A DNA stretch of 50,608 bases from Brevinematales bacterium (GTDB taxonomy: Bacteria > Spirochaetota > Brevinematia > Brevinematales > Thermospiraceae). A program made the translations under genes and the position numbers. Below are positions 1-50,608 of this stretch, piece by piece. The notes beneath the pieces are model-generated. The model was not told the DNA's origin. It made no database searches and was given only the letters and a program-made list of their open reading frames with translations. The DNA is taken from contig JAOADA010000010.1 in NCBI GenBank assembly GCA_026417555.1, positions 1 through 50,608 on the forward strand, in the 5' to 3' direction. Position 1 is the first letter of the stretch. Each line of letters opens with the position of its first letter.

Positions 1-67
1 GGCTACAGGTGTAAGCGCAGTAATGCGTTGAGCCGAGTAGTACTAATCGGCCATAAGCCTTGACCTT
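1..67 (+). rRNA. 23S ribosomal RNA, 3' end (partial)
   Basis: The first ~67 bases match the conserved 3' terminus of bacterial 23S rRNA: the GTGTAAGCGCAG...GCGTTGAGC hairpin, the GTACTAATCGG element and a closing CTTGACC strand that would pair with the 5' end of the molecule. Only the last ~2% of the gene is in the window. The exact 3' end is estimated from the family pattern. The 5S gene follows after about 38 bases, the usual rrn order. Confidence 0.95.
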
Positions 68-105
68 TTACCTTTCAGTCTCCTGTCTTATCGTTGTTTT
101 TTTTT

Positions 106-212
106 GCTCTCGACCATAGCGGAGGGGGTACACCCGGTCCCATTCCGAACCCGGAAGTTAAGCCCTCCGTCGCCGATGATACTCCGCAAGGGGGAAAGTA
201 GGTGTCGAGAGC
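106..212 (+). rRNA. rrf: 5S ribosomal RNA
   Basis: The bases include the hallmark 5S loop sequence CCCATTCCGAACCCGGAAG and the preceding GGTACACCCGG. Helix I closes perfectly: GCTCTCGAC at 106-114 pairs with GTCGAGAGC at 204-212, nine base pairs, which sets both ends. The length of 107 bases is slightly short for bacterial 5S. It lies directly downstream of 23S, and a T-run follows helix I at once. Confidence 0.95.
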
Positions 213-225
213 TTTTTTTATTTTT
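211..225 (+). terminator. T-run ending the rRNA operon
   Basis: GCTTTTTTTATTTTT follows the closed 5S helix I, so the 5S stem may itself act as the terminator hairpin. From here to the rpmB promoter at 442 I see no gene or RNA. Confidence 0.5.
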
Positions 226-441
226 GGTGGGACTTTTGTGTATTTCACTTATGTCTGGAAAGGCGACGATGTTCGTGTACCCCCTTTTTTATCCCCCCCT
301 CTGGTCTTTTTCCTGTTCTTCCACTTCCACCACCTCTTTTGAAAAACAAGAGCATACAGCCTCCGAAAGAAGAAATCAGGGAGCCACGATGGCGTGTGTT
401 TTTTGGGATATTTTCAGAAAAGTAAACTTTTTGAAAAATAC

Positions 442-470
442 TTGCTTTTTTTTGTTTTTCCCGTTATAAT
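442..470 (+). promoter_or_regulatory. sigma-70-type promoter of rpmB
   Basis: TTGCTT at 442-447 and TATAAT at 465-470 are separated by exactly 17 bases. The predicted start of transcription is about 477, leaving a short leader before the ribosome site GGAGGA at 492-497. Confidence 0.7.
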
Positions 471-502
471 ATACTTCACTTCAAAGAATATGGAGGAGAA
501 CC

Positions 503-700
503 ATGGCACGTCGGTGTGATATTTGTGGCAAGGGTCCTGTCTATGGCAACAATATCTCCCATTCGCATAAAAAGACGCGAACCCGCTGGGAGCCTAACCT
601 TAAGGAAATGAAGGTTTCGGTAGATGGCAAGACAGTTCGGATGAAGGTATGTATGAGTTGTCTTCATGCAGGGAAGGCAGATAAGTTTCTTCAGTCTTGA
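503..700 (+). CDS. rpmB: 50S ribosomal protein L28
   Basis: This 65-residue basic protein is ribosomal protein L28, a component of the large subunit. It opens with MARRCDICGKGP, as the family does, and carries two CxxC pairs (C5/C8 and C50/C53), so it is probably the zinc-binding form. The length is normal for the family. GGAGGA sits 5 bases before the ATG. It has its own promoter and a strong terminator and therefore appears to be monocistronic; the rRNA genes just upstream are separated by a T-run. Confidence 0.97.
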   Translation: MARRCDICGKGPVYGNNISHSHKKTRTRWEPNLKEMKVSVDGKTVRMKVCMSCLHAGKADKFLQS

Positions 701-711
701 AGTCGAGGATG

Positions 712-745
712 AAAAAGGCCTGTTAAAAACAGGCCTTTTTTCTTT
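712..745 (+). terminator. rho-independent terminator after rpmB
   Basis: AAAAAGGCCTGTT (712-724) and AACAGGCCTTTTT (728-740) form a 13-bp perfect stem with a 3-base loop, followed by further T residues. This is the strongest terminator in the first 10 kb. Confidence 0.92.
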
Positions 746-846
746 CTTTGTCCTTTTGGAAAAGAAAAAAGCCCAGGGAAAAGTCTTAAAAGAGGGAGTT
801 TTCTGAGTTATAGGACAAAGTATGACGGAAGGGCTTCGTTATTTTA

Positions 847-875
847 TTGAAAAAAAATACGTTTTTTCCTATAAT
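847..875 (+). promoter_or_regulatory. sigma-70-type promoter of the hisG operon
   Basis: TTGAAA at 847-852 and TATAAT at 870-875 are 17 bases apart, ahead of the AAGGAG site (904-909) of hisG. It appears to drive the gene chain that ends with comF at 8053, because no convincing promoter was seen in between. Confidence 0.75.
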
Positions 876-915
876 ATTTCTACAGGGATAAAATGTATTA
901 TACAAGGAGAAAAAG

Positions 916-1554
916 GTGATCACCATTGCCCTCCCCAAAGGACGTCTCGGAGAGGATGCAGAAAAGGTTCTTCTTGCCACGGGAATGATCCAACGACCGG
1001 TGGAGCGAGATTCAAGACGGCTCATTTTTGAGGTAGGAGAGGGGGTAGGTATTCTTCTTGTTCGGGCATGGGACGTGCCCACCTATGTGGAGATGGGAAC
1101 GGCTGACGTTGGAATTTGTGGGAAAGATGATCTCATGGAACATGGGGCGGATGTCCTCGAACTTGTTGATCTCGGGTTTGGAGGGTGTACTATGGCTGTA
1201 GCTACTGTCAATACCCTTTCTCGTCACGATCTCTTTGGGCGAGGGTTTCTTCGTGTGGCAACAAAATACCCTAATGTGGCGAGGCGTTTCTTTGATGGGC
1301 TTTCGCTTCAAACTGAGATTTTGAAACTCTATGGCTCTGTAGAACTGGCAGCCGTGACAGGGCTTTCTGACTGTATTGTTGATATCGTATCGACAGGGGC
1401 AACCTTGAGAGAAAATGGGCTTCATGTTGTCGAACGTATATTTGATTCTACTGCTCGCTGGATTGTGAATAGACGAAGTTTTTACCTAAAGTATGAAAAG
1501 ATAGCTTATTGGACGGAGAAGATAAAAAAGGCATGTGAGGAGAGAGTCTCATGA
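916..1554 (+). CDS. hisG: ATP phosphoribosyltransferase, short form
   Basis: HisG catalyses the first step of histidine synthesis, joining ATP and PRPP to give phosphoribosyl-ATP. The N-terminus ITIALPKGRL, the GTADVGICGKDD segment and the PRPP-binding stretch DIVSTGATLRENGL are diagnostic. At 212 residues it is the short form, which lacks the C-terminal regulatory domain and in known systems works with the HisRS-like subunit HisZ. No hisZ or other his gene is in the window. The start is GTG at 916, six bases after AAGGAG. Its stop overlaps the start of the next gene (ATGA), so the two should be translationally coupled. Confidence 0.95.
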   Translation: MITIALPKGRLGEDAEKVLLATGMIQRPVERDSRRLIFEVGEGVGILLVRAWDVPTYVEMGTADVGICGKDDLMEHGADVLELVDLGFGGCTMAVATVNTLSRHDLFGRGFLRVATKYPNVARRFFDGLSLQTEILKLYGSVELAAVTGLSDCIVDIVSTGATLRENGLHVVERIFDSTARWIVNRRSFYLKYEKIAYWTEKIKKACEERVS

Positions 1555-2672
1555 TTTCTCAGCGTTCAAAACGACTTGATTCTTCAGGGATTCGAAAGGT
1601 TTTTGAACTGGCCGCAAAGATTGAAGATCCTGTTAACTTGAGTATAGGACAGCCAGACTTTGATGTTTTGGATGAGGCAAAAGAGGCAGCAATTGAGGCT
1701 ATCCGTAAGGGATTTAACCGTTATACGGTGACGCAGGGGATTGAGGAGCTTCGTGGAGCCATTTTGGCAGAGATTCAACGAACCCGTGGGAAAAGGTACG
1801 AGATGTCACAGGTGATGATTACGTCAGGGGTTTCTGGGGGATTAATGCTGGCTCTCTTGTCTCTGCTTGATCCCGGGGATGAGGTGATTATTTTTGATCC
1901 TTATTTTGTGATGTACAAGCACCTTGTTCATCTTCTTGATGGGAAAGCAGTGATTCTTTCTACCTATCCGAATTTTCGTATTCCTGTTGCTGAGGTGGAG
2001 AAGGTTGTGGGTCCTCGTACCAAGGCGATTATCTTGAATTCTCCTGCTAATCCCACGGGGTATGTGTATTCCGCTGAGGATGTGCGTGCCCTTGTTGAGG
2101 TGGCCAAAAAACATGATGTGCTTCTGATTTCTGATGAGATTTACGATGGTTTTGTATACGATGGAGGGTTTACAAGTCCTGTGGGGTGGTATGACAAAGT
2201 GCTTTTGCTGGGGGGATTTTCCAAAACCTATGCCATGACGGGATGGCGTCTTGGGTATGCTATAGGGCCAGCAGATCTGATAGCGACTATGATCAAGCTT
2301 CAGCAGTATTCTTTTGTGTGTGCTCCGGCTCCATTTCAGTATGCTGCTGTCAAGGCCATAGGGCTTGATATTTCTCCTTACGTGGAGGCATATCGGAGGA
2401 AGAGGGATATGGTTTATGAGGGATTACAGGATGTCTTTGATATTGTCAAGCCTGGAGGGGCGTTTTATATGTTCCCTGGGCTCAAGTATGGAAAAGCTTC
2501 AGAGTTTGTGGAGATGGCGATAGCGCATAAGGTACTTATTATTCCTGGCCATGTATTTTCTGAGAGGGATACCCATTTTCGTATCTCGTTTGCCACGGGG
2601 GATGAGGCCCTAAAGAGGGGTATAGATATTCTTCGAAAATTGAGTGAGGCATACTATGCAAAAATATGTTAG
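1551..2672 (+). CDS. PLP-dependent class I/II aminotransferase (aspartate aminotransferase-like)
   Basis: A fold-type I aminotransferase of 373 residues. The PLP lysine is K225 in GGFSKTYAMTGWRLGYA; the cofactor-contacting residues N167 (SPANPTG), D195 and Y198 (SDEIYDG) are present, and the C-terminal substrate-binding arginine is in FRISFA. The SKTYAMTGWR form is typical of subgroup I-beta aspartate or aromatic aminotransferases, not of HisC, whose motif is usually SKAFGLAGLR-like. Coupling to hisG by an ATGA overlap makes a role in histidine or aromatic transamination attractive, but the substrate cannot be read from sequence. Confidence 0.9.
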   Translation: MISQRSKRLDSSGIRKVFELAAKIEDPVNLSIGQPDFDVLDEAKEAAIEAIRKGFNRYTVTQGIEELRGAILAEIQRTRGKRYEMSQVMITSGVSGGLMLALLSLLDPGDEVIIFDPYFVMYKHLVHLLDGKAVILSTYPNFRIPVAEVEKVVGPRTKAIILNSPANPTGYVYSAEDVRALVEVAKKHDVLLISDEIYDGFVYDGGFTSPVGWYDKVLLLGGFSKTYAMTGWRLGYAIGPADLIATMIKLQQYSFVCAPAPFQYAAVKAIGLDISPYVEAYRRKRDMVYEGLQDVFDIVKPGGAFYMFPGLKYGKASEFVEMAIAHKVLIIPGHVFSERDTHFRISFATGDEALKRGIDILRKLSEAYYAKIC

Positions 2673-3831
2673 GTTGGTCTTTTTTCTTCTCGGGGGAATC
2701 TTTCTTGTTTTCTTCATGGGATGTGGACGTCGACCTGCCGTGATGGGCAAAGAGGTATTTCTTGTGGCCCCCTTGGGTAATGAGAGTGGACAGGTAGGGT
2801 CAAACTATGATCTTCTTACCAATGCCGGGATAGTGGATGATGTGGAGATTAAAGATTCTTTGGATGTTCCTACCAGTATCCAGATCCTTGGCAAAAAGGT
2901 GTATATTGCGGACAAATATCGTCGGATGATTGTGGTATTCTCCTTGGGTCAATTTGGACGAGCCATCCCCCAGATGGAGATTTCCAATGTGGGGGAGGGG
3001 TATTCATTTGATACGGTATTTCAGGTGGCTGTCAACAAGTATGGGGATATATATGCCTTGGTTTCCCTTCCTGAAACGAACAGAACCTGGAAAGAGGCAG
3101 AGAGTACGAATGATTTGCATCAGTATGCCATTTACAAATTTGGGTATAATGGGAGGTTCTTGTTTGCTATTGGAATAGGAGGGATAAATACTCCACCTAT
3201 GCCAGCACCGGATTATATTGACCTTGACCTTTTCGGCAATCTGTATGTCTATTTTCGTGAGGAAAGGAATGGGGAACTCTTTTGGAAGGTGAGACGGTAT
3301 TCCTCTTCGGGGGAGTTAAATTTTGAGTTTGATTCTCAGTACCTTTCCAAGAAGCATGAGATTGATGGAGAAACCTACCAGAGTGAGCTCTATGGGATTG
3401 CCAACCTCAGAAATGATGAAAGGCTTCTCTTTTTTACAGGGAATTATCTTTTCAAGAATCATCCCGAGAAGGGAAATCAGTTGGTGGCCTATCGAAATAT
3501 TCTCGAGATGTATAGTATTCTGAAAAATACGGTGAGTCGGCAGTTACTTGATGAGAAAAATAGGCTTGAGGATATCCTCGGGGTTACGTGGGATGATACT
3601 ATTGTGTTGTATGGCTATGATGAAAAGTACAAGGTGGTGCGTTTTCATTTCTATGATATGTTCAAGGATCAGCATAGTTATCAATATGCTCCTGTGTTGA
3701 GTGACTATTATGGGAATTTTGGTTTTTATGTAGCGCCAGATGGAGAGCTGTACTCCATTCTTGTGAAGAATAACAAGCAGTACCTTCTTCTCCACTGGAA
3801 GAAACGGAGTAGAACACGCTTGTTTGAATAA
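2656..3831 (+). CDS. Predicted lipoprotein with beta-propeller-like repeats
   Basis: The 391-residue product begins with a lipoprotein signal: a basic MQKYVR, a hydrophobic stretch and a lipobox FFMGC with the acylated cysteine at residue 23. The mature part has several spaced repeats of the form V-x-I-A/Y-D-x-Y/G-D-I-Y-A-L, for example KKVYIADKYRRMIVVF, NKYGDIYALVS, LFGNLYVYF and APDGELYSIL, which resemble NHL or YVTN-type propeller blades. I do not recognise a specific function. A GTG at 2644 would add four residues; ATG 2656 is preferred because it starts the signal peptide directly. It overlaps the end of the aminotransferase gene, and coaBC follows 5 bases later. Confidence 0.75.
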   Translation: MQKYVRLVFFLLGGIFLVFFMGCGRRPAVMGKEVFLVAPLGNESGQVGSNYDLLTNAGIVDDVEIKDSLDVPTSIQILGKKVYIADKYRRMIVVFSLGQFGRAIPQMEISNVGEGYSFDTVFQVAVNKYGDIYALVSLPETNRTWKEAESTNDLHQYAIYKFGYNGRFLFAIGIGGINTPPMPAPDYIDLDLFGNLYVYFREERNGELFWKVRRYSSSGELNFEFDSQYLSKKHEIDGETYQSELYGIANLRNDERLLFFTGNYLFKNHPEKGNQLVAYRNILEMYSILKNTVSRQLLDEKNRLEDILGVTWDDTIVLYGYDEKYKVVRFHFYDMFKDQHSYQYAPVLSDYYGNFGFYVAPDGELYSILVKNNKQYLLLHWKKRSRTRLFE

Positions 3832-3836
3832 GTGGT

Positions 3837-5006
3837 ATGAGAATAGTATTTGGTATCAGCGGTGGTATTGCGGCGTACAAGATCCCGCAGGTTATTCGTC
3901 GGCTTGTCCAAAGAGGACATGAGGTTGAGGTAGTGATGACACAAGCAGCTACCCAGATAGTGTCCCCTTTTCTCTTGCAAACCCTCTCAAAGAAGCCTGT
4001 TTGGGTGAAGGATTTTGATGTTCGTCGTCCCCTTGCCCATATTGAGCTAGGAGATTGGTGTGATGTGATGGTCGTAGCTCCAGCGACGGCCAATACCGTG
4101 GCCAAGTTTGCTGGAGGGTTGGCAGATAACCTTCTGACAGCCACTTTTCTTGCCTGTGATAAACGCAAGGTTATTTTTCCCGCGATGAACGTAAAAATGT
4201 ATGAAAATCCTCTTACGAGGCGGAATATAGAAATTCTTCGGTCTGTAGGCTGTGAGGTATACGAACCAGAGGTGGGAGAACTTGCCTGTGGTTATAAGGG
4301 GAGAGGGAGACTTCCTGATGAGGAGGTGATTCTTGGGGTGGTGGATAGGGATCCCCTGAAACCGCTTGAGGGGTTGCGTGTGGTGGTAACGACAGGGGCG
4401 ACCATAGAACCTGTGGATCCTGTGCGTTATCTCTCAAATTTCTCGTCGGGCAAAATGGGGATAGCCTTGGCCAAGCGGTTGTATGCTTTGGGCGCGGAGG
4501 TTCTTCTTGTGGCAGGGAAAACGGATATGCCATTACCAGCGTATATTCCCTCTCAGCAGGTACGAACGACGGAGGATATGCTTCTGACACTTCAGCAGGT
4601 CATGGCAAGATATGATGTGCTTCTTATGGCAGCGGCACCAGCGGATTTTCGTGTCTCACGCCTATCAGAGGAAAAAATCAAAAGATCTGGTACCCTCTCT
4701 CTCGATTTGGTTGCGAACCCGGATATTCTTGCCACACTTCATCAGAATTATCCTACCAAGAGGCTTATTGGTTTTTCTCTTGAGATGAAAGGTGGTGAGG
4801 CTTATGCCAAGGAGAAGATGGTCAAGAAAGGGTTGGATGCGATTGTTCTCAATATGGTATCGCCAGATTTTCATCCCATGGGCTCTGATGAGAATGAGGT
4901 AACCATCTATACGGCATCGGGAGAAGAATGGCGCCTTGCCCGTTTGCCAAAACATCTCGTTGCGGAAAAAGTGATTGCCTATCTTTTTCTTGGAGAACGA
5001 GAATGA
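3837..5006 (+). CDS. coaBC: Bifunctional phosphopantothenoylcysteine decarboxylase / phosphopantothenate-cysteine ligase
   Basis: CoaBC carries out two consecutive steps of coenzyme A synthesis: ligation of cysteine to 4'-phosphopantothenate (CoaB) and FMN-dependent decarboxylation (CoaC). The N-terminal flavoprotein domain shows GISGGIAAYK, the active-site histidine region PLAHIELGDW, the PAMNVKM motif and the ACG loop that covers the substrate. The CoaB domain begins near residue 180 with VTTGATIEPVDPVRYLSN and the FSSGKMG stretch. The length of 389 residues is normal. Its stop overlaps the ruvC start (ATGA). Confidence 0.96.
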   Translation: MRIVFGISGGIAAYKIPQVIRRLVQRGHEVEVVMTQAATQIVSPFLLQTLSKKPVWVKDFDVRRPLAHIELGDWCDVMVVAPATANTVAKFAGGLADNLLTATFLACDKRKVIFPAMNVKMYENPLTRRNIEILRSVGCEVYEPEVGELACGYKGRGRLPDEEVILGVVDRDPLKPLEGLRVVVTTGATIEPVDPVRYLSNFSSGKMGIALAKRLYALGAEVLLVAGKTDMPLPAYIPSQQVRTTEDMLLTLQQVMARYDVLLMAAAPADFRVSRLSEEKIKRSGTLSLDLVANPDILATLHQNYPTKRLIGFSLEMKGGEAYAKEKMVKKGLDAIVLNMVSPDFHPMGSDENEVTIYTASGEEWRLARLPKHLVAEKVIAYLFLGERE

Positions 5007-5482
5007 GGGTGATAGGGATTGATCCCGGTCTGGAACGTCTTGGGTATGGAGTTGTTGAGGGAGGTCCTTCTCAAGCGAAGGTATGTGGATATGGGCTGGT
5101 CACTACTGACAAGGAAAAACCTGTTCAAGAGAGGTTAAAAACCCTTTATGAAGATGTAGGGGTGTTGATAGAGCGTTATACCCCGGATCTTTTGGTGATG
5201 GAGGATCTCATTTTTTCGAGAAATGTGACGACAGCCATGGTTGTGAGTGCGGTGAGGGGAGTGGTGATGCTTTTGGCTGCTCAACGAGGGCTTGGTTTTC
5301 GAGAGGTTTCTCCGTCGCAATTAAAGAAAATCATTTGTGGCAATGGACGTGCTACAAAAACACAGATCAAGCGAGCTCTTCAGTATGTGTTGGGTATCTC
5401 TGATATAGCAGGGACAGATGATGTGGCAGATGCTTTGGCTTTGGCCTTTGTAGGGACACTGTATCGAACACCTGGAGTATAA
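5003..5482 (+). CDS. ruvC: Holliday junction resolvase RuvC
   Basis: RuvC cuts Holliday junctions symmetrically during recombination and works with RuvAB. All four acidic catalytic residues are visible: D7 in GIDPG, E67 in LVMEDLIF, D140 and D143 in TDDVADALALA. The 159-residue length matches the family. The open frame reaches upstream to 4928, but the true start is ATG 5003: it begins the conserved MRVIGIDPG and overlaps the coaBC stop. No ruvA or ruvB is next to it. Confidence 0.96.
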   Translation: MRVIGIDPGLERLGYGVVEGGPSQAKVCGYGLVTTDKEKPVQERLKTLYEDVGVLIERYTPDLLVMEDLIFSRNVTTAMVVSAVRGVVMLLAAQRGLGFREVSPSQLKKIICGNGRATKTQIKRALQYVLGISDIAGTDDVADALALAFVGTLYRTPGV

Positions 5483-5493
5483 GGAGGCACACG

Positions 5494-7341
5494 ATGTGTG
5501 GTATTGTTGGTTATATTGGAACACGAGATGCAAAGGAGATCCTTCTTGATGGTTTAAGCCGGTTAGAGTATCGAGGATATGATTCTGCAGGGGTAGCCTT
5601 GATGGAACAGAATGGTGCCCTTGCTATAGAAAAGCAGGTAGGCAAAATAGTAAATCTTCGCAATGCGGTGTTTCGCCGTTTTCATAACCAGAGTTTTGCG
5701 CTTGGGATTGGTCATACACGGTGGGCTACCCATGGAGGAGTGACTCGAGAGAACGCTCATCCCCATGTGAGTGTTTCAGGAAGGATTGCCCTTGTTCACA
5801 ATGGGATTATAGAAAACTATATGAGTCTCAAACAGTATCTTCTCCAGCATGGCTATACCTTTACTTCAGAGACAGATACCGAGGTTTTGGTTCATCTCAT
5901 CGAGGATTTTTACAAGCGAGAGGGAAATCGCAATCTCCAATCGGCAGTAATGGAGGCCCTGAAGGTAGTTGAAGGGACGTATGGAATTGCAGTTATATGT
6001 TCGGATGAGCCATATAAGATTGTGGCAGCAAGAAATGGAAGTCCTCTTGTTATCGGGATAGGAGAAAACGAAATGTTTGTGGCTTCCGATGTCAACGCCC
6101 TTCTTCCCTATACGAGAAATGTGATTTATCTTGAAGATAAGGAATTGGTCGTTCTCAAAAGTCAAAACTATAAAGCCTATGATCTTGACTATCAACGAAT
6201 TGACAAAGAGATATTTCACGTCGAATGGGATCTAAGTGCTATTGAACTAGGAAGTTTTGAGACCTATATGGAAAAGGAAATTTTCGAACAACCAGAAGCT
6301 CTCTTAAATGCACTTCGTGGGCGTGTGCACGAAGAGAATGGTATGGTCAAGTTCGGGGGACTTAATATGACAGATGATGAGCTTCGAGATATTCATCGGA
6401 TTGTGATTACAGCATGTGGGACAAGCTGGCATGCAGCCCTTATTGGGAAATACCTCATAGAGCGTTTTGGTGAGGTTCCTGTTGAGGTAGATTATGCCTC
6501 TGAGTTTCGGTATCGCAATCCTATCCTCAAGAAAAATGACCTTGTCCTTGTGATCAGTCAATCAGGAGAGACCGCAGATACCCTTGAGGCTCTCAGAGAG
6601 GCCAAGAGAAAAGGAGTAAAGGTATTAGGCATAACGAATGTTGTGGGAAGTACGATTGCGAGAGAAAGTGATGGGGGGATTTATCTTCATGCAGGTCCTG
6701 AGATTGGTGTGGCTTCAACCAAAGCCTTTACAAACCAGGTGGTGAGTTTGATTCTTTTTGCGATTTATCTCGGTCGTATTAAAAACATGAGCCTTTATGA
6801 AGGACAACGGCTTTTGAAAGAGCTCCTCACTATTCCTGAAAAAATGAAACAGATCCTTTCCCAAAAACCTGTGATACAAGAGATGGCAAAAAAATATAGT
6901 GAGGCAAGGAATTTTCTCTACCTTGGCAGGGGGTTTAATTATCCTGTAGCACTCGAGGGGGCTTTGAAACTCAAAGAGATTTCGTATATCCATGCTGAGG
7001 GCTACCCCGCCGCAGAGATGAAACACGGGCCGATTGCTCTTATTGATGAATTTATGCCTGTGGTGTTTATTGCTCCACGAGATGCTCTCTATGAAAAAAT
7101 TGTAAGTAATATTCATGAAGTCAAGGCGCGTCATGGAAAAGTGATCGCTGTCCTGACAGAAAAGGATGAGCATGTGCTTCCCTATGTGGATGAGGTGCTC
7201 TATGTGCCGCCAACCATTGAGGAATTCTCTCCCCTGTTGACAGTGATCCCCCTTCAGTTGTTAGCCTATGAGATTGCAAGGCTCAGGGGATTAGATGTGG
7301 ACAAGCCACGCAATCTTGCCAAATCCGTTACGGTGGAGTAA
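5494..7341 (+). CDS. glmS: Glutamine-fructose-6-phosphate aminotransferase (isomerizing)
   Basis: GlmS makes glucosamine-6-phosphate from fructose-6-phosphate and glutamine, the entry to peptidoglycan and other amino sugars. The N-terminal Ntn glutaminase domain starts MCGIVGYIG with the nucleophile C2; two SIS sugar-isomerase domains follow, with ITACGTSWHA and SQSGETADTLEAL, and the protein ends in the family signature LAKSVTVE. The 615-residue length is standard. AAGGAGG (5481-5487) serves an ATG only 11 bases after ruvC, which leaves no room for a glmS ribozyme. Confidence 0.98.
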   Translation: MCGIVGYIGTRDAKEILLDGLSRLEYRGYDSAGVALMEQNGALAIEKQVGKIVNLRNAVFRRFHNQSFALGIGHTRWATHGGVTRENAHPHVSVSGRIALVHNGIIENYMSLKQYLLQHGYTFTSETDTEVLVHLIEDFYKREGNRNLQSAVMEALKVVEGTYGIAVICSDEPYKIVAARNGSPLVIGIGENEMFVASDVNALLPYTRNVIYLEDKELVVLKSQNYKAYDLDYQRIDKEIFHVEWDLSAIELGSFETYMEKEIFEQPEALLNALRGRVHEENGMVKFGGLNMTDDELRDIHRIVITACGTSWHAALIGKYLIERFGEVPVEVDYASEFRYRNPILKKNDLVLVISQSGETADTLEALREAKRKGVKVLGITNVVGSTIARESDGGIYLHAGPEIGVASTKAFTNQVVSLILFAIYLGRIKNMSLYEGQRLLKELLTIPEKMKQILSQKPVIQEMAKKYSEARNFLYLGRGFNYPVALEGALKLKEISYIHAEGYPAAEMKHGPIALIDEFMPVVFIAPRDALYEKIVSNIHEVKARHGKVIAVLTEKDEHVLPYVDEVLYVPPTIEEFSPLLTVIPLQLLAYEIARLRGLDVDKPRNLAKSVTVE

Positions 7342-7342
7342 C

Positions 7343-8053
7343 ATGTCTCTTTGGAAAACCCAATGTTTTGTGTGTGGGCGAGTGCTGGGACACCATGATG
7401 GCAAGCTGGTGTGTGATGAGGAACTCACAAAGGTGAAGGGGGTGGCGTCCTGGGAGAAGCGTTGTACGCATTGTGATCAAAGGCTACAACTTTCTTCCCA
7501 AGAAGGGTTGTGTTATGATTGTTTCTGGCGATTTTCTTTGGGGGAGGTGGCTCTTGACAAAAGTTTTGCGCTTTTTTACTATGAAGGGGTGGTGAAATAT
7601 CTCTATCAGCAATTTAAGTTTGAGGGGAAGAAAACAGCCCTGGATGATCTCTGCACCCTCACTGAAAACCGAAAATCCGAATGGGTTTCACGGCTTCCTG
7701 AGGTGGAGGTGATTATACCGCTTCCTTCTTCCTGGATGACAAACTGGAAGAGGGGGTTTTCTCCTGTGAGCATGTTCTGGAGGAGGTTTTTTCCCCAATT
7801 GCAGGAGGATATTCTTGCGAGAAAAGGCGGAAGAACTCCCCAAAAAGTGCTTGATAGGGATGCCCGGCGACAGTATATCCAGCAGCAGTTTTGGGTTCGT
7901 TACCCAGAGAAAATAAGGGGAAAGAGGGTTCTTGTAGTTGATGACATCTATACCACCGGAAGTACTCTTGAAGAGGTAGCCAGGATAATGAAACACTATG
8001 GTGCTAGAGAGGTTTTTGCCCTTGTGATATGTCGAGATGGGTTTGCCTTGTGA
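7343..8053 (+). CDS. comF: ComF-family phosphoribosyltransferase-like protein
   Basis: The 236-residue product has the ComF layout: an N-terminal zinc-ribbon with several cysteine pairs (CFVCGR, CTHCDQ, CYDC) and a C-terminal type I phosphoribosyltransferase domain with the PRPP loop VLVVDDIYTTGST. ComF proteins are needed for DNA uptake in naturally competent bacteria, but their biochemical role is unsettled. The frame is open to 7295; ATG 7343 is chosen because GGTGGAG precedes it and it sits just after the glmS stop. It is the last gene of the hisG chain. Confidence 0.88.
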   Translation: MSLWKTQCFVCGRVLGHHDGKLVCDEELTKVKGVASWEKRCTHCDQRLQLSSQEGLCYDCFWRFSLGEVALDKSFALFYYEGVVKYLYQQFKFEGKKTALDDLCTLTENRKSEWVSRLPEVEVIIPLPSSWMTNWKRGFSPVSMFWRRFFPQLQEDILARKGGRTPQKVLDRDARRQYIQQQFWVRYPEKIRGKRVLVVDDIYTTGSTLEEVARIMKHYGAREVFALVICRDGFAL

Positions 8054-8090
8054 TGAGAGCGGGGAAATTGCGGGTTTTTCCTGGAAAAAG

Positions 8091-8118
8091 TAAGGCAAGC
8101 CTCAAGAAATGCCGATAT
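8091..8118 (+). promoter_or_regulatory. Candidate sigma-28 (FliA/SigD) flagellar promoter
   Basis: The 8-mer GCCGATAT at 8111-8118 matches the -10 consensus of sigma-D/sigma-28 promoters exactly. TAAG at 8091-8094 lies 16 bases upstream, close to the TAAA -35 of that class. It precedes the FlcA-like gene by about 40 bases and differs from the sigma-70-type promoters elsewhere in the window. Confidence 0.6.
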
Positions 8119-8160
8119 ATACAAAAAAGGTGTACCTTGAAGGGTAGGTAAGAAGAAGCC

Positions 8161-11100
8161 ATGGGTAAATTTGACAGTATCGAAAAGTTTTTGGGCAAAG
8201 AAGAGCATTTTTCTCCGCAACAGATAGAGGCTGGTCTCGATACCCTTGATGATATTCCTTCCACGCTTTCCGAAGTACATCCTGAGGCCATGGCGAATGT
8301 GGAAAGGCTCCTTCAATCGGAAGGGGCAGCGGGTTTGGGAGAGGGAGTTTCTCGTAAGGAGGAATCTGGGAGAGGAGATAGTTCTTTGGGGATGGGTGCC
8401 TCTATTTCCCTCTCCGAAGAACTTTTGAAAGAACTCTCTGCTCTTGATGGTCCTCCTCCCTCACTGGAAGAATTAGAAACACGCTTTAGTTCTCTTCGGG
8501 ATATTGCGAGTACTATCGAAGAAGAACCTTCTCCAGAAGAGAGTGTTTCTCCGTTTGAGGAAGAGATAGAAGAAAAAGAACCCTTCTCTCCAAGAGAGGA
8601 GCTGAAGCTTTCTCTCCCAGAGGGGGAGGAAGATCAGAGTTTGGCTGATCTTTTGGGGCAAATGAAAGTAGAGCCCGAAAGTACTCCTTCCTCACAGGGA
8701 GGAATAGAGGACCTCTTTTCCTCGTTGGGGATTTCTGATCAGGTGACAGAAGCGCCAGAGGTAACTCTTCCCCTGCCTGAAGAAGAGAAAAGAAAACCAT
8801 CGCTTTCATCCCTTGAGGAGGCTTTTTCAGAGGATACCTCCTTTGGTCTGGAACCTTCTTCGGCAGAACTTGAGATGCCATCATTGGAGGGTTTTGAAGG
8901 GGGAGAGGAAACTCTTTCCCCAGAACCTGCCGCAGAACCCTATACCTTTCCATCATTTGACGAAACACCCCTTGGGCCATCTTCTGAAGAGATTGCCCTT
9001 GAAGGCTTTGGAGAACCAGAACCATTCTCTTCAGAGATGGATCAAACTCTTCCACCAAGAGAGGGTGGAGGAGAGTGGGGTGAATCTGGGGTTTTATTAC
9101 CAGAAGAAGAGGTTTCAGAGCCAGAGGCTGCTGTTTTTGAACAGACGTCTTCTTCTCGTGAGCCAAAGGCATGGCAGGCACCTTCTTTTGATTTTGAGTC
9201 TGCAGAAATTTCCTCTCCAGGGCAGGTTTCTGAAAAATCCATGGGAGAAAGTTCCTCCCAAGAGCTTCTCCTTGATCCAGAGAAGGCAGTAAAAATTCGA
9301 GAAAGAATTAACCGTATCCGCAAACCTGAGGTACGTCAGAGAATTCGCGAAGCCATTGTAAGAGCTAGCCTTTCCGAGGAACTTCTCAAGGAGCTTATTC
9401 TCAAACTTCTTCTCAATGAGCCAGACACCTCTTTGGAAGATTTTGATAGACGATATTTGCAGAATATACGGGTGGAACCCAGAACCCCACCGTCGTTTGC
9501 CACACCTACAAGACGGGTTATCTATACCGAAGAGGCTGTTAAGGCAGAGCAACTCAACAAACAATTGGGAAAGGTAGGGGGAATTAGTCTTCTTCTTTTG
9601 CTTATTTCGGTGAGTATTTCAGCTTTGATGTGGGTGGGGGTGATTCAGCCTTGGCTTGCTGCTCGTGAGTATGAGAAAGGCCTTGCCGCTATTGAGAAAA
9701 AAGACTATGTCTATGCTGAAAAGAAGTTTCAGAGAGGAAAGGAGATTGGGGGATTTAATATCAAGTGGCACAACATCTTTGCGAAAAAATATACTGAGAT
9801 GGGGCAGTGGGAATTGGCTCGGGAGAAATACGAGGCAGCTCTTCAGCGTAAACCTCTTGATCGAACCACCATTATGAACTATGCCGAATTTAACAAGCAA
9901 CTCTATCCACCACGATATGAAGAAGCTATAGCCCTTTATACACGGTTGTACAAACGAACTCCCCGTGATTTTACGGTGGTGGATGCTTTGGGACAGACGT
10001 ATGTGGAATGGGCTGAGCGTACTTCTGATACGGTGGACCGTTTTGAGAAATTCAAAAAAGCAAACGATCTCTATGAAACCTACCTGATGAAAAAGAGCAA
10101 GGATATAGGAGCGCATTTTCGTCTTCTTGATATTGCTGTGCGTATTACCAACGAGACACTCATCGATGGACGCTACCAGATCATCGAAAAACTTAACAAG
10201 AGAGCGATTAACTTTCCTATTCTGACACGTCTTGCAAGTTACTATATTGACAAACGTCGTCTCTCAGAAGCACGAAAGGTTCTAGAGAAACTCGTTCCCC
10301 TCATCAAGATCAAGATCCGGGAGAGTGATGGGGCATATGTTCTTGATGAGTCTATGGCCAAATTCTCCAATCAAAAGCCTGTCTATGATGAAACCCTCTA
10401 CCAGTACGGGAGGCTTCAGACGATCAATATGGATTTTGTCCGTGCCATTTGGGCTCTTTCGAATGCAGTAGGGCTCAACCCATCGAATGCCAAGGCTTAT
10501 AACCTGATGGGGGAGATCTACTACACCACCGATGAAAGCCCCCAAGCGAAACGTCTTGCCATCTCTCTCTTCGAAATAGCCCAGCGGATATCCCCAACGT
10601 ATTATAAACCATATGTCAATCTTGGACATCTGTATTTTTATAACGATCTTGCCTTTAAGGACGAAGAGGCAGCGCTTTTCCGTTCGTTGGGGTATTATCA
10701 GGTGGCGTACCAACTCTATCAGATGGGACAAGTGGATAAACTCTCCCCTGATCCAAAACTTTTTTATAATCTCTCATGGCTTTACTACAAGTATGGGAAT
10801 TATGAAGAAGCCCTCAAGGTCCTCACAGAGATCTATACCACTGACCCCCTCAATCCTTACTATTCCTATGCAATTGGAAACGTCTACCAAAAAATGGGGA
10901 TAGGAGACCTAGCAGAGGTCAATTATCTCAAAGCGATTGATTATTTCAAAGATATCGCTCGAAGGATCAAGTATATCAATCCAGATTCTATAAGACACCG
11001 AGAGGTGTTTACACAGCTTGCGAGAGCCTATAATAATCTTGGGGTAGTGTATTTTACAGCAGCTAGGCAAAATCCGAAAATGGCTCAGGAGTATGAAGCC

Positions 11101-11304
11101 AAGGCACTTTTGTATTTTTATGAAGCAAAAAATATGGCCAACAAAGTAGGACTGCTCTATCCAGAGGCGGAGTATAATATCAAGGTGGTACTCAATAAGG
11201 GTATTCGAGGGAGGATGGCACGCCTTGATGATACCCTCGTGAAACGTACCTCGCTTCAAAGAATTTTAGAGGAACTGAAAAACGGCATGATAGATACCCT
11301 CTGA
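8161..11304 (+). CDS. Membrane-anchored TPR protein, candidate periplasmic flagellar collar protein FlcA
   Basis: This 1047-residue protein has three parts. Residues 1 to about 370 are acidic and rich in E, S and P with no visible fold. A conserved-looking helical block follows (about 375-435, with IREAIVRASLSEELLKELI). One membrane segment at about 473-497 (ISLLLLLISVSISALMWVGV) leads into a C-terminal half of TPR repeats, for example YEKGLAAIEKKDYVYAEKKF, YNLSWLYYKYGNYEEALKVL and AYNNLGVVYF. This architecture resembles spirochaete FlcA (BB0326 in Borrelia), which builds the collar around periplasmic flagellar motors. The flagellar-type promoter upstream supports the idea. A different TPR scaffold is possible; only homology search would settle it. 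Confidence 0.65.
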   Translation: MGKFDSIEKFLGKEEHFSPQQIEAGLDTLDDIPSTLSEVHPEAMANVERLLQSEGAAGLGEGVSRKEESGRGDSSLGMGASISLSEELLKELSALDGPPPSLEELETRFSSLRDIASTIEEEPSPEESVSPFEEEIEEKEPFSPREELKLSLPEGEEDQSLADLLGQMKVEPESTPSSQGGIEDLFSSLGISDQVTEAPEVTLPLPEEEKRKPSLSSLEEAFSEDTSFGLEPSSAELEMPSLEGFEGGEETLSPEPAAEPYTFPSFDETPLGPSSEEIALEGFGEPEPFSSEMDQTLPPREGGGEWGESGVLLPEEEVSEPEAAVFEQTSSSREPKAWQAPSFDFESAEISSPGQVSEKSMGESSSQELLLDPEKAVKIRERINRIRKPEVRQRIREAIVRASLSEELLKELILKLLLNEPDTSLEDFDRRYLQNIRVEPRTPPSFATPTRRVIYTEEAVKAEQLNKQLGKVGGISLLLLLISVSISALMWVGVIQPWLAAREYEKGLAAIEKKDYVYAEKKFQRGKEIGGFNIKWHNIFAKKYTEMGQWELAREKYEAALQRKPLDRTTIMNYAEFNKQLYPPRYEEAIALYTRLYKRTPRDFTVVDALGQTYVEWAERTSDTVDRFEKFKKANDLYETYLMKKSKDIGAHFRLLDIAVRITNETLIDGRYQIIEKLNKRAINFPILTRLASYYIDKRRLSEARKVLEKLVPLIKIKIRESDGAYVLDESMAKFSNQKPVYDETLYQYGRLQTINMDFVRAIWALSNAVGLNPSNAKAYNLMGEIYYTTDESPQAKRLAISLFEIAQRISPTYYKPYVNLGHLYFYNDLAFKDEEAALFRSLGYYQVAYQLYQMGQVDKLSPDPKLFYNLSWLYYKYGNYEEALKVLTEIYTTDPLNPYYSYAIGNVYQKMGIGDLAEVNYLKAIDYFKDIARRIKYINPDSIRHREVFTQLARAYNNLGVVYFTAARQNPKMAQEYEAKALLYFYEAKNMANKVGLLYPEAEYNIKVVLNKGIRGRMARLDDTLVKRTSLQRILEELKNGMIDTL

Positions 11305-11347
11305 TACAAAGAAAAGGAAAAAATTTTTTCTTCTTGCCTGAAAAAAA

Positions 11348-11376
11348 TTGACTTTTTTTTCTCTTTTCGGTAAGAT
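11348..11376 (+). promoter_or_regulatory. sigma-70-type promoter of rho
   Basis: TTGACT at 11348-11353 and TAAGAT at 11371-11376 are 17 bases apart. It is the best promoter in the 340-base gap after the FlcA-like gene. Confidence 0.6.
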
Positions 11377-11382
11377 AACACA

Positions 11383-11644
11383 GAAGAAAAAAGTGTTTGT
11401 CCAAAAGGCAGGATCTCTTTTCTAAGAAACAAAAAATTTCCATATAAAATCTCAAAGGCGGGGAGATACCGTTTTTCGGTAGGGTAGGGAGTGTCGTATT
11501 TTCAGTATTTTTCAAGAGTATGAGGTGTGTGTCATTCATAGGGGATCCCCTGTGAACATGGTGTGGGAGGATGATATTCAGAGAGACTTCTTTTCTCCTA
11601 ATACAATTCATATACCATAAGATGAGGAAACACAAGGAGTGAGT
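11383..11644 (+). promoter_or_regulatory. Long 5' leader of rho
   Basis: About 260 bases separate the predicted transcript start from the rho ATG. They contain two small hairpins: TACCG/CGGTA around a T5 loop near 11468-11482, and the palindrome AGGGGATCCCCT near 11540. No ORF with a ribosome site was seen. Rho genes are autoregulated through their leaders in some bacteria; a similar role here is inference. Confidence 0.35.
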
Positions 11645-13180
11645 ATGCCAAGAAAAAAAATCGTGTTAAAAGTCAATGCTGAAGACAATGTTTCCCAACA
11701 GACGTCAGAGATGTTTGTTGAGGAGGCGAAAGATTCTCAAACCCTAGAGGAAGGCGGAGGTCAAGACCAAGGGTCGGCTGTTTCTGAGGGACAAAAACCA
11801 AGTTATAAGCATCTTCTGTTTGCCAAATATGTTCCGTCGAATAATCTTGAGGATGTGCTCAAGCAGATTTTTACGGAGGATAGGTCTATTATCTTTCTCA
11901 ATAAACTGAAGCAACTCTCCATCACAGAACTTGTCAAGGTTGCGGAATACATGGAAATTGAAAACTATGAGGATATGCATACGCAAGAATTGATTTATCA
12001 GATTCTTCGTAAGCATGCGGATAAAAATGGCATTATTTATGGTGGGGGAACACTTCAGATCATTGAAAAAGAGCGAGACAATACTTTTGGTTTTCTTCGT
12101 TCACCGAGGTATTCCTATTATGCGAGTTCAGATGATATTTATGTCTCTGGGCATCAGCTTCATAATTTCCGTTTACGCAATGGAGATACTATTGAAGGCC
12201 ATATTCGTCCTCCCAAGAAACCGGAGGAAGAGAAGTTCTTTGCATTGATGCGGATTGAGAAGGTAAATGATCTCTCCCCGGAGGAAGCCAAGCGTCGTCC
12301 TCTCTTTGATAATCTCACTCCGCTTTTCCCCAATGAGCGCTTGCGGCTTGAAACGACACCAAATGAGATTGCTATGCGGATCATGGATCTTTTTACCCCT
12401 ATTGGGAAGGGGCAAAGAGGGCTTATTGTCTCTCCTCCAAAAGCAGGAAAAACCTCCCTTCTTCAGAAAATTGCCAACAGTATCACACAAAATCACCCAG
12501 AGGTAACGCTCATCATCTTTCTTGTGGACGAGCGTCCTGAAGAGGTGACAGAGATGCAGCGTTCGGTGAAAGCAGAGGTTATCAGTTCTACTTTTGATGA
12601 GCCACCCCAAAAACATATTCAGGTGGCTAACATGGTGTTGGAAAAAGCCAAACGGTTGGTAGAATCTGGGCATGATGTGGTCATTTTGTTGGATTCTATT
12701 ACTCGTCTTGCGAGAGCATATAACCAGGTAGAACCAGCAAGTGGGAAGATCCTCTCTGGGGGTATTGATGCCAATACCCTTTACAAACCGAAAAAGTTTT
12801 TTGGGGCAGCAAGAAATATCGAGGAAGGGGGGAGTCTCACTATTCTTGCTACAGCGCTTATTGATACTGGAAGCAAGATGGATGAGGTGATTTATGAGGA
12901 GTTTAAGGGTACGGGAAATATGGAGATTCATCTTGATAGAAATCTAGCGAATGTGCGCATCTTTCCTGCCATTGATCTCAAACTCTCTGGGACACGTCGG
13001 GAGGAACTTCTTTTGGATCCTATAACCCTTGAGAGGGTACACATGCTTCGCCGGGCTTTTGCAGGTATGTCAAACGAGGATGTGATAGAAAAGCTTTCAG
13101 CAGCCTTGCGAAAAGCAACCACCAATGAGGAGTTTATCCAGAATCTTCAAGTGTACGCCAATCTGAATGGTAAAAGTTGA
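11645..13180 (+). CDS. rho: Transcription termination factor Rho
   Basis: Rho is the hexameric RNA-dependent ATPase that ends transcription. The 511-residue protein has an N-terminal lysine/acidic extension of about 55 residues and then the helical Rho-N region ([16 protein letters not shown]). The RNA-binding cold-shock domain follows ([20 protein letters not shown]). The ATPase core has Walker [11 protein letters not shown] and Walker [17 protein letters not shown]. The extension makes it longer than E. coli Rho (419). AAGGAG at 11634-11639 fits ATG 11645 better than the GTG at 11639, which overlaps the ribosome site. Confidence 0.97.
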
Positions 13181-13203
13181 TTGCCTTTGTGAAGGGGCAA
13201 AAG

Positions 13204-14538
13204 ATGAAGCCGAGACAAGTGTCCGTGGCGGTTATTGGTGGAGGGATAGCGGGAATAGAAGCGGCAAAAAAGCTTGCTGAACTTCACCAATCTCCTCTTC
13301 TCGTTATTCCCAATCAAGAGTCTTTGGGTGGGAAGACCTTACGGCAGGGGATGCTTGCTCTTCGTTTTTTGATGGAACATCGTCGATCTCTTTCCCAAGA
13401 GATGACAGGGACTCTCTTGTATCAAAATCTCAAGCGTCGATTGGCGGAATATCAAGAGCTCTGGAGAAAAGAAGTCACAAAGGATCTTGTTCGCTTGGGT
13501 GTTGAGATAGTGTATGGGAGAGCGCGCTTTAAATCTCCTTTGGAGTTTTCTGTAGGAGATGTCTCTTATACGGCCGAGAGGGTGATTCTTGCGACGGGGA
13601 GTCAATGGGAAGAGTGTGAAGAAAACGAAAAGATGTGGACAGTATGGGATGAGATTCCAGCTTCTGTGGTGATTTTTGGAGGGGGCAAGGAAGCCTGTGA
13701 GGTGGCGTATCTCTTTGGATCTTTGGGGAGTGAGGTTACCCTTGTGACGATGGCAGGTGTGGTTTTGGAAAAAGAGGGGGAGCGTTTTCGGCGTATTGGG
13801 GAGCGTCTTTTAAAACAGGTGGGGGTGAAGATACTTTCTGCCCATACCCTTTCTGAGGTGAAAAAAGAAACCACAGGATGGAAAGTACAACTCTCTGATA
13901 CGTGGGGACAACAGATCACACTGGGTGCGCAGAGATTGTGTTTCATGCAAAAAAGAAAGCCCTCTCTTCCCTTTGAGGTAGAGAAGGATCCCCTCACGGG
14001 CAAAATCAGGGTAAATGAGAGATACCAGACCAAAACCCAGGCTGTTTTTGCCTGTGGCGATGTGATTCATGCAGGATGTCAGGCCCATGTTGCCAAAAGA
14101 GAAGGAATCCTTGTGGCCGAGAATGTGTTTCTCGATAGTGTCCCCCCTCTTGTTTCTTCAGTTTCGCTCCACAAGGATAGGATTGATTACCATATTGTGC
14201 CAGAGGTGGCTTTTTTGGGTTACCCTTTAGTGAGGGTGGGGATGACCGAAGAGGAAGCACGGATGAAGTTTCAGCCTTATGAACTTCATGTGGTGGAAAG
14301 AGAATGGGCTCTCTACGGAGAGAGGGAAACACCCGATTTTCTTCGAGTCTCTATTCTCCTTCACAAAGCCAAACAGCATATACTCGGAGCGGTTGCGTAT
14401 GGTCCGTCGGCAGAATCGCTTGTGAATCTTATGGCCTTTGCTATGACAAAAGAGGTGCGTTTTCATGAAATGGGAGAGATCGTGTATCTTGCTGGTTCTC
14501 TCGAGGATAGGGTAGGGAGTTTAGCGTTGGAAATTTAG
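13204..14538 (+). CDS. FAD/NAD(P)-dependent oxidoreductase of the disulfide-reductase fold, lacking the redox-active cysteines
   Basis: The order of elements matches class I flavoprotein disulfide reductases (lipoamide dehydrogenase, mercuric reductase). These are an FAD Rossmann motif VAVIGGGIAGIEAAKKLAE, a central NAD(P) Rossmann motif SVVIFGGGKEACEVAYLFG, the second FAD site VFACGDVIHAGCQAHVAKRE and a C-terminal dimerisation domain. The active-site segment that should read GGTCxNxGCxPSK instead reads GGKTLRQGMLALR, and the C-terminal His-Glu pair is also absent. Disulfide chemistry is therefore unlikely and the reaction is unknown. ATG 13204 is chosen: GAAGGGG precedes it and the Rossmann motif follows closely; a TTG at 13177 would overlap rho. 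444 residues. Confidence 0.85.
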   Translation: MKPRQVSVAVIGGGIAGIEAAKKLAELHQSPLLVIPNQESLGGKTLRQGMLALRFLMEHRRSLSQEMTGTLLYQNLKRRLAEYQELWRKEVTKDLVRLGVEIVYGRARFKSPLEFSVGDVSYTAERVILATGSQWEECEENEKMWTVWDEIPASVVIFGGGKEACEVAYLFGSLGSEVTLVTMAGVVLEKEGERFRRIGERLLKQVGVKILSAHTLSEVKKETTGWKVQLSDTWGQQITLGAQRLCFMQKRKPSLPFEVEKDPLTGKIRVNERYQTKTQAVFACGDVIHAGCQAHVAKREGILVAENVFLDSVPPLVSSVSLHKDRIDYHIVPEVAFLGYPLVRVGMTEEEARMKFQPYELHVVEREWALYGERETPDFLRVSILLHKAKQHILGAVAYGPSAESLVNLMAFAMTKEVRFHEMGEIVYLAGSLEDRVGSLALEI

Positions 14539-14553
14539 AAAAAGGGAGGAGAT

Positions 14554-15288
14554 ATGTATACCCCATTGGATACCTTGATGGATTTGTTTCAGAAGAGTCG
14601 TTCTCTTGTAGTCATCACGGGGGCAGGTGTCTCAACGAAGGCAGGGATTCCTGATTTTCGTTCTCAAACAGGAGTGTATGCTCAGGAAGGGGTGAATGAG
14701 AATCTCTTTCACATTGAGCATTTTCGGCAGTCACCAGAAGCCTTTTATAAGGTGTTTGGCCCGCTGTATCAAGTCATACGATCAGCCCAGCCCACCTATA
14801 CCCATCGTTTTTTGAAACGGATGGAGGAGCTTGGACGTCTCAAAACGATTATCACCCAAAATATTGATGGTCTCCATCACAAGGCAGGCTCTTCGAATGT
14901 TATTGAGATTCACGGACATCTTCGACAGTGGGATTGTTTGTCCTGTCGAAATTCGTATGGCCTTGAGCCCTGGATTGAAGAGACGGTGAGTCGAGGAGAG
15001 GTCCCTACGTGCTCTGGCTGTCAAGGGGTTCTCAAACCCCATGTGGTTTTTTTTGGGGAGTATGTGATGGGATTAGAAAAGGCCATGCAGGCTGTTCAGA
15101 CAGCAGACCTTGTGATGGTGTTGGGGAGTTCTTTGGTTGTTTATCCTGTGGCTGGGCTTCCTGGTTATAGGGATGAAAATGCTTATTTTGTCATTTTGAA
15201 TAAGGAACCCACCCCCTTGGATGATGAAGCTGATGTGGTGATTCATGGTGACGTAGATGAGATACTTCAGCGGTTAGGTTTTTTATAG
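14554..15288 (+). CDS. cobB: NAD-dependent protein deacylase (sirtuin)
   Basis: The 244-residue product is a Sir2-family enzyme that removes acyl groups from lysines using NAD. It shows the NAD-binding GAGVSTKAGIPDFRS, the catalytic TQNIDGLH and the active-site histidine in IEIHGHL. Two cysteine pairs of the zinc module are present (CLSC and CSGC), as is LKPHVVFFGE. Length and motifs match bacterial class U/III sirtuins. GGAGGA lies just before the ATG, 15 bases after the oxidoreductase stop, suggesting co-transcription with rho or that gene. Substrates are unknown. Confidence 0.94.
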   Translation: MYTPLDTLMDLFQKSRSLVVITGAGVSTKAGIPDFRSQTGVYAQEGVNENLFHIEHFRQSPEAFYKVFGPLYQVIRSAQPTYTHRFLKRMEELGRLKTIITQNIDGLHHKAGSSNVIEIHGHLRQWDCLSCRNSYGLEPWIEETVSRGEVPTCSGCQGVLKPHVVFFGEYVMGLEKAMQAVQTADLVMVLGSSLVVYPVAGLPGYRDENAYFVILNKEPTPLDDEADVVIHGDVDEILQRLGFL

Positions 15289-15379
15289 GCTGAGAAGGTT
15301 TTTGGCCCAGAGGTAACCTAATTTTTGAAAAGATGTTATTTTTTACTCTTGAAGGGATACCCACCAACTGGTGAAAAAA

Positions 15380-15408
15380 TTGACTTTTTGCCCAAGGTGG
15401 GATATAAT
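15380..15408 (+). promoter_or_regulatory. sigma-70-type promoter of the bactofilin gene
   Basis: TTGACT at 15380-15385 and TATAAT at 15403-15408 are 17 bases apart, upstream of the AGAGGAGG ribosome site. Confidence 0.8.
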
Positions 15409-15434
15409 GAAAGATATAGCAAGAGGAGGAAAAC

Positions 15435-15914
15435 ATGCCACCCAAAATTGAAGGTGCACTCAATACGATTATTGGTGAGGGATCAGCGTTTCAAGGAAAG
15501 TTTTTTGTCCACGGTTCCCTTCAGGTAGATGGAAAGTTTGAGGGTGAACTGCGCGTCGAGGATCACCTTTATATTGGAGAGACAGGCAAGGTAAAAACGC
15601 AAGTTCTCCGGGCTCGGAAGATTACGGTAGCGGGAGTTGTGGTGGGTGACCTGGAGGCCTTGGAAGAGGTCAAACTCTTGGCAACAGGCCGGGTACTGGG
15701 AAATGTTACCGCTCCACAGCTTGCTATGGAACCAGGTGTCGTTATCAAGGGAAATATTCTCATAACGGCTGGGCAGAAGAAAGAGGTGGAGAAACTCATC
15801 GAGGATGCCTACAACGCAGGACCGTCTATCAATTTTGATGCTATGTTTGAGGAGAAAAAGGAGAAGATCCCTGAGATCACTTCCTCCAAAGAGAAAGACA
15901 GCAAGTTTTTATGA
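15435..15914 (+). CDS. Bactofilin (polymer-forming cytoskeletal protein)
   Basis: This 159-residue protein has the bactofilin (DUF583) pattern. A short N-terminal tail is followed by a beta-helix built from repeating G-x-hydrophobic turns (NTIIGEGSAFQGKF, GSLQVDGKFEGEL, GKVKTQVLRARKITVAG, VLGNVTAPQL, VVIKGNI) and a charged C-terminal tail. Bactofilins form nucleotide-independent filaments and help set cell shape; in Leptospira one is needed for the helical form. Its stop overlaps the map start (ATGA), so the two genes are coupled. Confidence 0.93.
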   Translation: MPPKIEGALNTIIGEGSAFQGKFFVHGSLQVDGKFEGELRVEDHLYIGETGKVKTQVLRARKITVAGVVVGDLEALEEVKLLATGRVLGNVTAPQLAMEPGVVIKGNILITAGQKKEVEKLIEDAYNAGPSINFDAMFEEKKEKIPEITSSKEKDSKFL

Positions 15915-16681
15915 TTCTTCTCAAGAACAGCATAGAGATAGAGTACATACGAAAGAGCAATCAGATTATTGCCTCAATATTTCGTTTGCTTCATCCTCAT
16001 GTGAGACCAGGGGTCAAGACTGCCGAGATAGACAAGGTTATCGAGGATATGATTCTCTCAAGGGGTGGACGTCCCTCCTTTAAAGGTTATACTCCGGGAG
16101 GGGGGTTTCGTCCTTATCCCGCTGCGAGTTGTATCTCTGTGAACGAGGTGGTGATTCATGGAGTACCGGGAGACTACCAGCTTCGGTCAGGGGACATTGT
16201 CAGTATTGATATTGGGGTGGATTTTCATGGGTACTATGGGGATGCTTCGTATACCTATCTTGTAGGAGAAGTCTCAGAAAGAGATAAAAAACTGGTTGAG
16301 GATACAAAAAAGGCTTTGGATCTCGCTATTGAGATTTGTCATGAAGGGGTGTATCTCAATGAGATTGGACGAGTGATTTCCTCGTATCTTTTGCCAAAGG
16401 GGTATGGTATCCTGCGAGACTATTGTGGCCATGGGGTGGGCAAAGCTCTCCATGAGGATCCTCCGGTGTTGAATTACTATGATCCTAAACGCAAGGGGCC
16501 AAAACTCAAGAAAGGTATGGTGATAGCCATTGAGCCAATGGTTACCCTGGGAACCCATGAGGTACGGGTGCTTTCGGATGGGTGGAGTGTGGTGACAAAG
16601 GATGGAAGCCGGGCGGCCCATTGGGAACATTCGATAGCTATTACCGATGGGGAACCTGTTATTCTCTCTGCATGGGAATAG
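15911..16681 (+). CDS. map: Methionine aminopeptidase, type I
   Basis: Map removes the initiator methionine from new proteins. The five metal ligands are all identifiable: D100 (VSIDIGVD), D111 (YYGDASYT), H174 (GHGVGK), E208 (AIEPM) and E239 (HWEHS). H83 and H181 match the substrate-contacting histidines. The 256-residue length without an N-terminal zinc extension is type I. It starts inside the bactofilin stop codon, and nadB begins 3 bases downstream. Confidence 0.97.
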   Translation: MILLKNSIEIEYIRKSNQIIASIFRLLHPHVRPGVKTAEIDKVIEDMILSRGGRPSFKGYTPGGGFRPYPAASCISVNEVVIHGVPGDYQLRSGDIVSIDIGVDFHGYYGDASYTYLVGEVSERDKKLVEDTKKALDLAIEICHEGVYLNEIGRVISSYLLPKGYGILRDYCGHGVGKALHEDPPVLNYYDPKRKGPKLKKGMVIAIEPMVTLGTHEVRVLSDGWSVVTKDGSRAAHWEHSIAITDGEPVILSAWE

Positions 16682-16684
16682 GGT

Positions 16685-18250
16685 ATGATGTGGGATGTTC
16701 TTGTTATCGGAAGTGGAATTGCTGGTGCGACAACGGCGTATCTTCTTGCAAAACAGGGGTTTTCTGTTCTTGTACTCACCAAAGCAGAAAATCCCCACGA
16801 ATCCAATACCTATTATGCCCAGGGGGGCATTGTTTACAAAGGGCCTGAGGATTCTCCAGAGCTTCTGATGGAGGATATTCTGAGGGCTGGAGCAGGGATT
16901 TCCAACCCGGAAGCAGCCAAGATTGTAGCGACGGAAGCCGAAGAGGCTGTCAATGAGGTGCTTTTGCAGGCGTTTGGGATAGATTTTTCTCGCAACGATG
17001 AGGGGAGTTTTGATCTTACGGAGGAGGGAGCGCACTCTGTTCGTCGAATTCTCCATGCGCTCGATAGTACTGGCAAGGCTATCGAAGAGGCAGCTATCGC
17101 CACCCTTCGCAGGACATCAGGTCTTGAGGTTCGCTGTGGGTATCACGCGATTGATATTATTACCCTGGATCATCATACTCGGTATCCTCATCGGATGTAT
17201 CTTCCTCCTACCGCCCTTGGGGTTTATGCCTTGAATCAGAAAAACAAGAGGGTGGAGAGATTGTTGGCCAAGAATGTGGTACTTGCGACGGGGGGGATGG
17301 GGCAGATTTATCTTCATACTACCAATCCCCCTGGGGCTACGGGTGATGGATATGCCATGGCCTATCGTGCGGGGGCTCGCCTCATCAACATGGAGTATAC
17401 CCAATTTCACCCTACCACACTTTTTCATCCTCGGGCCAATAACTTTTTGATATCCGAAGCGGTGAGGGGAGAGGGGGCAGTGCTTGTGAACAAGTATGGT
17501 GAGGCCTTTATGGGGCGGTACCATGACCATAAAGACCTTGCCCCTAGGGATGTGGTGACACGGGCTATTCTCTCTGAGATGTATGCGACACATGAGCCTT
17601 GCGTGTACCTGGATATCGCTCGGCTTGGTAGGGAAAAGATCTTGGCTCGTTTTCCTACTATTTATCACAAATGTCTTGAGTATAAGATTGATATTACTAC
17701 CGATCCTGTTCCTGTGGTCCCGGCCTACCATTTTTCCTGTGGGGGTGTGTATACCGATATGTATGGGCAAACCACTATTCAAAGGCTTTTTGCTGTGGGT
17801 GAAGTGGCCTGTACCGGACTTCATGGTGCCAATCGATTGGCCAGCACCTCTCTTCTTGAAGGAGTTGTTTTTGGCCGTCGCATAGCTCGTTATCTCGCAA
17901 GTACTGTTTCGCTTTGGAAACATCAGCCCTATGATGAGGTTCCGGAATGGCTAGAGACAGGGACTGAGACCATTGATCCAGCCCTTATCTACCAGGACTG
18001 GGCCCTTCTTCGCAATATGATGTGGAACTACGTCGGGGCAGTGCGCACAAAAAAGCGTCTCAAAAGAGCCCTTGTAGATCTGAAGAACCTTCGTGAAGAT
18101 GTAGAAGATTTCTATCGAGACACCAAACTTTCTCCAGAAATTATTGAACTTCGGAATGCAGTGCAAACTGGTTTCATTGTAGCGCATCATGCGTGGACAA
18201 ATCGGGAAAGCCGAGGAGCCCACTATCGTTTGGATGGGGAAGAAACGTAA
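16685..18250 (+). CDS. nadB: L-aspartate oxidase
   Basis: NadB oxidises L-aspartate to iminoaspartate with FAD, the first step of de novo NAD synthesis. The FAD motif VLVIGSGIAGATTAYLLA, the SNTYYAQGGI stretch, QFHPTTLF, EAVRGEGAVLVN and the C-terminal TGLHGANRLASTSLLEG are all typical. The last separates the NadB branch from fumarate reductase only in part; the lack of the anchor and iron-sulfur genes beside it supports NadB. 521 residues. A second ATG lies 3 bases after the first. nadA and nadC are not in the window. Confidence 0.92.
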   Translation: MMWDVLVIGSGIAGATTAYLLAKQGFSVLVLTKAENPHESNTYYAQGGIVYKGPEDSPELLMEDILRAGAGISNPEAAKIVATEAEEAVNEVLLQAFGIDFSRNDEGSFDLTEEGAHSVRRILHALDSTGKAIEEAAIATLRRTSGLEVRCGYHAIDIITLDHHTRYPHRMYLPPTALGVYALNQKNKRVERLLAKNVVLATGGMGQIYLHTTNPPGATGDGYAMAYRAGARLINMEYTQFHPTTLFHPRANNFLISEAVRGEGAVLVNKYGEAFMGRYHDHKDLAPRDVVTRAILSEMYATHEPCVYLDIARLGREKILARFPTIYHKCLEYKIDITTDPVPVVPAYHFSCGGVYTDMYGQTTIQRLFAVGEVACTGLHGANRLASTSLLEGVVFGRRIARYLASTVSLWKHQPYDEVPEWLETGTETIDPALIYQDWALLRNMMWNYVGAVRTKKRLKRALVDLKNLREDVEDFYRDTKLSPEIIELRNAVQTGFIVAHHAWTNRESRGAHYRLDGEET

Positions 18251-18315
18251 ACTTTTTTGGTGTGTCCGAAAGAAGGGAAAAACTTGCAAAAAAGAGGGTT
18301 TTCCTTAGAAAGAAT

Positions 18316-18344
18316 TTGATTTTTTTAGAAAAAGATGGTATAGT
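18316..18344 (+). promoter_or_regulatory. sigma-70-type promoter of the LiaF-like gene
   Basis: TTGATT at 18316-18321 and TATAGT at 18339-18344 have a 17-base spacer, ahead of AAGGAGG at 18353-18359. Confidence 0.65.
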
Positions 18345-18364
18345 TAACGTATAAGGAGGTTGGT

Positions 18365-18907
18365 ATGCGCTGGTTTAGTGTGGAGGCGTTGAGCGTTTTC
18401 TTTGGTGGGTTGTGTATCCTCTTTGGGATTTCACTCATTCTCAAGACATTCTGGAATATTGATGTTCCCCTTTTCAGGATAGGTATTTCACTTTTTCTTA
18501 TTTATGTAGGTCTTGGGCTTATTTTTCAGCCTCCCTGGAAATGGGGTGCTAGAGAAAAGGTCTTTCAAAAAGGATCTGAGAGGAGTTGGATTTTTTCCTC
18601 AGCGCAGGTACAATTAGATGCGGAGGCATCAACATTTAATGCTATTTTTAGCTCGGTTGAGGCGGATTTTACCTCTCTTAAGCCAGAAGAGAAACGGGTT
18701 ATTCAATGCAATGCTGTCTTTGGTTCCCTTGTGGTGTATGTGCCTCAACACGTTCCTGTGCGTTTTGAGGGGCATGCTGTTTTTGGAAATGTGGAGTTTC
18801 CGGACAAGAAAAGTGTGAGTTTTGGATTACTTTCTTCGGACAACGAGAGTGGGGTAGTTATTGTGGCCAATGCGGTGTTTGGTTCGGTAGAATTTAAAGT
18901 AAAATGA
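18365..18907 (+). CDS. LiaF/DUF5668-type membrane protein
   Basis: The 180-residue protein begins with two membrane segments (about 9-26 and 37-55; LFRIGISLFLIYVGLGLIF). A soluble beta-rich part follows with repeated glycine- and valine-rich strands: FNAIFSSVEADF, CNAVFGSLVVYVP, GHAVFGNVEF and ANAVFGSVEFKV. The repeat N-A-V-F-G-S/N-V-x-F is the hallmark of LiaF-like C-terminal domains. In Bacillus, LiaF restrains an envelope-stress two-component system; no LiaRS partner is visible here, so that role is not assumed. It is followed 20 bases later by an outer-membrane protein gene. Confidence 0.75.
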   Translation: MRWFSVEALSVFFGGLCILFGISLILKTFWNIDVPLFRIGISLFLIYVGLGLIFQPPWKWGAREKVFQKGSERSWIFSSAQVQLDAEASTFNAIFSSVEADFTSLKPEEKRVIQCNAVFGSLVVYVPQHVPVRFEGHAVFGNVEFPDKKSVSFGLLSSDNESGVVIVANAVFGSVEFKVK

Positions 18908-18927
18908 TTCCATAGAAGGAGGGAGAT

Positions 18928-19920
18928 ATGAAACAGAGATGGTATATTGGTGTTGGTCTTTGTATAGCGGCGGTGATGTTTGGGACTCAATTTGATACCA
19001 TGACCAATGATTTGAAGAAGGTCCTTGATGATGGATCAAAACAGGTAGCGGCAGCACTTGCCAAAAATGTGGGGTATTACACCGGTTCTGGGAATGTGAC
19101 TCCTGCCAATGCCTCCGGCTTTTTAGGTTTGAAGGTGGGGCTCGGAGTGGGGACGACTATTCCAGGGTATCTCTGGCCAGTGATCTTTTCCAAGGATGTT
19201 TCTGTCTTGACAGGGAATTTGTCTTCGAAAAATGCTACGGGGTTTCAAGCCATGGCAGGGGTTGTCGGGCTTCTTCCCCTCACCTATGATATGCTCTATG
19301 CGAAGATAGGGCTTCCTGTGCTTCCCATGGATGTGGGACTGCGGCTTGGAGTGTTTCCTGAGATTTCTTTTGGAGATAAGGACAATTATGTAAAGATTGG
19401 ATTTTTCCATGTTGGGGCTGAAGCCCGTTACAAAATCACGGGAATCAATCTTGTGTTTGCCAAGAGTCAGATTGAAGCGAGGGTGTCTTACGATTATGAT
19501 GGAGGAGTGATTGGAGCCTCTCAGAAGATGGCTACCGTCGCCTATGCAGATACGACTGTGATTGGTACCAATGAGATGACCATGGCAATGGAAAATAAGT
19601 GGAGTGGTTCTTCGATTGGGCTTAAGGTTGTTGGGGGACTTTCTGTGATGATGTTTGAGGTGTATGGTGGGGCAGGTGTCAATATCAATTTTGGGGATGT
19701 GAATACCACCCTCTCGAGTAAAGTGGATTTCATTGACACGACAGGTTCGCTGGGAAATCAGTCTGTAGAGCTTCGGGGAGAGGGAAAATCATCCTATGAC
19801 GCTTTTGATCTTCGCCTTGTGGGAGGGGTTCATTTCTTCATTTCCGATATTGCTGTGGAATGGAATCCTCTCAACAATGCGTTGGCCCTGACAGTGGTAC
19901 CTATTTCTCTGGCATTTTAA
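18928..19920 (+). CDS. Predicted outer-membrane beta-barrel protein
   Basis: The 330-residue product has an N-terminal signal sequence (MKQRWYIGVGLCIAAVMFG). It is rich in alternating hydrophobic strands with Gly/Tyr/Asn and ends in phenylalanine (ISLAF), as many outer-membrane proteins recognised by BamA do. Segments such as MDVGLRLGVFPEISFG, VKIGFFHVGAEARYKI, IEARVSYDYDGG and FEVYGGAGVNINFG look like barrel strands. I do not recognise a family; pore or adhesin roles are both open. GAAGGAGGG precedes the ATG. It shares a transcript with the LiaF-like gene and is followed at once by a strong terminator. Confidence 0.7.
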   Translation: MKQRWYIGVGLCIAAVMFGTQFDTMTNDLKKVLDDGSKQVAAALAKNVGYYTGSGNVTPANASGFLGLKVGLGVGTTIPGYLWPVIFSKDVSVLTGNLSSKNATGFQAMAGVVGLLPLTYDMLYAKIGLPVLPMDVGLRLGVFPEISFGDKDNYVKIGFFHVGAEARYKITGINLVFAKSQIEARVSYDYDGGVIGASQKMATVAYADTTVIGTNEMTMAMENKWSGSSIGLKVVGGLSVMMFEVYGGAGVNINFGDVNTTLSSKVDFIDTTGSLGNQSVELRGEGKSSYDAFDLRLVGGVHFFISDIAVEWNPLNNALALTVVPISLAF

Positions 19921-19926
19921 TCTTAG

Positions 19927-19964
19927 AAAAAGGGTGCTCCCAGAGGGGAGCACCCTTTTTTGAC
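19927..19964 (+). terminator. rho-independent terminator
   Basis: AAAAAGGGTGCTCCC (19927-19941) pairs with GGGAGCACCCTTTTT (19946-19960), a 15-bp perfect stem with a 4-base loop and a T-run. From here to the promoter at 20112 nothing else was recognised. Confidence 0.95.
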
Positions 19965-20111
19965 AAACAAGGGTAGGAGAGAAAGTCTATCGATAAGAAA
20001 GATCAGAAAAGATATCAGAGGGTGTAACCATCATCAAGGAAGACACGATACTCGCGCAAGAAAAAGGGAAGGGTTTTTCATGTACTTTATTTCTGAATAT
20101 CGAGGAAAAAG

Positions 20112-20140
20112 TTGAGTTTTTTCTCAAGAAGCGTTATACT
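20112..20140 (+). promoter_or_regulatory. sigma-70-type promoter of the RimK-like gene
   Basis: TTGAGT at 20112-20117 and TATACT at 20135-20140 are 17 bases apart. The predicted start near 20147 gives a leader that contains a small ORF. Confidence 0.7.
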
Positions 20141-20171
20141 ATATGATAGGAGTACAAAAAGAGGAAGCACT

Positions 20172-20234
20172 ATGATCGACGATGTTGATCCGTTACCAGA
20201 GGTTTTCCCCTCTTGTGTGGGAGGGGAAGTATGA
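20172..20234 (+). CDS. Putative 20-residue leader ORF upstream of the RimK-like gene
   Basis: ATG 20172 follows GAGGA (20161-20165) by 6 bases and opens a frame MIDDVDPLPEVFPSCVGGEV. It ends in TGA exactly overlapping the ATG of the next gene (ATGA at 20231-20234). The ribosome site of the next gene (GGGAGGGG) lies inside this ORF. The arrangement suggests translational coupling; the peptide itself may have no function. Confidence 0.4.
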   Translation: MIDDVDPLPEVFPSCVGGEV

Positions 20235-21742
20235 TTTGTGTGGTAGTGAATAATCCGAAGGATTGGTTTTTTCATTCCCCTCATATTCGTGTTGTCTCGG
20301 CGAGAGATTATCTTACACGGGATGAATTTATTCAAGATAAGAATATCAAGGTATTCAATCTTTGTCGATCCTATCGGTATCAATCTATTGGGTATTATGT
20401 GTCTCTCTTAGCGGCAGCTAGGCAACATAGGGTTATGCCTACGGTAGCGACCATTCAAGAGATGAAGACCCAGAGTGTGGTAAAGGTCTTGACAGAAGAT
20501 CTTGAGAGACTCATCAGTACCACCTTAGAAAAAGCTCCACCATCCGATGTCCAGGAGACAAAGCTGAGTAATGGTAAGAATGCCCCTTTGTTTACGATGA
20601 GGATTTATTTTGGTCGGACGGTGAGAAAGGATTATGAACGGCTTGGGCAGGCTATTTTTTCTATTTTTCAGGCGCCTCTTATCAAGGCGGTGTTTGTCAA
20701 ACCGAATGGACACTGGGAAGTCCAGAGTATTGTTCCTATCTCAGCCAATGAGGTCCCAGAGGTGGAGAAAATGTGGGTGGTGGAGTTTGCGGATGTGTAT
20801 TTCTCTACCAAAAACTTTTATCATAAGAAACGCCACTCTTCACCCTATGATATGGCTATTCTTGTCAATCCTGAAGAGGGGAGTGATGCTCCCTCAAATA
20901 CGAAAGCCCTTCAGAGGTTTGAAAAAGCAGCGGAAGCAGCAGGATTTAATGTCGAATTTATCACCAAGGATGATTATAGCAAGATTGCAGAGTTTGATGC
21001 TCTTTTTATTCGTGAAACGACGAGGGTAAATCACCATACCTTTCGATTTGCGCAGAGAGCGGAGGCTGAAGGCCTTGTGGTGATTGACGACCCTTTGTCG
21101 ATTATTCGTTGTAGTAACAAGGTGTATCTGGCAGAACTTATGCGTCGAGCAAGAATTCCTACCCCAAAAACCTGGATCCTTCATGAGGATAATACCGATA
21201 CTCTTATTCGCGAGATCTCTTTTCCTTGTGTGATGAAGCAACCAGACAGTTCCTTTTCGCGAGGGGTTGTCAAAGTTAACGATGAGGTGGAGTTTCTTCG
21301 GGAATCCGAGAGACTTCTGGATATGAGTGATCTTATTGTGGTGCAGGAATTTTTGCCAACGAGTTTTGATTGGCGGGTAGGGGTTTTGAATGGTGAGGCA
21401 TTGTATGTGTGCAAGTATTATATGGCCAATAAGCACTGGCAGATTGTTAATTATGCCAAAGAGGGGCAAGATAAATATGGTCGATTTGAAACGCTCCCCG
21501 TAGAACTGGCTCCTCGCAAGCTTATTTCCGTGGCCCTTCGAGCAGCTCGTTTGGTAGGCAAGGGGTTGTATGGTCTGGATATCAAACAGGTGGGGGATCA
21601 GTTCTATCTCATAGAGATCAATGATAACCCAAATATTGATGCCGGGATTGAAGACAAGATCTTGAGGGATCGGCTGTATCGTCATATCATGCAGTATTTT
21701 GCCCTCGAGGTAAGCCGGAAAAAAAATCTCCTCTCCTCTTAG
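20231..21742 (+). CDS. RimK-like ATP-grasp ligase with N-terminal RLAN-type domain
   Basis: The 503-residue protein combines two parts. An N-terminal domain of the kind found in RimK-like ATP-grasp proteins (CVVVNNPKDW, SARDYL, FNLCRSYRYQSIGYYVSLLA) is followed by a C-terminal RimK/glutathione-synthetase-type ATP-grasp domain from about residue 280. That domain has CSNKVYLAELMRRARIPTPKTW, PCVMKQPDSSFSRGV, VVQEFLPTSFDWRVGVL and FYLIEINDNPNIDAG with the Mg-binding E and N. Such enzymes join an amino acid to a carboxylate via an acyl-phosphate. RimK itself adds glutamates to ribosomal protein S6; the substrate here is unknown. The start ATG 20231 overlaps the leader ORF stop. Confidence 0.88.
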   Translation: MICVVVNNPKDWFFHSPHIRVVSARDYLTRDEFIQDKNIKVFNLCRSYRYQSIGYYVSLLAAARQHRVMPTVATIQEMKTQSVVKVLTEDLERLISTTLEKAPPSDVQETKLSNGKNAPLFTMRIYFGRTVRKDYERLGQAIFSIFQAPLIKAVFVKPNGHWEVQSIVPISANEVPEVEKMWVVEFADVYFSTKNFYHKKRHSSPYDMAILVNPEEGSDAPSNTKALQRFEKAAEAAGFNVEFITKDDYSKIAEFDALFIRETTRVNHHTFRFAQRAEAEGLVVIDDPLSIIRCSNKVYLAELMRRARIPTPKTWILHEDNTDTLIREISFPCVMKQPDSSFSRGVVKVNDEVEFLRESERLLDMSDLIVVQEFLPTSFDWRVGVLNGEALYVCKYYMANKHWQIVNYAKEGQDKYGRFETLPVELAPRKLISVALRAARLVGKGLYGLDIKQVGDQFYLIEINDNPNIDAGIEDKILRDRLYRHIMQYFALEVSRKKNLLSS

Positions 21743-21751
21743 GAAGAGCTT

Positions 21752-22732
21752 ATGCGGTGGCATGTGTTTTTTGTGTGGTTAGGAGGGATAACTTCTCTTC
21801 TGTGGGGGGATGAGGTGATTACCTCGACTTTTTTTCACCCTCCGTTGGTGATAAAATCATATGCGTTGACTCAGGCCCAAGTAGAGTGGCAGGGGAAGGT
21901 GGTTCGTCTTCTTCGGGTGGTGGGGACAAGGGACATGAGCTACTTTCTTGGTGTGGATGAGGAGAGTCTTTCTCCCCTTTTGCTTCCTGAGAAGGTACCT
22001 CTGAAAGTAACAAATGTGTTGTCTACACTCTACACCTCTCTATGGAACCAGATGGTCTCTCAGAAGCGTCCCTTGGCGGGAAGAGAAAAAATAGAATATC
22101 GAAAAAGCTCGGAATTTGCTCTTGTGTTGACCACAGACCTGTGTCCAACGACAAGACCCATGAGTCGGGAATTTTTCCTTGATCTTGAAAAGGCCTCTGT
22201 GATTACAGGCTCCGAGGTTCCTCTTCTTGTGTTTTTTTCTGGCAAGTGGATTCTTCGCCATGCCCATGAATTACCATGGCTTCGAGAGAGAAAAATCTTG
22301 TATGTGGCCGGAAATCATACCTTTTCTCACCATATTTTTTCTCAATCGTGGGAGAGAGAGGTTTTCATCGCTGAGATTACCAATACGGAGAGGGTAATGC
22401 TTTCCTATGGGATTCTCCCTTCAATATGGTTCCGTTTTCCTGGACTACGGTTTTGTCCTGATCACATTCCAGTTTTGGGGGAGTTGGGCTTGGTAGCTGT
22501 GGATACTACCGTATGGGTGGGAGAGAGAAAAATGCCATCCATTGGCGTGATGTTGGCACATGCCAATGGAACTCAACCTCGTGAAGTGAGCCATATGAAA
22601 AAATTTCTTGAAACCAATACCTATGCCCTAGCTCAGCACACCATCTTTTTTCTCGATATGGCCTCTTATAGCAGAAGGATACTACTTCCTTTTCGGAAAA
22701 CTACCCAAAAAACCTTTTCTGAAAATAGGTAA
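21752..22732 (+). CDS. NodB-fold polysaccharide deacetylase-like secreted protein
   Basis: The 326-residue product has an N-terminal signal-like segment (WHVFFVWLGGITSLLWG) and the motifs of NodB carbohydrate esterases in order: motif 1 VLTTDLCP, motif 2 NHTFSHH (H-x3-H), motif 3 WFRFPGLRF, motif 4 VDTTVW and motif 5 VMLAHANG. Motif 1 has a single aspartate (TTDL rather than TFDD), so the catalytic-base Asp is kept but the metal-binding Asp is replaced. Such enzymes remove acetyl groups from peptidoglycan or polysaccharide; activity here is uncertain. It follows the RimK-like gene by 9 bases. Its 3' end overlaps the convergent UDP-xylose synthase gene by 32 bases. Confidence 0.72.
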   Translation: MRWHVFFVWLGGITSLLWGDEVITSTFFHPPLVIKSYALTQAQVEWQGKVVRLLRVVGTRDMSYFLGVDEESLSPLLLPEKVPLKVTNVLSTLYTSLWNQMVSQKRPLAGREKIEYRKSSEFALVLTTDLCPTTRPMSREFFLDLEKASVITGSEVPLLVFFSGKWILRHAHELPWLRERKILYVAGNHTFSHHIFSQSWEREVFIAEITNTERVMLSYGILPSIWFRFPGLRFCPDHIPVLGELGLVAVDTTVWVGERKMPSIGVMLAHANGTQPREVSHMKKFLETNTYALAQHTIFFLDMASYSRRILLPFRKTTQKTFSENR

Positions 22733-23639
22733 TAGTGGCTTTGAGGCCTTCTTTGACGGGGACGGTGGGCGACCACCCCAACGCTTTTTGGGCGAGGGTG
22801 ATATCAGGACGCCGTCTTTTCGGATCATCTTCTGGAAGAGGAAGAAAGTGAAGAGGAGAAGAGCTTTGGGTGAGTTCTAGTACCAAGGTAGCCAGTTGAC
22901 GCATGGTGTATTCTTCTGGGTTGCCAAGATTGACAGGGCCAACGAAGTTGTCCTTGATACTCATGCGATAGATACCCTCGACAAGATCTGAGACATAACA
23001 GAAACTTCGTGTTTGGTTTCCATCTCCGTAGATGGTAAGGGGTTCACCTTTGAGTGCCTGAACAATAAAATTCGAAACCACGCGTCCGTCGTTTTCAAGC
23101 ATCCTGGGGCCATACGTGTTGAAGATACGGATGATCTTGGTATCCATTCCATAAAAACGGTGATAATCCATGGTGAGGGTTTCTGCAATACGTTTTCCCT
23201 CGTCATAGCAACTTCGAATGCCGATGGGATTTACATTGCCACGGTAGGATTCGTTTTGTGGGTGTACTTCAGGATCCCCATAGACTTCGCTTGTTGAGGC
23301 TAACAAGAAACGAGCTTGATATTTTTTGGCCATTTCAAGAAGGTGACGGGTTCCTTCAAAACTTGTTCTGGCAGTATAAATAGGATCTTTTTGATAATGA
23401 GGAGGTGAAGCCGGACACGCAAAATTTAGTACAAGATCGCAGGCAATATCAAGAGGATCAAGGATAGAAGCATATATGAAATGGAATTTTTTTTCTCTTT
23501 CAAGTAAATGACGAATATTTTCTTTACTTCCTGTGTAAAGGTTATCCACACAGTAGACTTCATATCCTTCACTGAGAAACCTTTCACAGAGATGACTTCC
23601 AATAAAACCAGCTCCCCCGGCAATAACTACACGTTTCAT
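22701..23639 (-). CDS. uxs: UDP-glucuronate decarboxylase (UDP-xylose synthase)
   Basis: This 312-residue short-chain dehydrogenase-fold enzyme converts UDP-glucuronate to UDP-xylose with bound NAD. The NAD motif GGAGFIGSHLCE, the family-specific NFACPASPPHYQKDP, ASTSEVYGDPEVHPQ and the catalytic Y-x3-K in RSCYDEGKR mark the UXS branch, as does TYGPRMLENDGRVVSNFI. One usual proline (GPRSCYDEGK) is isoleucine here. The gene starts 10 bases after the UDP-glucose dehydrogenase stop, giving a two-step path from UDP-glucose to UDP-xylose. The final acceptor is unknown and no glycosyltransferase is in the window. Confidence 0.93.
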   Translation of the reverse strand: MKRVVIAGGAGFIGSHLCERFLSEGYEVYCVDNLYTGSKENIRHLLEREKKFHFIYASILDPLDIACDLVLNFACPASPPHYQKDPIYTARTSFEGTRHLLEMAKKYQARFLLASTSEVYGDPEVHPQNESYRGNVNPIGIRSCYDEGKRIAETLTMDYHRFYGMDTKIIRIFNTYGPRMLENDGRVVSNFIVQALKGEPLTIYGDGNQTRSFCYVSDLVEGIYRMSIKDNFVGPVNLGNPEEYTMRQLATLVLELTQSSSPLHFLPLPEDDPKRRRPDITLAQKALGWSPTVPVKEGLKATITYFQKRFFG

Positions 23640-23649
23640 GAAATAAACC

Positions 23650-24987
23650 CTACTTCGTTTCGTTCATTTTGTCAAGGACTTTTCCCTTGCCGACAGGAAA
23701 ATATCGAAAGTTATGTTTGATCATCTCTTCAGCCGGGAAGAGGTTACGTCCATCGATAACCACCGGAAGCTTCATTTTCTCGTAAAGAGTTTTGAGAGGG
23801 ACTTTTTTAAACTCGGCCCACTCGGTGATGAGGAGAAGCCCTTCTACATTCTCGACAGCCTCAAGAGGAGAAAGGGCATAATGTATTCTCTCTGATGGTG
23901 GGAAGATTCTCTGGAAATTTTCCATGGCGGCAGGATCATAGAGGTGAAGGATAACCCCGGCGTCAAGAAGTTCCTGAACAATTTTAAGAGATGGGGCCTC
24001 TCGAATATCATCAGTATTTGGTTTGAAGGCAAGTCCCCAGATGGCGATGTGCTTGTTTTTAAGGATCCAGATTTCCTCTTTGAGGATCTCTACCATCCGG
24101 TGAAAACGTTTGGCGTTAAAGGTGTCCACGGCTTCTAAGATGGAGGCTTCAACGCCGTGTTGTTCCATTACATGGATGAAAGCCTTGACATCCTTGGGAA
24201 AACAACTCCCCCCGTACCCTATACCAGCATTGAGAAAGGCTCTTCCAATCCGTTTGTCAAGTCCCATACCCTCAGCCACAAGACTCACATCCGCTCCTGT
24301 TTTTTCACAGAGATCCGCGACCATATTGATGAACGAGATCTTGGTTGCCAAAAAGGAGTTTGAGGCGTACTTGATAATCTCAGCGCTCGAGGGATCAGTG
24401 ACCAAGATTTTGTCCTTGAAGGGTTCATAGAGTTGGATCATAAGATTTTTTGCTTCTTCTGTTTCTACCCCAATAACTACCCTATCAGGATGAAGAAAAT
24501 CATGGATGGCATCACCCTCTTTGAGAAATTCTGAATTGACTACAAAGTCAAATTTTGCCTGAGATTTGTTGTAGAGACGGGTGATATTTTTTAATCGCTT
24601 GTGGGTTCCTACGGGGACGGTGCTTTTCTCCACAATGATCTTGTATGCCCCTTCGGGAGTATTTTCAGCGATTTCTCTCACGGCAGCTTCTACCTGCGAG
24701 AGATCAGCGGAACCATCGGAGAGAGGGGGAGTTCCCACACAGATGAAGATAATATCGGCATCGTGAAGCATGTCCGTAATCACATCGGTAAATCGAATCC
24801 GTTTTGCTTCCAGGTTCTTTGTTAAGAGTGCTTCAAGCCCGGGCTCGTAGATGGCAGATTTTCCCTGACGATAAAGGGCAAGCTTGCGCTGATCCACGTC
24901 AAAACAAACCACCTGATGTCCCATTTCCGCAAAACATACCCCTGAGACAATGCCTACGTACCCTGTTCCAATGATTCCAACCTTCAT
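23650..24987 (-). CDS. ugd: UDP-glucose 6-dehydrogenase
   Basis: Ugd oxidises UDP-glucose to UDP-glucuronate with two NAD. The 445-residue sequence begins MKVGIIGTGYVGIVSGVCFAE (Rossmann NAD motif). It contains EKSTVPVGT, the active-site cysteine in GYGGSCFPKDVKAF and the C-terminal sugar-nucleotide domain opening with GLAFKPNTDDIREAPS. Length and order are standard. A GAGG ribosome site lies at 24997-25000 on this strand. It sits between metK and uxs, 41 bases after metK, probably on one transcript with both. Confidence 0.96.
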   Translation of the reverse strand: MKVGIIGTGYVGIVSGVCFAEMGHQVVCFDVDQRKLALYRQGKSAIYEPGLEALLTKNLEAKRIRFTDVITDMLHDADIIFICVGTPPLSDGSADLSQVEAAVREIAENTPEGAYKIIVEKSTVPVGTHKRLKNITRLYNKSQAKFDFVVNSEFLKEGDAIHDFLHPDRVVIGVETEEAKNLMIQLYEPFKDKILVTDPSSAEIIKYASNSFLATKISFINMVADLCEKTGADVSLVAEGMGLDKRIGRAFLNAGIGYGGSCFPKDVKAFIHVMEQHGVEASILEAVDTFNAKRFHRMVEILKEEIWILKNKHIAIWGLAFKPNTDDIREAPSLKIVQELLDAGVILHLYDPAAMENFQRIFPPSERIHYALSPLEAVENVEGLLLITEWAEFKKVPLKTLYEKMKLPVVIDGRNLFPAEEMIKHNFRYFPVGKGKVLDKMNETK

Positions 24988-25028
24988 ATTTTTGCCTCTA
25001 AAATATTCTATATATGATATATTCTAAA

Positions 25029-26189
25029 CTACACCAATTTCAAAATATCTTGAACCCTGTCTGTCTTCTCCCAGGGGAATTCTTCTCGTCCAAAGTGTCC
25101 ATAGGCGGCTGTTGCTTGATAGATCGGCCGACGGAGGTCAAGGGTTTTGATAATACCAGCTGGAGAGAGATCAAAGACCTTGGTGACAATCTCAGCAAGT
25201 TTCTCATCTGGTATCTTGCCTGTGCCGAAGGTGTCCACCATCACAGAGATAGGGAAGGGGACCCCAATAGCATACGAAACCTGAATCTCACAGCGGTCAC
25301 AGAGTTCGCTTCCTACAAGATTTTTGGCAACATAGCGGGCCATGTAGGCGGCACTTCTGTCTACCTTTGTGGGGTCTTTTCCACTAAAGGCTCCCCCACC
25401 ATGTCTTCCCATTCCCCCATAGGTGTCTACGATGATTTTTCTCCCGGTGAGGCCTGTATCTCCGTGAGGACCCCCAATCACAAAACGTCCTGTGGGGTTG
25501 ATGAAGTATTTGGTGTTGCTATCAAGAAGTCCTGTAGGTTCGAGAATGGGTTTGATCACTTTTTCGATGAGCTCGTGTTTGAGGTCCTCGTAGGAAATAG
25601 TTTCATCATGCTGGTGCGAAAGGACGACCGTATGGACACGCACGGGGGTATGACCTTCGTATTCAAGGGTAACCTGGCTTTTGGAATCTGGGCGGAGCCA
25701 GGTAAGTTCACCACTTTTTCGGAGTTTGGCAGCATACATAAGAATCTTGTGGGCGTACATGATAGGAGCGGGCATGAGTTCAGGGGTTTCTCGGCACGCG
25801 AATCCAAACATCATTCCCTGATCTCCTGCACCTTGTTGACCCTTGAAAAGACCATCTCCAGACACCCCCTGGGAAATATCTGGGGATTGGCTGTGAACCG
25901 TGTTGATAACAGCCATGGATTCGTAGTCAAGCCCGAATTCAGGGCGTGTGTACCCTACCCGTTTGGCCACTCCACGGGCTACTTCTTGAAAGTCTACATA
26001 GGTAGACGTAGTGATTTCTCCTCCAATGAGGACCATTCCTGTTGTGGTGAAAACCTCACACGCGACCCGGGATTGTGGATCGTCTTTCAGACAGGCGTCG
26101 AGAACCGCATCAGAGATTTGATCAGCAAGTTTATCAGGATGACCTTCACTCACGGATTCAGAGGTGAAAAGATATCGTTTTGTCTTCAT
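25029..26189 (-). CDS. metK: S-adenosylmethionine synthetase
   Basis: MetK makes S-adenosylmethionine from methionine and ATP. The 386-residue protein has [19 protein letters not shown] at the N-terminus, the methionine-binding [10 protein letters not shown] hexapeptide region and the P-loop-like [13 protein letters not shown], all at expected places. The start ATG at 26189 is preceded by GGGAG on the minus strand. A promoter lies about 40 bases upstream, leaving too little leader for a SAM riboswitch. Confidence 0.98.
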
Positions 26190-26227
26190 ACAGATACTCC
26201 CTTTTTGCGCTTGTTTTATGAATATGT

Positions 26228-26256
26228 ATTATAGAGATTTTGAGATTTTTCTGCAA
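26228..26256 (-). promoter_or_regulatory. sigma-70-type promoter of metK
   Basis: On the minus strand, TTGCAG (26251-26256) and TATAAT (26228-26233) have a 17-base spacer. It diverges from the ComFB-gene promoter at 26292, the two -35 boxes being about 35 bases apart. Confidence 0.75.
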
Positions 26257-26291
26257 CTTTTGTGGTTGTTTGCTTTGCGAGGGGAGAATGC

Positions 26292-26320
26292 TTGACTTTT
26301 TTGGGGTTTGCTGTTAAAGT
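26292..26320 (+). promoter_or_regulatory. sigma-70-type promoter of the ComFB-domain gene
   Basis: TTGACT at 26292-26297 and TAAAGT at 26315-26320 are 17 bases apart, 20 bases before the ATG at 26341. Confidence 0.65.
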
Positions 26321-26340
26321 AATAGGGGTGAGGAGAACCT

Positions 26341-26991
26341 ATGGCAGAATTAAAAAACATTCTTGAGGATATTGTGTGGCACAGGATTGAGGAGATGGAG
26401 GAGTCCAAGAAGGGGATACTTTCTCCTCTTCAGAAGGTGGAGATGGCAGCGTATGTTTTGAACCGTATGCGTCCCCTCTATACCACGAGTAGTCGTGGCT
26501 TTGTCTATATGATCCAAAAATATGAAAATGATCCGCAGTTTCTTGCGGATATTTGGGTTTTGCTTTCACAGGCCGTGAAGATCGTGCAGCGATCGAAAGA
26601 CACAGAAGTTGGATCCCCCTCGTTACAAGAGGGAAAACTGTATTACTTTTTTCCTCGTATCTATGGGAGAGTTCTTGAGGGGAAAACCATGGCGCCTATT
26701 GAGGATGGGGAGGTGAGCTTATGGCAGGGAGAGAGCCTTGTTCCGAGTTACTATGCCAAATGGTACAACCCTTACCATATCAAACCTGACGAGGGTGGAT
26801 GGTATGCTTTTGCTCCTTTTCCCGAAGAGGCTCATGAAAAAAAAAGCAGAGAGTTCACTTTTATTATTCAAGTGAATACCTTCTCCAAAAGGCATCTCTA
26901 TTCCTTTTCTCTGGAGGTTCAACCAAGGGAGTGGAGGATGGGGGAGGAGGTATTTGGAGAGGTTTTTGAGGTTCCTGATATATACATATAG
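26341..26991 (+). CDS. ComFB-domain protein
   Basis: The first 75 or so residues of this 216-residue protein resemble the late-competence ComFB domain: LKNILEDIVWHRIEEM, a middle helix and the closing AAYVLNRMRPLYTTSSRGF (family pattern A-L-N-x-L-P-P-x-Y). The metal-binding cysteines of many ComFB proteins are absent. Residues 95-216 are a separate beta-rich part (LYYFFPRIYGRVLEGKTM, GGWYAFAPFP) I do not recognise. ComFB domains in cyanobacteria bind cyclic di-nucleotides; whether this one does is unknown, though a GGDEF enzyme is encoded at 48357. It heads a possible operon running to 32402. Confidence 0.6.
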   Translation: MAELKNILEDIVWHRIEEMEESKKGILSPLQKVEMAAYVLNRMRPLYTTSSRGFVYMIQKYENDPQFLADIWVLLSQAVKIVQRSKDTEVGSPSLQEGKLYYFFPRIYGRVLEGKTMAPIEDGEVSLWQGESLVPSYYAKWYNPYHIKPDEGGWYAFAPFPEEAHEKKSREFTFIIQVNTFSKRHLYSFSLEVQPREWRMGEEVFGEVFEVPDIYI

Positions 26992-27009
26992 CATGAAGGA
27001 GGCTTGAGA

Positions 27010-27120
27010 ATGGAAAAGAGTGTTTCTCCTTGGATTTTGGTTGGTGTGATGATTGTTCTGTGGGTGATTGTACTTGTTGTTCCCCAGTCGGTATGGGTTT
27101 CCATTTCTTTGGGTTTGTAG
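27010..27120 (+). CDS. 36-residue single-span membrane mini-protein
   Basis: ATG 27010 follows a perfect AAGGAGG (26996-27002) by 7 bases and opens 36 codons ending in TAG. After MEKSVSPW comes one strongly hydrophobic span (ILVGVMIVLWVIVLVV) and a short tail. It lies between the ComFB and DUF2225 genes on the same strand with 18- and 12-base gaps, so it fits the operon. I do not recognise a family; the ribosome site and the clean membrane span are the evidence that it is real. Confidence 0.65.
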   Translation: MEKSVSPWILVGVMIVLWVIVLVVPQSVWVSISLGL

Positions 27121-27132
27121 GCCTGGGGAAAT

Positions 27133-28029
27133 ATGCCTGAAGATATTACGTTTTTTTCTAAACAAGAAATCACCTGTCCTGTGTGTGGAGCCAATTTTCG
27201 TCGAGAGGAGCTCCTCACAGGAAGGGGGAGGCTCAATGCAGGAACACTTACTGAGGAATTGCGGCGTTTGTATATCCCTACACAAAAATATGGGAAAATT
27301 AACCCATTGATCTATCCTGTGACAGTGTGTCCCCATTGTTTGTATGCCTCAGCAGACGAGGATTTTGAAAAACTTCCCCCAAAAGTTATTCCTCAGATGA
27401 CAGAATATCGGGATGTTCGAGCTAAATATCTTGTGAAAATCTTTGGCCGTATTCCTGATTATACTCAACGGCGGGATATTGTGGCTGGTGCAGCGAGTTA
27501 CATCCTTGCTATCTCTTCGTATGGTTTCTTTGAACCACGAAAGTTCTCTCCTACTATCAAACGGGGGATATATTCACTTCGAGCGGCCTGGTTGATGAAA
27601 GATCTCTATCAAGAGAGCAAAGAAGAGCGTTTTCAGGAGCTTGCTGAGATTTTCTATAAAAAAGCGGCTGAATTCTATGAACTTGCCATGGAGAGACAGG
27701 CAAAGGCTATAGAACCCTTGGAATCCTGTCGGAACCTAGGGCCAGATACAGACCATAACTATGGGTATCAAGGGGTTTTGTATATTTTAGGAATGCTCAA
27801 GTACAAGATGAGTGTGTATATAGAGGATCCGTATCAGAAGATCAAAGTCTATGAAGAAGTAAAACGTATTTTAAGTAAGGTCTATGGTCTTGGCAAGAAG
27901 AAGAAAGATACCCCTGAGGTGCTTCTCAATTTGTCTCGGGAAGTGAGGGATAAGATTAATGCAGAGTTGGCCACCTTAGAGACCCAACTCGGTATTCAGA
28001 CAGACCATTCGATGGATGGAGAGGAATAA
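27133..28029 (+). CDS. DUF2225 family protein
   Basis: This 298-residue protein has the DUF2225 pattern. An N-terminal zinc-ribbon (ITCPVCGANFRREEL and TVCPHCLYASADEDF, two CxxC pairs) is followed by a helical, TPR-like body (AAWLMKDLYQE, RFQELAEIFYKKAAEFYELA, YILGMLKYKMSVY). The family occurs in Firmicutes and spirochaetes and its function is not known. Its stop TAA overlaps the next ATG (TAATG at 28027-28031), so it is coupled to the TPR protein downstream. Confidence 0.85.
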   Translation: MPEDITFFSKQEITCPVCGANFRREELLTGRGRLNAGTLTEELRRLYIPTQKYGKINPLIYPVTVCPHCLYASADEDFEKLPPKVIPQMTEYRDVRAKYLVKIFGRIPDYTQRRDIVAGAASYILAISSYGFFEPRKFSPTIKRGIYSLRAAWLMKDLYQESKEERFQELAEIFYKKAAEFYELAMERQAKAIEPLESCRNLGPDTDHNYGYQGVLYILGMLKYKMSVYIEDPYQKIKVYEEVKRILSKVYGLGKKKKDTPEVLLNLSREVRDKINAELATLETQLGIQTDHSMDGEE

Positions 28030-29912
28030 TGTTTTGGCTAAAAAGGGTTGGGGTAATTTTCTTGTGGGGATGTTTTTTCTCTCTTTGGGCTCAGATCTCT
28101 GAGGTAGAGAGACTTTCCTTAGGACGACAGGCCTATGAACAAGAAGCCTATCTTGATGCTCTGGACTATATCCGAACAGTACTCAAGAATAACCCCTCTT
28201 ACGGGGATGCTTATAGGTATCTGGCTATGGTTTACTATGCGTTGGAACAGTATCCGGAGGCTTTGGAAGCGGCACAAAAGGCCTTGCGCTACAATCGTCA
28301 AGATACGGAGAGTAGTATTCTGGTAGGAAATTGTTATCGAGAACTGAAAGAGTATGGAAAAGCAGAGAGGGCTTATCAGGATATCCTCAAGCAATATCCA
28401 GCTATGGCTTCTGCGCATCGAGAGCTGGGGCTTCTTTACTTACGACAGAATAGGCTTTCTCTTGCGTATCAGTCTTTGCAGAGGGCTCTTCGTTACGATG
28501 CCGATGATTGGCAGAATGTGATAGCTTTGGGAAGGTACTATCAGGTGAAGGGGGATATCAAGGAGGCAGAAGCCTCTTTTGCAAAAGCCCTTCGGATGGA
28601 ACCTCGCCGGCGAGAAACCCACTTGGCTTTGGGGGAATTCTATTTTCAGGTAGGGAGATATGAAGAGGCTATAGAGATACTTCGTCGAGCGGGAGAGCTT
28701 TTTGATCATTTTGTTTCAGGAAGACAGATTTTAGGGGATGCTTACCTGGCGGTAGGGATGGATGCCGAGGCAGCAAAACACTATGAATGGTTGGAAGCGG
28801 AGAAGGTGTACCACACCCCAGAGGCTCAAGCAGAACTTGCCTACAAAATGGCCCTTGCCTATGGACGAAGAAAGGATGAACGAGCTCTCACCTACTACAA
28901 GAAAGCCCTTGAGTTTTTCCCTAAGCATGAGTTTTATGAGTTTGGTTATCAGGAGTATCTTCGAGAAAATGAGCCCTTGGGGAGTGAGGAAAGGGTGACC
29001 GAAGCGAGGCGTCTCTATGAACAGGCAAAAAAATTGAAATTCTCTGGTGATCTCAAGCGTTTTTTTGTTTTTCTCAGACGGGCTATAGGGATTGATCCTT
29101 ATCTCAAAGAGGCACGGCTTGATCTTGTGGCTTTTTATGAGGAAAAGGGAATGTGGGCGGAAGCCTATGAAGAATTGCTTGTCCTCAAACGTTTGTATCC
29201 CGATCTCAAAATACGAGACAAACTCTCTCGGTACGAGTGGCAGATAGCGAGGGGGGAAATGGTGATTGACCGATCATTGAAACACACCTACCTTGGGTAT
29301 CTGGTTGTTGAAAGTGATTTTCTCAATCTCTCTGAAATCTATAGAAATGTTTTTATTGAGTATAGCAAATTTTTTGGTAAATTTAAGTTTTCTTGGGGGG
29401 ATATCCGACAATCAAGAAGCACAAAAGAGCTCCTTTCTCTTTTGCGGACAGAGGGATTGGGTTTTTTTGTCCGAATAAGGGTGTATCCCTCGACGGATAC
29501 GGTGAAAGTGGAGATTGTGGACGGGAATAACGTGACTGTTGGAGAGAAGGTTTTCCCCTTTGAGGAAAAAACGTTAGGGGCCAATATCTGGAGAGTGGTG
29601 AGTTGGTGTGACGAAATCTTTCCGGATATCTATAGGCTCAAGCGTGTGCAGACGAGGAGCCAGTATCTTTTGGCAGCAGGCGATCTTCAAGGGGTGAGAA
29701 TGGGGGAACGCTGGGTGGGTTTTGAGAGACGAACGGGCGAGGTGGTTATCCGTGCCACCGTCAAAAGTGTACGGGAAAATGAGAGTCTTATAGAAGCCCT
29801 CCCAAAAGAGAGTCGTCTTGATTATGATGAAAAAGAGAGGTTGTATTTCATCCGTGAAAAAGATTTTAAGGAAAAAGACTTGACAAAATTAAAATTTATC
29901 TTAGGATATTAG
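28029..29912 (+). CDS. Secreted TPR-repeat protein
   Basis: A signal peptide (VGVIFLWGCFFSLWAQ) is followed by a run of tetratricopeptide repeats over residues 25 to about 400. The canonical spacing is clear: AYRYLAMVYYALEQYPEALEAA, AHRELGLLYLRQNRLSLAYQSL, THLALGEFYFQVGRYEEAIEIL. The C-terminal 220 residues form a different, beta-rich domain with no repeats (LGFFVRIRVYPSTDTVKVEI, WVGFERRTGEVVIRATV). The protein is probably periplasmic, or surface-bound. TPR arrays hold protein complexes together; partners are unknown. It lies between the DUF2225 gene (1-base overlap) and the phosphatase gene (23 bases). Confidence 0.82.
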   Translation: MFWLKRVGVIFLWGCFFSLWAQISEVERLSLGRQAYEQEAYLDALDYIRTVLKNNPSYGDAYRYLAMVYYALEQYPEALEAAQKALRYNRQDTESSILVGNCYRELKEYGKAERAYQDILKQYPAMASAHRELGLLYLRQNRLSLAYQSLQRALRYDADDWQNVIALGRYYQVKGDIKEAEASFAKALRMEPRRRETHLALGEFYFQVGRYEEAIEILRRAGELFDHFVSGRQILGDAYLAVGMDAEAAKHYEWLEAEKVYHTPEAQAELAYKMALAYGRRKDERALTYYKKALEFFPKHEFYEFGYQEYLRENEPLGSEERVTEARRLYEQAKKLKFSGDLKRFFVFLRRAIGIDPYLKEARLDLVAFYEEKGMWAEAYEELLVLKRLYPDLKIRDKLSRYEWQIARGEMVIDRSLKHTYLGYLVVESDFLNLSEIYRNVFIEYSKFFGKFKFSWGDIRQSRSTKELLSLLRTEGLGFFVRIRVYPSTDTVKVEIVDGNNVTVGEKVFPFEEKTLGANIWRVVSWCDEIFPDIYRLKRVQTRSQYLLAAGDLQGVRMGERWVGFERRTGEVVIRATVKSVRENESLIEALPKESRLDYDEKERLYFIREKDFKEKDLTKLKFILGY

Positions 29913-29935
29913 GGTGAGATTTGAGGAGGCTTTGC

Positions 29936-32029
29936 ATGCAGCTTGATCTCTACTTTGGGGTGCCACTGATTATAGCGTTTTTCTTTGCCCTGGTGATGGG
30001 GGTGCAGGCACGAAGTTACAAGGAACGCTTGTTTCAGTTTCTTTTTTGGTTTTTTGCCTTTGTTTTTGTGAAATCTCTTCTCTACAGTGTGTTAGGGTTT
30101 TTGAATGTGGAGTTTGTGAAACAACAGGTGGGTATCTCGAATATTGAGCAAACAGTGCCTAATCCTAATTATGTGAATTTCTACAATTGGCGCTACCTTG
30201 TGTGGCATGTGTTAGAGACAGGGGTGATTGTTTTTGTAACGAGGTTCTTTATCCTTGAGAAGCGAGAGGCTGAGCGAAAGAAAACAAAAGGACTCAGAGT
30301 TTTCTTTGCCCTTCAAGTGGGGGTATTACTTCTTTCTCTTTTTGTTTTGATAGTGATAGGTTTGACGCATGCTTCTCAAGGGTTTAGCTTGGGAAGTGCA
30401 TTTCTCGATCGGTTTTTCCTGGGGTTTGCCGGAAGAGCCCTGTTTGCTCTCTGGAGGCTTGGACTTTTGATATGGATGTGGCTGAGTTTAGGGTCGATTT
30501 ATGGATATACTATCGATCTTTTAAAACCTATCTATCGCTATCGGCCGCTTCTTTTGGCGTATATTGTAGAGGAGATGCTTTTTCACCTTTTCTCGATGCT
30601 TGTGGCTTTTTATCAGATGCCGGGATGGTTGGTTCTCTCGTGGATAGGTGTTATCGCGATGGCGGTGTTTTCTTTTGGGGTGCAGCGAGAGTTTGTTGCC
30701 GGACTTGAATCCAAAGTGGAAAACCTTGATAAAGAAAAAGATATTATCATCCAGCTCATGCGAGATATCAGTGCGGTTGTGGGGTCCGGTGAACTTGAGC
30801 TTGATGTGGTGATTAAGCGTATTGTGGATGCAGCGGTACGGGGAACAAATGCGCGAGGGGGAGCTATCCTGCTCAAGGATCCTGTTACCAATCGGTTGCA
30901 GGTGAAGTATGTCAGTGGGGTGTATCCACCAACCAAGCCCTTTAAGGTTGGGGATGGGATGACGATTACTGAATCTATGCTTGTGGAGAAGTTTAAGCTT
31001 GAAAGGATTGCGGTAGGAGAGGGACTGTTGGGACAGGTTTTGGAGGAAGGAGAACCTATTTATATCCCAGATGCTGTGCGTTCAAGTCGGTATGTCCAAC
31101 CGGTGCCAGATTATCTGATGGTGACTTCTTTTATTGCTGTTCCTTTGAAATCAAGGGATAATGTGTTTGGTGTACTTACAGTGATTGATGATGCGAGGTC
31201 TTTCTTGGCGAATGATTTGAGCCTGGTAGAAACGCTGGCAGAACAGGCGGCTATTAACATTCAACAGATCCAGATGTACCAAGAAGTGTTGGAAAAGAAA
31301 CAGGCTGAGAAGGAAATTGGTGTGGCAGGGGAAATTCAGAGTTCGCTTATTCCCCATACTTTTCCAGATACGGATAAATATGAGTTGTATGGGTTTTCTA
31401 TTCCGGCCAAGGGTGTGGGAGGAGACTATTACGACTATATTGATTTTGGAAATAACAAGATTGCCTTGACGATGTTTGATGTGTCTGGAAAGGGTGTTCC
31501 AGCAGCGCTTATTATGGTGATGATCAGAAGTATTCTTCGAACCATTGCTTCCTTGGATGCCGAGACAAAGCATATTCTCGAGAGACTTAATAATACCATT
31601 GCTCAGGAAATTGTTGAGGATCGTTATGCGACAGGGTTTTATCTGCTGTATGATGCTGAAAAAGGGTTGATGAACTACACCAATGCGGGACATGGACCGC
31701 TTGTATTGTACAAGGCCTCGGATGATACCTTTCATTTCCTGGATACGGAAGGTATGCCTGTAGGGATTATGCCCGAGGTTACCTATGGGCAGGATTTTAC
31801 TACTCTGGAGAGTGGAGATATCGCTGTTTTGTATACCGATGGTATTACCGAGGCTATGAATCTTCAGCATGAGGAGTTTGGTATGGAGAGACTGCAAAAT
31901 GTCATCCGTACCTACAAGCGGGAGTCAGCACGAGAGATTGCCAATAAGATTCTCGAAGAGGTAAACCGTTTTGTGGGCAATGCCCCTCAACACGATGATG
32001 AGACTCTCTTGATTTTGAAAACAAAATAG
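29936..32029 (+). CDS. Membrane GAF-PP2C (RsbU/SpoIIE-type) serine phosphatase
   Basis: The 697-residue protein has about seven membrane segments in its first 260 residues and a short coiled linker. A GAF domain (about 285-448; GGAILLKDP, SFIAVPLKSRDNVFGVL) comes next. The C-terminal PP2C-type phosphatase domain has metal-binding aspartates in GDYYDY (about 494), DVSGKGVPAAL (about 514), DGITEA (about 634) and HDDETLL (about 685). Enzymes of this kind dephosphorylate STAS-domain anti-sigma antagonists; such a gene lies 37 bases downstream. ATG 29936 is chosen because GAGGAGG lies 6 bases before it; TTG 29921 is less likely. Confidence 0.92.
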   Translation: MQLDLYFGVPLIIAFFFALVMGVQARSYKERLFQFLFWFFAFVFVKSLLYSVLGFLNVEFVKQQVGISNIEQTVPNPNYVNFYNWRYLVWHVLETGVIVFVTRFFILEKREAERKKTKGLRVFFALQVGVLLLSLFVLIVIGLTHASQGFSLGSAFLDRFFLGFAGRALFALWRLGLLIWMWLSLGSIYGYTIDLLKPIYRYRPLLLAYIVEEMLFHLFSMLVAFYQMPGWLVLSWIGVIAMAVFSFGVQREFVAGLESKVENLDKEKDIIIQLMRDISAVVGSGELELDVVIKRIVDAAVRGTNARGGAILLKDPVTNRLQVKYVSGVYPPTKPFKVGDGMTITESMLVEKFKLERIAVGEGLLGQVLEEGEPIYIPDAVRSSRYVQPVPDYLMVTSFIAVPLKSRDNVFGVLTVIDDARSFLANDLSLVETLAEQAAINIQQIQMYQEVLEKKQAEKEIGVAGEIQSSLIPHTFPDTDKYELYGFSIPAKGVGGDYYDYIDFGNNKIALTMFDVSGKGVPAALIMVMIRSILRTIASLDAETKHILERLNNTIAQEIVEDRYATGFYLLYDAEKGLMNYTNAGHGPLVLYKASDDTFHFLDTEGMPVGIMPEVTYGQDFTTLESGDIAVLYTDGITEAMNLQHEEFGMERLQNVIRTYKRESAREIANKILEEVNRFVGNAPQHDDETLLILKTK

Positions 32030-32037
32030 GATATAAT
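32009..32037 (+). promoter_or_regulatory. Internal promoter ahead of the STAS gene
   Basis: TTGATT (32009-32014) and TATAAT (32032-32037) with a 17-base spacer lie at the very end of the phosphatase gene, so the STAS gene may also be transcribed alone, giving more antagonist than phosphatase. Confidence 0.55.
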
Positions 32038-32066
32038 ATACGAGAGAAAAATTGGAGGAGGCCGGT

Positions 32067-32402
32067 ATGGAGATAAACCGCAGAGAAACAGGGGATGTGG
32101 TTATTTTTGACATCAAGGGTGAGATTGACCTGTATAATGCTCCCGAGATCAAGGAAAAGATCAAGGATGAGATCAATAAGGGCAAGGTCAATATCATCAT
32201 CAACCTTGATAAGGTAAGCTACATTGATAGCTCGGGCATTGGTGTGCTTATCTCCAGTCTTTCGAACTTGAAAAAGGTTGGTGGGGCAATGAAACTGATC
32301 AATGTGTATGCCTCTGTTCGGAAGGTTTTTGAACTGACAAAACTGACAAGTTTCTTTGAAATCTACGATAGCGAAGCTGACGCCCTTGCTGCTTTCAAGT
32401 AG
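32067..32402 (+). CDS. STAS-domain anti-sigma factor antagonist
   Basis: This 111-residue single-domain protein has the SpoIIAA/RsbV fold pattern: FDIKGEIDLYNAPEIKEKI, IIINLDKVSYIDSSGIGVL and MKLINVYASVRKVFELTKL. The phosphorylatable serine is S56 in DSSG. In the known switch, a kinase/anti-sigma factor phosphorylates this serine and an RsbU-type phosphatase, here encoded just upstream, removes the phosphate. No kinase is in the window. The strong GGAGGAGG (32054-32061) sets ATG 32067 over a TTG at 32052. Confidence 0.93.
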   Translation: MEINRRETGDVVIFDIKGEIDLYNAPEIKEKIKDEINKGKVNIIINLDKVSYIDSSGIGVLISSLSNLKKVGGAMKLINVYASVRKVFELTKLTSFFEIYDSEADALAAFK

Positions 32403-32445
32403 GAGATGGGGTTTTCTTGCGTGTGATCTTTTCAAGGGGAAAAAG

Positions 32446-32483
32446 AAAAAAAGGCATGGGAGTTTCCGTGCCTTTTTTGTATT
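32446..32483 (+). terminator. rho-independent terminator after the STAS gene
   Basis: A-run plus GGCATGG (32453-32459) pairs with CCGTGCC plus T-run (32466-32478), with one G-T wobble pair and a 6-base loop. It separates the signalling genes from the fusion gene downstream. Confidence 0.85.
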
Positions 32484-32498
32484 TTTAAGAGGAGAGGC

Positions 32499-34760
32499 AT
32501 GAACGGGCTTTTTTCAGGTCGGGGGGTGGCGGTGATCGGAGGGGGGAGACTTCAGGTTCCAGTGATTCAACGGGCAAAGGAGTTGGGGGCTTTTGTGGTC
32601 GTGGTTGATCGTAACCCTCACGCTCCTGGTGTTGAGGTGGCTGATCTTTACGTGCCTTCGAGTACCCTCGATGCTGAGCTCACGGCTGAGGCACTTTTTC
32701 AGGTGCATCAGGAAAAACATTCTCTCCATGCGGTATTGACGGTAGGTACAGATGCCTCGTATACGGTGGCCGTGAGTGCAAAAAGGCTTGGGGTTCCTGG
32801 TATTGATCCCGAAGTGGCTAAGCGTGCCACGGACAAACATCTCATGCGTCAAGTTCTCAGGCAGGCGCGTATTCCTGTACCAGATTTTGAAATGGTGGAA
32901 AGTTATCCCCGTGCTCTTGAGGTGTTTGAGAGGCTTGGTGGTGATTGTGTGGTGAAGCCCGTGGATAATATGGGGGCGCGAGGGGTGAGGCGTGTCTCTA
33001 CCCTTGAGGACCTCAAAGAGGCTTGTGATTTGGCTTTTCGCTATACGCGGAGTGGAAAAATCTTGATTGAGCAGTACATTGATGGGGTGGAATTGAGTGT
33101 TGATGCTTTGGTAGTGGATGGAGACATAATGATTACGGGAGTGGCTGATAGGATTATTGAGTATGCGCCGTATTTTGTCGAGACAGGCCACATTCTTCCT
33201 TCTCAGATGCCGGCAGAGGTGATTCTTTCTGGGCTTGATGTGTTTCAACGAGGGGTGAAAGCCCTTGGAATTACGTTAGGGGCAGCAAAAGGGGACATCA
33301 AGGTGACTCCAACGGGAAGTTTTGTGGGGGAGATTGCAGCTCGTCTTTCTGGTGGTTTCATGTCAACCCATACCTATCCCTATGCCACAGGTGTTGACCT
33401 GATGGAGAATATTCTTCGTATTCATCTTGGGATGGGGGTACAAGACCTGACACCAAAACGACAGTGGGTTTCCATAGAGAGGGCAATTATTCCTCCTCCG
33501 GGAGAGGTTGTCTCTATCGGAGGGAGAGAGGAAGCGGAAAACATTGCTTTTGTGCGGGATGTTTTTTTGGATGTCAAAGTGGGGGATACGATTCGAGAAC
33601 CCCAGAACAATCTTGACAAGGCGGGTCACGTCATTGTGTGTGCCCCGACCTATCGTGAAGCGCTCCATGCTTCCCACCAGGCTGTTCGGTCTATAAAAAT
33701 AACCACAAAATCTGGAGAGGACAATACTATCAATGTGAGTGTTCTTCTCGAACGTGCACGAACACGGTTTCATGGGCGCTGTTTTGTGTGTCAAGATTGT
33801 GACGGGGTAAAATGTCGAGGGATGGTCCCTGGTGTAGGGGGAGTGGGGCTTGGGACAGGGTTTATTCGTGCTGTGGAGAGGCTCCGACGTTGGGATGTGA
33901 TACCTTCCTATATTCAGGAAGCACGAATGGTTTCCCTTGAGACGTCTTTGTGTGGTATTCCTCTCTCTATGCCGGTTTTGCCTGCCCCAATTACGGGAGC
34001 TATCACCAATCTTGGTGGAGCAATTCCTGAACTGGAACTTGCTCGTTCGATTGTCAAGGGGGCAAATCAGGCAGGACTTGTGGGAGCAGTAGGTGATGGT
34101 GCGACACCCACCAAGTATAGAATTGGCATCAAGGTCATTTTAGAGAATTTTGGGTTGGCTATTCCCTTCTTTAAACCTCGATTGGATAAAACTATGATCA
34201 TCGAAAGACTTTTGGCAGCGGAAGAAGCTGGGGCTGTGGCTATGGGAATGGATATTGATGCTGCCTCATTTCTCACCATGGAAATGAAAAAACAGGCTAC
34301 GGTGACCAAAAGTGTTGAAGAACTTGCCGAACTCATTGGAATGGTCAAGGTGCCTTTTCTTCTCAAGGGGATCCTTTCTCCTACGGATGCCAAATTGGCC
34401 AAGGAAGCTGGTGCAGCGGCTATTGTCGTATCTCATCATGGAGGACGGGTAAGCGATGCTATGATAGCCCCTGTGGATGCCCTTCCCCGGGTAAGGGAAG
34501 CGGTTGGAGAGGATTTTCCGGTGATTTTGGATGGAGGAATACGGAGTGGGTGGGATGTGGTACGAGCCCTTGCGTTGGGGGCTGATGCCGTGATGATTGG
34601 AAGACCGGTGATGATCTATGCGGTAGGCCAGGGAGTTGCTGGGGTAAGATACTATTTTGAGTCTCTCAAGAACGAGCTTGCCAAAGCACTTTCTCTGGTA
34701 GGGGCGGATACTCCTGATAAAATAAAGGGAAAAAGGGAGATTCTTTATGAGAGATCTTAG
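32499..34760 (+). CDS. Fusion of an ATP-grasp ligase and an FMN-dependent alpha-hydroxy-acid dehydrogenase-type domain
   Basis: One 753-residue frame joins two enzymes. Residues 1 to about 410 are an ATP-grasp ligase: GVAVIGGGRLQVPVIQRAKE, a DKHLMRQVLRQARIPVPDF segment, CVVKPVDNMGARGVRRV (nucleotide loop), ILIEQYIDGVELSVDA and VGEIAARLSGGF. A four-cysteine cluster follows (C428, C431, C434, C439). From about 440 there is a TIM-barrel of the glycolate-oxidase/lactate-dehydrogenase FMN family: MPVLPAPITGAITN, K623 in FLLKGI, H647 and R650 in SHHGGR, and the phosphate site LDGGIRSGWDV with ALGADAVMIGRP. Neither substrate is known. AGGAG precedes the ATG; no promoter was found. It overlaps the next gene by 14 bases. 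Confidence 0.85.
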   Translation: MNGLFSGRGVAVIGGGRLQVPVIQRAKELGAFVVVVDRNPHAPGVEVADLYVPSSTLDAELTAEALFQVHQEKHSLHAVLTVGTDASYTVAVSAKRLGVPGIDPEVAKRATDKHLMRQVLRQARIPVPDFEMVESYPRALEVFERLGGDCVVKPVDNMGARGVRRVSTLEDLKEACDLAFRYTRSGKILIEQYIDGVELSVDALVVDGDIMITGVADRIIEYAPYFVETGHILPSQMPAEVILSGLDVFQRGVKALGITLGAAKGDIKVTPTGSFVGEIAARLSGGFMSTHTYPYATGVDLMENILRIHLGMGVQDLTPKRQWVSIERAIIPPPGEVVSIGGREEAENIAFVRDVFLDVKVGDTIREPQNNLDKAGHVIVCAPTYREALHASHQAVRSIKITTKSGEDNTINVSVLLERARTRFHGRCFVCQDCDGVKCRGMVPGVGGVGLGTGFIRAVERLRRWDVIPSYIQEARMVSLETSLCGIPLSMPVLPAPITGAITNLGGAIPELELARSIVKGANQAGLVGAVGDGATPTKYRIGIKVILENFGLAIPFFKPRLDKTMIIERLLAAEEAGAVAMGMDIDAASFLTMEMKKQATVTKSVEELAELIGMVKVPFLLKGILSPTDAKLAKEAGAAAIVVSHHGGRVSDAMIAPVDALPRVREAVGEDFPVILDGGIRSGWDVVRALALGADAVMIGRPVMIYAVGQGVAGVRYYFESLKNELAKALSLVGADTPDKIKGKREILYERS

Positions 34761-35541
34761 CCAGGCCTTGAAAGTGGCTTTGAAGGCGGCATGGGTGGGG
34801 GGAAAGGTTATCAAAGAGGGGTTTTCTCTCCCAAAAGAGGTGCAGTTCAAGCGTTTTGCGGATCCGGTGACAGAATATGACAAACGAGCAGAAGAGCTTA
34901 TTGTGGAGACACTCACCCGATGGTTTCCAGAAGCATCTATTCTCACTGAAGAGGTTCTTTCCCGAGAGAGGGGGAATGAATGGCGATGGATTATCGATCC
35001 CCTTGATGGAACGGTAAATTTCACGCATCAGATTCCTTTTGTTTGTGTATCGATAGGCCTTGAGGTAAAGGGTGAAATAGTAGTAGGAGTGATTTACAAT
35101 CCTATCCTCAATGAAACCTTTTGGGCGGTGAAAGGACAAGGGGCATTTCTCAATGGAAAACCTATCCGGGTTTCTCAGATTGCAGATGTGGGCAAGGCGT
35201 TGGTAGTGACAGGATTTCCCTACGAGCGAGAAGGAAGGATAGAAGAGGTAATGAAGCCATTGCCTACCTTGGTGAGGGAATGTGAAGGGTTTCGTCGGCT
35301 TGGCTCAGCGGGCATGGACCTTGCTTATGTGGCGTGTGGAAGGTTTGAGGCCTTTTATGAGGAAAACCTCAAACCCTGGGATACTGCTGCAGGCATGCTT
35401 TTGGTTGAGGAAGCAGGGGGAAAGGTGACGACCTATCGAGGGGAGCGGTTTACTCCTTTCGAGAAGCATATTGTGGCTACCAATGGATTGGTACACGAGA
35501 GGATGCTTCATATCCTTTCTGACGTTCATCCTGTGACATGA
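34747..35541 (+). CDS. suhB: Inositol monophosphatase family protein
   Basis: The 264-residue product shows the lithium-sensitive phosphatase motifs: DPVTEYDKRAEE, TEE (metal ligand), the signature WIIDPLDGTVNF and the C-terminal PWDTAAGMLLVEEAGG. It hydrolyses inositol-1-phosphate or related sugar phosphates with magnesium; bacterial members also act on other substrates and SuhB has a role in rRNA transcription in E. coli. The symbol is by family only. Its start lies inside the 3' end of the fusion gene, so the two are coupled. Confidence 0.93.
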   Translation: MRDLSQALKVALKAAWVGGKVIKEGFSLPKEVQFKRFADPVTEYDKRAEELIVETLTRWFPEASILTEEVLSRERGNEWRWIIDPLDGTVNFTHQIPFVCVSIGLEVKGEIVVGVIYNPILNETFWAVKGQGAFLNGKPIRVSQIADVGKALVVTGFPYEREGRIEEVMKPLPTLVRECEGFRRLGSAGMDLAYVACGRFEAFYEENLKPWDTAAGMLLVEEAGGKVTTYRGERFTPFEKHIVATNGLVHERMLHILSDVHPVT

Positions 35542-35573
35542 ATGGTGAAAAGGGTGAAGATGGTGGGAAAACC

Positions 35574-35906
35574 CTAGTTCTTTTTTTGTGGTAAGTGGCA
35601 CGCATTGGCTTCTTCTAGAAGAGGTGTCTGATCATTCACAAGGGGGAGATATTCTTTGTGGTGTTGGTAGAATCTTATGGCATAGGAACAGAGGGGAGTG
35701 ATCCTATGGTTCTCTTTTTTTGCCCATTGGGAAAGCGTCTCAAGAAGTTGTGCTGCTATACCTTGTCCGCGTAAATCTGGGTGAACATACGTGTGAGTGA
35801 TACGAATATCTCCTTTGGAGGAAATTTCGTATTCTACAAAAAAGGATTTGCCTTCCTTGGATCCTTCGAAGCGATGATGGAGTTCGTTGTGTGAGACAGG
35901 GATCAT
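35574..35906 (-). CDS. Small GNAT-like N-acetyltransferase
   Basis: This 110-residue protein resembles the short, stand-alone acetyltransferase group (YjdJ-like). It has FFVEYEISSKGDIRITHTYV, the acetyl-CoA loop VHPDLRGQGIAAQLLE and the end pattern RITPLCSYAIRFYQHH, where the family keeps P-x-C-x-Y/F. Substrate unknown. The frame continues upstream to 36032, but ATG 35906 is preferred: AAGGAG lies 7 bases before it on the minus strand and the homology-like part starts there. It converges on the suhB-like gene with about 30 bases between. Confidence 0.82.
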   Translation of the reverse strand: MIPVSHNELHHRFEGSKEGKSFFVEYEISSKGDIRITHTYVHPDLRGQGIAAQLLETLSQWAKKENHRITPLCSYAIRFYQHHKEYLPLVNDQTPLLEEANACHLPQKKN

Positions 35907-36084
35907 GTTTCTTCTCCTTGAGATTTTTTTGAAAAGGAATACGATGTCCGGATGGAAGGACAGGGTAAAAGCGTTCACATGTAAGTATACGAATTTTTTC
36001 TGGGTTTGGCAAATCAATGAAAAACGCACCAAAGCTTTGAGGAAGAAGCGAGGAGATTGGCAGAAAGATAGCTTCGGAGGCTTT

Positions 36085-36113
36085 TTGACAATTTTTTTTT
36101 CTTTCTCTATAAT
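36085..36113 (+). promoter_or_regulatory. Perfect-consensus sigma-70 promoter of the SpiroCoCo gene
   Basis: TTGACA at 36085-36090 and TATAAT at 36108-36113 with 17 bases between: both hexamers match the consensus exactly, the best promoter in the window. Confidence 0.92.
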
Positions 36114-36156
36114 GCTATACGTCTCTTTTTAGTGAAAAAGCCCAAGGAGGAGTGGG

Positions 36157-39100
36157 ATGGGTACTTTATTCAGTTTTCTCTTTCCGACGTTGGTGTCGGT
36201 TTTTTTGATATTCTATTTTCGAAAAATTGACAAAAAAAATGTTCAATTGCAGACACTAAAAAATTTTGTTCAACATTCTCTTCAGGAGATTCAGCGTCTT
36301 TTTGATGCCAAGCAAAAAGAACTCTATGATAAGACAATTAACCTTGATGTGTCTCTTCAAAAGTTGGACAAGGCCACGCAATTTATTAACCAGAAATTGG
36401 GTGAATTCAAGGATTTCATGGAAAAAACCAAACATCTTGAAAAAAGCCTTGAGATTCAACTCAAGGCGGCTCAAGGGTATGAGAAGGATTTGGCCTCTAT
36501 GGAGGCGCGGATGGCCCAACTTGTTGCTCTCGAGCGAGAGATGGAGGAGATGAAACAGGAGTTGGCCGAAGCAAAAAAATTCACCGCTACCCTGAGAAGT
36601 GATATTGATCAATCTCGTGTGTGGGCTCAGGACAATGTGAAAGAGATTATGAGAAACACGGAAGCAAGTATAGAGAATTTTCGCCGTCAGATTCAGGAGA
36701 AGATCCAGTCTTTTCAACTGGAAAAAACATTTCAATCCATCCAGAATGATATCCAACAGAGAACTGCCCAACTTCAACAACTTGTGAGTCAGATGGAGCA
36801 AACTCTTCGTGAACAGGAAGCGGCGAGCCAAAAAGAGGCCGAGAAAATTCTTGTTCAGAACAGGGCTGCTTTTGCAAAGCAAATGGAGGTTTTTCGCCAG
36901 GGGGCGGAGGCACAGCTGCTTGAGAAGGCAAGGACTCTTGAGGCTCAGTTCTTAGAGGGAATAAAGAAACTTGAACAGCAGTTTAATGCCTCTGTGAAGA
37001 TTATGAACCAACGACTCGCTGAGAATGATACCATACTCAAAGAGAACAAGAATGCCATTGGAAAAGAGTTTCAAGATCTTCGTCAATCCATGATGGGAGA
37101 GATGCAACACCTTAGTCAGATGATAGAATCCCAGAAAGCTACACTTAAACAGATGACAGAAGAGTACCAGAAAGCGCTTGAATCCAAGACGTCACAGGTG
37201 GACGAGTATCTAGAAGCCTTTAGTGAGCGCTTAACCCAGCAGTATGAAGAGGCTTTGGAAAAGGGCAAGGAAGAGTTGATTTCTCTTTCTCAAGAGATGC
37301 AAAGAATGAAAGATCAGATCTCGCATATTGATCAACAACTTGAAGGAGAGTTATCCATTTCTCAGGAGAAGTGGAAGAAAGCATTTGAAGAGATAGAAGA
37401 AGAAATGGAGAGAAAGATTGCTTCTCTCAGAGAAGAGAATGATCATACTATGAAGGAAACAGCCAAGGAGACAAAACTTCTTTGGGAAAAATCCACGGTA
37501 GAGTTACAAAACCGTTTGCAAGATGTGAAAACTATGCTTCAAAGAGAAATGCAGCATTTTTCTCAGGCTATTCAAGATCAAAAACGGGTGCTTGAGACCA
37601 TGACAGAAGAGTACCAGAAAGCGCTTGAATCCAAGACGTCACAGGTGGACGAGTATCTAGAAGCCTTTAGTGAGCGCTTAACCCAGCAGTATGAAGAGGC
37701 TTTGGAAAAGGGCAAGGAAGAGTTGATTTCCCTCCATAATACGGTAAATGAAATGCAGGCCATGATAGAAAAAACAAGCAAAGATGTTATGGAAGAGTTG
37801 TCTGACAATAAAGATGAGTGGTTAACGAAACTTCAACAGACTGCGGAAGAATTGCGGGCAAAACTCTCTACGACTCGCCATGATGTGGAAAAGGCTATTG
37901 AGCATGTGGCAGGAGAATGGCAAGGCATATGGAAAAAATCCTCGCAAGATTTTTCCGGCAAACTTGAGGAGTTGCACCGTCAACTTGAACATACTCGCCA
38001 ACGACTTGAGAGTTTCACCGCTTCGAGTGAGCAGAAGATTCAACAAACAGCAGAGAATCTTCTTGCCAGTCTCATGTCCAAGATAGAAGAAAAAGAGAAA
38101 GAAATGATCTCTGTGACAGAGGCTTCCTCTGGCAAGGTGAGTCATTATCTTCGTACCCTTGAAGAGAATGTGAAGGGGTATCAACAACAGATTCAGCAGG
38201 TGATGGATACAACAAACAAGGCGCTACGAGAGGATATTGAGGGAATGCAAAACCGAGTAGCTTCTCTTACCTCACAGAGTAACCAGATTGAGAATCTTCT
38301 TCGAGAGATTCTCAATAAACGTACCCGGGAGATTGATAGCTATCTTGACAAGGTTCGTCAGACGTATCTTGACGATTACCAGGAGCTTCTTGACAAAAGT
38401 AAGACAGAGATTATTGAACTTGAAGATACCATCCGTGAATTCAAGCAAGAGTTGTCATCCCAACAAAAGGTTATGGCCTCTCAGTTGAAAGCAGCTTTTG
38501 AAGAGGAAGAAAAGCAATTCCAGCAGGCTATGGGAAGGATTCAGGAGTCGCTTGACGCTTTGAAAAAGAAGGCAGATCAGGTGGCTGGAGAGGTAGACAA
38601 AGATGTGGCAGGGAAACTCCAGGGATTTCAGAGAGAGCTTGAAGCTACACTAAAGTCCTATCTTGAAAAAGCTTCTCAAGACTTTTTAAAGCGGCGAGAT
38701 GAATACATGGTGGCGTTTGAAAATCTTGATAAACGGTTGTCGGAACAGAGTTCTATCTTTGCGGATATGGAGAAACAACTCCGTATTCAACAAAGTCGAG
38801 TAGGAGAATTGCCCCAGCAAGTAGAACAACAAGTAAAAACACTCCTTGGACAGCTTTCGGAAGAGGTTCAAAAAGCTGTTGAGGCTTCTCGTACTACTCT
38901 GGAAGAAAAAATCCGTACCTATTTTGCCTCGGTGGAGAAAGACATGAACCAATATACAAAACGTGCCGAGGATCTGAAAAATCTCCTCCTTTCCCTTGAG
39001 AATCAGGCGGTTCAGCAGTACCAGAAGGATATGGCTGAAATAGAGAGTTCCCTTACCCGTAAAATGAGTGTCCTTTCTGGCAATATAGAAACCCTTTTGC

Positions 39101-40152
39101 AAAAGACGAAAGAAGAGGTGGAAGCGACAGTTTCTCTTGCTAAAAATAGTGTCGCCAGATTCTCTGAAGAGCTGAAAGGTATTCGAGAAGACTACAAAGA
39201 AGGGATTCAAAACGAATACAAGGATATCATAAAGAAAATCAAAGAGATAGAGGCTCGTTATGATGCCTTTATGAAAAAGACGCAACTTTTAGAGAGGGCA
39301 GAAGTAGTGGCGGAGAAATCTGAAGAAACCCTCAATACCATTCGGGAGAGTTTCCAGGAATTAGAGGAAAAAAGGCGATCGCTTAACGATGCTTTGCGGA
39401 CACTTGAAGGAGTGCAGAAGGAACGGCGTGAGTTAGATGATATACTCAACAATCTCCTTCTCCACAAAAAAGAATCCCTCCAAATGAAAGAAGTTGTAGA
39501 TCGAGCCATGGAGAAGGCAAAAGAAACCCAGGCCCTTCTAGCGTTTGCCGAACAGCAAAACAAGAAGGCCGATGAGATGAAACGGACACTCGAGGAAGCC
39601 ATGAAACTCTATGGTGATCTCCAGGCCAAATTTGCCGATCTGGAAAAGAAACGGGATATTGTTGTTAAGATCCTCAGTGAACTTGAAGAGACGAAGGAGT
39701 CCTTCGTGACAGTACAGGCAAAACTGAACGATGCAGACCAAAGGATCAGTCTTTTGAACAAACTCTCGAAAAAGCTTGAAGAGGATCTCAAGAATTTCCA
39801 GGGTCAGATTATGCAAGTCTTGGGGGATCAAGACAAAATCTTTGCTGCGGCAGATAAGATTGATAACCTTGAGAACATCCTTATTCAGGTAGAAGAAGAA
39901 GGGAAACGTCTTCAAAAAATGCGATCCTGGGTCGCGGAGCTTCAAAACCAGATTGAACGTATCCGAGCTTCTCAAGAAGAGGTTGTGCGTGGTTCTCGAA
40001 AAGACATGACTTCCAAACCACAAAGTGATCAGGATACTGTCAAGGCTATTCTCCGTTTACGGAAAGAAGGGTGGAGTGTGGAAGAGATTGCCTCTACATT
40101 GAAAGTTTCGGTGAGTTATGTGGAGCTTGTCCTTGAAAGATACGAAAAATAA
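36157..40152 (+). CDS. Giant membrane-anchored coiled-coil protein (SpiroCoCo type)
   Basis: The 1331-residue protein starts with one membrane span (LFSFLFPTLVSVFLIFYF, about 4-21). Almost uninterrupted heptad-like coiled coil rich in E, K, Q and L follows to about residue 1280. It ends in a small helix-turn-helix-like segment (AILRLRKEGWSVEEIASTLKVSVSYVELVL). This layout matches the SpiroCoCo family known from spirochaetes, whose function is not established; a filament or scaffold under the membrane is plausible. It has a consensus promoter and a strong AAGGAGG site, which suggests abundant expression. An exact 131-bp repeat lies inside (see the repeat entries). serS follows 14 bases later. 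Confidence 0.85.
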   Translation: MGTLFSFLFPTLVSVFLIFYFRKIDKKNVQLQTLKNFVQHSLQEIQRLFDAKQKELYDKTINLDVSLQKLDKATQFINQKLGEFKDFMEKTKHLEKSLEIQLKAAQGYEKDLASMEARMAQLVALEREMEEMKQELAEAKKFTATLRSDIDQSRVWAQDNVKEIMRNTEASIENFRRQIQEKIQSFQLEKTFQSIQNDIQQRTAQLQQLVSQMEQTLREQEAASQKEAEKILVQNRAAFAKQMEVFRQGAEAQLLEKARTLEAQFLEGIKKLEQQFNASVKIMNQRLAENDTILKENKNAIGKEFQDLRQSMMGEMQHLSQMIESQKATLKQMTEEYQKALESKTSQVDEYLEAFSERLTQQYEEALEKGKEELISLSQEMQRMKDQISHIDQQLEGELSISQEKWKKAFEEIEEEMERKIASLREENDHTMKETAKETKLLWEKSTVELQNRLQDVKTMLQREMQHFSQAIQDQKRVLETMTEEYQKALESKTSQVDEYLEAFSERLTQQYEEALEKGKEELISLHNTVNEMQAMIEKTSKDVMEELSDNKDEWLTKLQQTAEELRAKLSTTRHDVEKAIEHVAGEWQGIWKKSSQDFSGKLEELHRQLEHTRQRLESFTASSEQKIQQTAENLLASLMSKIEEKEKEMISVTEASSGKVSHYLRTLEENVKGYQQQIQQVMDTTNKALREDIEGMQNRVASLTSQSNQIENLLREILNKRTREIDSYLDKVRQTYLDDYQELLDKSKTEIIELEDTIREFKQELSSQQKVMASQLKAAFEEEEKQFQQAMGRIQESLDALKKKADQVAGEVDKDVAGKLQGFQRELEATLKSYLEKASQDFLKRRDEYMVAFENLDKRLSEQSSIFADMEKQLRIQQSRVGELPQQVEQQVKTLLGQLSEEVQKAVEASRTTLEEKIRTYFASVEKDMNQYTKRAEDLKNLLLSLENQAVQQYQKDMAEIESSLTRKMSVLSGNIETLLQKTKEEVEATVSLAKNSVARFSEELKGIREDYKEGIQNEYKDIIKKIKEIEARYDAFMKKTQLLERAEVVAEKSEETLNTIRESFQELEEKRRSLNDALRTLEGVQKERRELDDILNNLLLHKKESLQMKEVVDRAMEKAKETQALLAFAEQQNKKADEMKRTLEEAMKLYGDLQAKFADLEKKRDIVVKILSELEETKESFVTVQAKLNDADQRISLLNKLSKKLEEDLKNFQGQIMQVLGDQDKIFAAADKIDNLENILIQVEEEGKRLQKMRSWVAELQNQIERIRASQEEVVRGSRKDMTSKPQSDQDTVKAILRLRKEGWSVEEIASTLKVSVSYVELVLERYEK
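37153..37283 (+). repeat. 131-bp exact direct repeat, copy 1
   Basis: Identical base for base, as read by eye, to 37600-37730; the offset of 447 bases is 149 whole codons, so the repeat is in frame. It encodes the segment from MTEEYQKALESKTSQ to EKGKEELIS. Diverged similarity continues upstream of both copies (MGEMQHLSQMIESQK versus QREMQHFSQAIQDQK). Confidence 0.93.
37600..37730 (+). repeat. 131-bp exact direct repeat, copy 2
   Basis: Second copy of the in-frame repeat in the coiled-coil gene. The copies share synonymous positions too, so the identity is not just protein-level selection. The flanks diverge at once (TTTCTCTTTCT after copy 1, TTTCCCTCCAT after copy 2). Confidence 0.93.
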
Positions 40153-40166
40153 CGCAAGGAGTTGTC

Positions 40167-41450
40167 ATGCTGGATATTCGTTTTCTTGTTGAGAATGAGA
40201 GTCTTGTGAGAGAGAGACTTCGTTATCGATTAAAAGATCTCTCACTTTTAGATGAAGTGAGAGACCTTGATGAAAAACGACGAAGTCTTCAGAAAGAGGG
40301 GGATATTCTTCGCAGTGAAAAAAATCAGAAATCTAAAGAGATAGGGATACTCAAGGCCCAGGGAAAAGATGCGTCTTCTGTTATGGCCGAGGTTTCTCGT
40401 CTCGGGGAAAGGTTAGCCGATCTTGAGAGGCAAGAAAGAGAGGTTTCTGAAGCCCTGACAACCAAACTCATGATGATCCCTAATATTCCTATGGAAGATG
40501 TGCCGGTAGGAGAGGATGAGACAGCCAATCAGGAGATACGTCGATGGGGAGATATTCCCTCGTTTTCGTTTTCTCCTCTTGCCCATGATGAGATTGCTGA
40601 GCGTTTGGGTATTCTGGATTTTGAACGAGGGGCAAAGATTGCGGGAAGTGGGTTTACTCTTTATCGAGGATTGGGTGCGCGTCTTGAAAGAGCTCTGATT
40701 AACTTTATGTTGGATATTCACAGAGAAGATGGTTATGAGGAGTATTTTGTGCCTTTTCTCATCAAAGCAAAAAGCTTGGAGGGAACAGGGCAATTGCCCA
40801 AATTTAAAGAGGACCTGTATCATGTGGAAGCAGAAGATCTCTATCTCAATCCTACGGCTGAGGTTCCCCTTACCAATATGTACCAAAACGAGATCCTTGA
40901 GGAAAAGGATCTACCCCGTTGGGTGACCGCGTATGCTCCAAGTTTTCGTAAAGAGGCGGGGAGTTATGGGAAGGATACAAAAGGGATTATTCGTCAACAT
41001 CAGTTTAACAAAGTAGAATTGGTGAAGTTTTGTCGCCCAGAGGATTCTGAGAGAGAGCATCAACAGATGGTAGAACAGGCCCAGAAAATCTTGAAAAAAC
41101 TTGGGCTTGCTCATCGAGTGGTGATACTCTCTCAGGGGGATATGGGATTTTCTGCTGCCAAATGTTATGATGTTGAGGTGTGGCTTCCTGGGCAAAACCG
41201 CTACCGTGAAATCTCTTCTGTTTCGAATTGTCGAGATTTTCAGGCGAGGCGGGCACAGATCCGTTTTCGTCGGGAATCCACAGGCAAGCTTGACTATGTT
41301 CATACCTTGAATGGTTCTGGGCTTGCTGTAGGACGAACAGTGGTGGCTATCTTGGAAAACTATCAACAACCTGATGGGAGCGTGCTTATTCCTGAGGCAC
41401 TTCGGCCCTACCTGGGTGGACTGGAAAAGATCACAAAAATTTCTGGTTAA
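40167..41450 (+). CDS. serS: Seryl-tRNA synthetase
   Basis: SerS charges tRNA-Ser. The 427-residue class II synthetase has the N-terminal two-helix arm (about 30-100) that grips the long tRNA arm. The catalytic core follows, with TAEVPLTNMY, motif 2 in APSFRKEAGSYGKDTKGIIRQHQF and motif 3 GSGLAVGRTVVAILEN. The length is normal. It is preceded by AAGGAG and is probably co-transcribed with the coiled-coil gene. No T-box-like leader is present. Confidence 0.98.
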   Translation: MLDIRFLVENESLVRERLRYRLKDLSLLDEVRDLDEKRRSLQKEGDILRSEKNQKSKEIGILKAQGKDASSVMAEVSRLGERLADLERQEREVSEALTTKLMMIPNIPMEDVPVGEDETANQEIRRWGDIPSFSFSPLAHDEIAERLGILDFERGAKIAGSGFTLYRGLGARLERALINFMLDIHREDGYEEYFVPFLIKAKSLEGTGQLPKFKEDLYHVEAEDLYLNPTAEVPLTNMYQNEILEEKDLPRWVTAYAPSFRKEAGSYGKDTKGIIRQHQFNKVELVKFCRPEDSEREHQQMVEQAQKILKKLGLAHRVVILSQGDMGFSAAKCYDVEVWLPGQNRYREISSVSNCRDFQARRAQIRFRRESTGKLDYVHTLNGSGLAVGRTVVAILENYQQPDGSVLIPEALRPYLGGLEKITKISG

Positions 41451-41454
41451 AATA

Positions 41455-41482
41455 TTGCTAAAAAAATTTTTTGCCGTATAAT
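41455..41482 (+). promoter_or_regulatory. sigma-70-type promoter of the second STAS gene
   Basis: TTGCTA (41455-41460) and TATAAT (41477-41482), spacer 16 bases, between serS and the STAS gene. Confidence 0.65.
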
Positions 41483-41512
41483 ATGAGATGAAAAGACTGT
41501 GGGAGGTAGTGT

Positions 41513-41818
41513 ATGCAGTATGAACGCAAAATTGAAAACAACGCCGCCATTTACTGCGTTCATGGCGATTTTACTATTTTTTTCTTGAACAATATCAAGG
41601 GTGATATCGAAAAGGATGTTGCTGCGGGGAAGATTTCCTACTTTGTGTTTGATTTTAGTGATGTCCATTATATTGATTCAGCAGCTATTAGTTTGCTTAT
41701 TATGACGGGCAAATACAATGATGCCCATGGGCATAAACTTTATATCCGTTCACCTAAGGATGTGGTGAAGCGCATCATCGACAATGCCGAACTCACATTT
41801 GTTGAGTACCAATATTAA
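41513..41818 (+). CDS. STAS-domain protein without the phosphorylatable serine
   Basis: The 101-residue single-domain protein has the STAS pattern: IYCVHGDFTIFFLNNIKGDI, FVFDFSDVHYIDSAAISLLI and HKLYIRSPKDVVKRII. Where antagonists carry D-S-S-G, this one has D55-S56-A57-A58, so the residue equivalent to the phosphorylated serine is alanine. It may act as a constitutive binder or in another complex instead of as a switch. GGAGG at 41502-41506 serves the ATG. argG follows 10 bases later on the same strand. Confidence 0.87.
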   Translation: MQYERKIENNAAIYCVHGDFTIFFLNNIKGDIEKDVAAGKISYFVFDFSDVHYIDSAAISLLIMTGKYNDAHGHKLYIRSPKDVVKRIIDNAELTFVEYQY

Positions 41819-41828
41819 GAGGGAAACC

Positions 41829-43028
41829 ATGAAGATAGTTTTGGCATATTCGGGAGGATTGGATACCTCAGTGATTCTTGCGTGGTTGAAGGAACAGTAC
41901 CAGGCTGAGATTATCGCGTATGTAGCTGATGTGGGGCAACAGGAGGATTGGGAGGCTATCCGTCAGAAGGCGATTCGGACAGGGGCCAGCAAGGTGTATA
42001 TTGAGGATCTCAAGAGAGATTTTGTTGAAGAGGCGGTGTTTTCTGCTATCAAGGCGAATGCCACGTATGAGTATAAATACCTTCTTGGGACTTCTTTGGC
42101 GAGACCAATTATTGCCCGCCGACAGGTAGAAATAGCCCTCAAAGAGAAGGCGGACGCCGTGGCTCATGGTGCCACAGGCAAGGGAAATGATCAGGTACGG
42201 TTTGAGTTGACATATCGGGCCCTTGCTCCTCATCTCAAGATTATTGCTCCTTGGAAGGAAGAGAACTTTTTTACCTCTCGCAGTGAATTGATTGAGTTTG
42301 CTGAAAAGCACCATATTCCTATACCGGTCACCAAAGAAAAGCCCTATAGTATGGATCCCAATCTCTACCACATCTCCTATGAAGGTGGGGTGCTGGAGGA
42401 TATAACCAAAACCTATGAAGGCTCCATGTTGGTGATGGGGAAGGATCCGTGTATGGTTCAGGATACCCCAGAAACCGTTTCTGTGACCTTTGAGAAAGGG
42501 ATTCCTGTTGCTCTGAATGGGGAGAGAATGGATGGTGTTAAACTCCTGGCAGCAGCCAATACGGTAGCTGGGCGTCATGGAGTAGGTGTGGTTGATATAG
42601 TGGAAAATCGGTTGGTGGGGATGAAATCAAGGGGAGTGTATGAGACGCCTGGAGGAACGCTTCTTATAGAGGCGCACAAGGCCCTTGAATCTATCACCCT
42701 TGAACGTGATACTATGCATTACAAGCAGATGGTGGAACTCAAGTATAGTGAGATGATCTACTATGGGCAGTGGTATCACCCTTTGCGGGTGGCCTTGCAG
42801 CGCTTCATTGATGCGACGCAAGAGGTAGTTTCTGGGACCGTAGAGATGAAGCTCTATCGTGGGAACTGCATGGTAGTAGGACGAGAATCACCGCATTCTT
42901 TGTATGATACCAATCTTTCTACTTTTGAAGCAGGAAGTAACTACGACCAGAAGGATGCAAAGGGTTTTATTCGCTTGTTTGGACTCCCGATGGAGGTTTT
43001 TGCGAGAAAAAATCCATGGAAAATGTAG
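41829..43028 (+). CDS. argG: Argininosuccinate synthase
   Basis: ArgG joins citrulline and aspartate with ATP in arginine synthesis. The 399-residue protein has the PP-loop KIVLAYSGGLDTSVI at its start, VAHGATGKGNDQVRFE in the middle and YSMDPNLYHISYEGG, all typical. The frame is open to 41784, but ATG 41829 is placed 8 bases after GAGGG and begins the conserved MKIVLAYSGG. No argH or other arg genes are nearby. Confidence 0.98.
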   Translation: MKIVLAYSGGLDTSVILAWLKEQYQAEIIAYVADVGQQEDWEAIRQKAIRTGASKVYIEDLKRDFVEEAVFSAIKANATYEYKYLLGTSLARPIIARRQVEIALKEKADAVAHGATGKGNDQVRFELTYRALAPHLKIIAPWKEENFFTSRSELIEFAEKHHIPIPVTKEKPYSMDPNLYHISYEGGVLEDITKTYEGSMLVMGKDPCMVQDTPETVSVTFEKGIPVALNGERMDGVKLLAAANTVAGRHGVGVVDIVENRLVGMKSRGVYETPGGTLLIEAHKALESITLERDTMHYKQMVELKYSEMIYYGQWYHPLRVALQRFIDATQEVVSGTVEMKLYRGNCMVVGRESPHSLYDTNLSTFEAGSNYDQKDAKGFIRLFGLPMEVFARKNPWKM

Positions 43029-43215
43029 AAAGTGAGGCTGGTCTCCTTGCGGGTCATGGCTTTCCCACTCAAGGCGAAGTTGCAAGCGCAAGAGAAATGT
43101 TTTTTGTGCCTCTGTTTTTCTTTGTGGTGTAAAGGCTTTTTGTGAAAAGAGAAGTGTCTTGGATCAAAAAAATCCTCCTTCTAAAGAGTGTCTTTGTGGA
43201 CAAAAGGTTTAAGAA
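43029..43215 (+). other. Intergenic region after argG with a weak hairpin
   Basis: I found no gene here. CCTTG-x-GGG and CCC-xxx-CAAGG around 43047-43076 could form an imperfect stem, but no T-run follows, so it is not a standard terminator. The rest is unassigned. Confidence 0.3.
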
Positions 43216-43245
43216 TTGGAATTTTTCCTTTTTTTGTGCTACAAT
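43216..43245 (+). promoter_or_regulatory. sigma-70-type promoter of hpt-ftsH
   Basis: TTGGAA at 43216-43221 and TACAAT at 43240-43245, spacer 18 bases, upstream of AGGAG at 43261-43265. Confidence 0.6.
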
Positions 43246-43271
43246 AAACCTCTGAGAAAAAGGAGTCGTGT

Positions 43272-43802
43272 GTGTCTATGGATGTGTATATTTCTGCGGA
43301 AGAGATTGAGGCAAGGGTCAAAGATATGGCTCAAGAGATCACCCAATGGATTGGTGATGATGAGGTCTTGTGTGTGGCGAATCTCAAGGGGTCATTTATG
43401 TTTTTTGCTGATCTTATAAGACATCTGAGAAGCCAAAAGGTGAAAGTGGATTTTATTGCTACAGAAAGCTATGTGGGCACCCAAAACTCAGGACAGGTAC
43501 GTATTTTGAAGGATCTTCAACACACCTGTCGGGGGGAGAAGTTATTGGTGGTTGAAGATATTGTGGATACCGGATTAACCCTCTCCAAGGTGTTGGATCA
43601 CTTTCTTACCATGCATTGTCCCTCTGAGATGAAAGTGGCAACACTTTTGGATAAACCTTCTCGTCGCCGGGTGGAAATGAAGGCAGATTTTGTGGGGTTT
43701 ACTATTGAGGATGCTTTTGTAGTAGGGTATGGTTTGGACTACAACGAGTACTACCGTAATCTACCGTATATTGGTATCTTGAGAAATACAGAGGAGAGAT
43801 AG
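43272..43802 (+). CDS. hpt: Hypoxanthine phosphoribosyltransferase
   Basis: This 176-residue type I phosphoribosyltransferase salvages hypoxanthine or guanine with PRPP. It has the NLKGSFMFFADLIRHL segment, the PRPP loop LLVVEDIVDTGLTLSKVL and the end motif FVVGYGLDYNEYYRNLPYIG that defines the Hpt branch. Two starts are possible: GTG 43272, 6 bases after AGGAG, and ATG 43278, 12 bases after it; the spacing favours GTG. It lies 3 bases before ftsH, an order common in bacteria. Confidence 0.96.
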   Translation: MSMDVYISAEEIEARVKDMAQEITQWIGDDEVLCVANLKGSFMFFADLIRHLRSQKVKVDFIATESYVGTQNSGQVRILKDLQHTCRGEKLLVVEDIVDTGLTLSKVLDHFLTMHCPSEMKVATLLDKPSRRRVEMKADFVGFTIEDAFVVGYGLDYNEYYRNLPYIGILRNTEER

Positions 43803-43805
43803 GCT

Positions 43806-45716
43806 ATGGCACGAAAACCCATCAAACGGAATAGTTCTTTTCCCCCCCAGAATAATCAGTCTATGTATGTGGGGGTTTTTCTCCTGATTGTGCTTTTAGG
43901 GACGCTTTTGGTACTTCAGTTTACCAGTCAACCTGGAGAGAAAACTCTCACGTATTCTCAGTTTTTAGGACAGGTAACGAATGGGAATGTAGCTCTGGTG
44001 CGTATTGAGGGACAGGTTATTCAAGGGGAGTTTAAAAATAGGGTAGAGAATGCCTCTCGTTTTGTGACGATTCTCCCCCTTATGGATGAGGAGCTTTTGC
44101 CCCTTCTGAAACAGGCTGGAGTAGAGATTATTGGGGAGAAGGTGAAAGAGCAGAGCGGTTGGTCACTTACCTGGATGATTGTTGGTGGGCTTCTGTTGGT
44201 AGCGTTTCTTCTCTTTGTGATGCGGGGAGCCCAAGGGGGAGATTCCTCTCGGGCGTTTACCTTTTCCAAGTCGAGGGCAAGGCTTCATAGAGAGAATACC
44301 AACAAGATCCGTTTTAGTGATGTGGCTGGTTGTGAAGAGGCAAAGCAGGATCTCCAGGAGGTTGTGGAGTTTTTAAAGCGCCCAGAGAAATTTAATGCCA
44401 TTGGTGCTCGTATCCCCAAGGGGGTACTTCTTGTGGGGTCTCCAGGAACAGGAAAAACCCTTCTTGCGAAGGCTGTTGCTGGAGAGGCAAGAGTTCCCTT
44501 TTTCAGTGTGAGTGGTTCTGAATTTGTGGAGATGTTTGTGGGCGTAGGGGCAGCTCGTGTGAGAGATCTTTTTTCAGAAGCTCGGAAACATGCTCCCTGT
44601 ATTGTATTTATTGACGAATTGGATGCTGTAGGACGCTCTCGTGGTGCGGGTCTTGGAGGGTCCCATGATGAACGAGAACAAACACTCAACCAGATCCTTG
44701 TGGAAATGGATGGATTTGATTCTTCAGAGGGGCTTATTATTTTGGCGGCAACAAACCGTCCGGATATTCTTGACCCGGCTCTTCTTCGTCCTGGGAGATT
44801 TGACCGGCAGGTGGTGGTGGACAAACCGGATGTGAAGGCTCGAGAGGCTATTCTCAAAATTCACACTCGAAAAGTGCCTCTGGCTGATGATGTGGATCTC
44901 TCGATTATTGCTCGTGGTACCCCAGGTTTTACGGGAGCGGATCTGGAAAACCTTGTCAATGAGGCGGCCCTTAATGCAGCCAGAAACAACCGAAAGAAGG
45001 TTACCATGGAGGATCTTGAATTTGCCAAAGATAAAGTCAGTCTTGGTCCTGAACGCCGAAGTCTTGTTCTTTCCGAAGAGGACAAGTGGATGACAGCCTA
45101 CCATGAGGCCGGACATGCTATCCTTGGGCATATTCTCCCCTTGAATGACCCTGTCCATAAGGTCACCATTATCCCTCGTGGACAGGCATTGGGAATTACC
45201 TATCATCTGCCAGAGGTGGAGAAAAGAAGTATTGTGAAAGAAGAGGCTTTGCAGAATATTATCATGGCCATGGGTGGACGTGCCGCGGAGGAACTCAAGT
45301 TTGGCAAGGACTACATCTCAAGTGGGGCCTCAAGTGACATAGATCATGTAACTCGGTTTGTGAGAACGATGGTATGCGAATGGGGGATGAGTGAGGTGTT
45401 GGGACCTGTACGGTATGGGGAAACGGAGGGGCCTGTTTTTCTTGGCAAGGACCTTGTCACTCGGAAAAATTTTAGTGAAAAGATTCATGAGTTGATTGAT
45501 GAGGAGGTCCAGAAGATTATTGCTCAGTGTTATAGTGAGGCCATCAAGCTTCTTAAGAAACATGAGAAGAAACTGGATCTTCTTGCCAAGACATTGATAG
45601 AAAAAGAGGTGCTGACGGCTGATGATCTCAAAGAACTTTTGGGAGAAGCACCCAAGAAGCAATTTCCTCGTCTTGAGCTTATTAAAAAAGAGTTGGAACA
45701 TCCTGCTCAGGCGTAG
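43806..45716 (+). CDS. ftsH: ATP-dependent zinc metalloprotease FtsH
   Basis: FtsH is a membrane hexamer that unfolds and degrades membrane and regulatory proteins. The 636-residue protein has two membrane spans (about 19-37 and 118-138) around a small outer domain. The AAA+ module follows, with Walker A GSPGTGKT (about 211-218), Walker [12 protein letters not shown] and the second region of homology [18 protein letters not shown]. The protease domain has zinc motif HEAGH at about 433-437. Length and order are standard. Confidence 0.98.
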
Positions 45717-45732
45717 GTTGAGAAAAACGCAC

Positions 45733-45758
45733 TCTGGTCTATAAAAGAGAAGACCAGA
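45733..45758 (+). other. Hairpin between ftsH and the FlgH-like gene
   Basis: TCTGGTCT (45733-45740) and AGACCAGA (45751-45758) are perfect inverted repeats with a 10-base loop. No T-run follows; instead the ribosome site AAAGGAGG of the next gene abuts the stem. It may be an mRNA processing or stability element. Confidence 0.5.
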
Positions 45759-45771
45759 AAAGGAGGATGGC

Positions 45772-46488
45772 ATGAACAAGGTGCTTGCCATCATAGGACT
45801 CACAGGAAACATACTTTGGGCTGGGAGTGTGTGGAACACTCCCGAGGCCTCTTTGTATACTGTCAAGGTGGAAGAAGGGGACGTACTTCTTGTGGTGTTT
45901 TCTGACAAGACGGTCCTCAAACTGAAGGAAGACCAGAAGAGAAGTGCCAATGAAAATAGTACCCCTTTATATGGTCGAGGAGGGGTATTGAATTTCTATC
46001 CTGAGGGAGAGGTGGTGGAACAGAGTACCAGGAAAGGGCAAAGACAGTACTCTCTCAGTGAAGAGAAAAAATTTGTTCTTCCTGCCCGTGTGATCTCCAA
46101 AGAGGGGAAATGGCTTCGCTTGGAGGGGCGTTTTCAATCGGAGATAGGGGGGCAGATATATAGTTTTCTTTTTCAGGGGGAAGCCATGATGCGTTTTGTA
46201 CAGGCAAACATGACAATTCCCTCTTCTGCTCTTTATAACCTTCGTTTTCAACTGGTGCAGGAGGATAAGACAAAAGATCCCTTTTTGGCAGAGACAGACT
46301 TGGTTTTCAAGACCAATTATACGGATATTAGAACCAATCTTGTTGTCAGTAATGCACTTACGAATCTTGTGGTGGAGACCAACCAATCAGCTTATGAGCT
46401 GGTGCTAAAAGGGATTGCAGAAGACAAAAAGAAAACGCTTATCCTTCAATACCTTAATCGTTTAGTAGAGCTTATTTTTAGGGAGTAG
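45772..46488 (+). CDS. Secreted protein resembling flagellar L-ring protein FlgH
   Basis: The 238-residue protein has a signal peptide (MNKVLAIIGLTGNILWAGS) followed by SVWNTPEASLYTVKVEEGDVL, which recalls the FlgH start (S-L-F...D-x-K-A-x-x-V-G-D). Later, ARVISKEGKWLRLEGRFQSE and a stretch ending in TIPSSALYNLRFQL match the spacing of the FlgH core (A-x-V-x-x-x-x-N-G-x-L-x-I-x-G, then N-T-V-x-S-S-x-I-A-D-A-R-I). FlgH forms the outer-membrane ring, which most spirochaetes with periplasmic flagella lack. A divergent FlgH homologue or another beta-rich secreted protein are both possible. It sits between ftsH and dxs, not among flagellar genes. Confidence 0.55.
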   Translation: MNKVLAIIGLTGNILWAGSVWNTPEASLYTVKVEEGDVLLVVFSDKTVLKLKEDQKRSANENSTPLYGRGGVLNFYPEGEVVEQSTRKGQRQYSLSEEKKFVLPARVISKEGKWLRLEGRFQSEIGGQIYSFLFQGEAMMRFVQANMTIPSSALYNLRFQLVQEDKTKDPFLAETDLVFKTNYTDIRTNLVVSNALTNLVVETNQSAYELVLKGIAEDKKKTLILQYLNRLVELIFRE

Positions 46489-46494
46489 AAGACA

Positions 46495-48360
46495 ATGTGG
46501 CTTGAGAAAATTTCTTCTCCAGAGGATTTGAGAGATCTCTCTTTGCCTGAACTTTATGATCTTGCTCAAGAGATTCGGGATTTTCTTATTGAATCGGTTT
46601 CGAGAACAGGGGGGCATTTGGCCTCGAATTTGGGAGTGGTGGAACTCACCATTGCTTTGCATAGGGTGTTTCGTTTTCCACAAGATACTCTTATCTGGGA
46701 TGTGGGACATCAATCGTATGTGCATAAGATCTTGACAGGGAGACGAGAGCGTTTTTCTCATCTTCGTCAGAAGGGAGGTCTCAAGGGTTTTCCGGATCCC
46801 AAAGAGAGTGTTTATGATGTCGTGCATACGGGACATAGCTCTACTTCTCTCTCCATTGCGGCGGGTATAGCCCGGGCAAAGCGTCTTCAGGGGGACACCT
46901 CTGAAACGGTTGTGGTGATTGGTGATGGGGCGTTTACTGCTGGGCTTGTGTACGAAGCCCTGAATCAAATTGCCTATGAGTCTCTTCCGGTGATTATTCT
47001 ACTCAATGATAATGGGATGTCAATCTCAGAAAATGTAGGAGGAATTGCCTCGTATTTTGAGAAACTTTTTCAGTCGAGTGCATATTTTCGGGCAAAAAAG
47101 CTTCTCGAGGATGTGAAACGTCGTTGGCGTTGGACGGGCTTTTTTGTTGGGCTTTTGTATCATACCAAAGAGTGGATCAAACGTCAGGTGTGGAAACTTT
47201 TGGGGAGAAAACGGAATTTCTTTGAAGATCTCAATATCTGTTATTATGGTCCTCTTGATGGTCACAATCTTAAAACTCTTCTTAAAACTCTTGAGGGTGT
47301 TCGTGGGCTTGAGAAGCCTATTCTTGTTCATGTGCGTACTATCAAAGGCAAGGACCATCAACCCTCAGAGGAAAATCCTGAACGTTACCATGGGGTGAGT
47401 GCTCCAAAGGTCTGTGCTCCTGGCGAGATAGTTACCGAGGGAAGAAGTTTCTCAGATATTTTTGGGGATACTATGGTGAGTCTGGCCGGGTGTGAACCGA
47501 GGCTTTTTGCTATTACGGCAGCCATGGAGAGTGGGACAGGACTCACACAGTTTGCTTCTCTGTACCCTGAGCGGTTTGCTGATGTGGGAATCGCGGAGCA
47601 ACATGCGGTGACGTTTGCTTTAGGTCTTGCGCTTCGAGGTTTTGTCCCGGTGGTGGCTATTTATTCTACTTTTCTGCAGAGAGGGTTTGACCAGTTGGTG
47701 CATGATATAGGCATTTCTGGGGCCCATGTGGTGTTTGCGTTGGATAGGGCAGGGCTTGTTCCTGGAGATGGGGAAACTCATCAGGGGATTTTTGATATAG
47801 CCTATCTCTCTATGATTCCTGGTATTATGGTGTTGGCGCCGGCGACAGGACGGGAGCTGCAGATGATGCTTGAATATGCGATCAAGGAAGTGAAGGGACC
47901 TGTGGCTATTCGCTACCCAAAAGCCATAGCCCATGAATGGGAGGGGTATGATCCAACGAGGTATCCTCTGGACGGTAGACCTGTTCTCTGTCGGGAAGGG
48001 GGAGATTCCATTCTTGTGGCGGTTGGTCCTTTATTGGGACTTGCCCTTGAGGTGGCCACAATCCTTGAAAAAGAACAGAAAGCACTGGCGGTATTAAACC
48101 TCCGCTATATAAAGCCGATACATACTATAACGTATGATATCCTTTTGAGGTACAAAAGGGTGTATGTCCTTGAAGAGGGGATTTTACGCGGTGGTGTTGG
48201 TGAACACCTCAAGGCAATGATTGGGCAGCAAGTAGACATCTACGCGGTGAGGGATCATTTCCCTGAGGTGGGGACGCGAGAAGAACTTCTCGAGGAGGAA
48301 GGTTTGACAAAAGAAAAAATTCTCACTATAATAAGACAGGGAGAACTCAAAAAATTGTGA
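46495..48360 (+). CDS. dxs: 1-deoxy-D-xylulose-5-phosphate synthase
   Basis: Dxs condenses pyruvate and glyceraldehyde-3-phosphate with thiamine diphosphate, the first step of the MEP isoprenoid pathway. The 621-residue protein shows GGHLASNLGVVELTIALH, DVGHQSYVHKILTGR, the cofactor motif GDGAFTAGLVYEALN to NDN, the catalytic glutamate region ADVGIAEQHAVTFA and DRAGLVPGDGETHQGIFD. The length is normal. It begins 6 bases after the FlgH-like stop and its own stop overlaps the GTG of the cyclase gene. Confidence 0.97.
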   Translation: MWLEKISSPEDLRDLSLPELYDLAQEIRDFLIESVSRTGGHLASNLGVVELTIALHRVFRFPQDTLIWDVGHQSYVHKILTGRRERFSHLRQKGGLKGFPDPKESVYDVVHTGHSSTSLSIAAGIARAKRLQGDTSETVVVIGDGAFTAGLVYEALNQIAYESLPVIILLNDNGMSISENVGGIASYFEKLFQSSAYFRAKKLLEDVKRRWRWTGFFVGLLYHTKEWIKRQVWKLLGRKRNFFEDLNICYYGPLDGHNLKTLLKTLEGVRGLEKPILVHVRTIKGKDHQPSEENPERYHGVSAPKVCAPGEIVTEGRSFSDIFGDTMVSLAGCEPRLFAITAAMESGTGLTQFASLYPERFADVGIAEQHAVTFALGLALRGFVPVVAIYSTFLQRGFDQLVHDIGISGAHVVFALDRAGLVPGDGETHQGIFDIAYLSMIPGIMVLAPATGRELQMMLEYAIKEVKGPVAIRYPKAIAHEWEGYDPTRYPLDGRPVLCREGGDSILVAVGPLLGLALEVATILEKEQKALAVLNLRYIKPIHTITYDILLRYKRVYVLEEGILRGGVGEHLKAMIGQQVDIYAVRDHFPEVGTREELLEEEGLTKEKILTIIRQGELKKL

Positions 48361-49478
48361 GACGCAGAAACACATCCTCGACTACTCATAGTGGTGTCTC
48401 GGCTGCTGTCGATTACTATGAAAGCTTTGTAAAAAGGGATCGAGCGCTAAAGATCATCAAAGAAATGAGTGAGTTTTTGCGGATCTTGGATCTCCAAGAA
48501 ACAGAGATTCTCAAAACAATGATTGTACGGTTTGCGATTGAATCCGTTGAGGCAAGTCAAGGGGCACTTGTTGTTTACGACAAGGACAAGAATGTTCTCA
48601 ATTATCAGGATATGTATGTCTACGAAAATAATCGTATCATGTTAGAGAGTTTTGGGGAAGTAGTGAAGGAGTATAAACTTCTTCCAGGAGAAGGTGTGGT
48701 GGGGGATGCTTTTGTCAAAGAAACCCCTGTATTGGTTCCTAATCTTCGTCAGACGTCGTATCCTCAACCAGCGATAGGAGAGGTGCTGCGTCGAGAGATC
48801 AAATCAGAGATTGTTGTGCCTCTCAAGGTGGATGGCGTGGTTGAGGCTCTTTTAGAGATTACCAATACGGTGGACAAGCGAGAATTCAATAGTGAAGATA
48901 TGGAAGTGGTGATGATTATTGCCAATTTTGCCTCAACTATTTTGGAAAATGCTCGGCATTATAGTTTGGCTATTCATGATAAACTTACGGGACTCTACAA
49001 TACCCATTATTTCCAGAAGGAGATGGATGAGGAGATAGAACGGAGTCTTCGGTATGGGAGATATTTCTCGTTTGTGATCTTTGATATTGATGATTTCAAG
49101 AAAATCAATGATACGTATGGCCACAGTTATGGGGATAAGGCCCTCAAAGAGCTGGCTTCGTGTATTCAACGCACAGTGAGACGGGATGTGGATATTGCAG
49201 CGAGGTACGGAGGGGATGAATTTGTGCTGTTGCTTACCAACACGCGGGGAGAAGAGGCTCTCAAGGTATGTGAACGACTCCTCAAATTGGTCAGAACTCT
49301 TGTTATTTCAACAGAAGATGGGAGGTCGTTTGGATTTACCTTGAGTATGGGGGTATCAGAATTTCCCACGCATGGAGAAGAGGCATATTATATCTTCAAT
49401 GCGGCGGATGATGCTCTGTATCAGTCAAAGGCGGCGGGGAAGAATCGGGTGACGTTGTATCGGGGTCCTGAGAAATAG
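48357..49478 (+). CDS. GAF-GGDEF diguanylate cyclase
   Basis: The 373-residue cytoplasmic protein has a GAF sensor domain (about 45-205; GALVVYDKDKNVLNYQ, IVVPLKVDGVVEALLEI) and a C-terminal GGDEF domain that makes cyclic di-GMP from two GTP. The catalytic motif GGDEF at 285-289 is intact. R276-x-x-D279 is the usual inhibitory I-site, so product feedback is expected. HDKLTGLYNTHYF and the FVIFDIDDFKKIND metal region are also complete. Start GTG 48357 overlaps the dxs stop. The last 83 bases lie opposite the convergent mini-protein gene. Confidence 0.94.
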   Translation: MRRRNTSSTTHSGVSAAVDYYESFVKRDRALKIIKEMSEFLRILDLQETEILKTMIVRFAIESVEASQGALVVYDKDKNVLNYQDMYVYENNRIMLESFGEVVKEYKLLPGEGVVGDAFVKETPVLVPNLRQTSYPQPAIGEVLRREIKSEIVVPLKVDGVVEALLEITNTVDKREFNSEDMEVVMIIANFASTILENARHYSLAIHDKLTGLYNTHYFQKEMDEEIERSLRYGRYFSFVIFDIDDFKKINDTYGHSYGDKALKELASCIQRTVRRDVDIAARYGGDEFVLLLTNTRGEEALKVCERLLKLVRTLVISTEDGRSFGFTLSMGVSEFPTHGEEAYYIFNAADDALYQSKAAGKNRVTLYRGPEK

Positions 49479-49587
49479 TGATAAACTTCACCTTTCCAAA
49501 GAGCACACAACCTGCTTGTCCGGGTTTGCAGGGTTTGTGAAGCATGACACAGAACGTCTTGTCATAAAATTTGCATTCAAAACTCAT
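49396..49587 (-). CDS. 63-residue four-cysteine mini-protein downstream of tlyA
   Basis: On the minus strand AGAGGAGGA lies 5 bases before ATG 49587, and the start overlaps the tlyA stop by 11 bases. The N-terminal half, MSFECKFYDKTFCVMLHKPC followed by KPGQAGCVLFGKVKF, has four cysteines (C5, C13, C20, C27) spaced like a small metal-binding or disulfide module. The C-terminal 20 residues (PDTTSPDSSPP...) look unstructured and are coded opposite the cyclase gene. I do not recognise a named family. The ribosome site and cysteine spacing argue that it is real; the antisense tail argues for recent extension of the reading frame. Confidence 0.6.
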   Translation of the reverse strand: MSFECKFYDKTFCVMLHKPCKPGQAGCVLFGKVKFITISQDPDTTSPDSSPPPLTDTEHHPPH

Positions 49588-50332
49588 GGGAATCCTCCTC
49601 TTGTGAAAAGAAAGCGATGAGGTATTCTTGGTTTTTGCTTTTCTGGCCGGTGATAGGTGAGGGAATAATTTCAGTAGGGCGAAGGGTGAGGGTTTTGCCG
49701 CAAGAAAGAACACTTTCCCAGGCATAGGGATGATACTGAGGATCCACAAACCCCTTTTTTCCCACATGCTCTGGTCCAACCTCAAACTGTGGTTTGATGA
49801 GACACACGATAGCAAAGGGTGCGTCAAGAAGAGAAACCAATGGTGGAAGAATTTTAGTCAGGGAGATGAAAGAGACATCAACGGTGGCAAAGGTGGGGCG
49901 TGGATCAAAATCCTCTGCTCTGAGGTAACGGGCGTTGGTGTTTTCCAAGCAGATAACGCGGGGATCGTTTCGGAGTTTCCAATCAAGCTGGTTGGTGCCA
50001 CTGTCCACAGCATAGACGAGACGGGCACCACGTTCGAGAAGGACCTGTGTGAATCCCCCTGTTGAAGCTCCAATATCTATGGCTACCTGACCCTGAGGAG
50101 AAAGACCAAACGAGTCAAGGGCATGAATGAGTTTGAGGGCCCCTCGACTCACATAGGGAAAGTGCTCTTTCACACGGATGATATCATCTTCTTTGATGGA
50201 AAATCCAGCTTTGGTGATTACCTTTTCGTTTACAAGAACGTCACCGGCCAAGATAGCCGACTGTGCTTTCTGTCGGGAGGGAAAAAATCCCTTGTCAACA
50301 AGGAACTGATCGAGACGATGTCGTGAGGCCAT
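49577..50332 (-). CDS. tlyA: TlyA-family rRNA 2'-O-methyltransferase
   Basis: The 251-residue protein has an N-terminal S4 RNA-binding domain (RLDQFLVDKGFFPSRQKAQSAI, AGDVLVNEK) and an FtsJ-like methyltransferase domain. The SAM site is VAIDIGASTGGFTQVLLERGA, and the K-D-K-E elements occur at SRGALKL, TVDVSF, LIKPQFEV and the C-terminal E. TlyA methylates ribose in 16S and, in some bacteria, 23S rRNA; the symbol follows the family, also called haemolysin A in spirochaetes. ATG 50332 is chosen because AAGGAGAG precedes it and the S4 domain starts there, although the frame is open to 50386. Confidence 0.93.
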   Translation of the reverse strand: MASRHRLDQFLVDKGFFPSRQKAQSAILAGDVLVNEKVITKAGFSIKEDDIIRVKEHFPYVSRGALKLIHALDSFGLSPQGQVAIDIGASTGGFTQVLLERGARLVYAVDSGTNQLDWKLRNDPRVICLENTNARYLRAEDFDPRPTFATVDVSFISLTKILPPLVSLLDAPFAIVCLIKPQFEVGPEHVGKKGFVDPQYHPYAWESVLSCGKTLTLRPTEIIPSPITGQKSKNQEYLIAFFSQEEDSHEF

Positions 50333-50357
50333 GGAATCTCTCCTTCGTGTCTGGAGT

Positions 50358-50386
50358 AGTATAGGGGAAAAGGGAAAAAAATACAA
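50358..50386 (-). promoter_or_regulatory. sigma-70-type promoter of tlyA
   Basis: On the minus strand TTGTAT (50381-50386) and TATACT (50358-50363) are separated by 17 bases, about 26 bases before the tlyA ATG. Confidence 0.65.
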
Positions 50387-50608
50387 GAAGCCCCTTGCTC
50401 AGGTGAGAATCTAAGGTTGAACAAAGGTAAAGATCTTTGTATGGCGAAGGTGGGGGGAGAGACTATTCACCGAGAACGAGAAAAATCGAAACAAGAGGAT
50501 AAGGGAAGGAGTATCCAACCCCAACGGTTTAGGCAAAGGGAAGGGGACCAAGAGGCATGAATACTACCTTGTGTGGGAAAAGCTTGAGGAAGGGGGGTGT
50601 TCCAAGTG
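50387..50608. other. Unassigned right edge of the window
   Basis: No gene, RNA or repeat was recognised in these 222 bases. Frames open to the window edge exist on both strands, but neither shows a motif or a ribosome site, so a partial gene can be neither claimed nor excluded. Confidence 0.3.

Follow-up and report, generated by a model that had tools for sequence, protein, structure and literature searches.

A conserved sigma-28-type promoter sequence upstream of the predicted flagellar collar gene flcA in Brevinematales

Introduction

In Borrelia burgdorferi, FlcA (BB0326) resides in the collar of the flagellar motor, binds FliL and MotB and is required for full stator occupancy (PMC8609358, PMC11750108). 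The second report names collar assembly as one of several unanswered questions and defers its hierarchy to future studies (PMC11750108). Borrelia lacks sigma-28, and sigma-70 was reported to serve its flagellar genes (PMC11607428). In Leptospira, four sigma-28 targets are named, flaA1, flaB1, flaB4 and fliS (PMC5243855, PMC12655853). The sigma-28 promoter PflaB2 of Treponema denticola has a mapped start, the -10 sequence CCGATAA and the -35 sequence TTAA (PMC9481697).

Here, a stretch of 50,608 nucleotides from a Brevinematales bacterium (the window) was analyzed, in which flcA is preceded by a sequence that resembles PflaB2 in the CCGATA core of the -10 element and in a T-A-A-rich -35 element; the genome furthermore encodes FliA and FlgM. 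However, PflaB2 drives a filament gene and its start was mapped, whereas flcA encodes a collar component and its start is deduced from sequence. The FlcA protein family is already known, and what is new is the placement of flcA under sigma-28, a modest prediction of which no earlier report was found in the literature open to search. We propose that flcA is very likely a late gene under FliA/FlgM control in Brevinematales, transcribed from a sigma-28 promoter at positions 8091-8118. Since this promoter sequence is conserved, flcA is probably co-expressed with the late motility genes and switched on together with flagellin.

Results

The open reading frame at 8161..11304 on the forward strand is flcA, as identified by a curated profile. 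It encodes a predicted periplasmic flagellar collar protein of 1047 aa that matched NCBIfam NF047371 (FlcA_CTERM) with 398.2 bits (cut-off 300), while the runner-up elsewhere in the same genome reached 57.7 bits in the profile search. The matched region includes the TPR repeats and covers 9289..11265 (aa 377-1035). The FlcA-like architecture proposed in the initial annotation was thereby borne out, as the best curated match was FlcA and not another TPR family. By hydropathy, a single membrane helix is predicted at 9589..9645 (aa 477-495), between an acidic N-terminus and the TPR domain. With the same window rule, one hydrophobic segment was obtained at aa 468-499 of this protein, at aa 344-377 of the Borrelia-like G085 protein and at aa 465-496 of the G068 protein, and an acidic N-terminal part followed by one membrane helix and a C-terminal TPR region was likewise seen in the latter two, which were the ones checked. 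All TPR matches of FlcA lie C-terminal to the helix (aa 544 to 928); the sidedness of the regions flanking the helix is predicted.

FlcA is 73, 27, 39, 22 and 19% identical to the proteins of G001, G008, G004, G035 and G068, respectively. With BB0326 it shares the family, by the curated C-terminal model, and the layout, via the G085 protein, to which it is, however, only 20% identical. Among the 11 FlcA proteins of the order, five exceeded the cut-off of the FlcA model, and the remaining ones scored 247-273 bits; the orthology of these leans on a common comF neighbor.

A site of the form TAAG-N16-GCCGATAT spans positions 8091-8118 of the forward strand and ends 42 nt 5' of the flcA frame. It is composed of the -35 element TAAG (8091..8094), which lies within the conserved block GTAAGGCAA (8090-8098), and the -10 element GCCGATAT (8111..8118) of a sigma-28-type promoter. 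Directly 3' of the -10 element follows the conserved stretch ATACAAAAAA (8119..8128), in which the transcript would start, and a purine-rich stretch at 8141..8157 is the probable ribosome-binding region. The initial annotation had described this -10 element with TAAG 16 bases upstream as the only such promoter noticed in an intergenic region of the window. Both elements were confirmed in the sequence, and uniqueness holds for the pattern TAAN-N14-16-GCCGATA, whose other match at 48095 lies inside the dxs frame (46495-48360).

The sigma-28 consensus comprises TAAA at -35, a spacer of 15-16 nt and [N]CCGATA at -10; the final -10 base is T in the B. subtilis sigma-D consensus and A in E. coli, where the spacer norm is one shorter than 16. 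Compared with this consensus, for which PflaB2 was also drawn upon, the flcA site has one mismatch in its -35 element (TAAG for TAAA) and fits in the rest. Its -10 element ends in T as in B. subtilis, not in A as in E. coli, and its spacing of 16 is one above the E. coli norm and equal to that of the flgM, flaB and mcp sites of the same genome.

Upstream regions were read in 60 of the 120 genomes searched for FlcA: 11 from the order, 46 FliA-positive ones from outside it and three from the Borrelia-like family f36. Two of the 13 order genomes (G005, G010), with contigs ending inside or near the gene, were excluded from the upstream counts. Outside the order, G052 and G034, whose stretches are truncated at contig ends, were likewise left out, as were six more relatives without FliA over the cut-off. 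In all three genomes of the genus, the -35 element, GCCGATA and ATACAAAAAA are invariant, the 16-nt spacing is kept and the sites follow the pattern TAAGGCAA-N12-GCCGATA[A/T]ATACAAAAAA, with a diverged spacer. In the alignment of these genomes, 27 of the 28 columns of the promoter blocks are invariant versus 24 of the 75 other gap-free columns of the gap (Fisher p about 1e-9, an optimistic value because the blocks were picked with the alignment in view).

Conservation extended to the order. CCGA[T/A]A was present upstream of flcA in all 11 readable Brevinematales genomes (shuffle expectation 0.89), including G006, in which the true start probably lies 42 nt downstream of the chosen one. The two-part motif was detected in 9/11 (shuffle expectation 0.13) and not once on the opposite strand of these 11 regions; it had been defined after the sequences were seen, a bias reduced, though not eliminated, by shuffles and by controls on other genes. 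Beyond the order, the motif was found in 6 of the 46 FliA-positive regions and equally often on the opposite strand (6/46), the set of 46 including G038 with a start misplaced inside the gene, and a promoter common to every spirochaete flcA was therefore rejected. Of these 46 proteins, 18 were over the FlcA cut-off (motif 5/18, opposite strand 6/18) and 28 below it (1/28 and 0/28), so that some of the latter may not be FlcA. In contrast to Brevinematales, the motif was found in none of the three flcA upstream regions of family f36, which has no FliA over the cut-off.

The placement of flcA in the motility regulon, as suggested by the initial annotation, is supported by this conservation of the promoter with the gene in genus and order and by the presence of a FliA/WhiG-family sigma factor (TIGR02479, 282.8 bits, cut-off 189.6), the only one over the cut-off in the genome. 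TIGR02479 was matched over its cut-off in all 13 order genomes. The sigma factor also passed the FliA subfamily model NF005413 (246.5, cut-off 201), and its top curated model is named WhiG, a sister of FliA (391.6 bits, cut-off 343). FlgM is encoded once per genome in the three genus genomes, and in each of them flgM is preceded by TAAA-N16-GCCGATAA, with the ATG 19 nt past GCCGATA in the genome studied here. A reading of the conserved TAAAGTG...GCCGATA as coding sequence was rejected, as the FlgM search places it just 5' of flgM. In this genome and in G002, flaB is preceded by TCAA-N16-CCCGATAA and an mcp gene, matched by eye in G002, by TCAA-N16-GTCGATA. Together, the flcA, flgM, flaB and mcp sites suggest T[A/C]A[A/G]-N16-[G/C][C/T]CGATA as a working sigma-28 consensus for the genus.

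Looser sites were found 5' of fliL (TTAG-N15-GCCGATAG) and fliY (TTAA-N15-ACCGATAG). Both come from the one genome, because these genes, like fliM, were not found in the stretches of G001 and G002 examined. A clear site precedes only one of the four flagellin-domain genes of this genome, and a further one has a weak site (TAAA-N15-GTCGAAAC); an N16 site lies in front of one of the six MCP-domain genes, and a looser one in front of another, which encodes a hydrogenase/MCP fusion. Flagellin upstream regions, used as positive control at 32 loci, were noisy, perhaps since many flagellins stand in tandem.

Upstream of flcA on the same strand, and separated from it by 107 nt (8054-8160), lies a comF-type phosphoribosyltransferase gene (7295..8053; Pfam Pribosyltran 42.3 bits; NCBIfam comF 84.7 bits, below the cut-off of 233.55). 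The next gene 3', which is outside the system, is rho, encoding the transcription termination factor (11639..13180, forward strand; NCBIfam Rho, 647 bits). The orphan location claimed in the initial annotation agrees with the scan of the 37 other window proteins, which gave no flagellar match over a curated cut-off and left five without any match. In G001, which is a single contig, flcA (2.46 Mb), fliA (0.25 Mb), flgM (0.46 Mb) and one flagellin gene (1.55 Mb) are likewise far apart. In all 11 order genomes read, flcA has a co-directional comF-type gene upstream, at a distance of 75 to 137 nt for the chosen starts, and the comF-type PRPP motif, searched with the same pattern, occurs within 500 nt 5' of flcA in 11/11 genomes of the order versus 0/49 outside. 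As the two genes are close and co-directional and a search of the gap between them revealed no terminator-like site, read-through may also feed flcA. This arrangement would fit main-sigma read-through from the housekeeping genes ruvC, glmS and comF as the main source of flcA transcription, with the sigma-28 site as a minor booster. We consider this unlikely, as a mere booster explains less well why conservation within the gap is highest in the promoter blocks, and the same type of element is found 5' of flgM, flaB and mcp.

It is considerably less probable that the element is a main-sigma (sigma-70-type) promoter, with TATATA or TAAATA overlapping GCCGATATATA, and resembles a sigma-28 site by coincidence. 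TATATA at 8116-8121 does overlap the site, and sigma-70-like sequences were seen by eye 5' of flcA in some other families (e.g. TTGACA-N17-TATAAT in G082, family f14). However, a search of the comF-flcA gap yielded no sigma-70-type site, and in G001 the hexamer reads TAAATA while GCCGATA is unchanged. Moreover, CCGATA is the most widely common 6-mer with at least three G+C in the flcA upstream regions of the order (9/11 genomes), and no such 6-mer exceeded 6 in 500 shuffles.

The test for enrichment in front of flagellar genes, for which the initial annotation had proposed a genome scan, was weak when done by pattern alone. TAAN-N14-16-GCCGATA had eight matches in the genome versus 14 for the reversed control and thus no excess. 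TVAR-N16-SYCGATA gave 29/38/47 matches in the three genomes versus 18/27/23 for the reversed control, the G002 count being inflated by a repeat; the excess in the genome studied here (29 versus 18) was modest. In the stretches of this genome that were read, the looser two-part pattern occurred 5' of 5/160 genes. Conservation was used as support because simple genome-wide patterns failed to distinguish true sites from chance matches: the motif alone is little proof, and the excess over chance comes from conservation. Despite these counts, a chance string without promoter function is hardly credible, as both elements and their spacing are invariant across the genus with a freely varying spacer, the -10 core is present in 11/11 order genomes, and three of the five loose matches are flcA, fliL and fliY.

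Discussion

Taken together, the preferred reading is that RNA polymerase with FliA would transcribe flcA from 8091-8118. FlgM, encoded behind the same type of site, would keep FliA inactive up to completion of the hook-basal body. FlcA would then be a late product, and the stator-holding part of the collar would be synthesized in the same late wave as flagellin and chemoreceptors. By homology to BB0326, FlcA is predicted to be anchored in the inner membrane by its one helix, with the acidic tail in the cytoplasm and the TPR solenoid in the periplasm. In the motor collar of spirochaetes, FlcA would make up the outer turbine, contact FliL and MotB and keep the stators in position. FliA binding, the transcript start, the timing of expression and the function of the FlcA protein are what we infer here.

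The enteric stator genes motAB belong to class III (late). A similar situation is predicted for flcA, namely FliA/FlgM control of a motor component on which stator function depends. The proteins are, however, different and no homology is claimed, the flcA product being a spirochaete stator scaffold. More tentatively, it is conceivable that in Brevinematales this scaffold, and not the filament alone, is a FliA/FlgM-gated late product, with FlcA and perhaps FliL made only after completion of the hook-basal body. Stator recruitment might then be a separate, transcriptionally timed step, and Borrelia, without FliA, might run FlcA constitutively.

As to when the spirochaete collar is built in comparison with the other motor parts, a sigma-28 collar gene would give a concrete place in the assembly order. 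If flcA is under sigma-28, different collar timing is predicted in lineages with and without FliA.

The candidate sigma-28 sites extend beyond these genes. In both G001 and G002, the gene of a DUF1577 (YcgR-like) protein carries one, while the match in the genome studied here was weak and partial and was left uncounted. As a point against the preferred reading, conserved sites of the same type also lie 5' of genes without an obvious motility role, encoding an LptC-like protein and a protein of 437 aa that matches no Pfam family.

The flcA gene, its product and its surroundings

The window is one complete contig (50,608 bases) of a 2.04 Mb assembly with 33 contigs and 98% completeness. The initial annotation had assigned the architecture of the flagellar collar protein FlcA to the open reading frame at 8161-11304 (+ strand), and this was borne out: the 1047-aa product scored 398.2 bits with the curated NCBIfam model NF047371 (FlcA C-terminal domain; cut-off 300), none of its five other NCBIfam matches reached the respective cut-off, and its Pfam matches were TPR families. 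An acidic N-terminal part (22% D+E), a single hydrophobic segment (aa 468-499) and TPR repeats positioned after this helix form a layout common to FlcA of two further genomes, which we take to be Borrelia-like (G085) and Treponema-like (G068). A protein search of named genomes gave one relative, from Brevinematales bacterium isolate Ch60 (93% identity across the C-terminal 671 aa), and the window is assigned to the spirochaete order Brevinematales. B. burgdorferi FlcA is described as a turbine at the collar edge that touches the stator and FliL and increases stator occupancy (PMC8609358, PMC11750108).

The proposed orphan position of the gene also agrees with its surroundings. Of the 37 other window proteins scanned, none matched a flagellar family above its curated cut-off (five had no match at all), and in G001, a single-contig genome of the same genus, fliA, flgM and one flagellin gene all map well away from flcA. 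Therefore, flcA is an orphan flagellar gene within the sequence covered; the contig begins 8 kb upstream of it. Close to the contig's left end, a 5S rRNA gene (106-213; Rfam) is overlapped by a probably spurious open reading frame (104-469). A 1331-aa protein (36157-40152) showed weak apolipoprotein-like matches of the coiled-coil type under the Pfam cut-off and a small helix-turn-helix-like match at its C-terminus.

A conserved, probable sigma-28-type promoter upstream of flcA

The -35 element TAAG (8091-8094, + strand), followed after 16 bases by the -10 element GCCGATAT (8111-8118, + strand), is present exactly as initially claimed, within the 107 nt that separate flcA from the comF-type gene upstream. 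All three genomes of the genus carry TAAGGCAA-N12-GCCGATA[A/T]ATACAAAAAA upstream of flcA. In an alignment of the three gaps, the two promoter blocks were invariant at 27 of 28 columns, compared to 24 of the 75 other gap-free columns (Fisher p about 1e-9, an optimistic value given that the blocks were chosen after viewing the alignment). The start of T. denticola PflaB2 has been mapped, and its elements are reported as -10 CCGATAA and -35 TTAA (PMC9481697), whereas the window site has TAAG and a predicted start. PflaB2 supports a reading of the sites in the window and the genus as sigma-28 promoters.

The reading presupposes a fliA/sigD gene, and a single FliA/WhiG-family protein over the curated cut-off is encoded in the genome of the window (282.8 bits against 189.6). 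It clears the FliA subfamily model as well, the best-scoring model being named WhiG, and fliL, fliM and fliY lie within 5 kb of its gene. FlgM is encoded once in each of the three genomes. FliA exceeded the cut-off in 111 of the 120 genomes searched. The three genomes of the Borrelia-like family f36 gave strong FlcA matches and no FliA over the cut-off, which agrees with the reported absence of sigma-28 from Borrelia (PMC11607428).

Conservation within the order and beyond

All 13 Brevinematales genomes searched encode FliA and an FlcA candidate, which exceeded the FlcA cut-off in five. Among the 11 readable flcA upstream regions, the -10 core CCGA[T/A]A was found within 150 nt in all 11 and the looser two-part motif (-35 and -10) in nine, where dinucleotide shuffling predicts 0.89 and 0.13, respectively; neither occurred on the opposite strand of these regions. 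Core and two-part motif preceded five and four of the five proteins over the FlcA cut-off, and six and five of the six under it. CCGATA was present in nine genomes of the order, while 6-mers with at least three G+C never went beyond six genomes in 500 shuffles. In the same test, the comF-flcA pair was found in 11/11 genomes of the order versus 0/49 outside.

Outside the order, the two-part motif was present in 6/46 FliA-positive regions, five of them among the nine of family f22, and was equally frequent on the opposite strand (6/46; f22 5/9); in f36 it was found in none of three. The arrangement is thus well supported in the order and unproven beyond it. By eye, several genomes of families f12, f23 and f34 (e.g. 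stretches L189, L190 and L198) show TTGATTTTT, about 20 nt and then a CTGATTATGTC-like word before the flcA-like gene, which may represent another promoter type.

FlcA and sigma-28 promoters are both of already known kinds; a literature search, outside which most subscription-journal papers lay, yielded no paper placing a collar gene under sigma-28. The parts are present and the promoter is conserved, and FliA-bearing RNA polymerase would most likely initiate flcA transcription near 8124-8127. FlgM would hold transcription back until the hook-basal body is finished, and the stator-holding part of the collar would thus be produced in the late wave. Read-through from comF may also reach flcA, since no terminator-like site was found in the comF-flcA gap.

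Related sites before other genes

Beside the FliA-dependent start proposed for flcA, the N16 geometry was found before flgM in all three genomes as TAAA-N16-GCCGATAA, a near-consensus sigma-28 site directly before the gene (G000:C27:90464-90490, - strand, with counterparts in G001 and G002; L233-L235), and before one flaB and one mcp gene in the genome of the window and in G002, the third genome of the genus. As a point against the reading, one of four flagellin-domain genes of the window's genome has a clear and one a weak site, and of six MCP-domain genes one carries an N16 site, a second a looser one.

Among 160 genes of this genome, taken from stretches around flagellar and chemotaxis loci and therefore not a random sample, the two-part motif preceded five: flcA, fliL, fliY, a hydrogenase/MCP fusion and a 255-aa gene. 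The fliL site, TTAG-N15-GCCGATAG (L059 on C28, - strand, 5' end 17839), is of interest because FliL is reported to bind FlcA in Borrelia (PMC11750108). The fliY site, TTAA-N15-ACCGATAG (L059, - strand, 5' end 16151), overlaps the end of fliM. Judged from these two sites of one genome, stator ring and motor switch parts may also be under sigma-28 promoters. The fusion gene encodes iron-only hydrogenase and MCP signalling domains in 753 aa (L064 on C11, 3339-5597, + strand) and has a loose TCAA-N15-TCCGAAAA upstream, adjoined by TATAAT.

Genus-shared sites also precede genes for an LptC-like protein, for a HEAT-repeat protein and for a 437-aa protein that has no Pfam match, so that either the regulon extends beyond motility genes or part of these sites are chance matches. 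The site before the LptC-like gene, which has no known motility link, is TAAA-N16-GCCGATA (L011, G000:C11:380558); it recurs with a largely conserved spacer at G001:C1:2048802 and G002:C44:4298.

The genome scan suggested initially also counts against the reading: one simple pattern showed no excess in the window's genome (8 matches versus 14 for the reversed control), and a second showed a modest excess in the three genomes (29/38/47 versus 18/27/23). TCAAGTTTTGTATCAGGGTAGTCGATA occurs in five exact copies in G002 (contigs C3, C8, C9, C16 and C56) with a variant in C32, and probably belongs to a repeated element. TAAA-N16-GCCGATA also precedes a DUF1577 protein in G001 (L116) and G002 (L121), a domain described as a marker of YcgR-like c-di-GMP proteins in spirochaetes (PMC11800159), and a PilZ-domain protein of the window's genome has a TGAA-N16-GCCGATAG site (L115).
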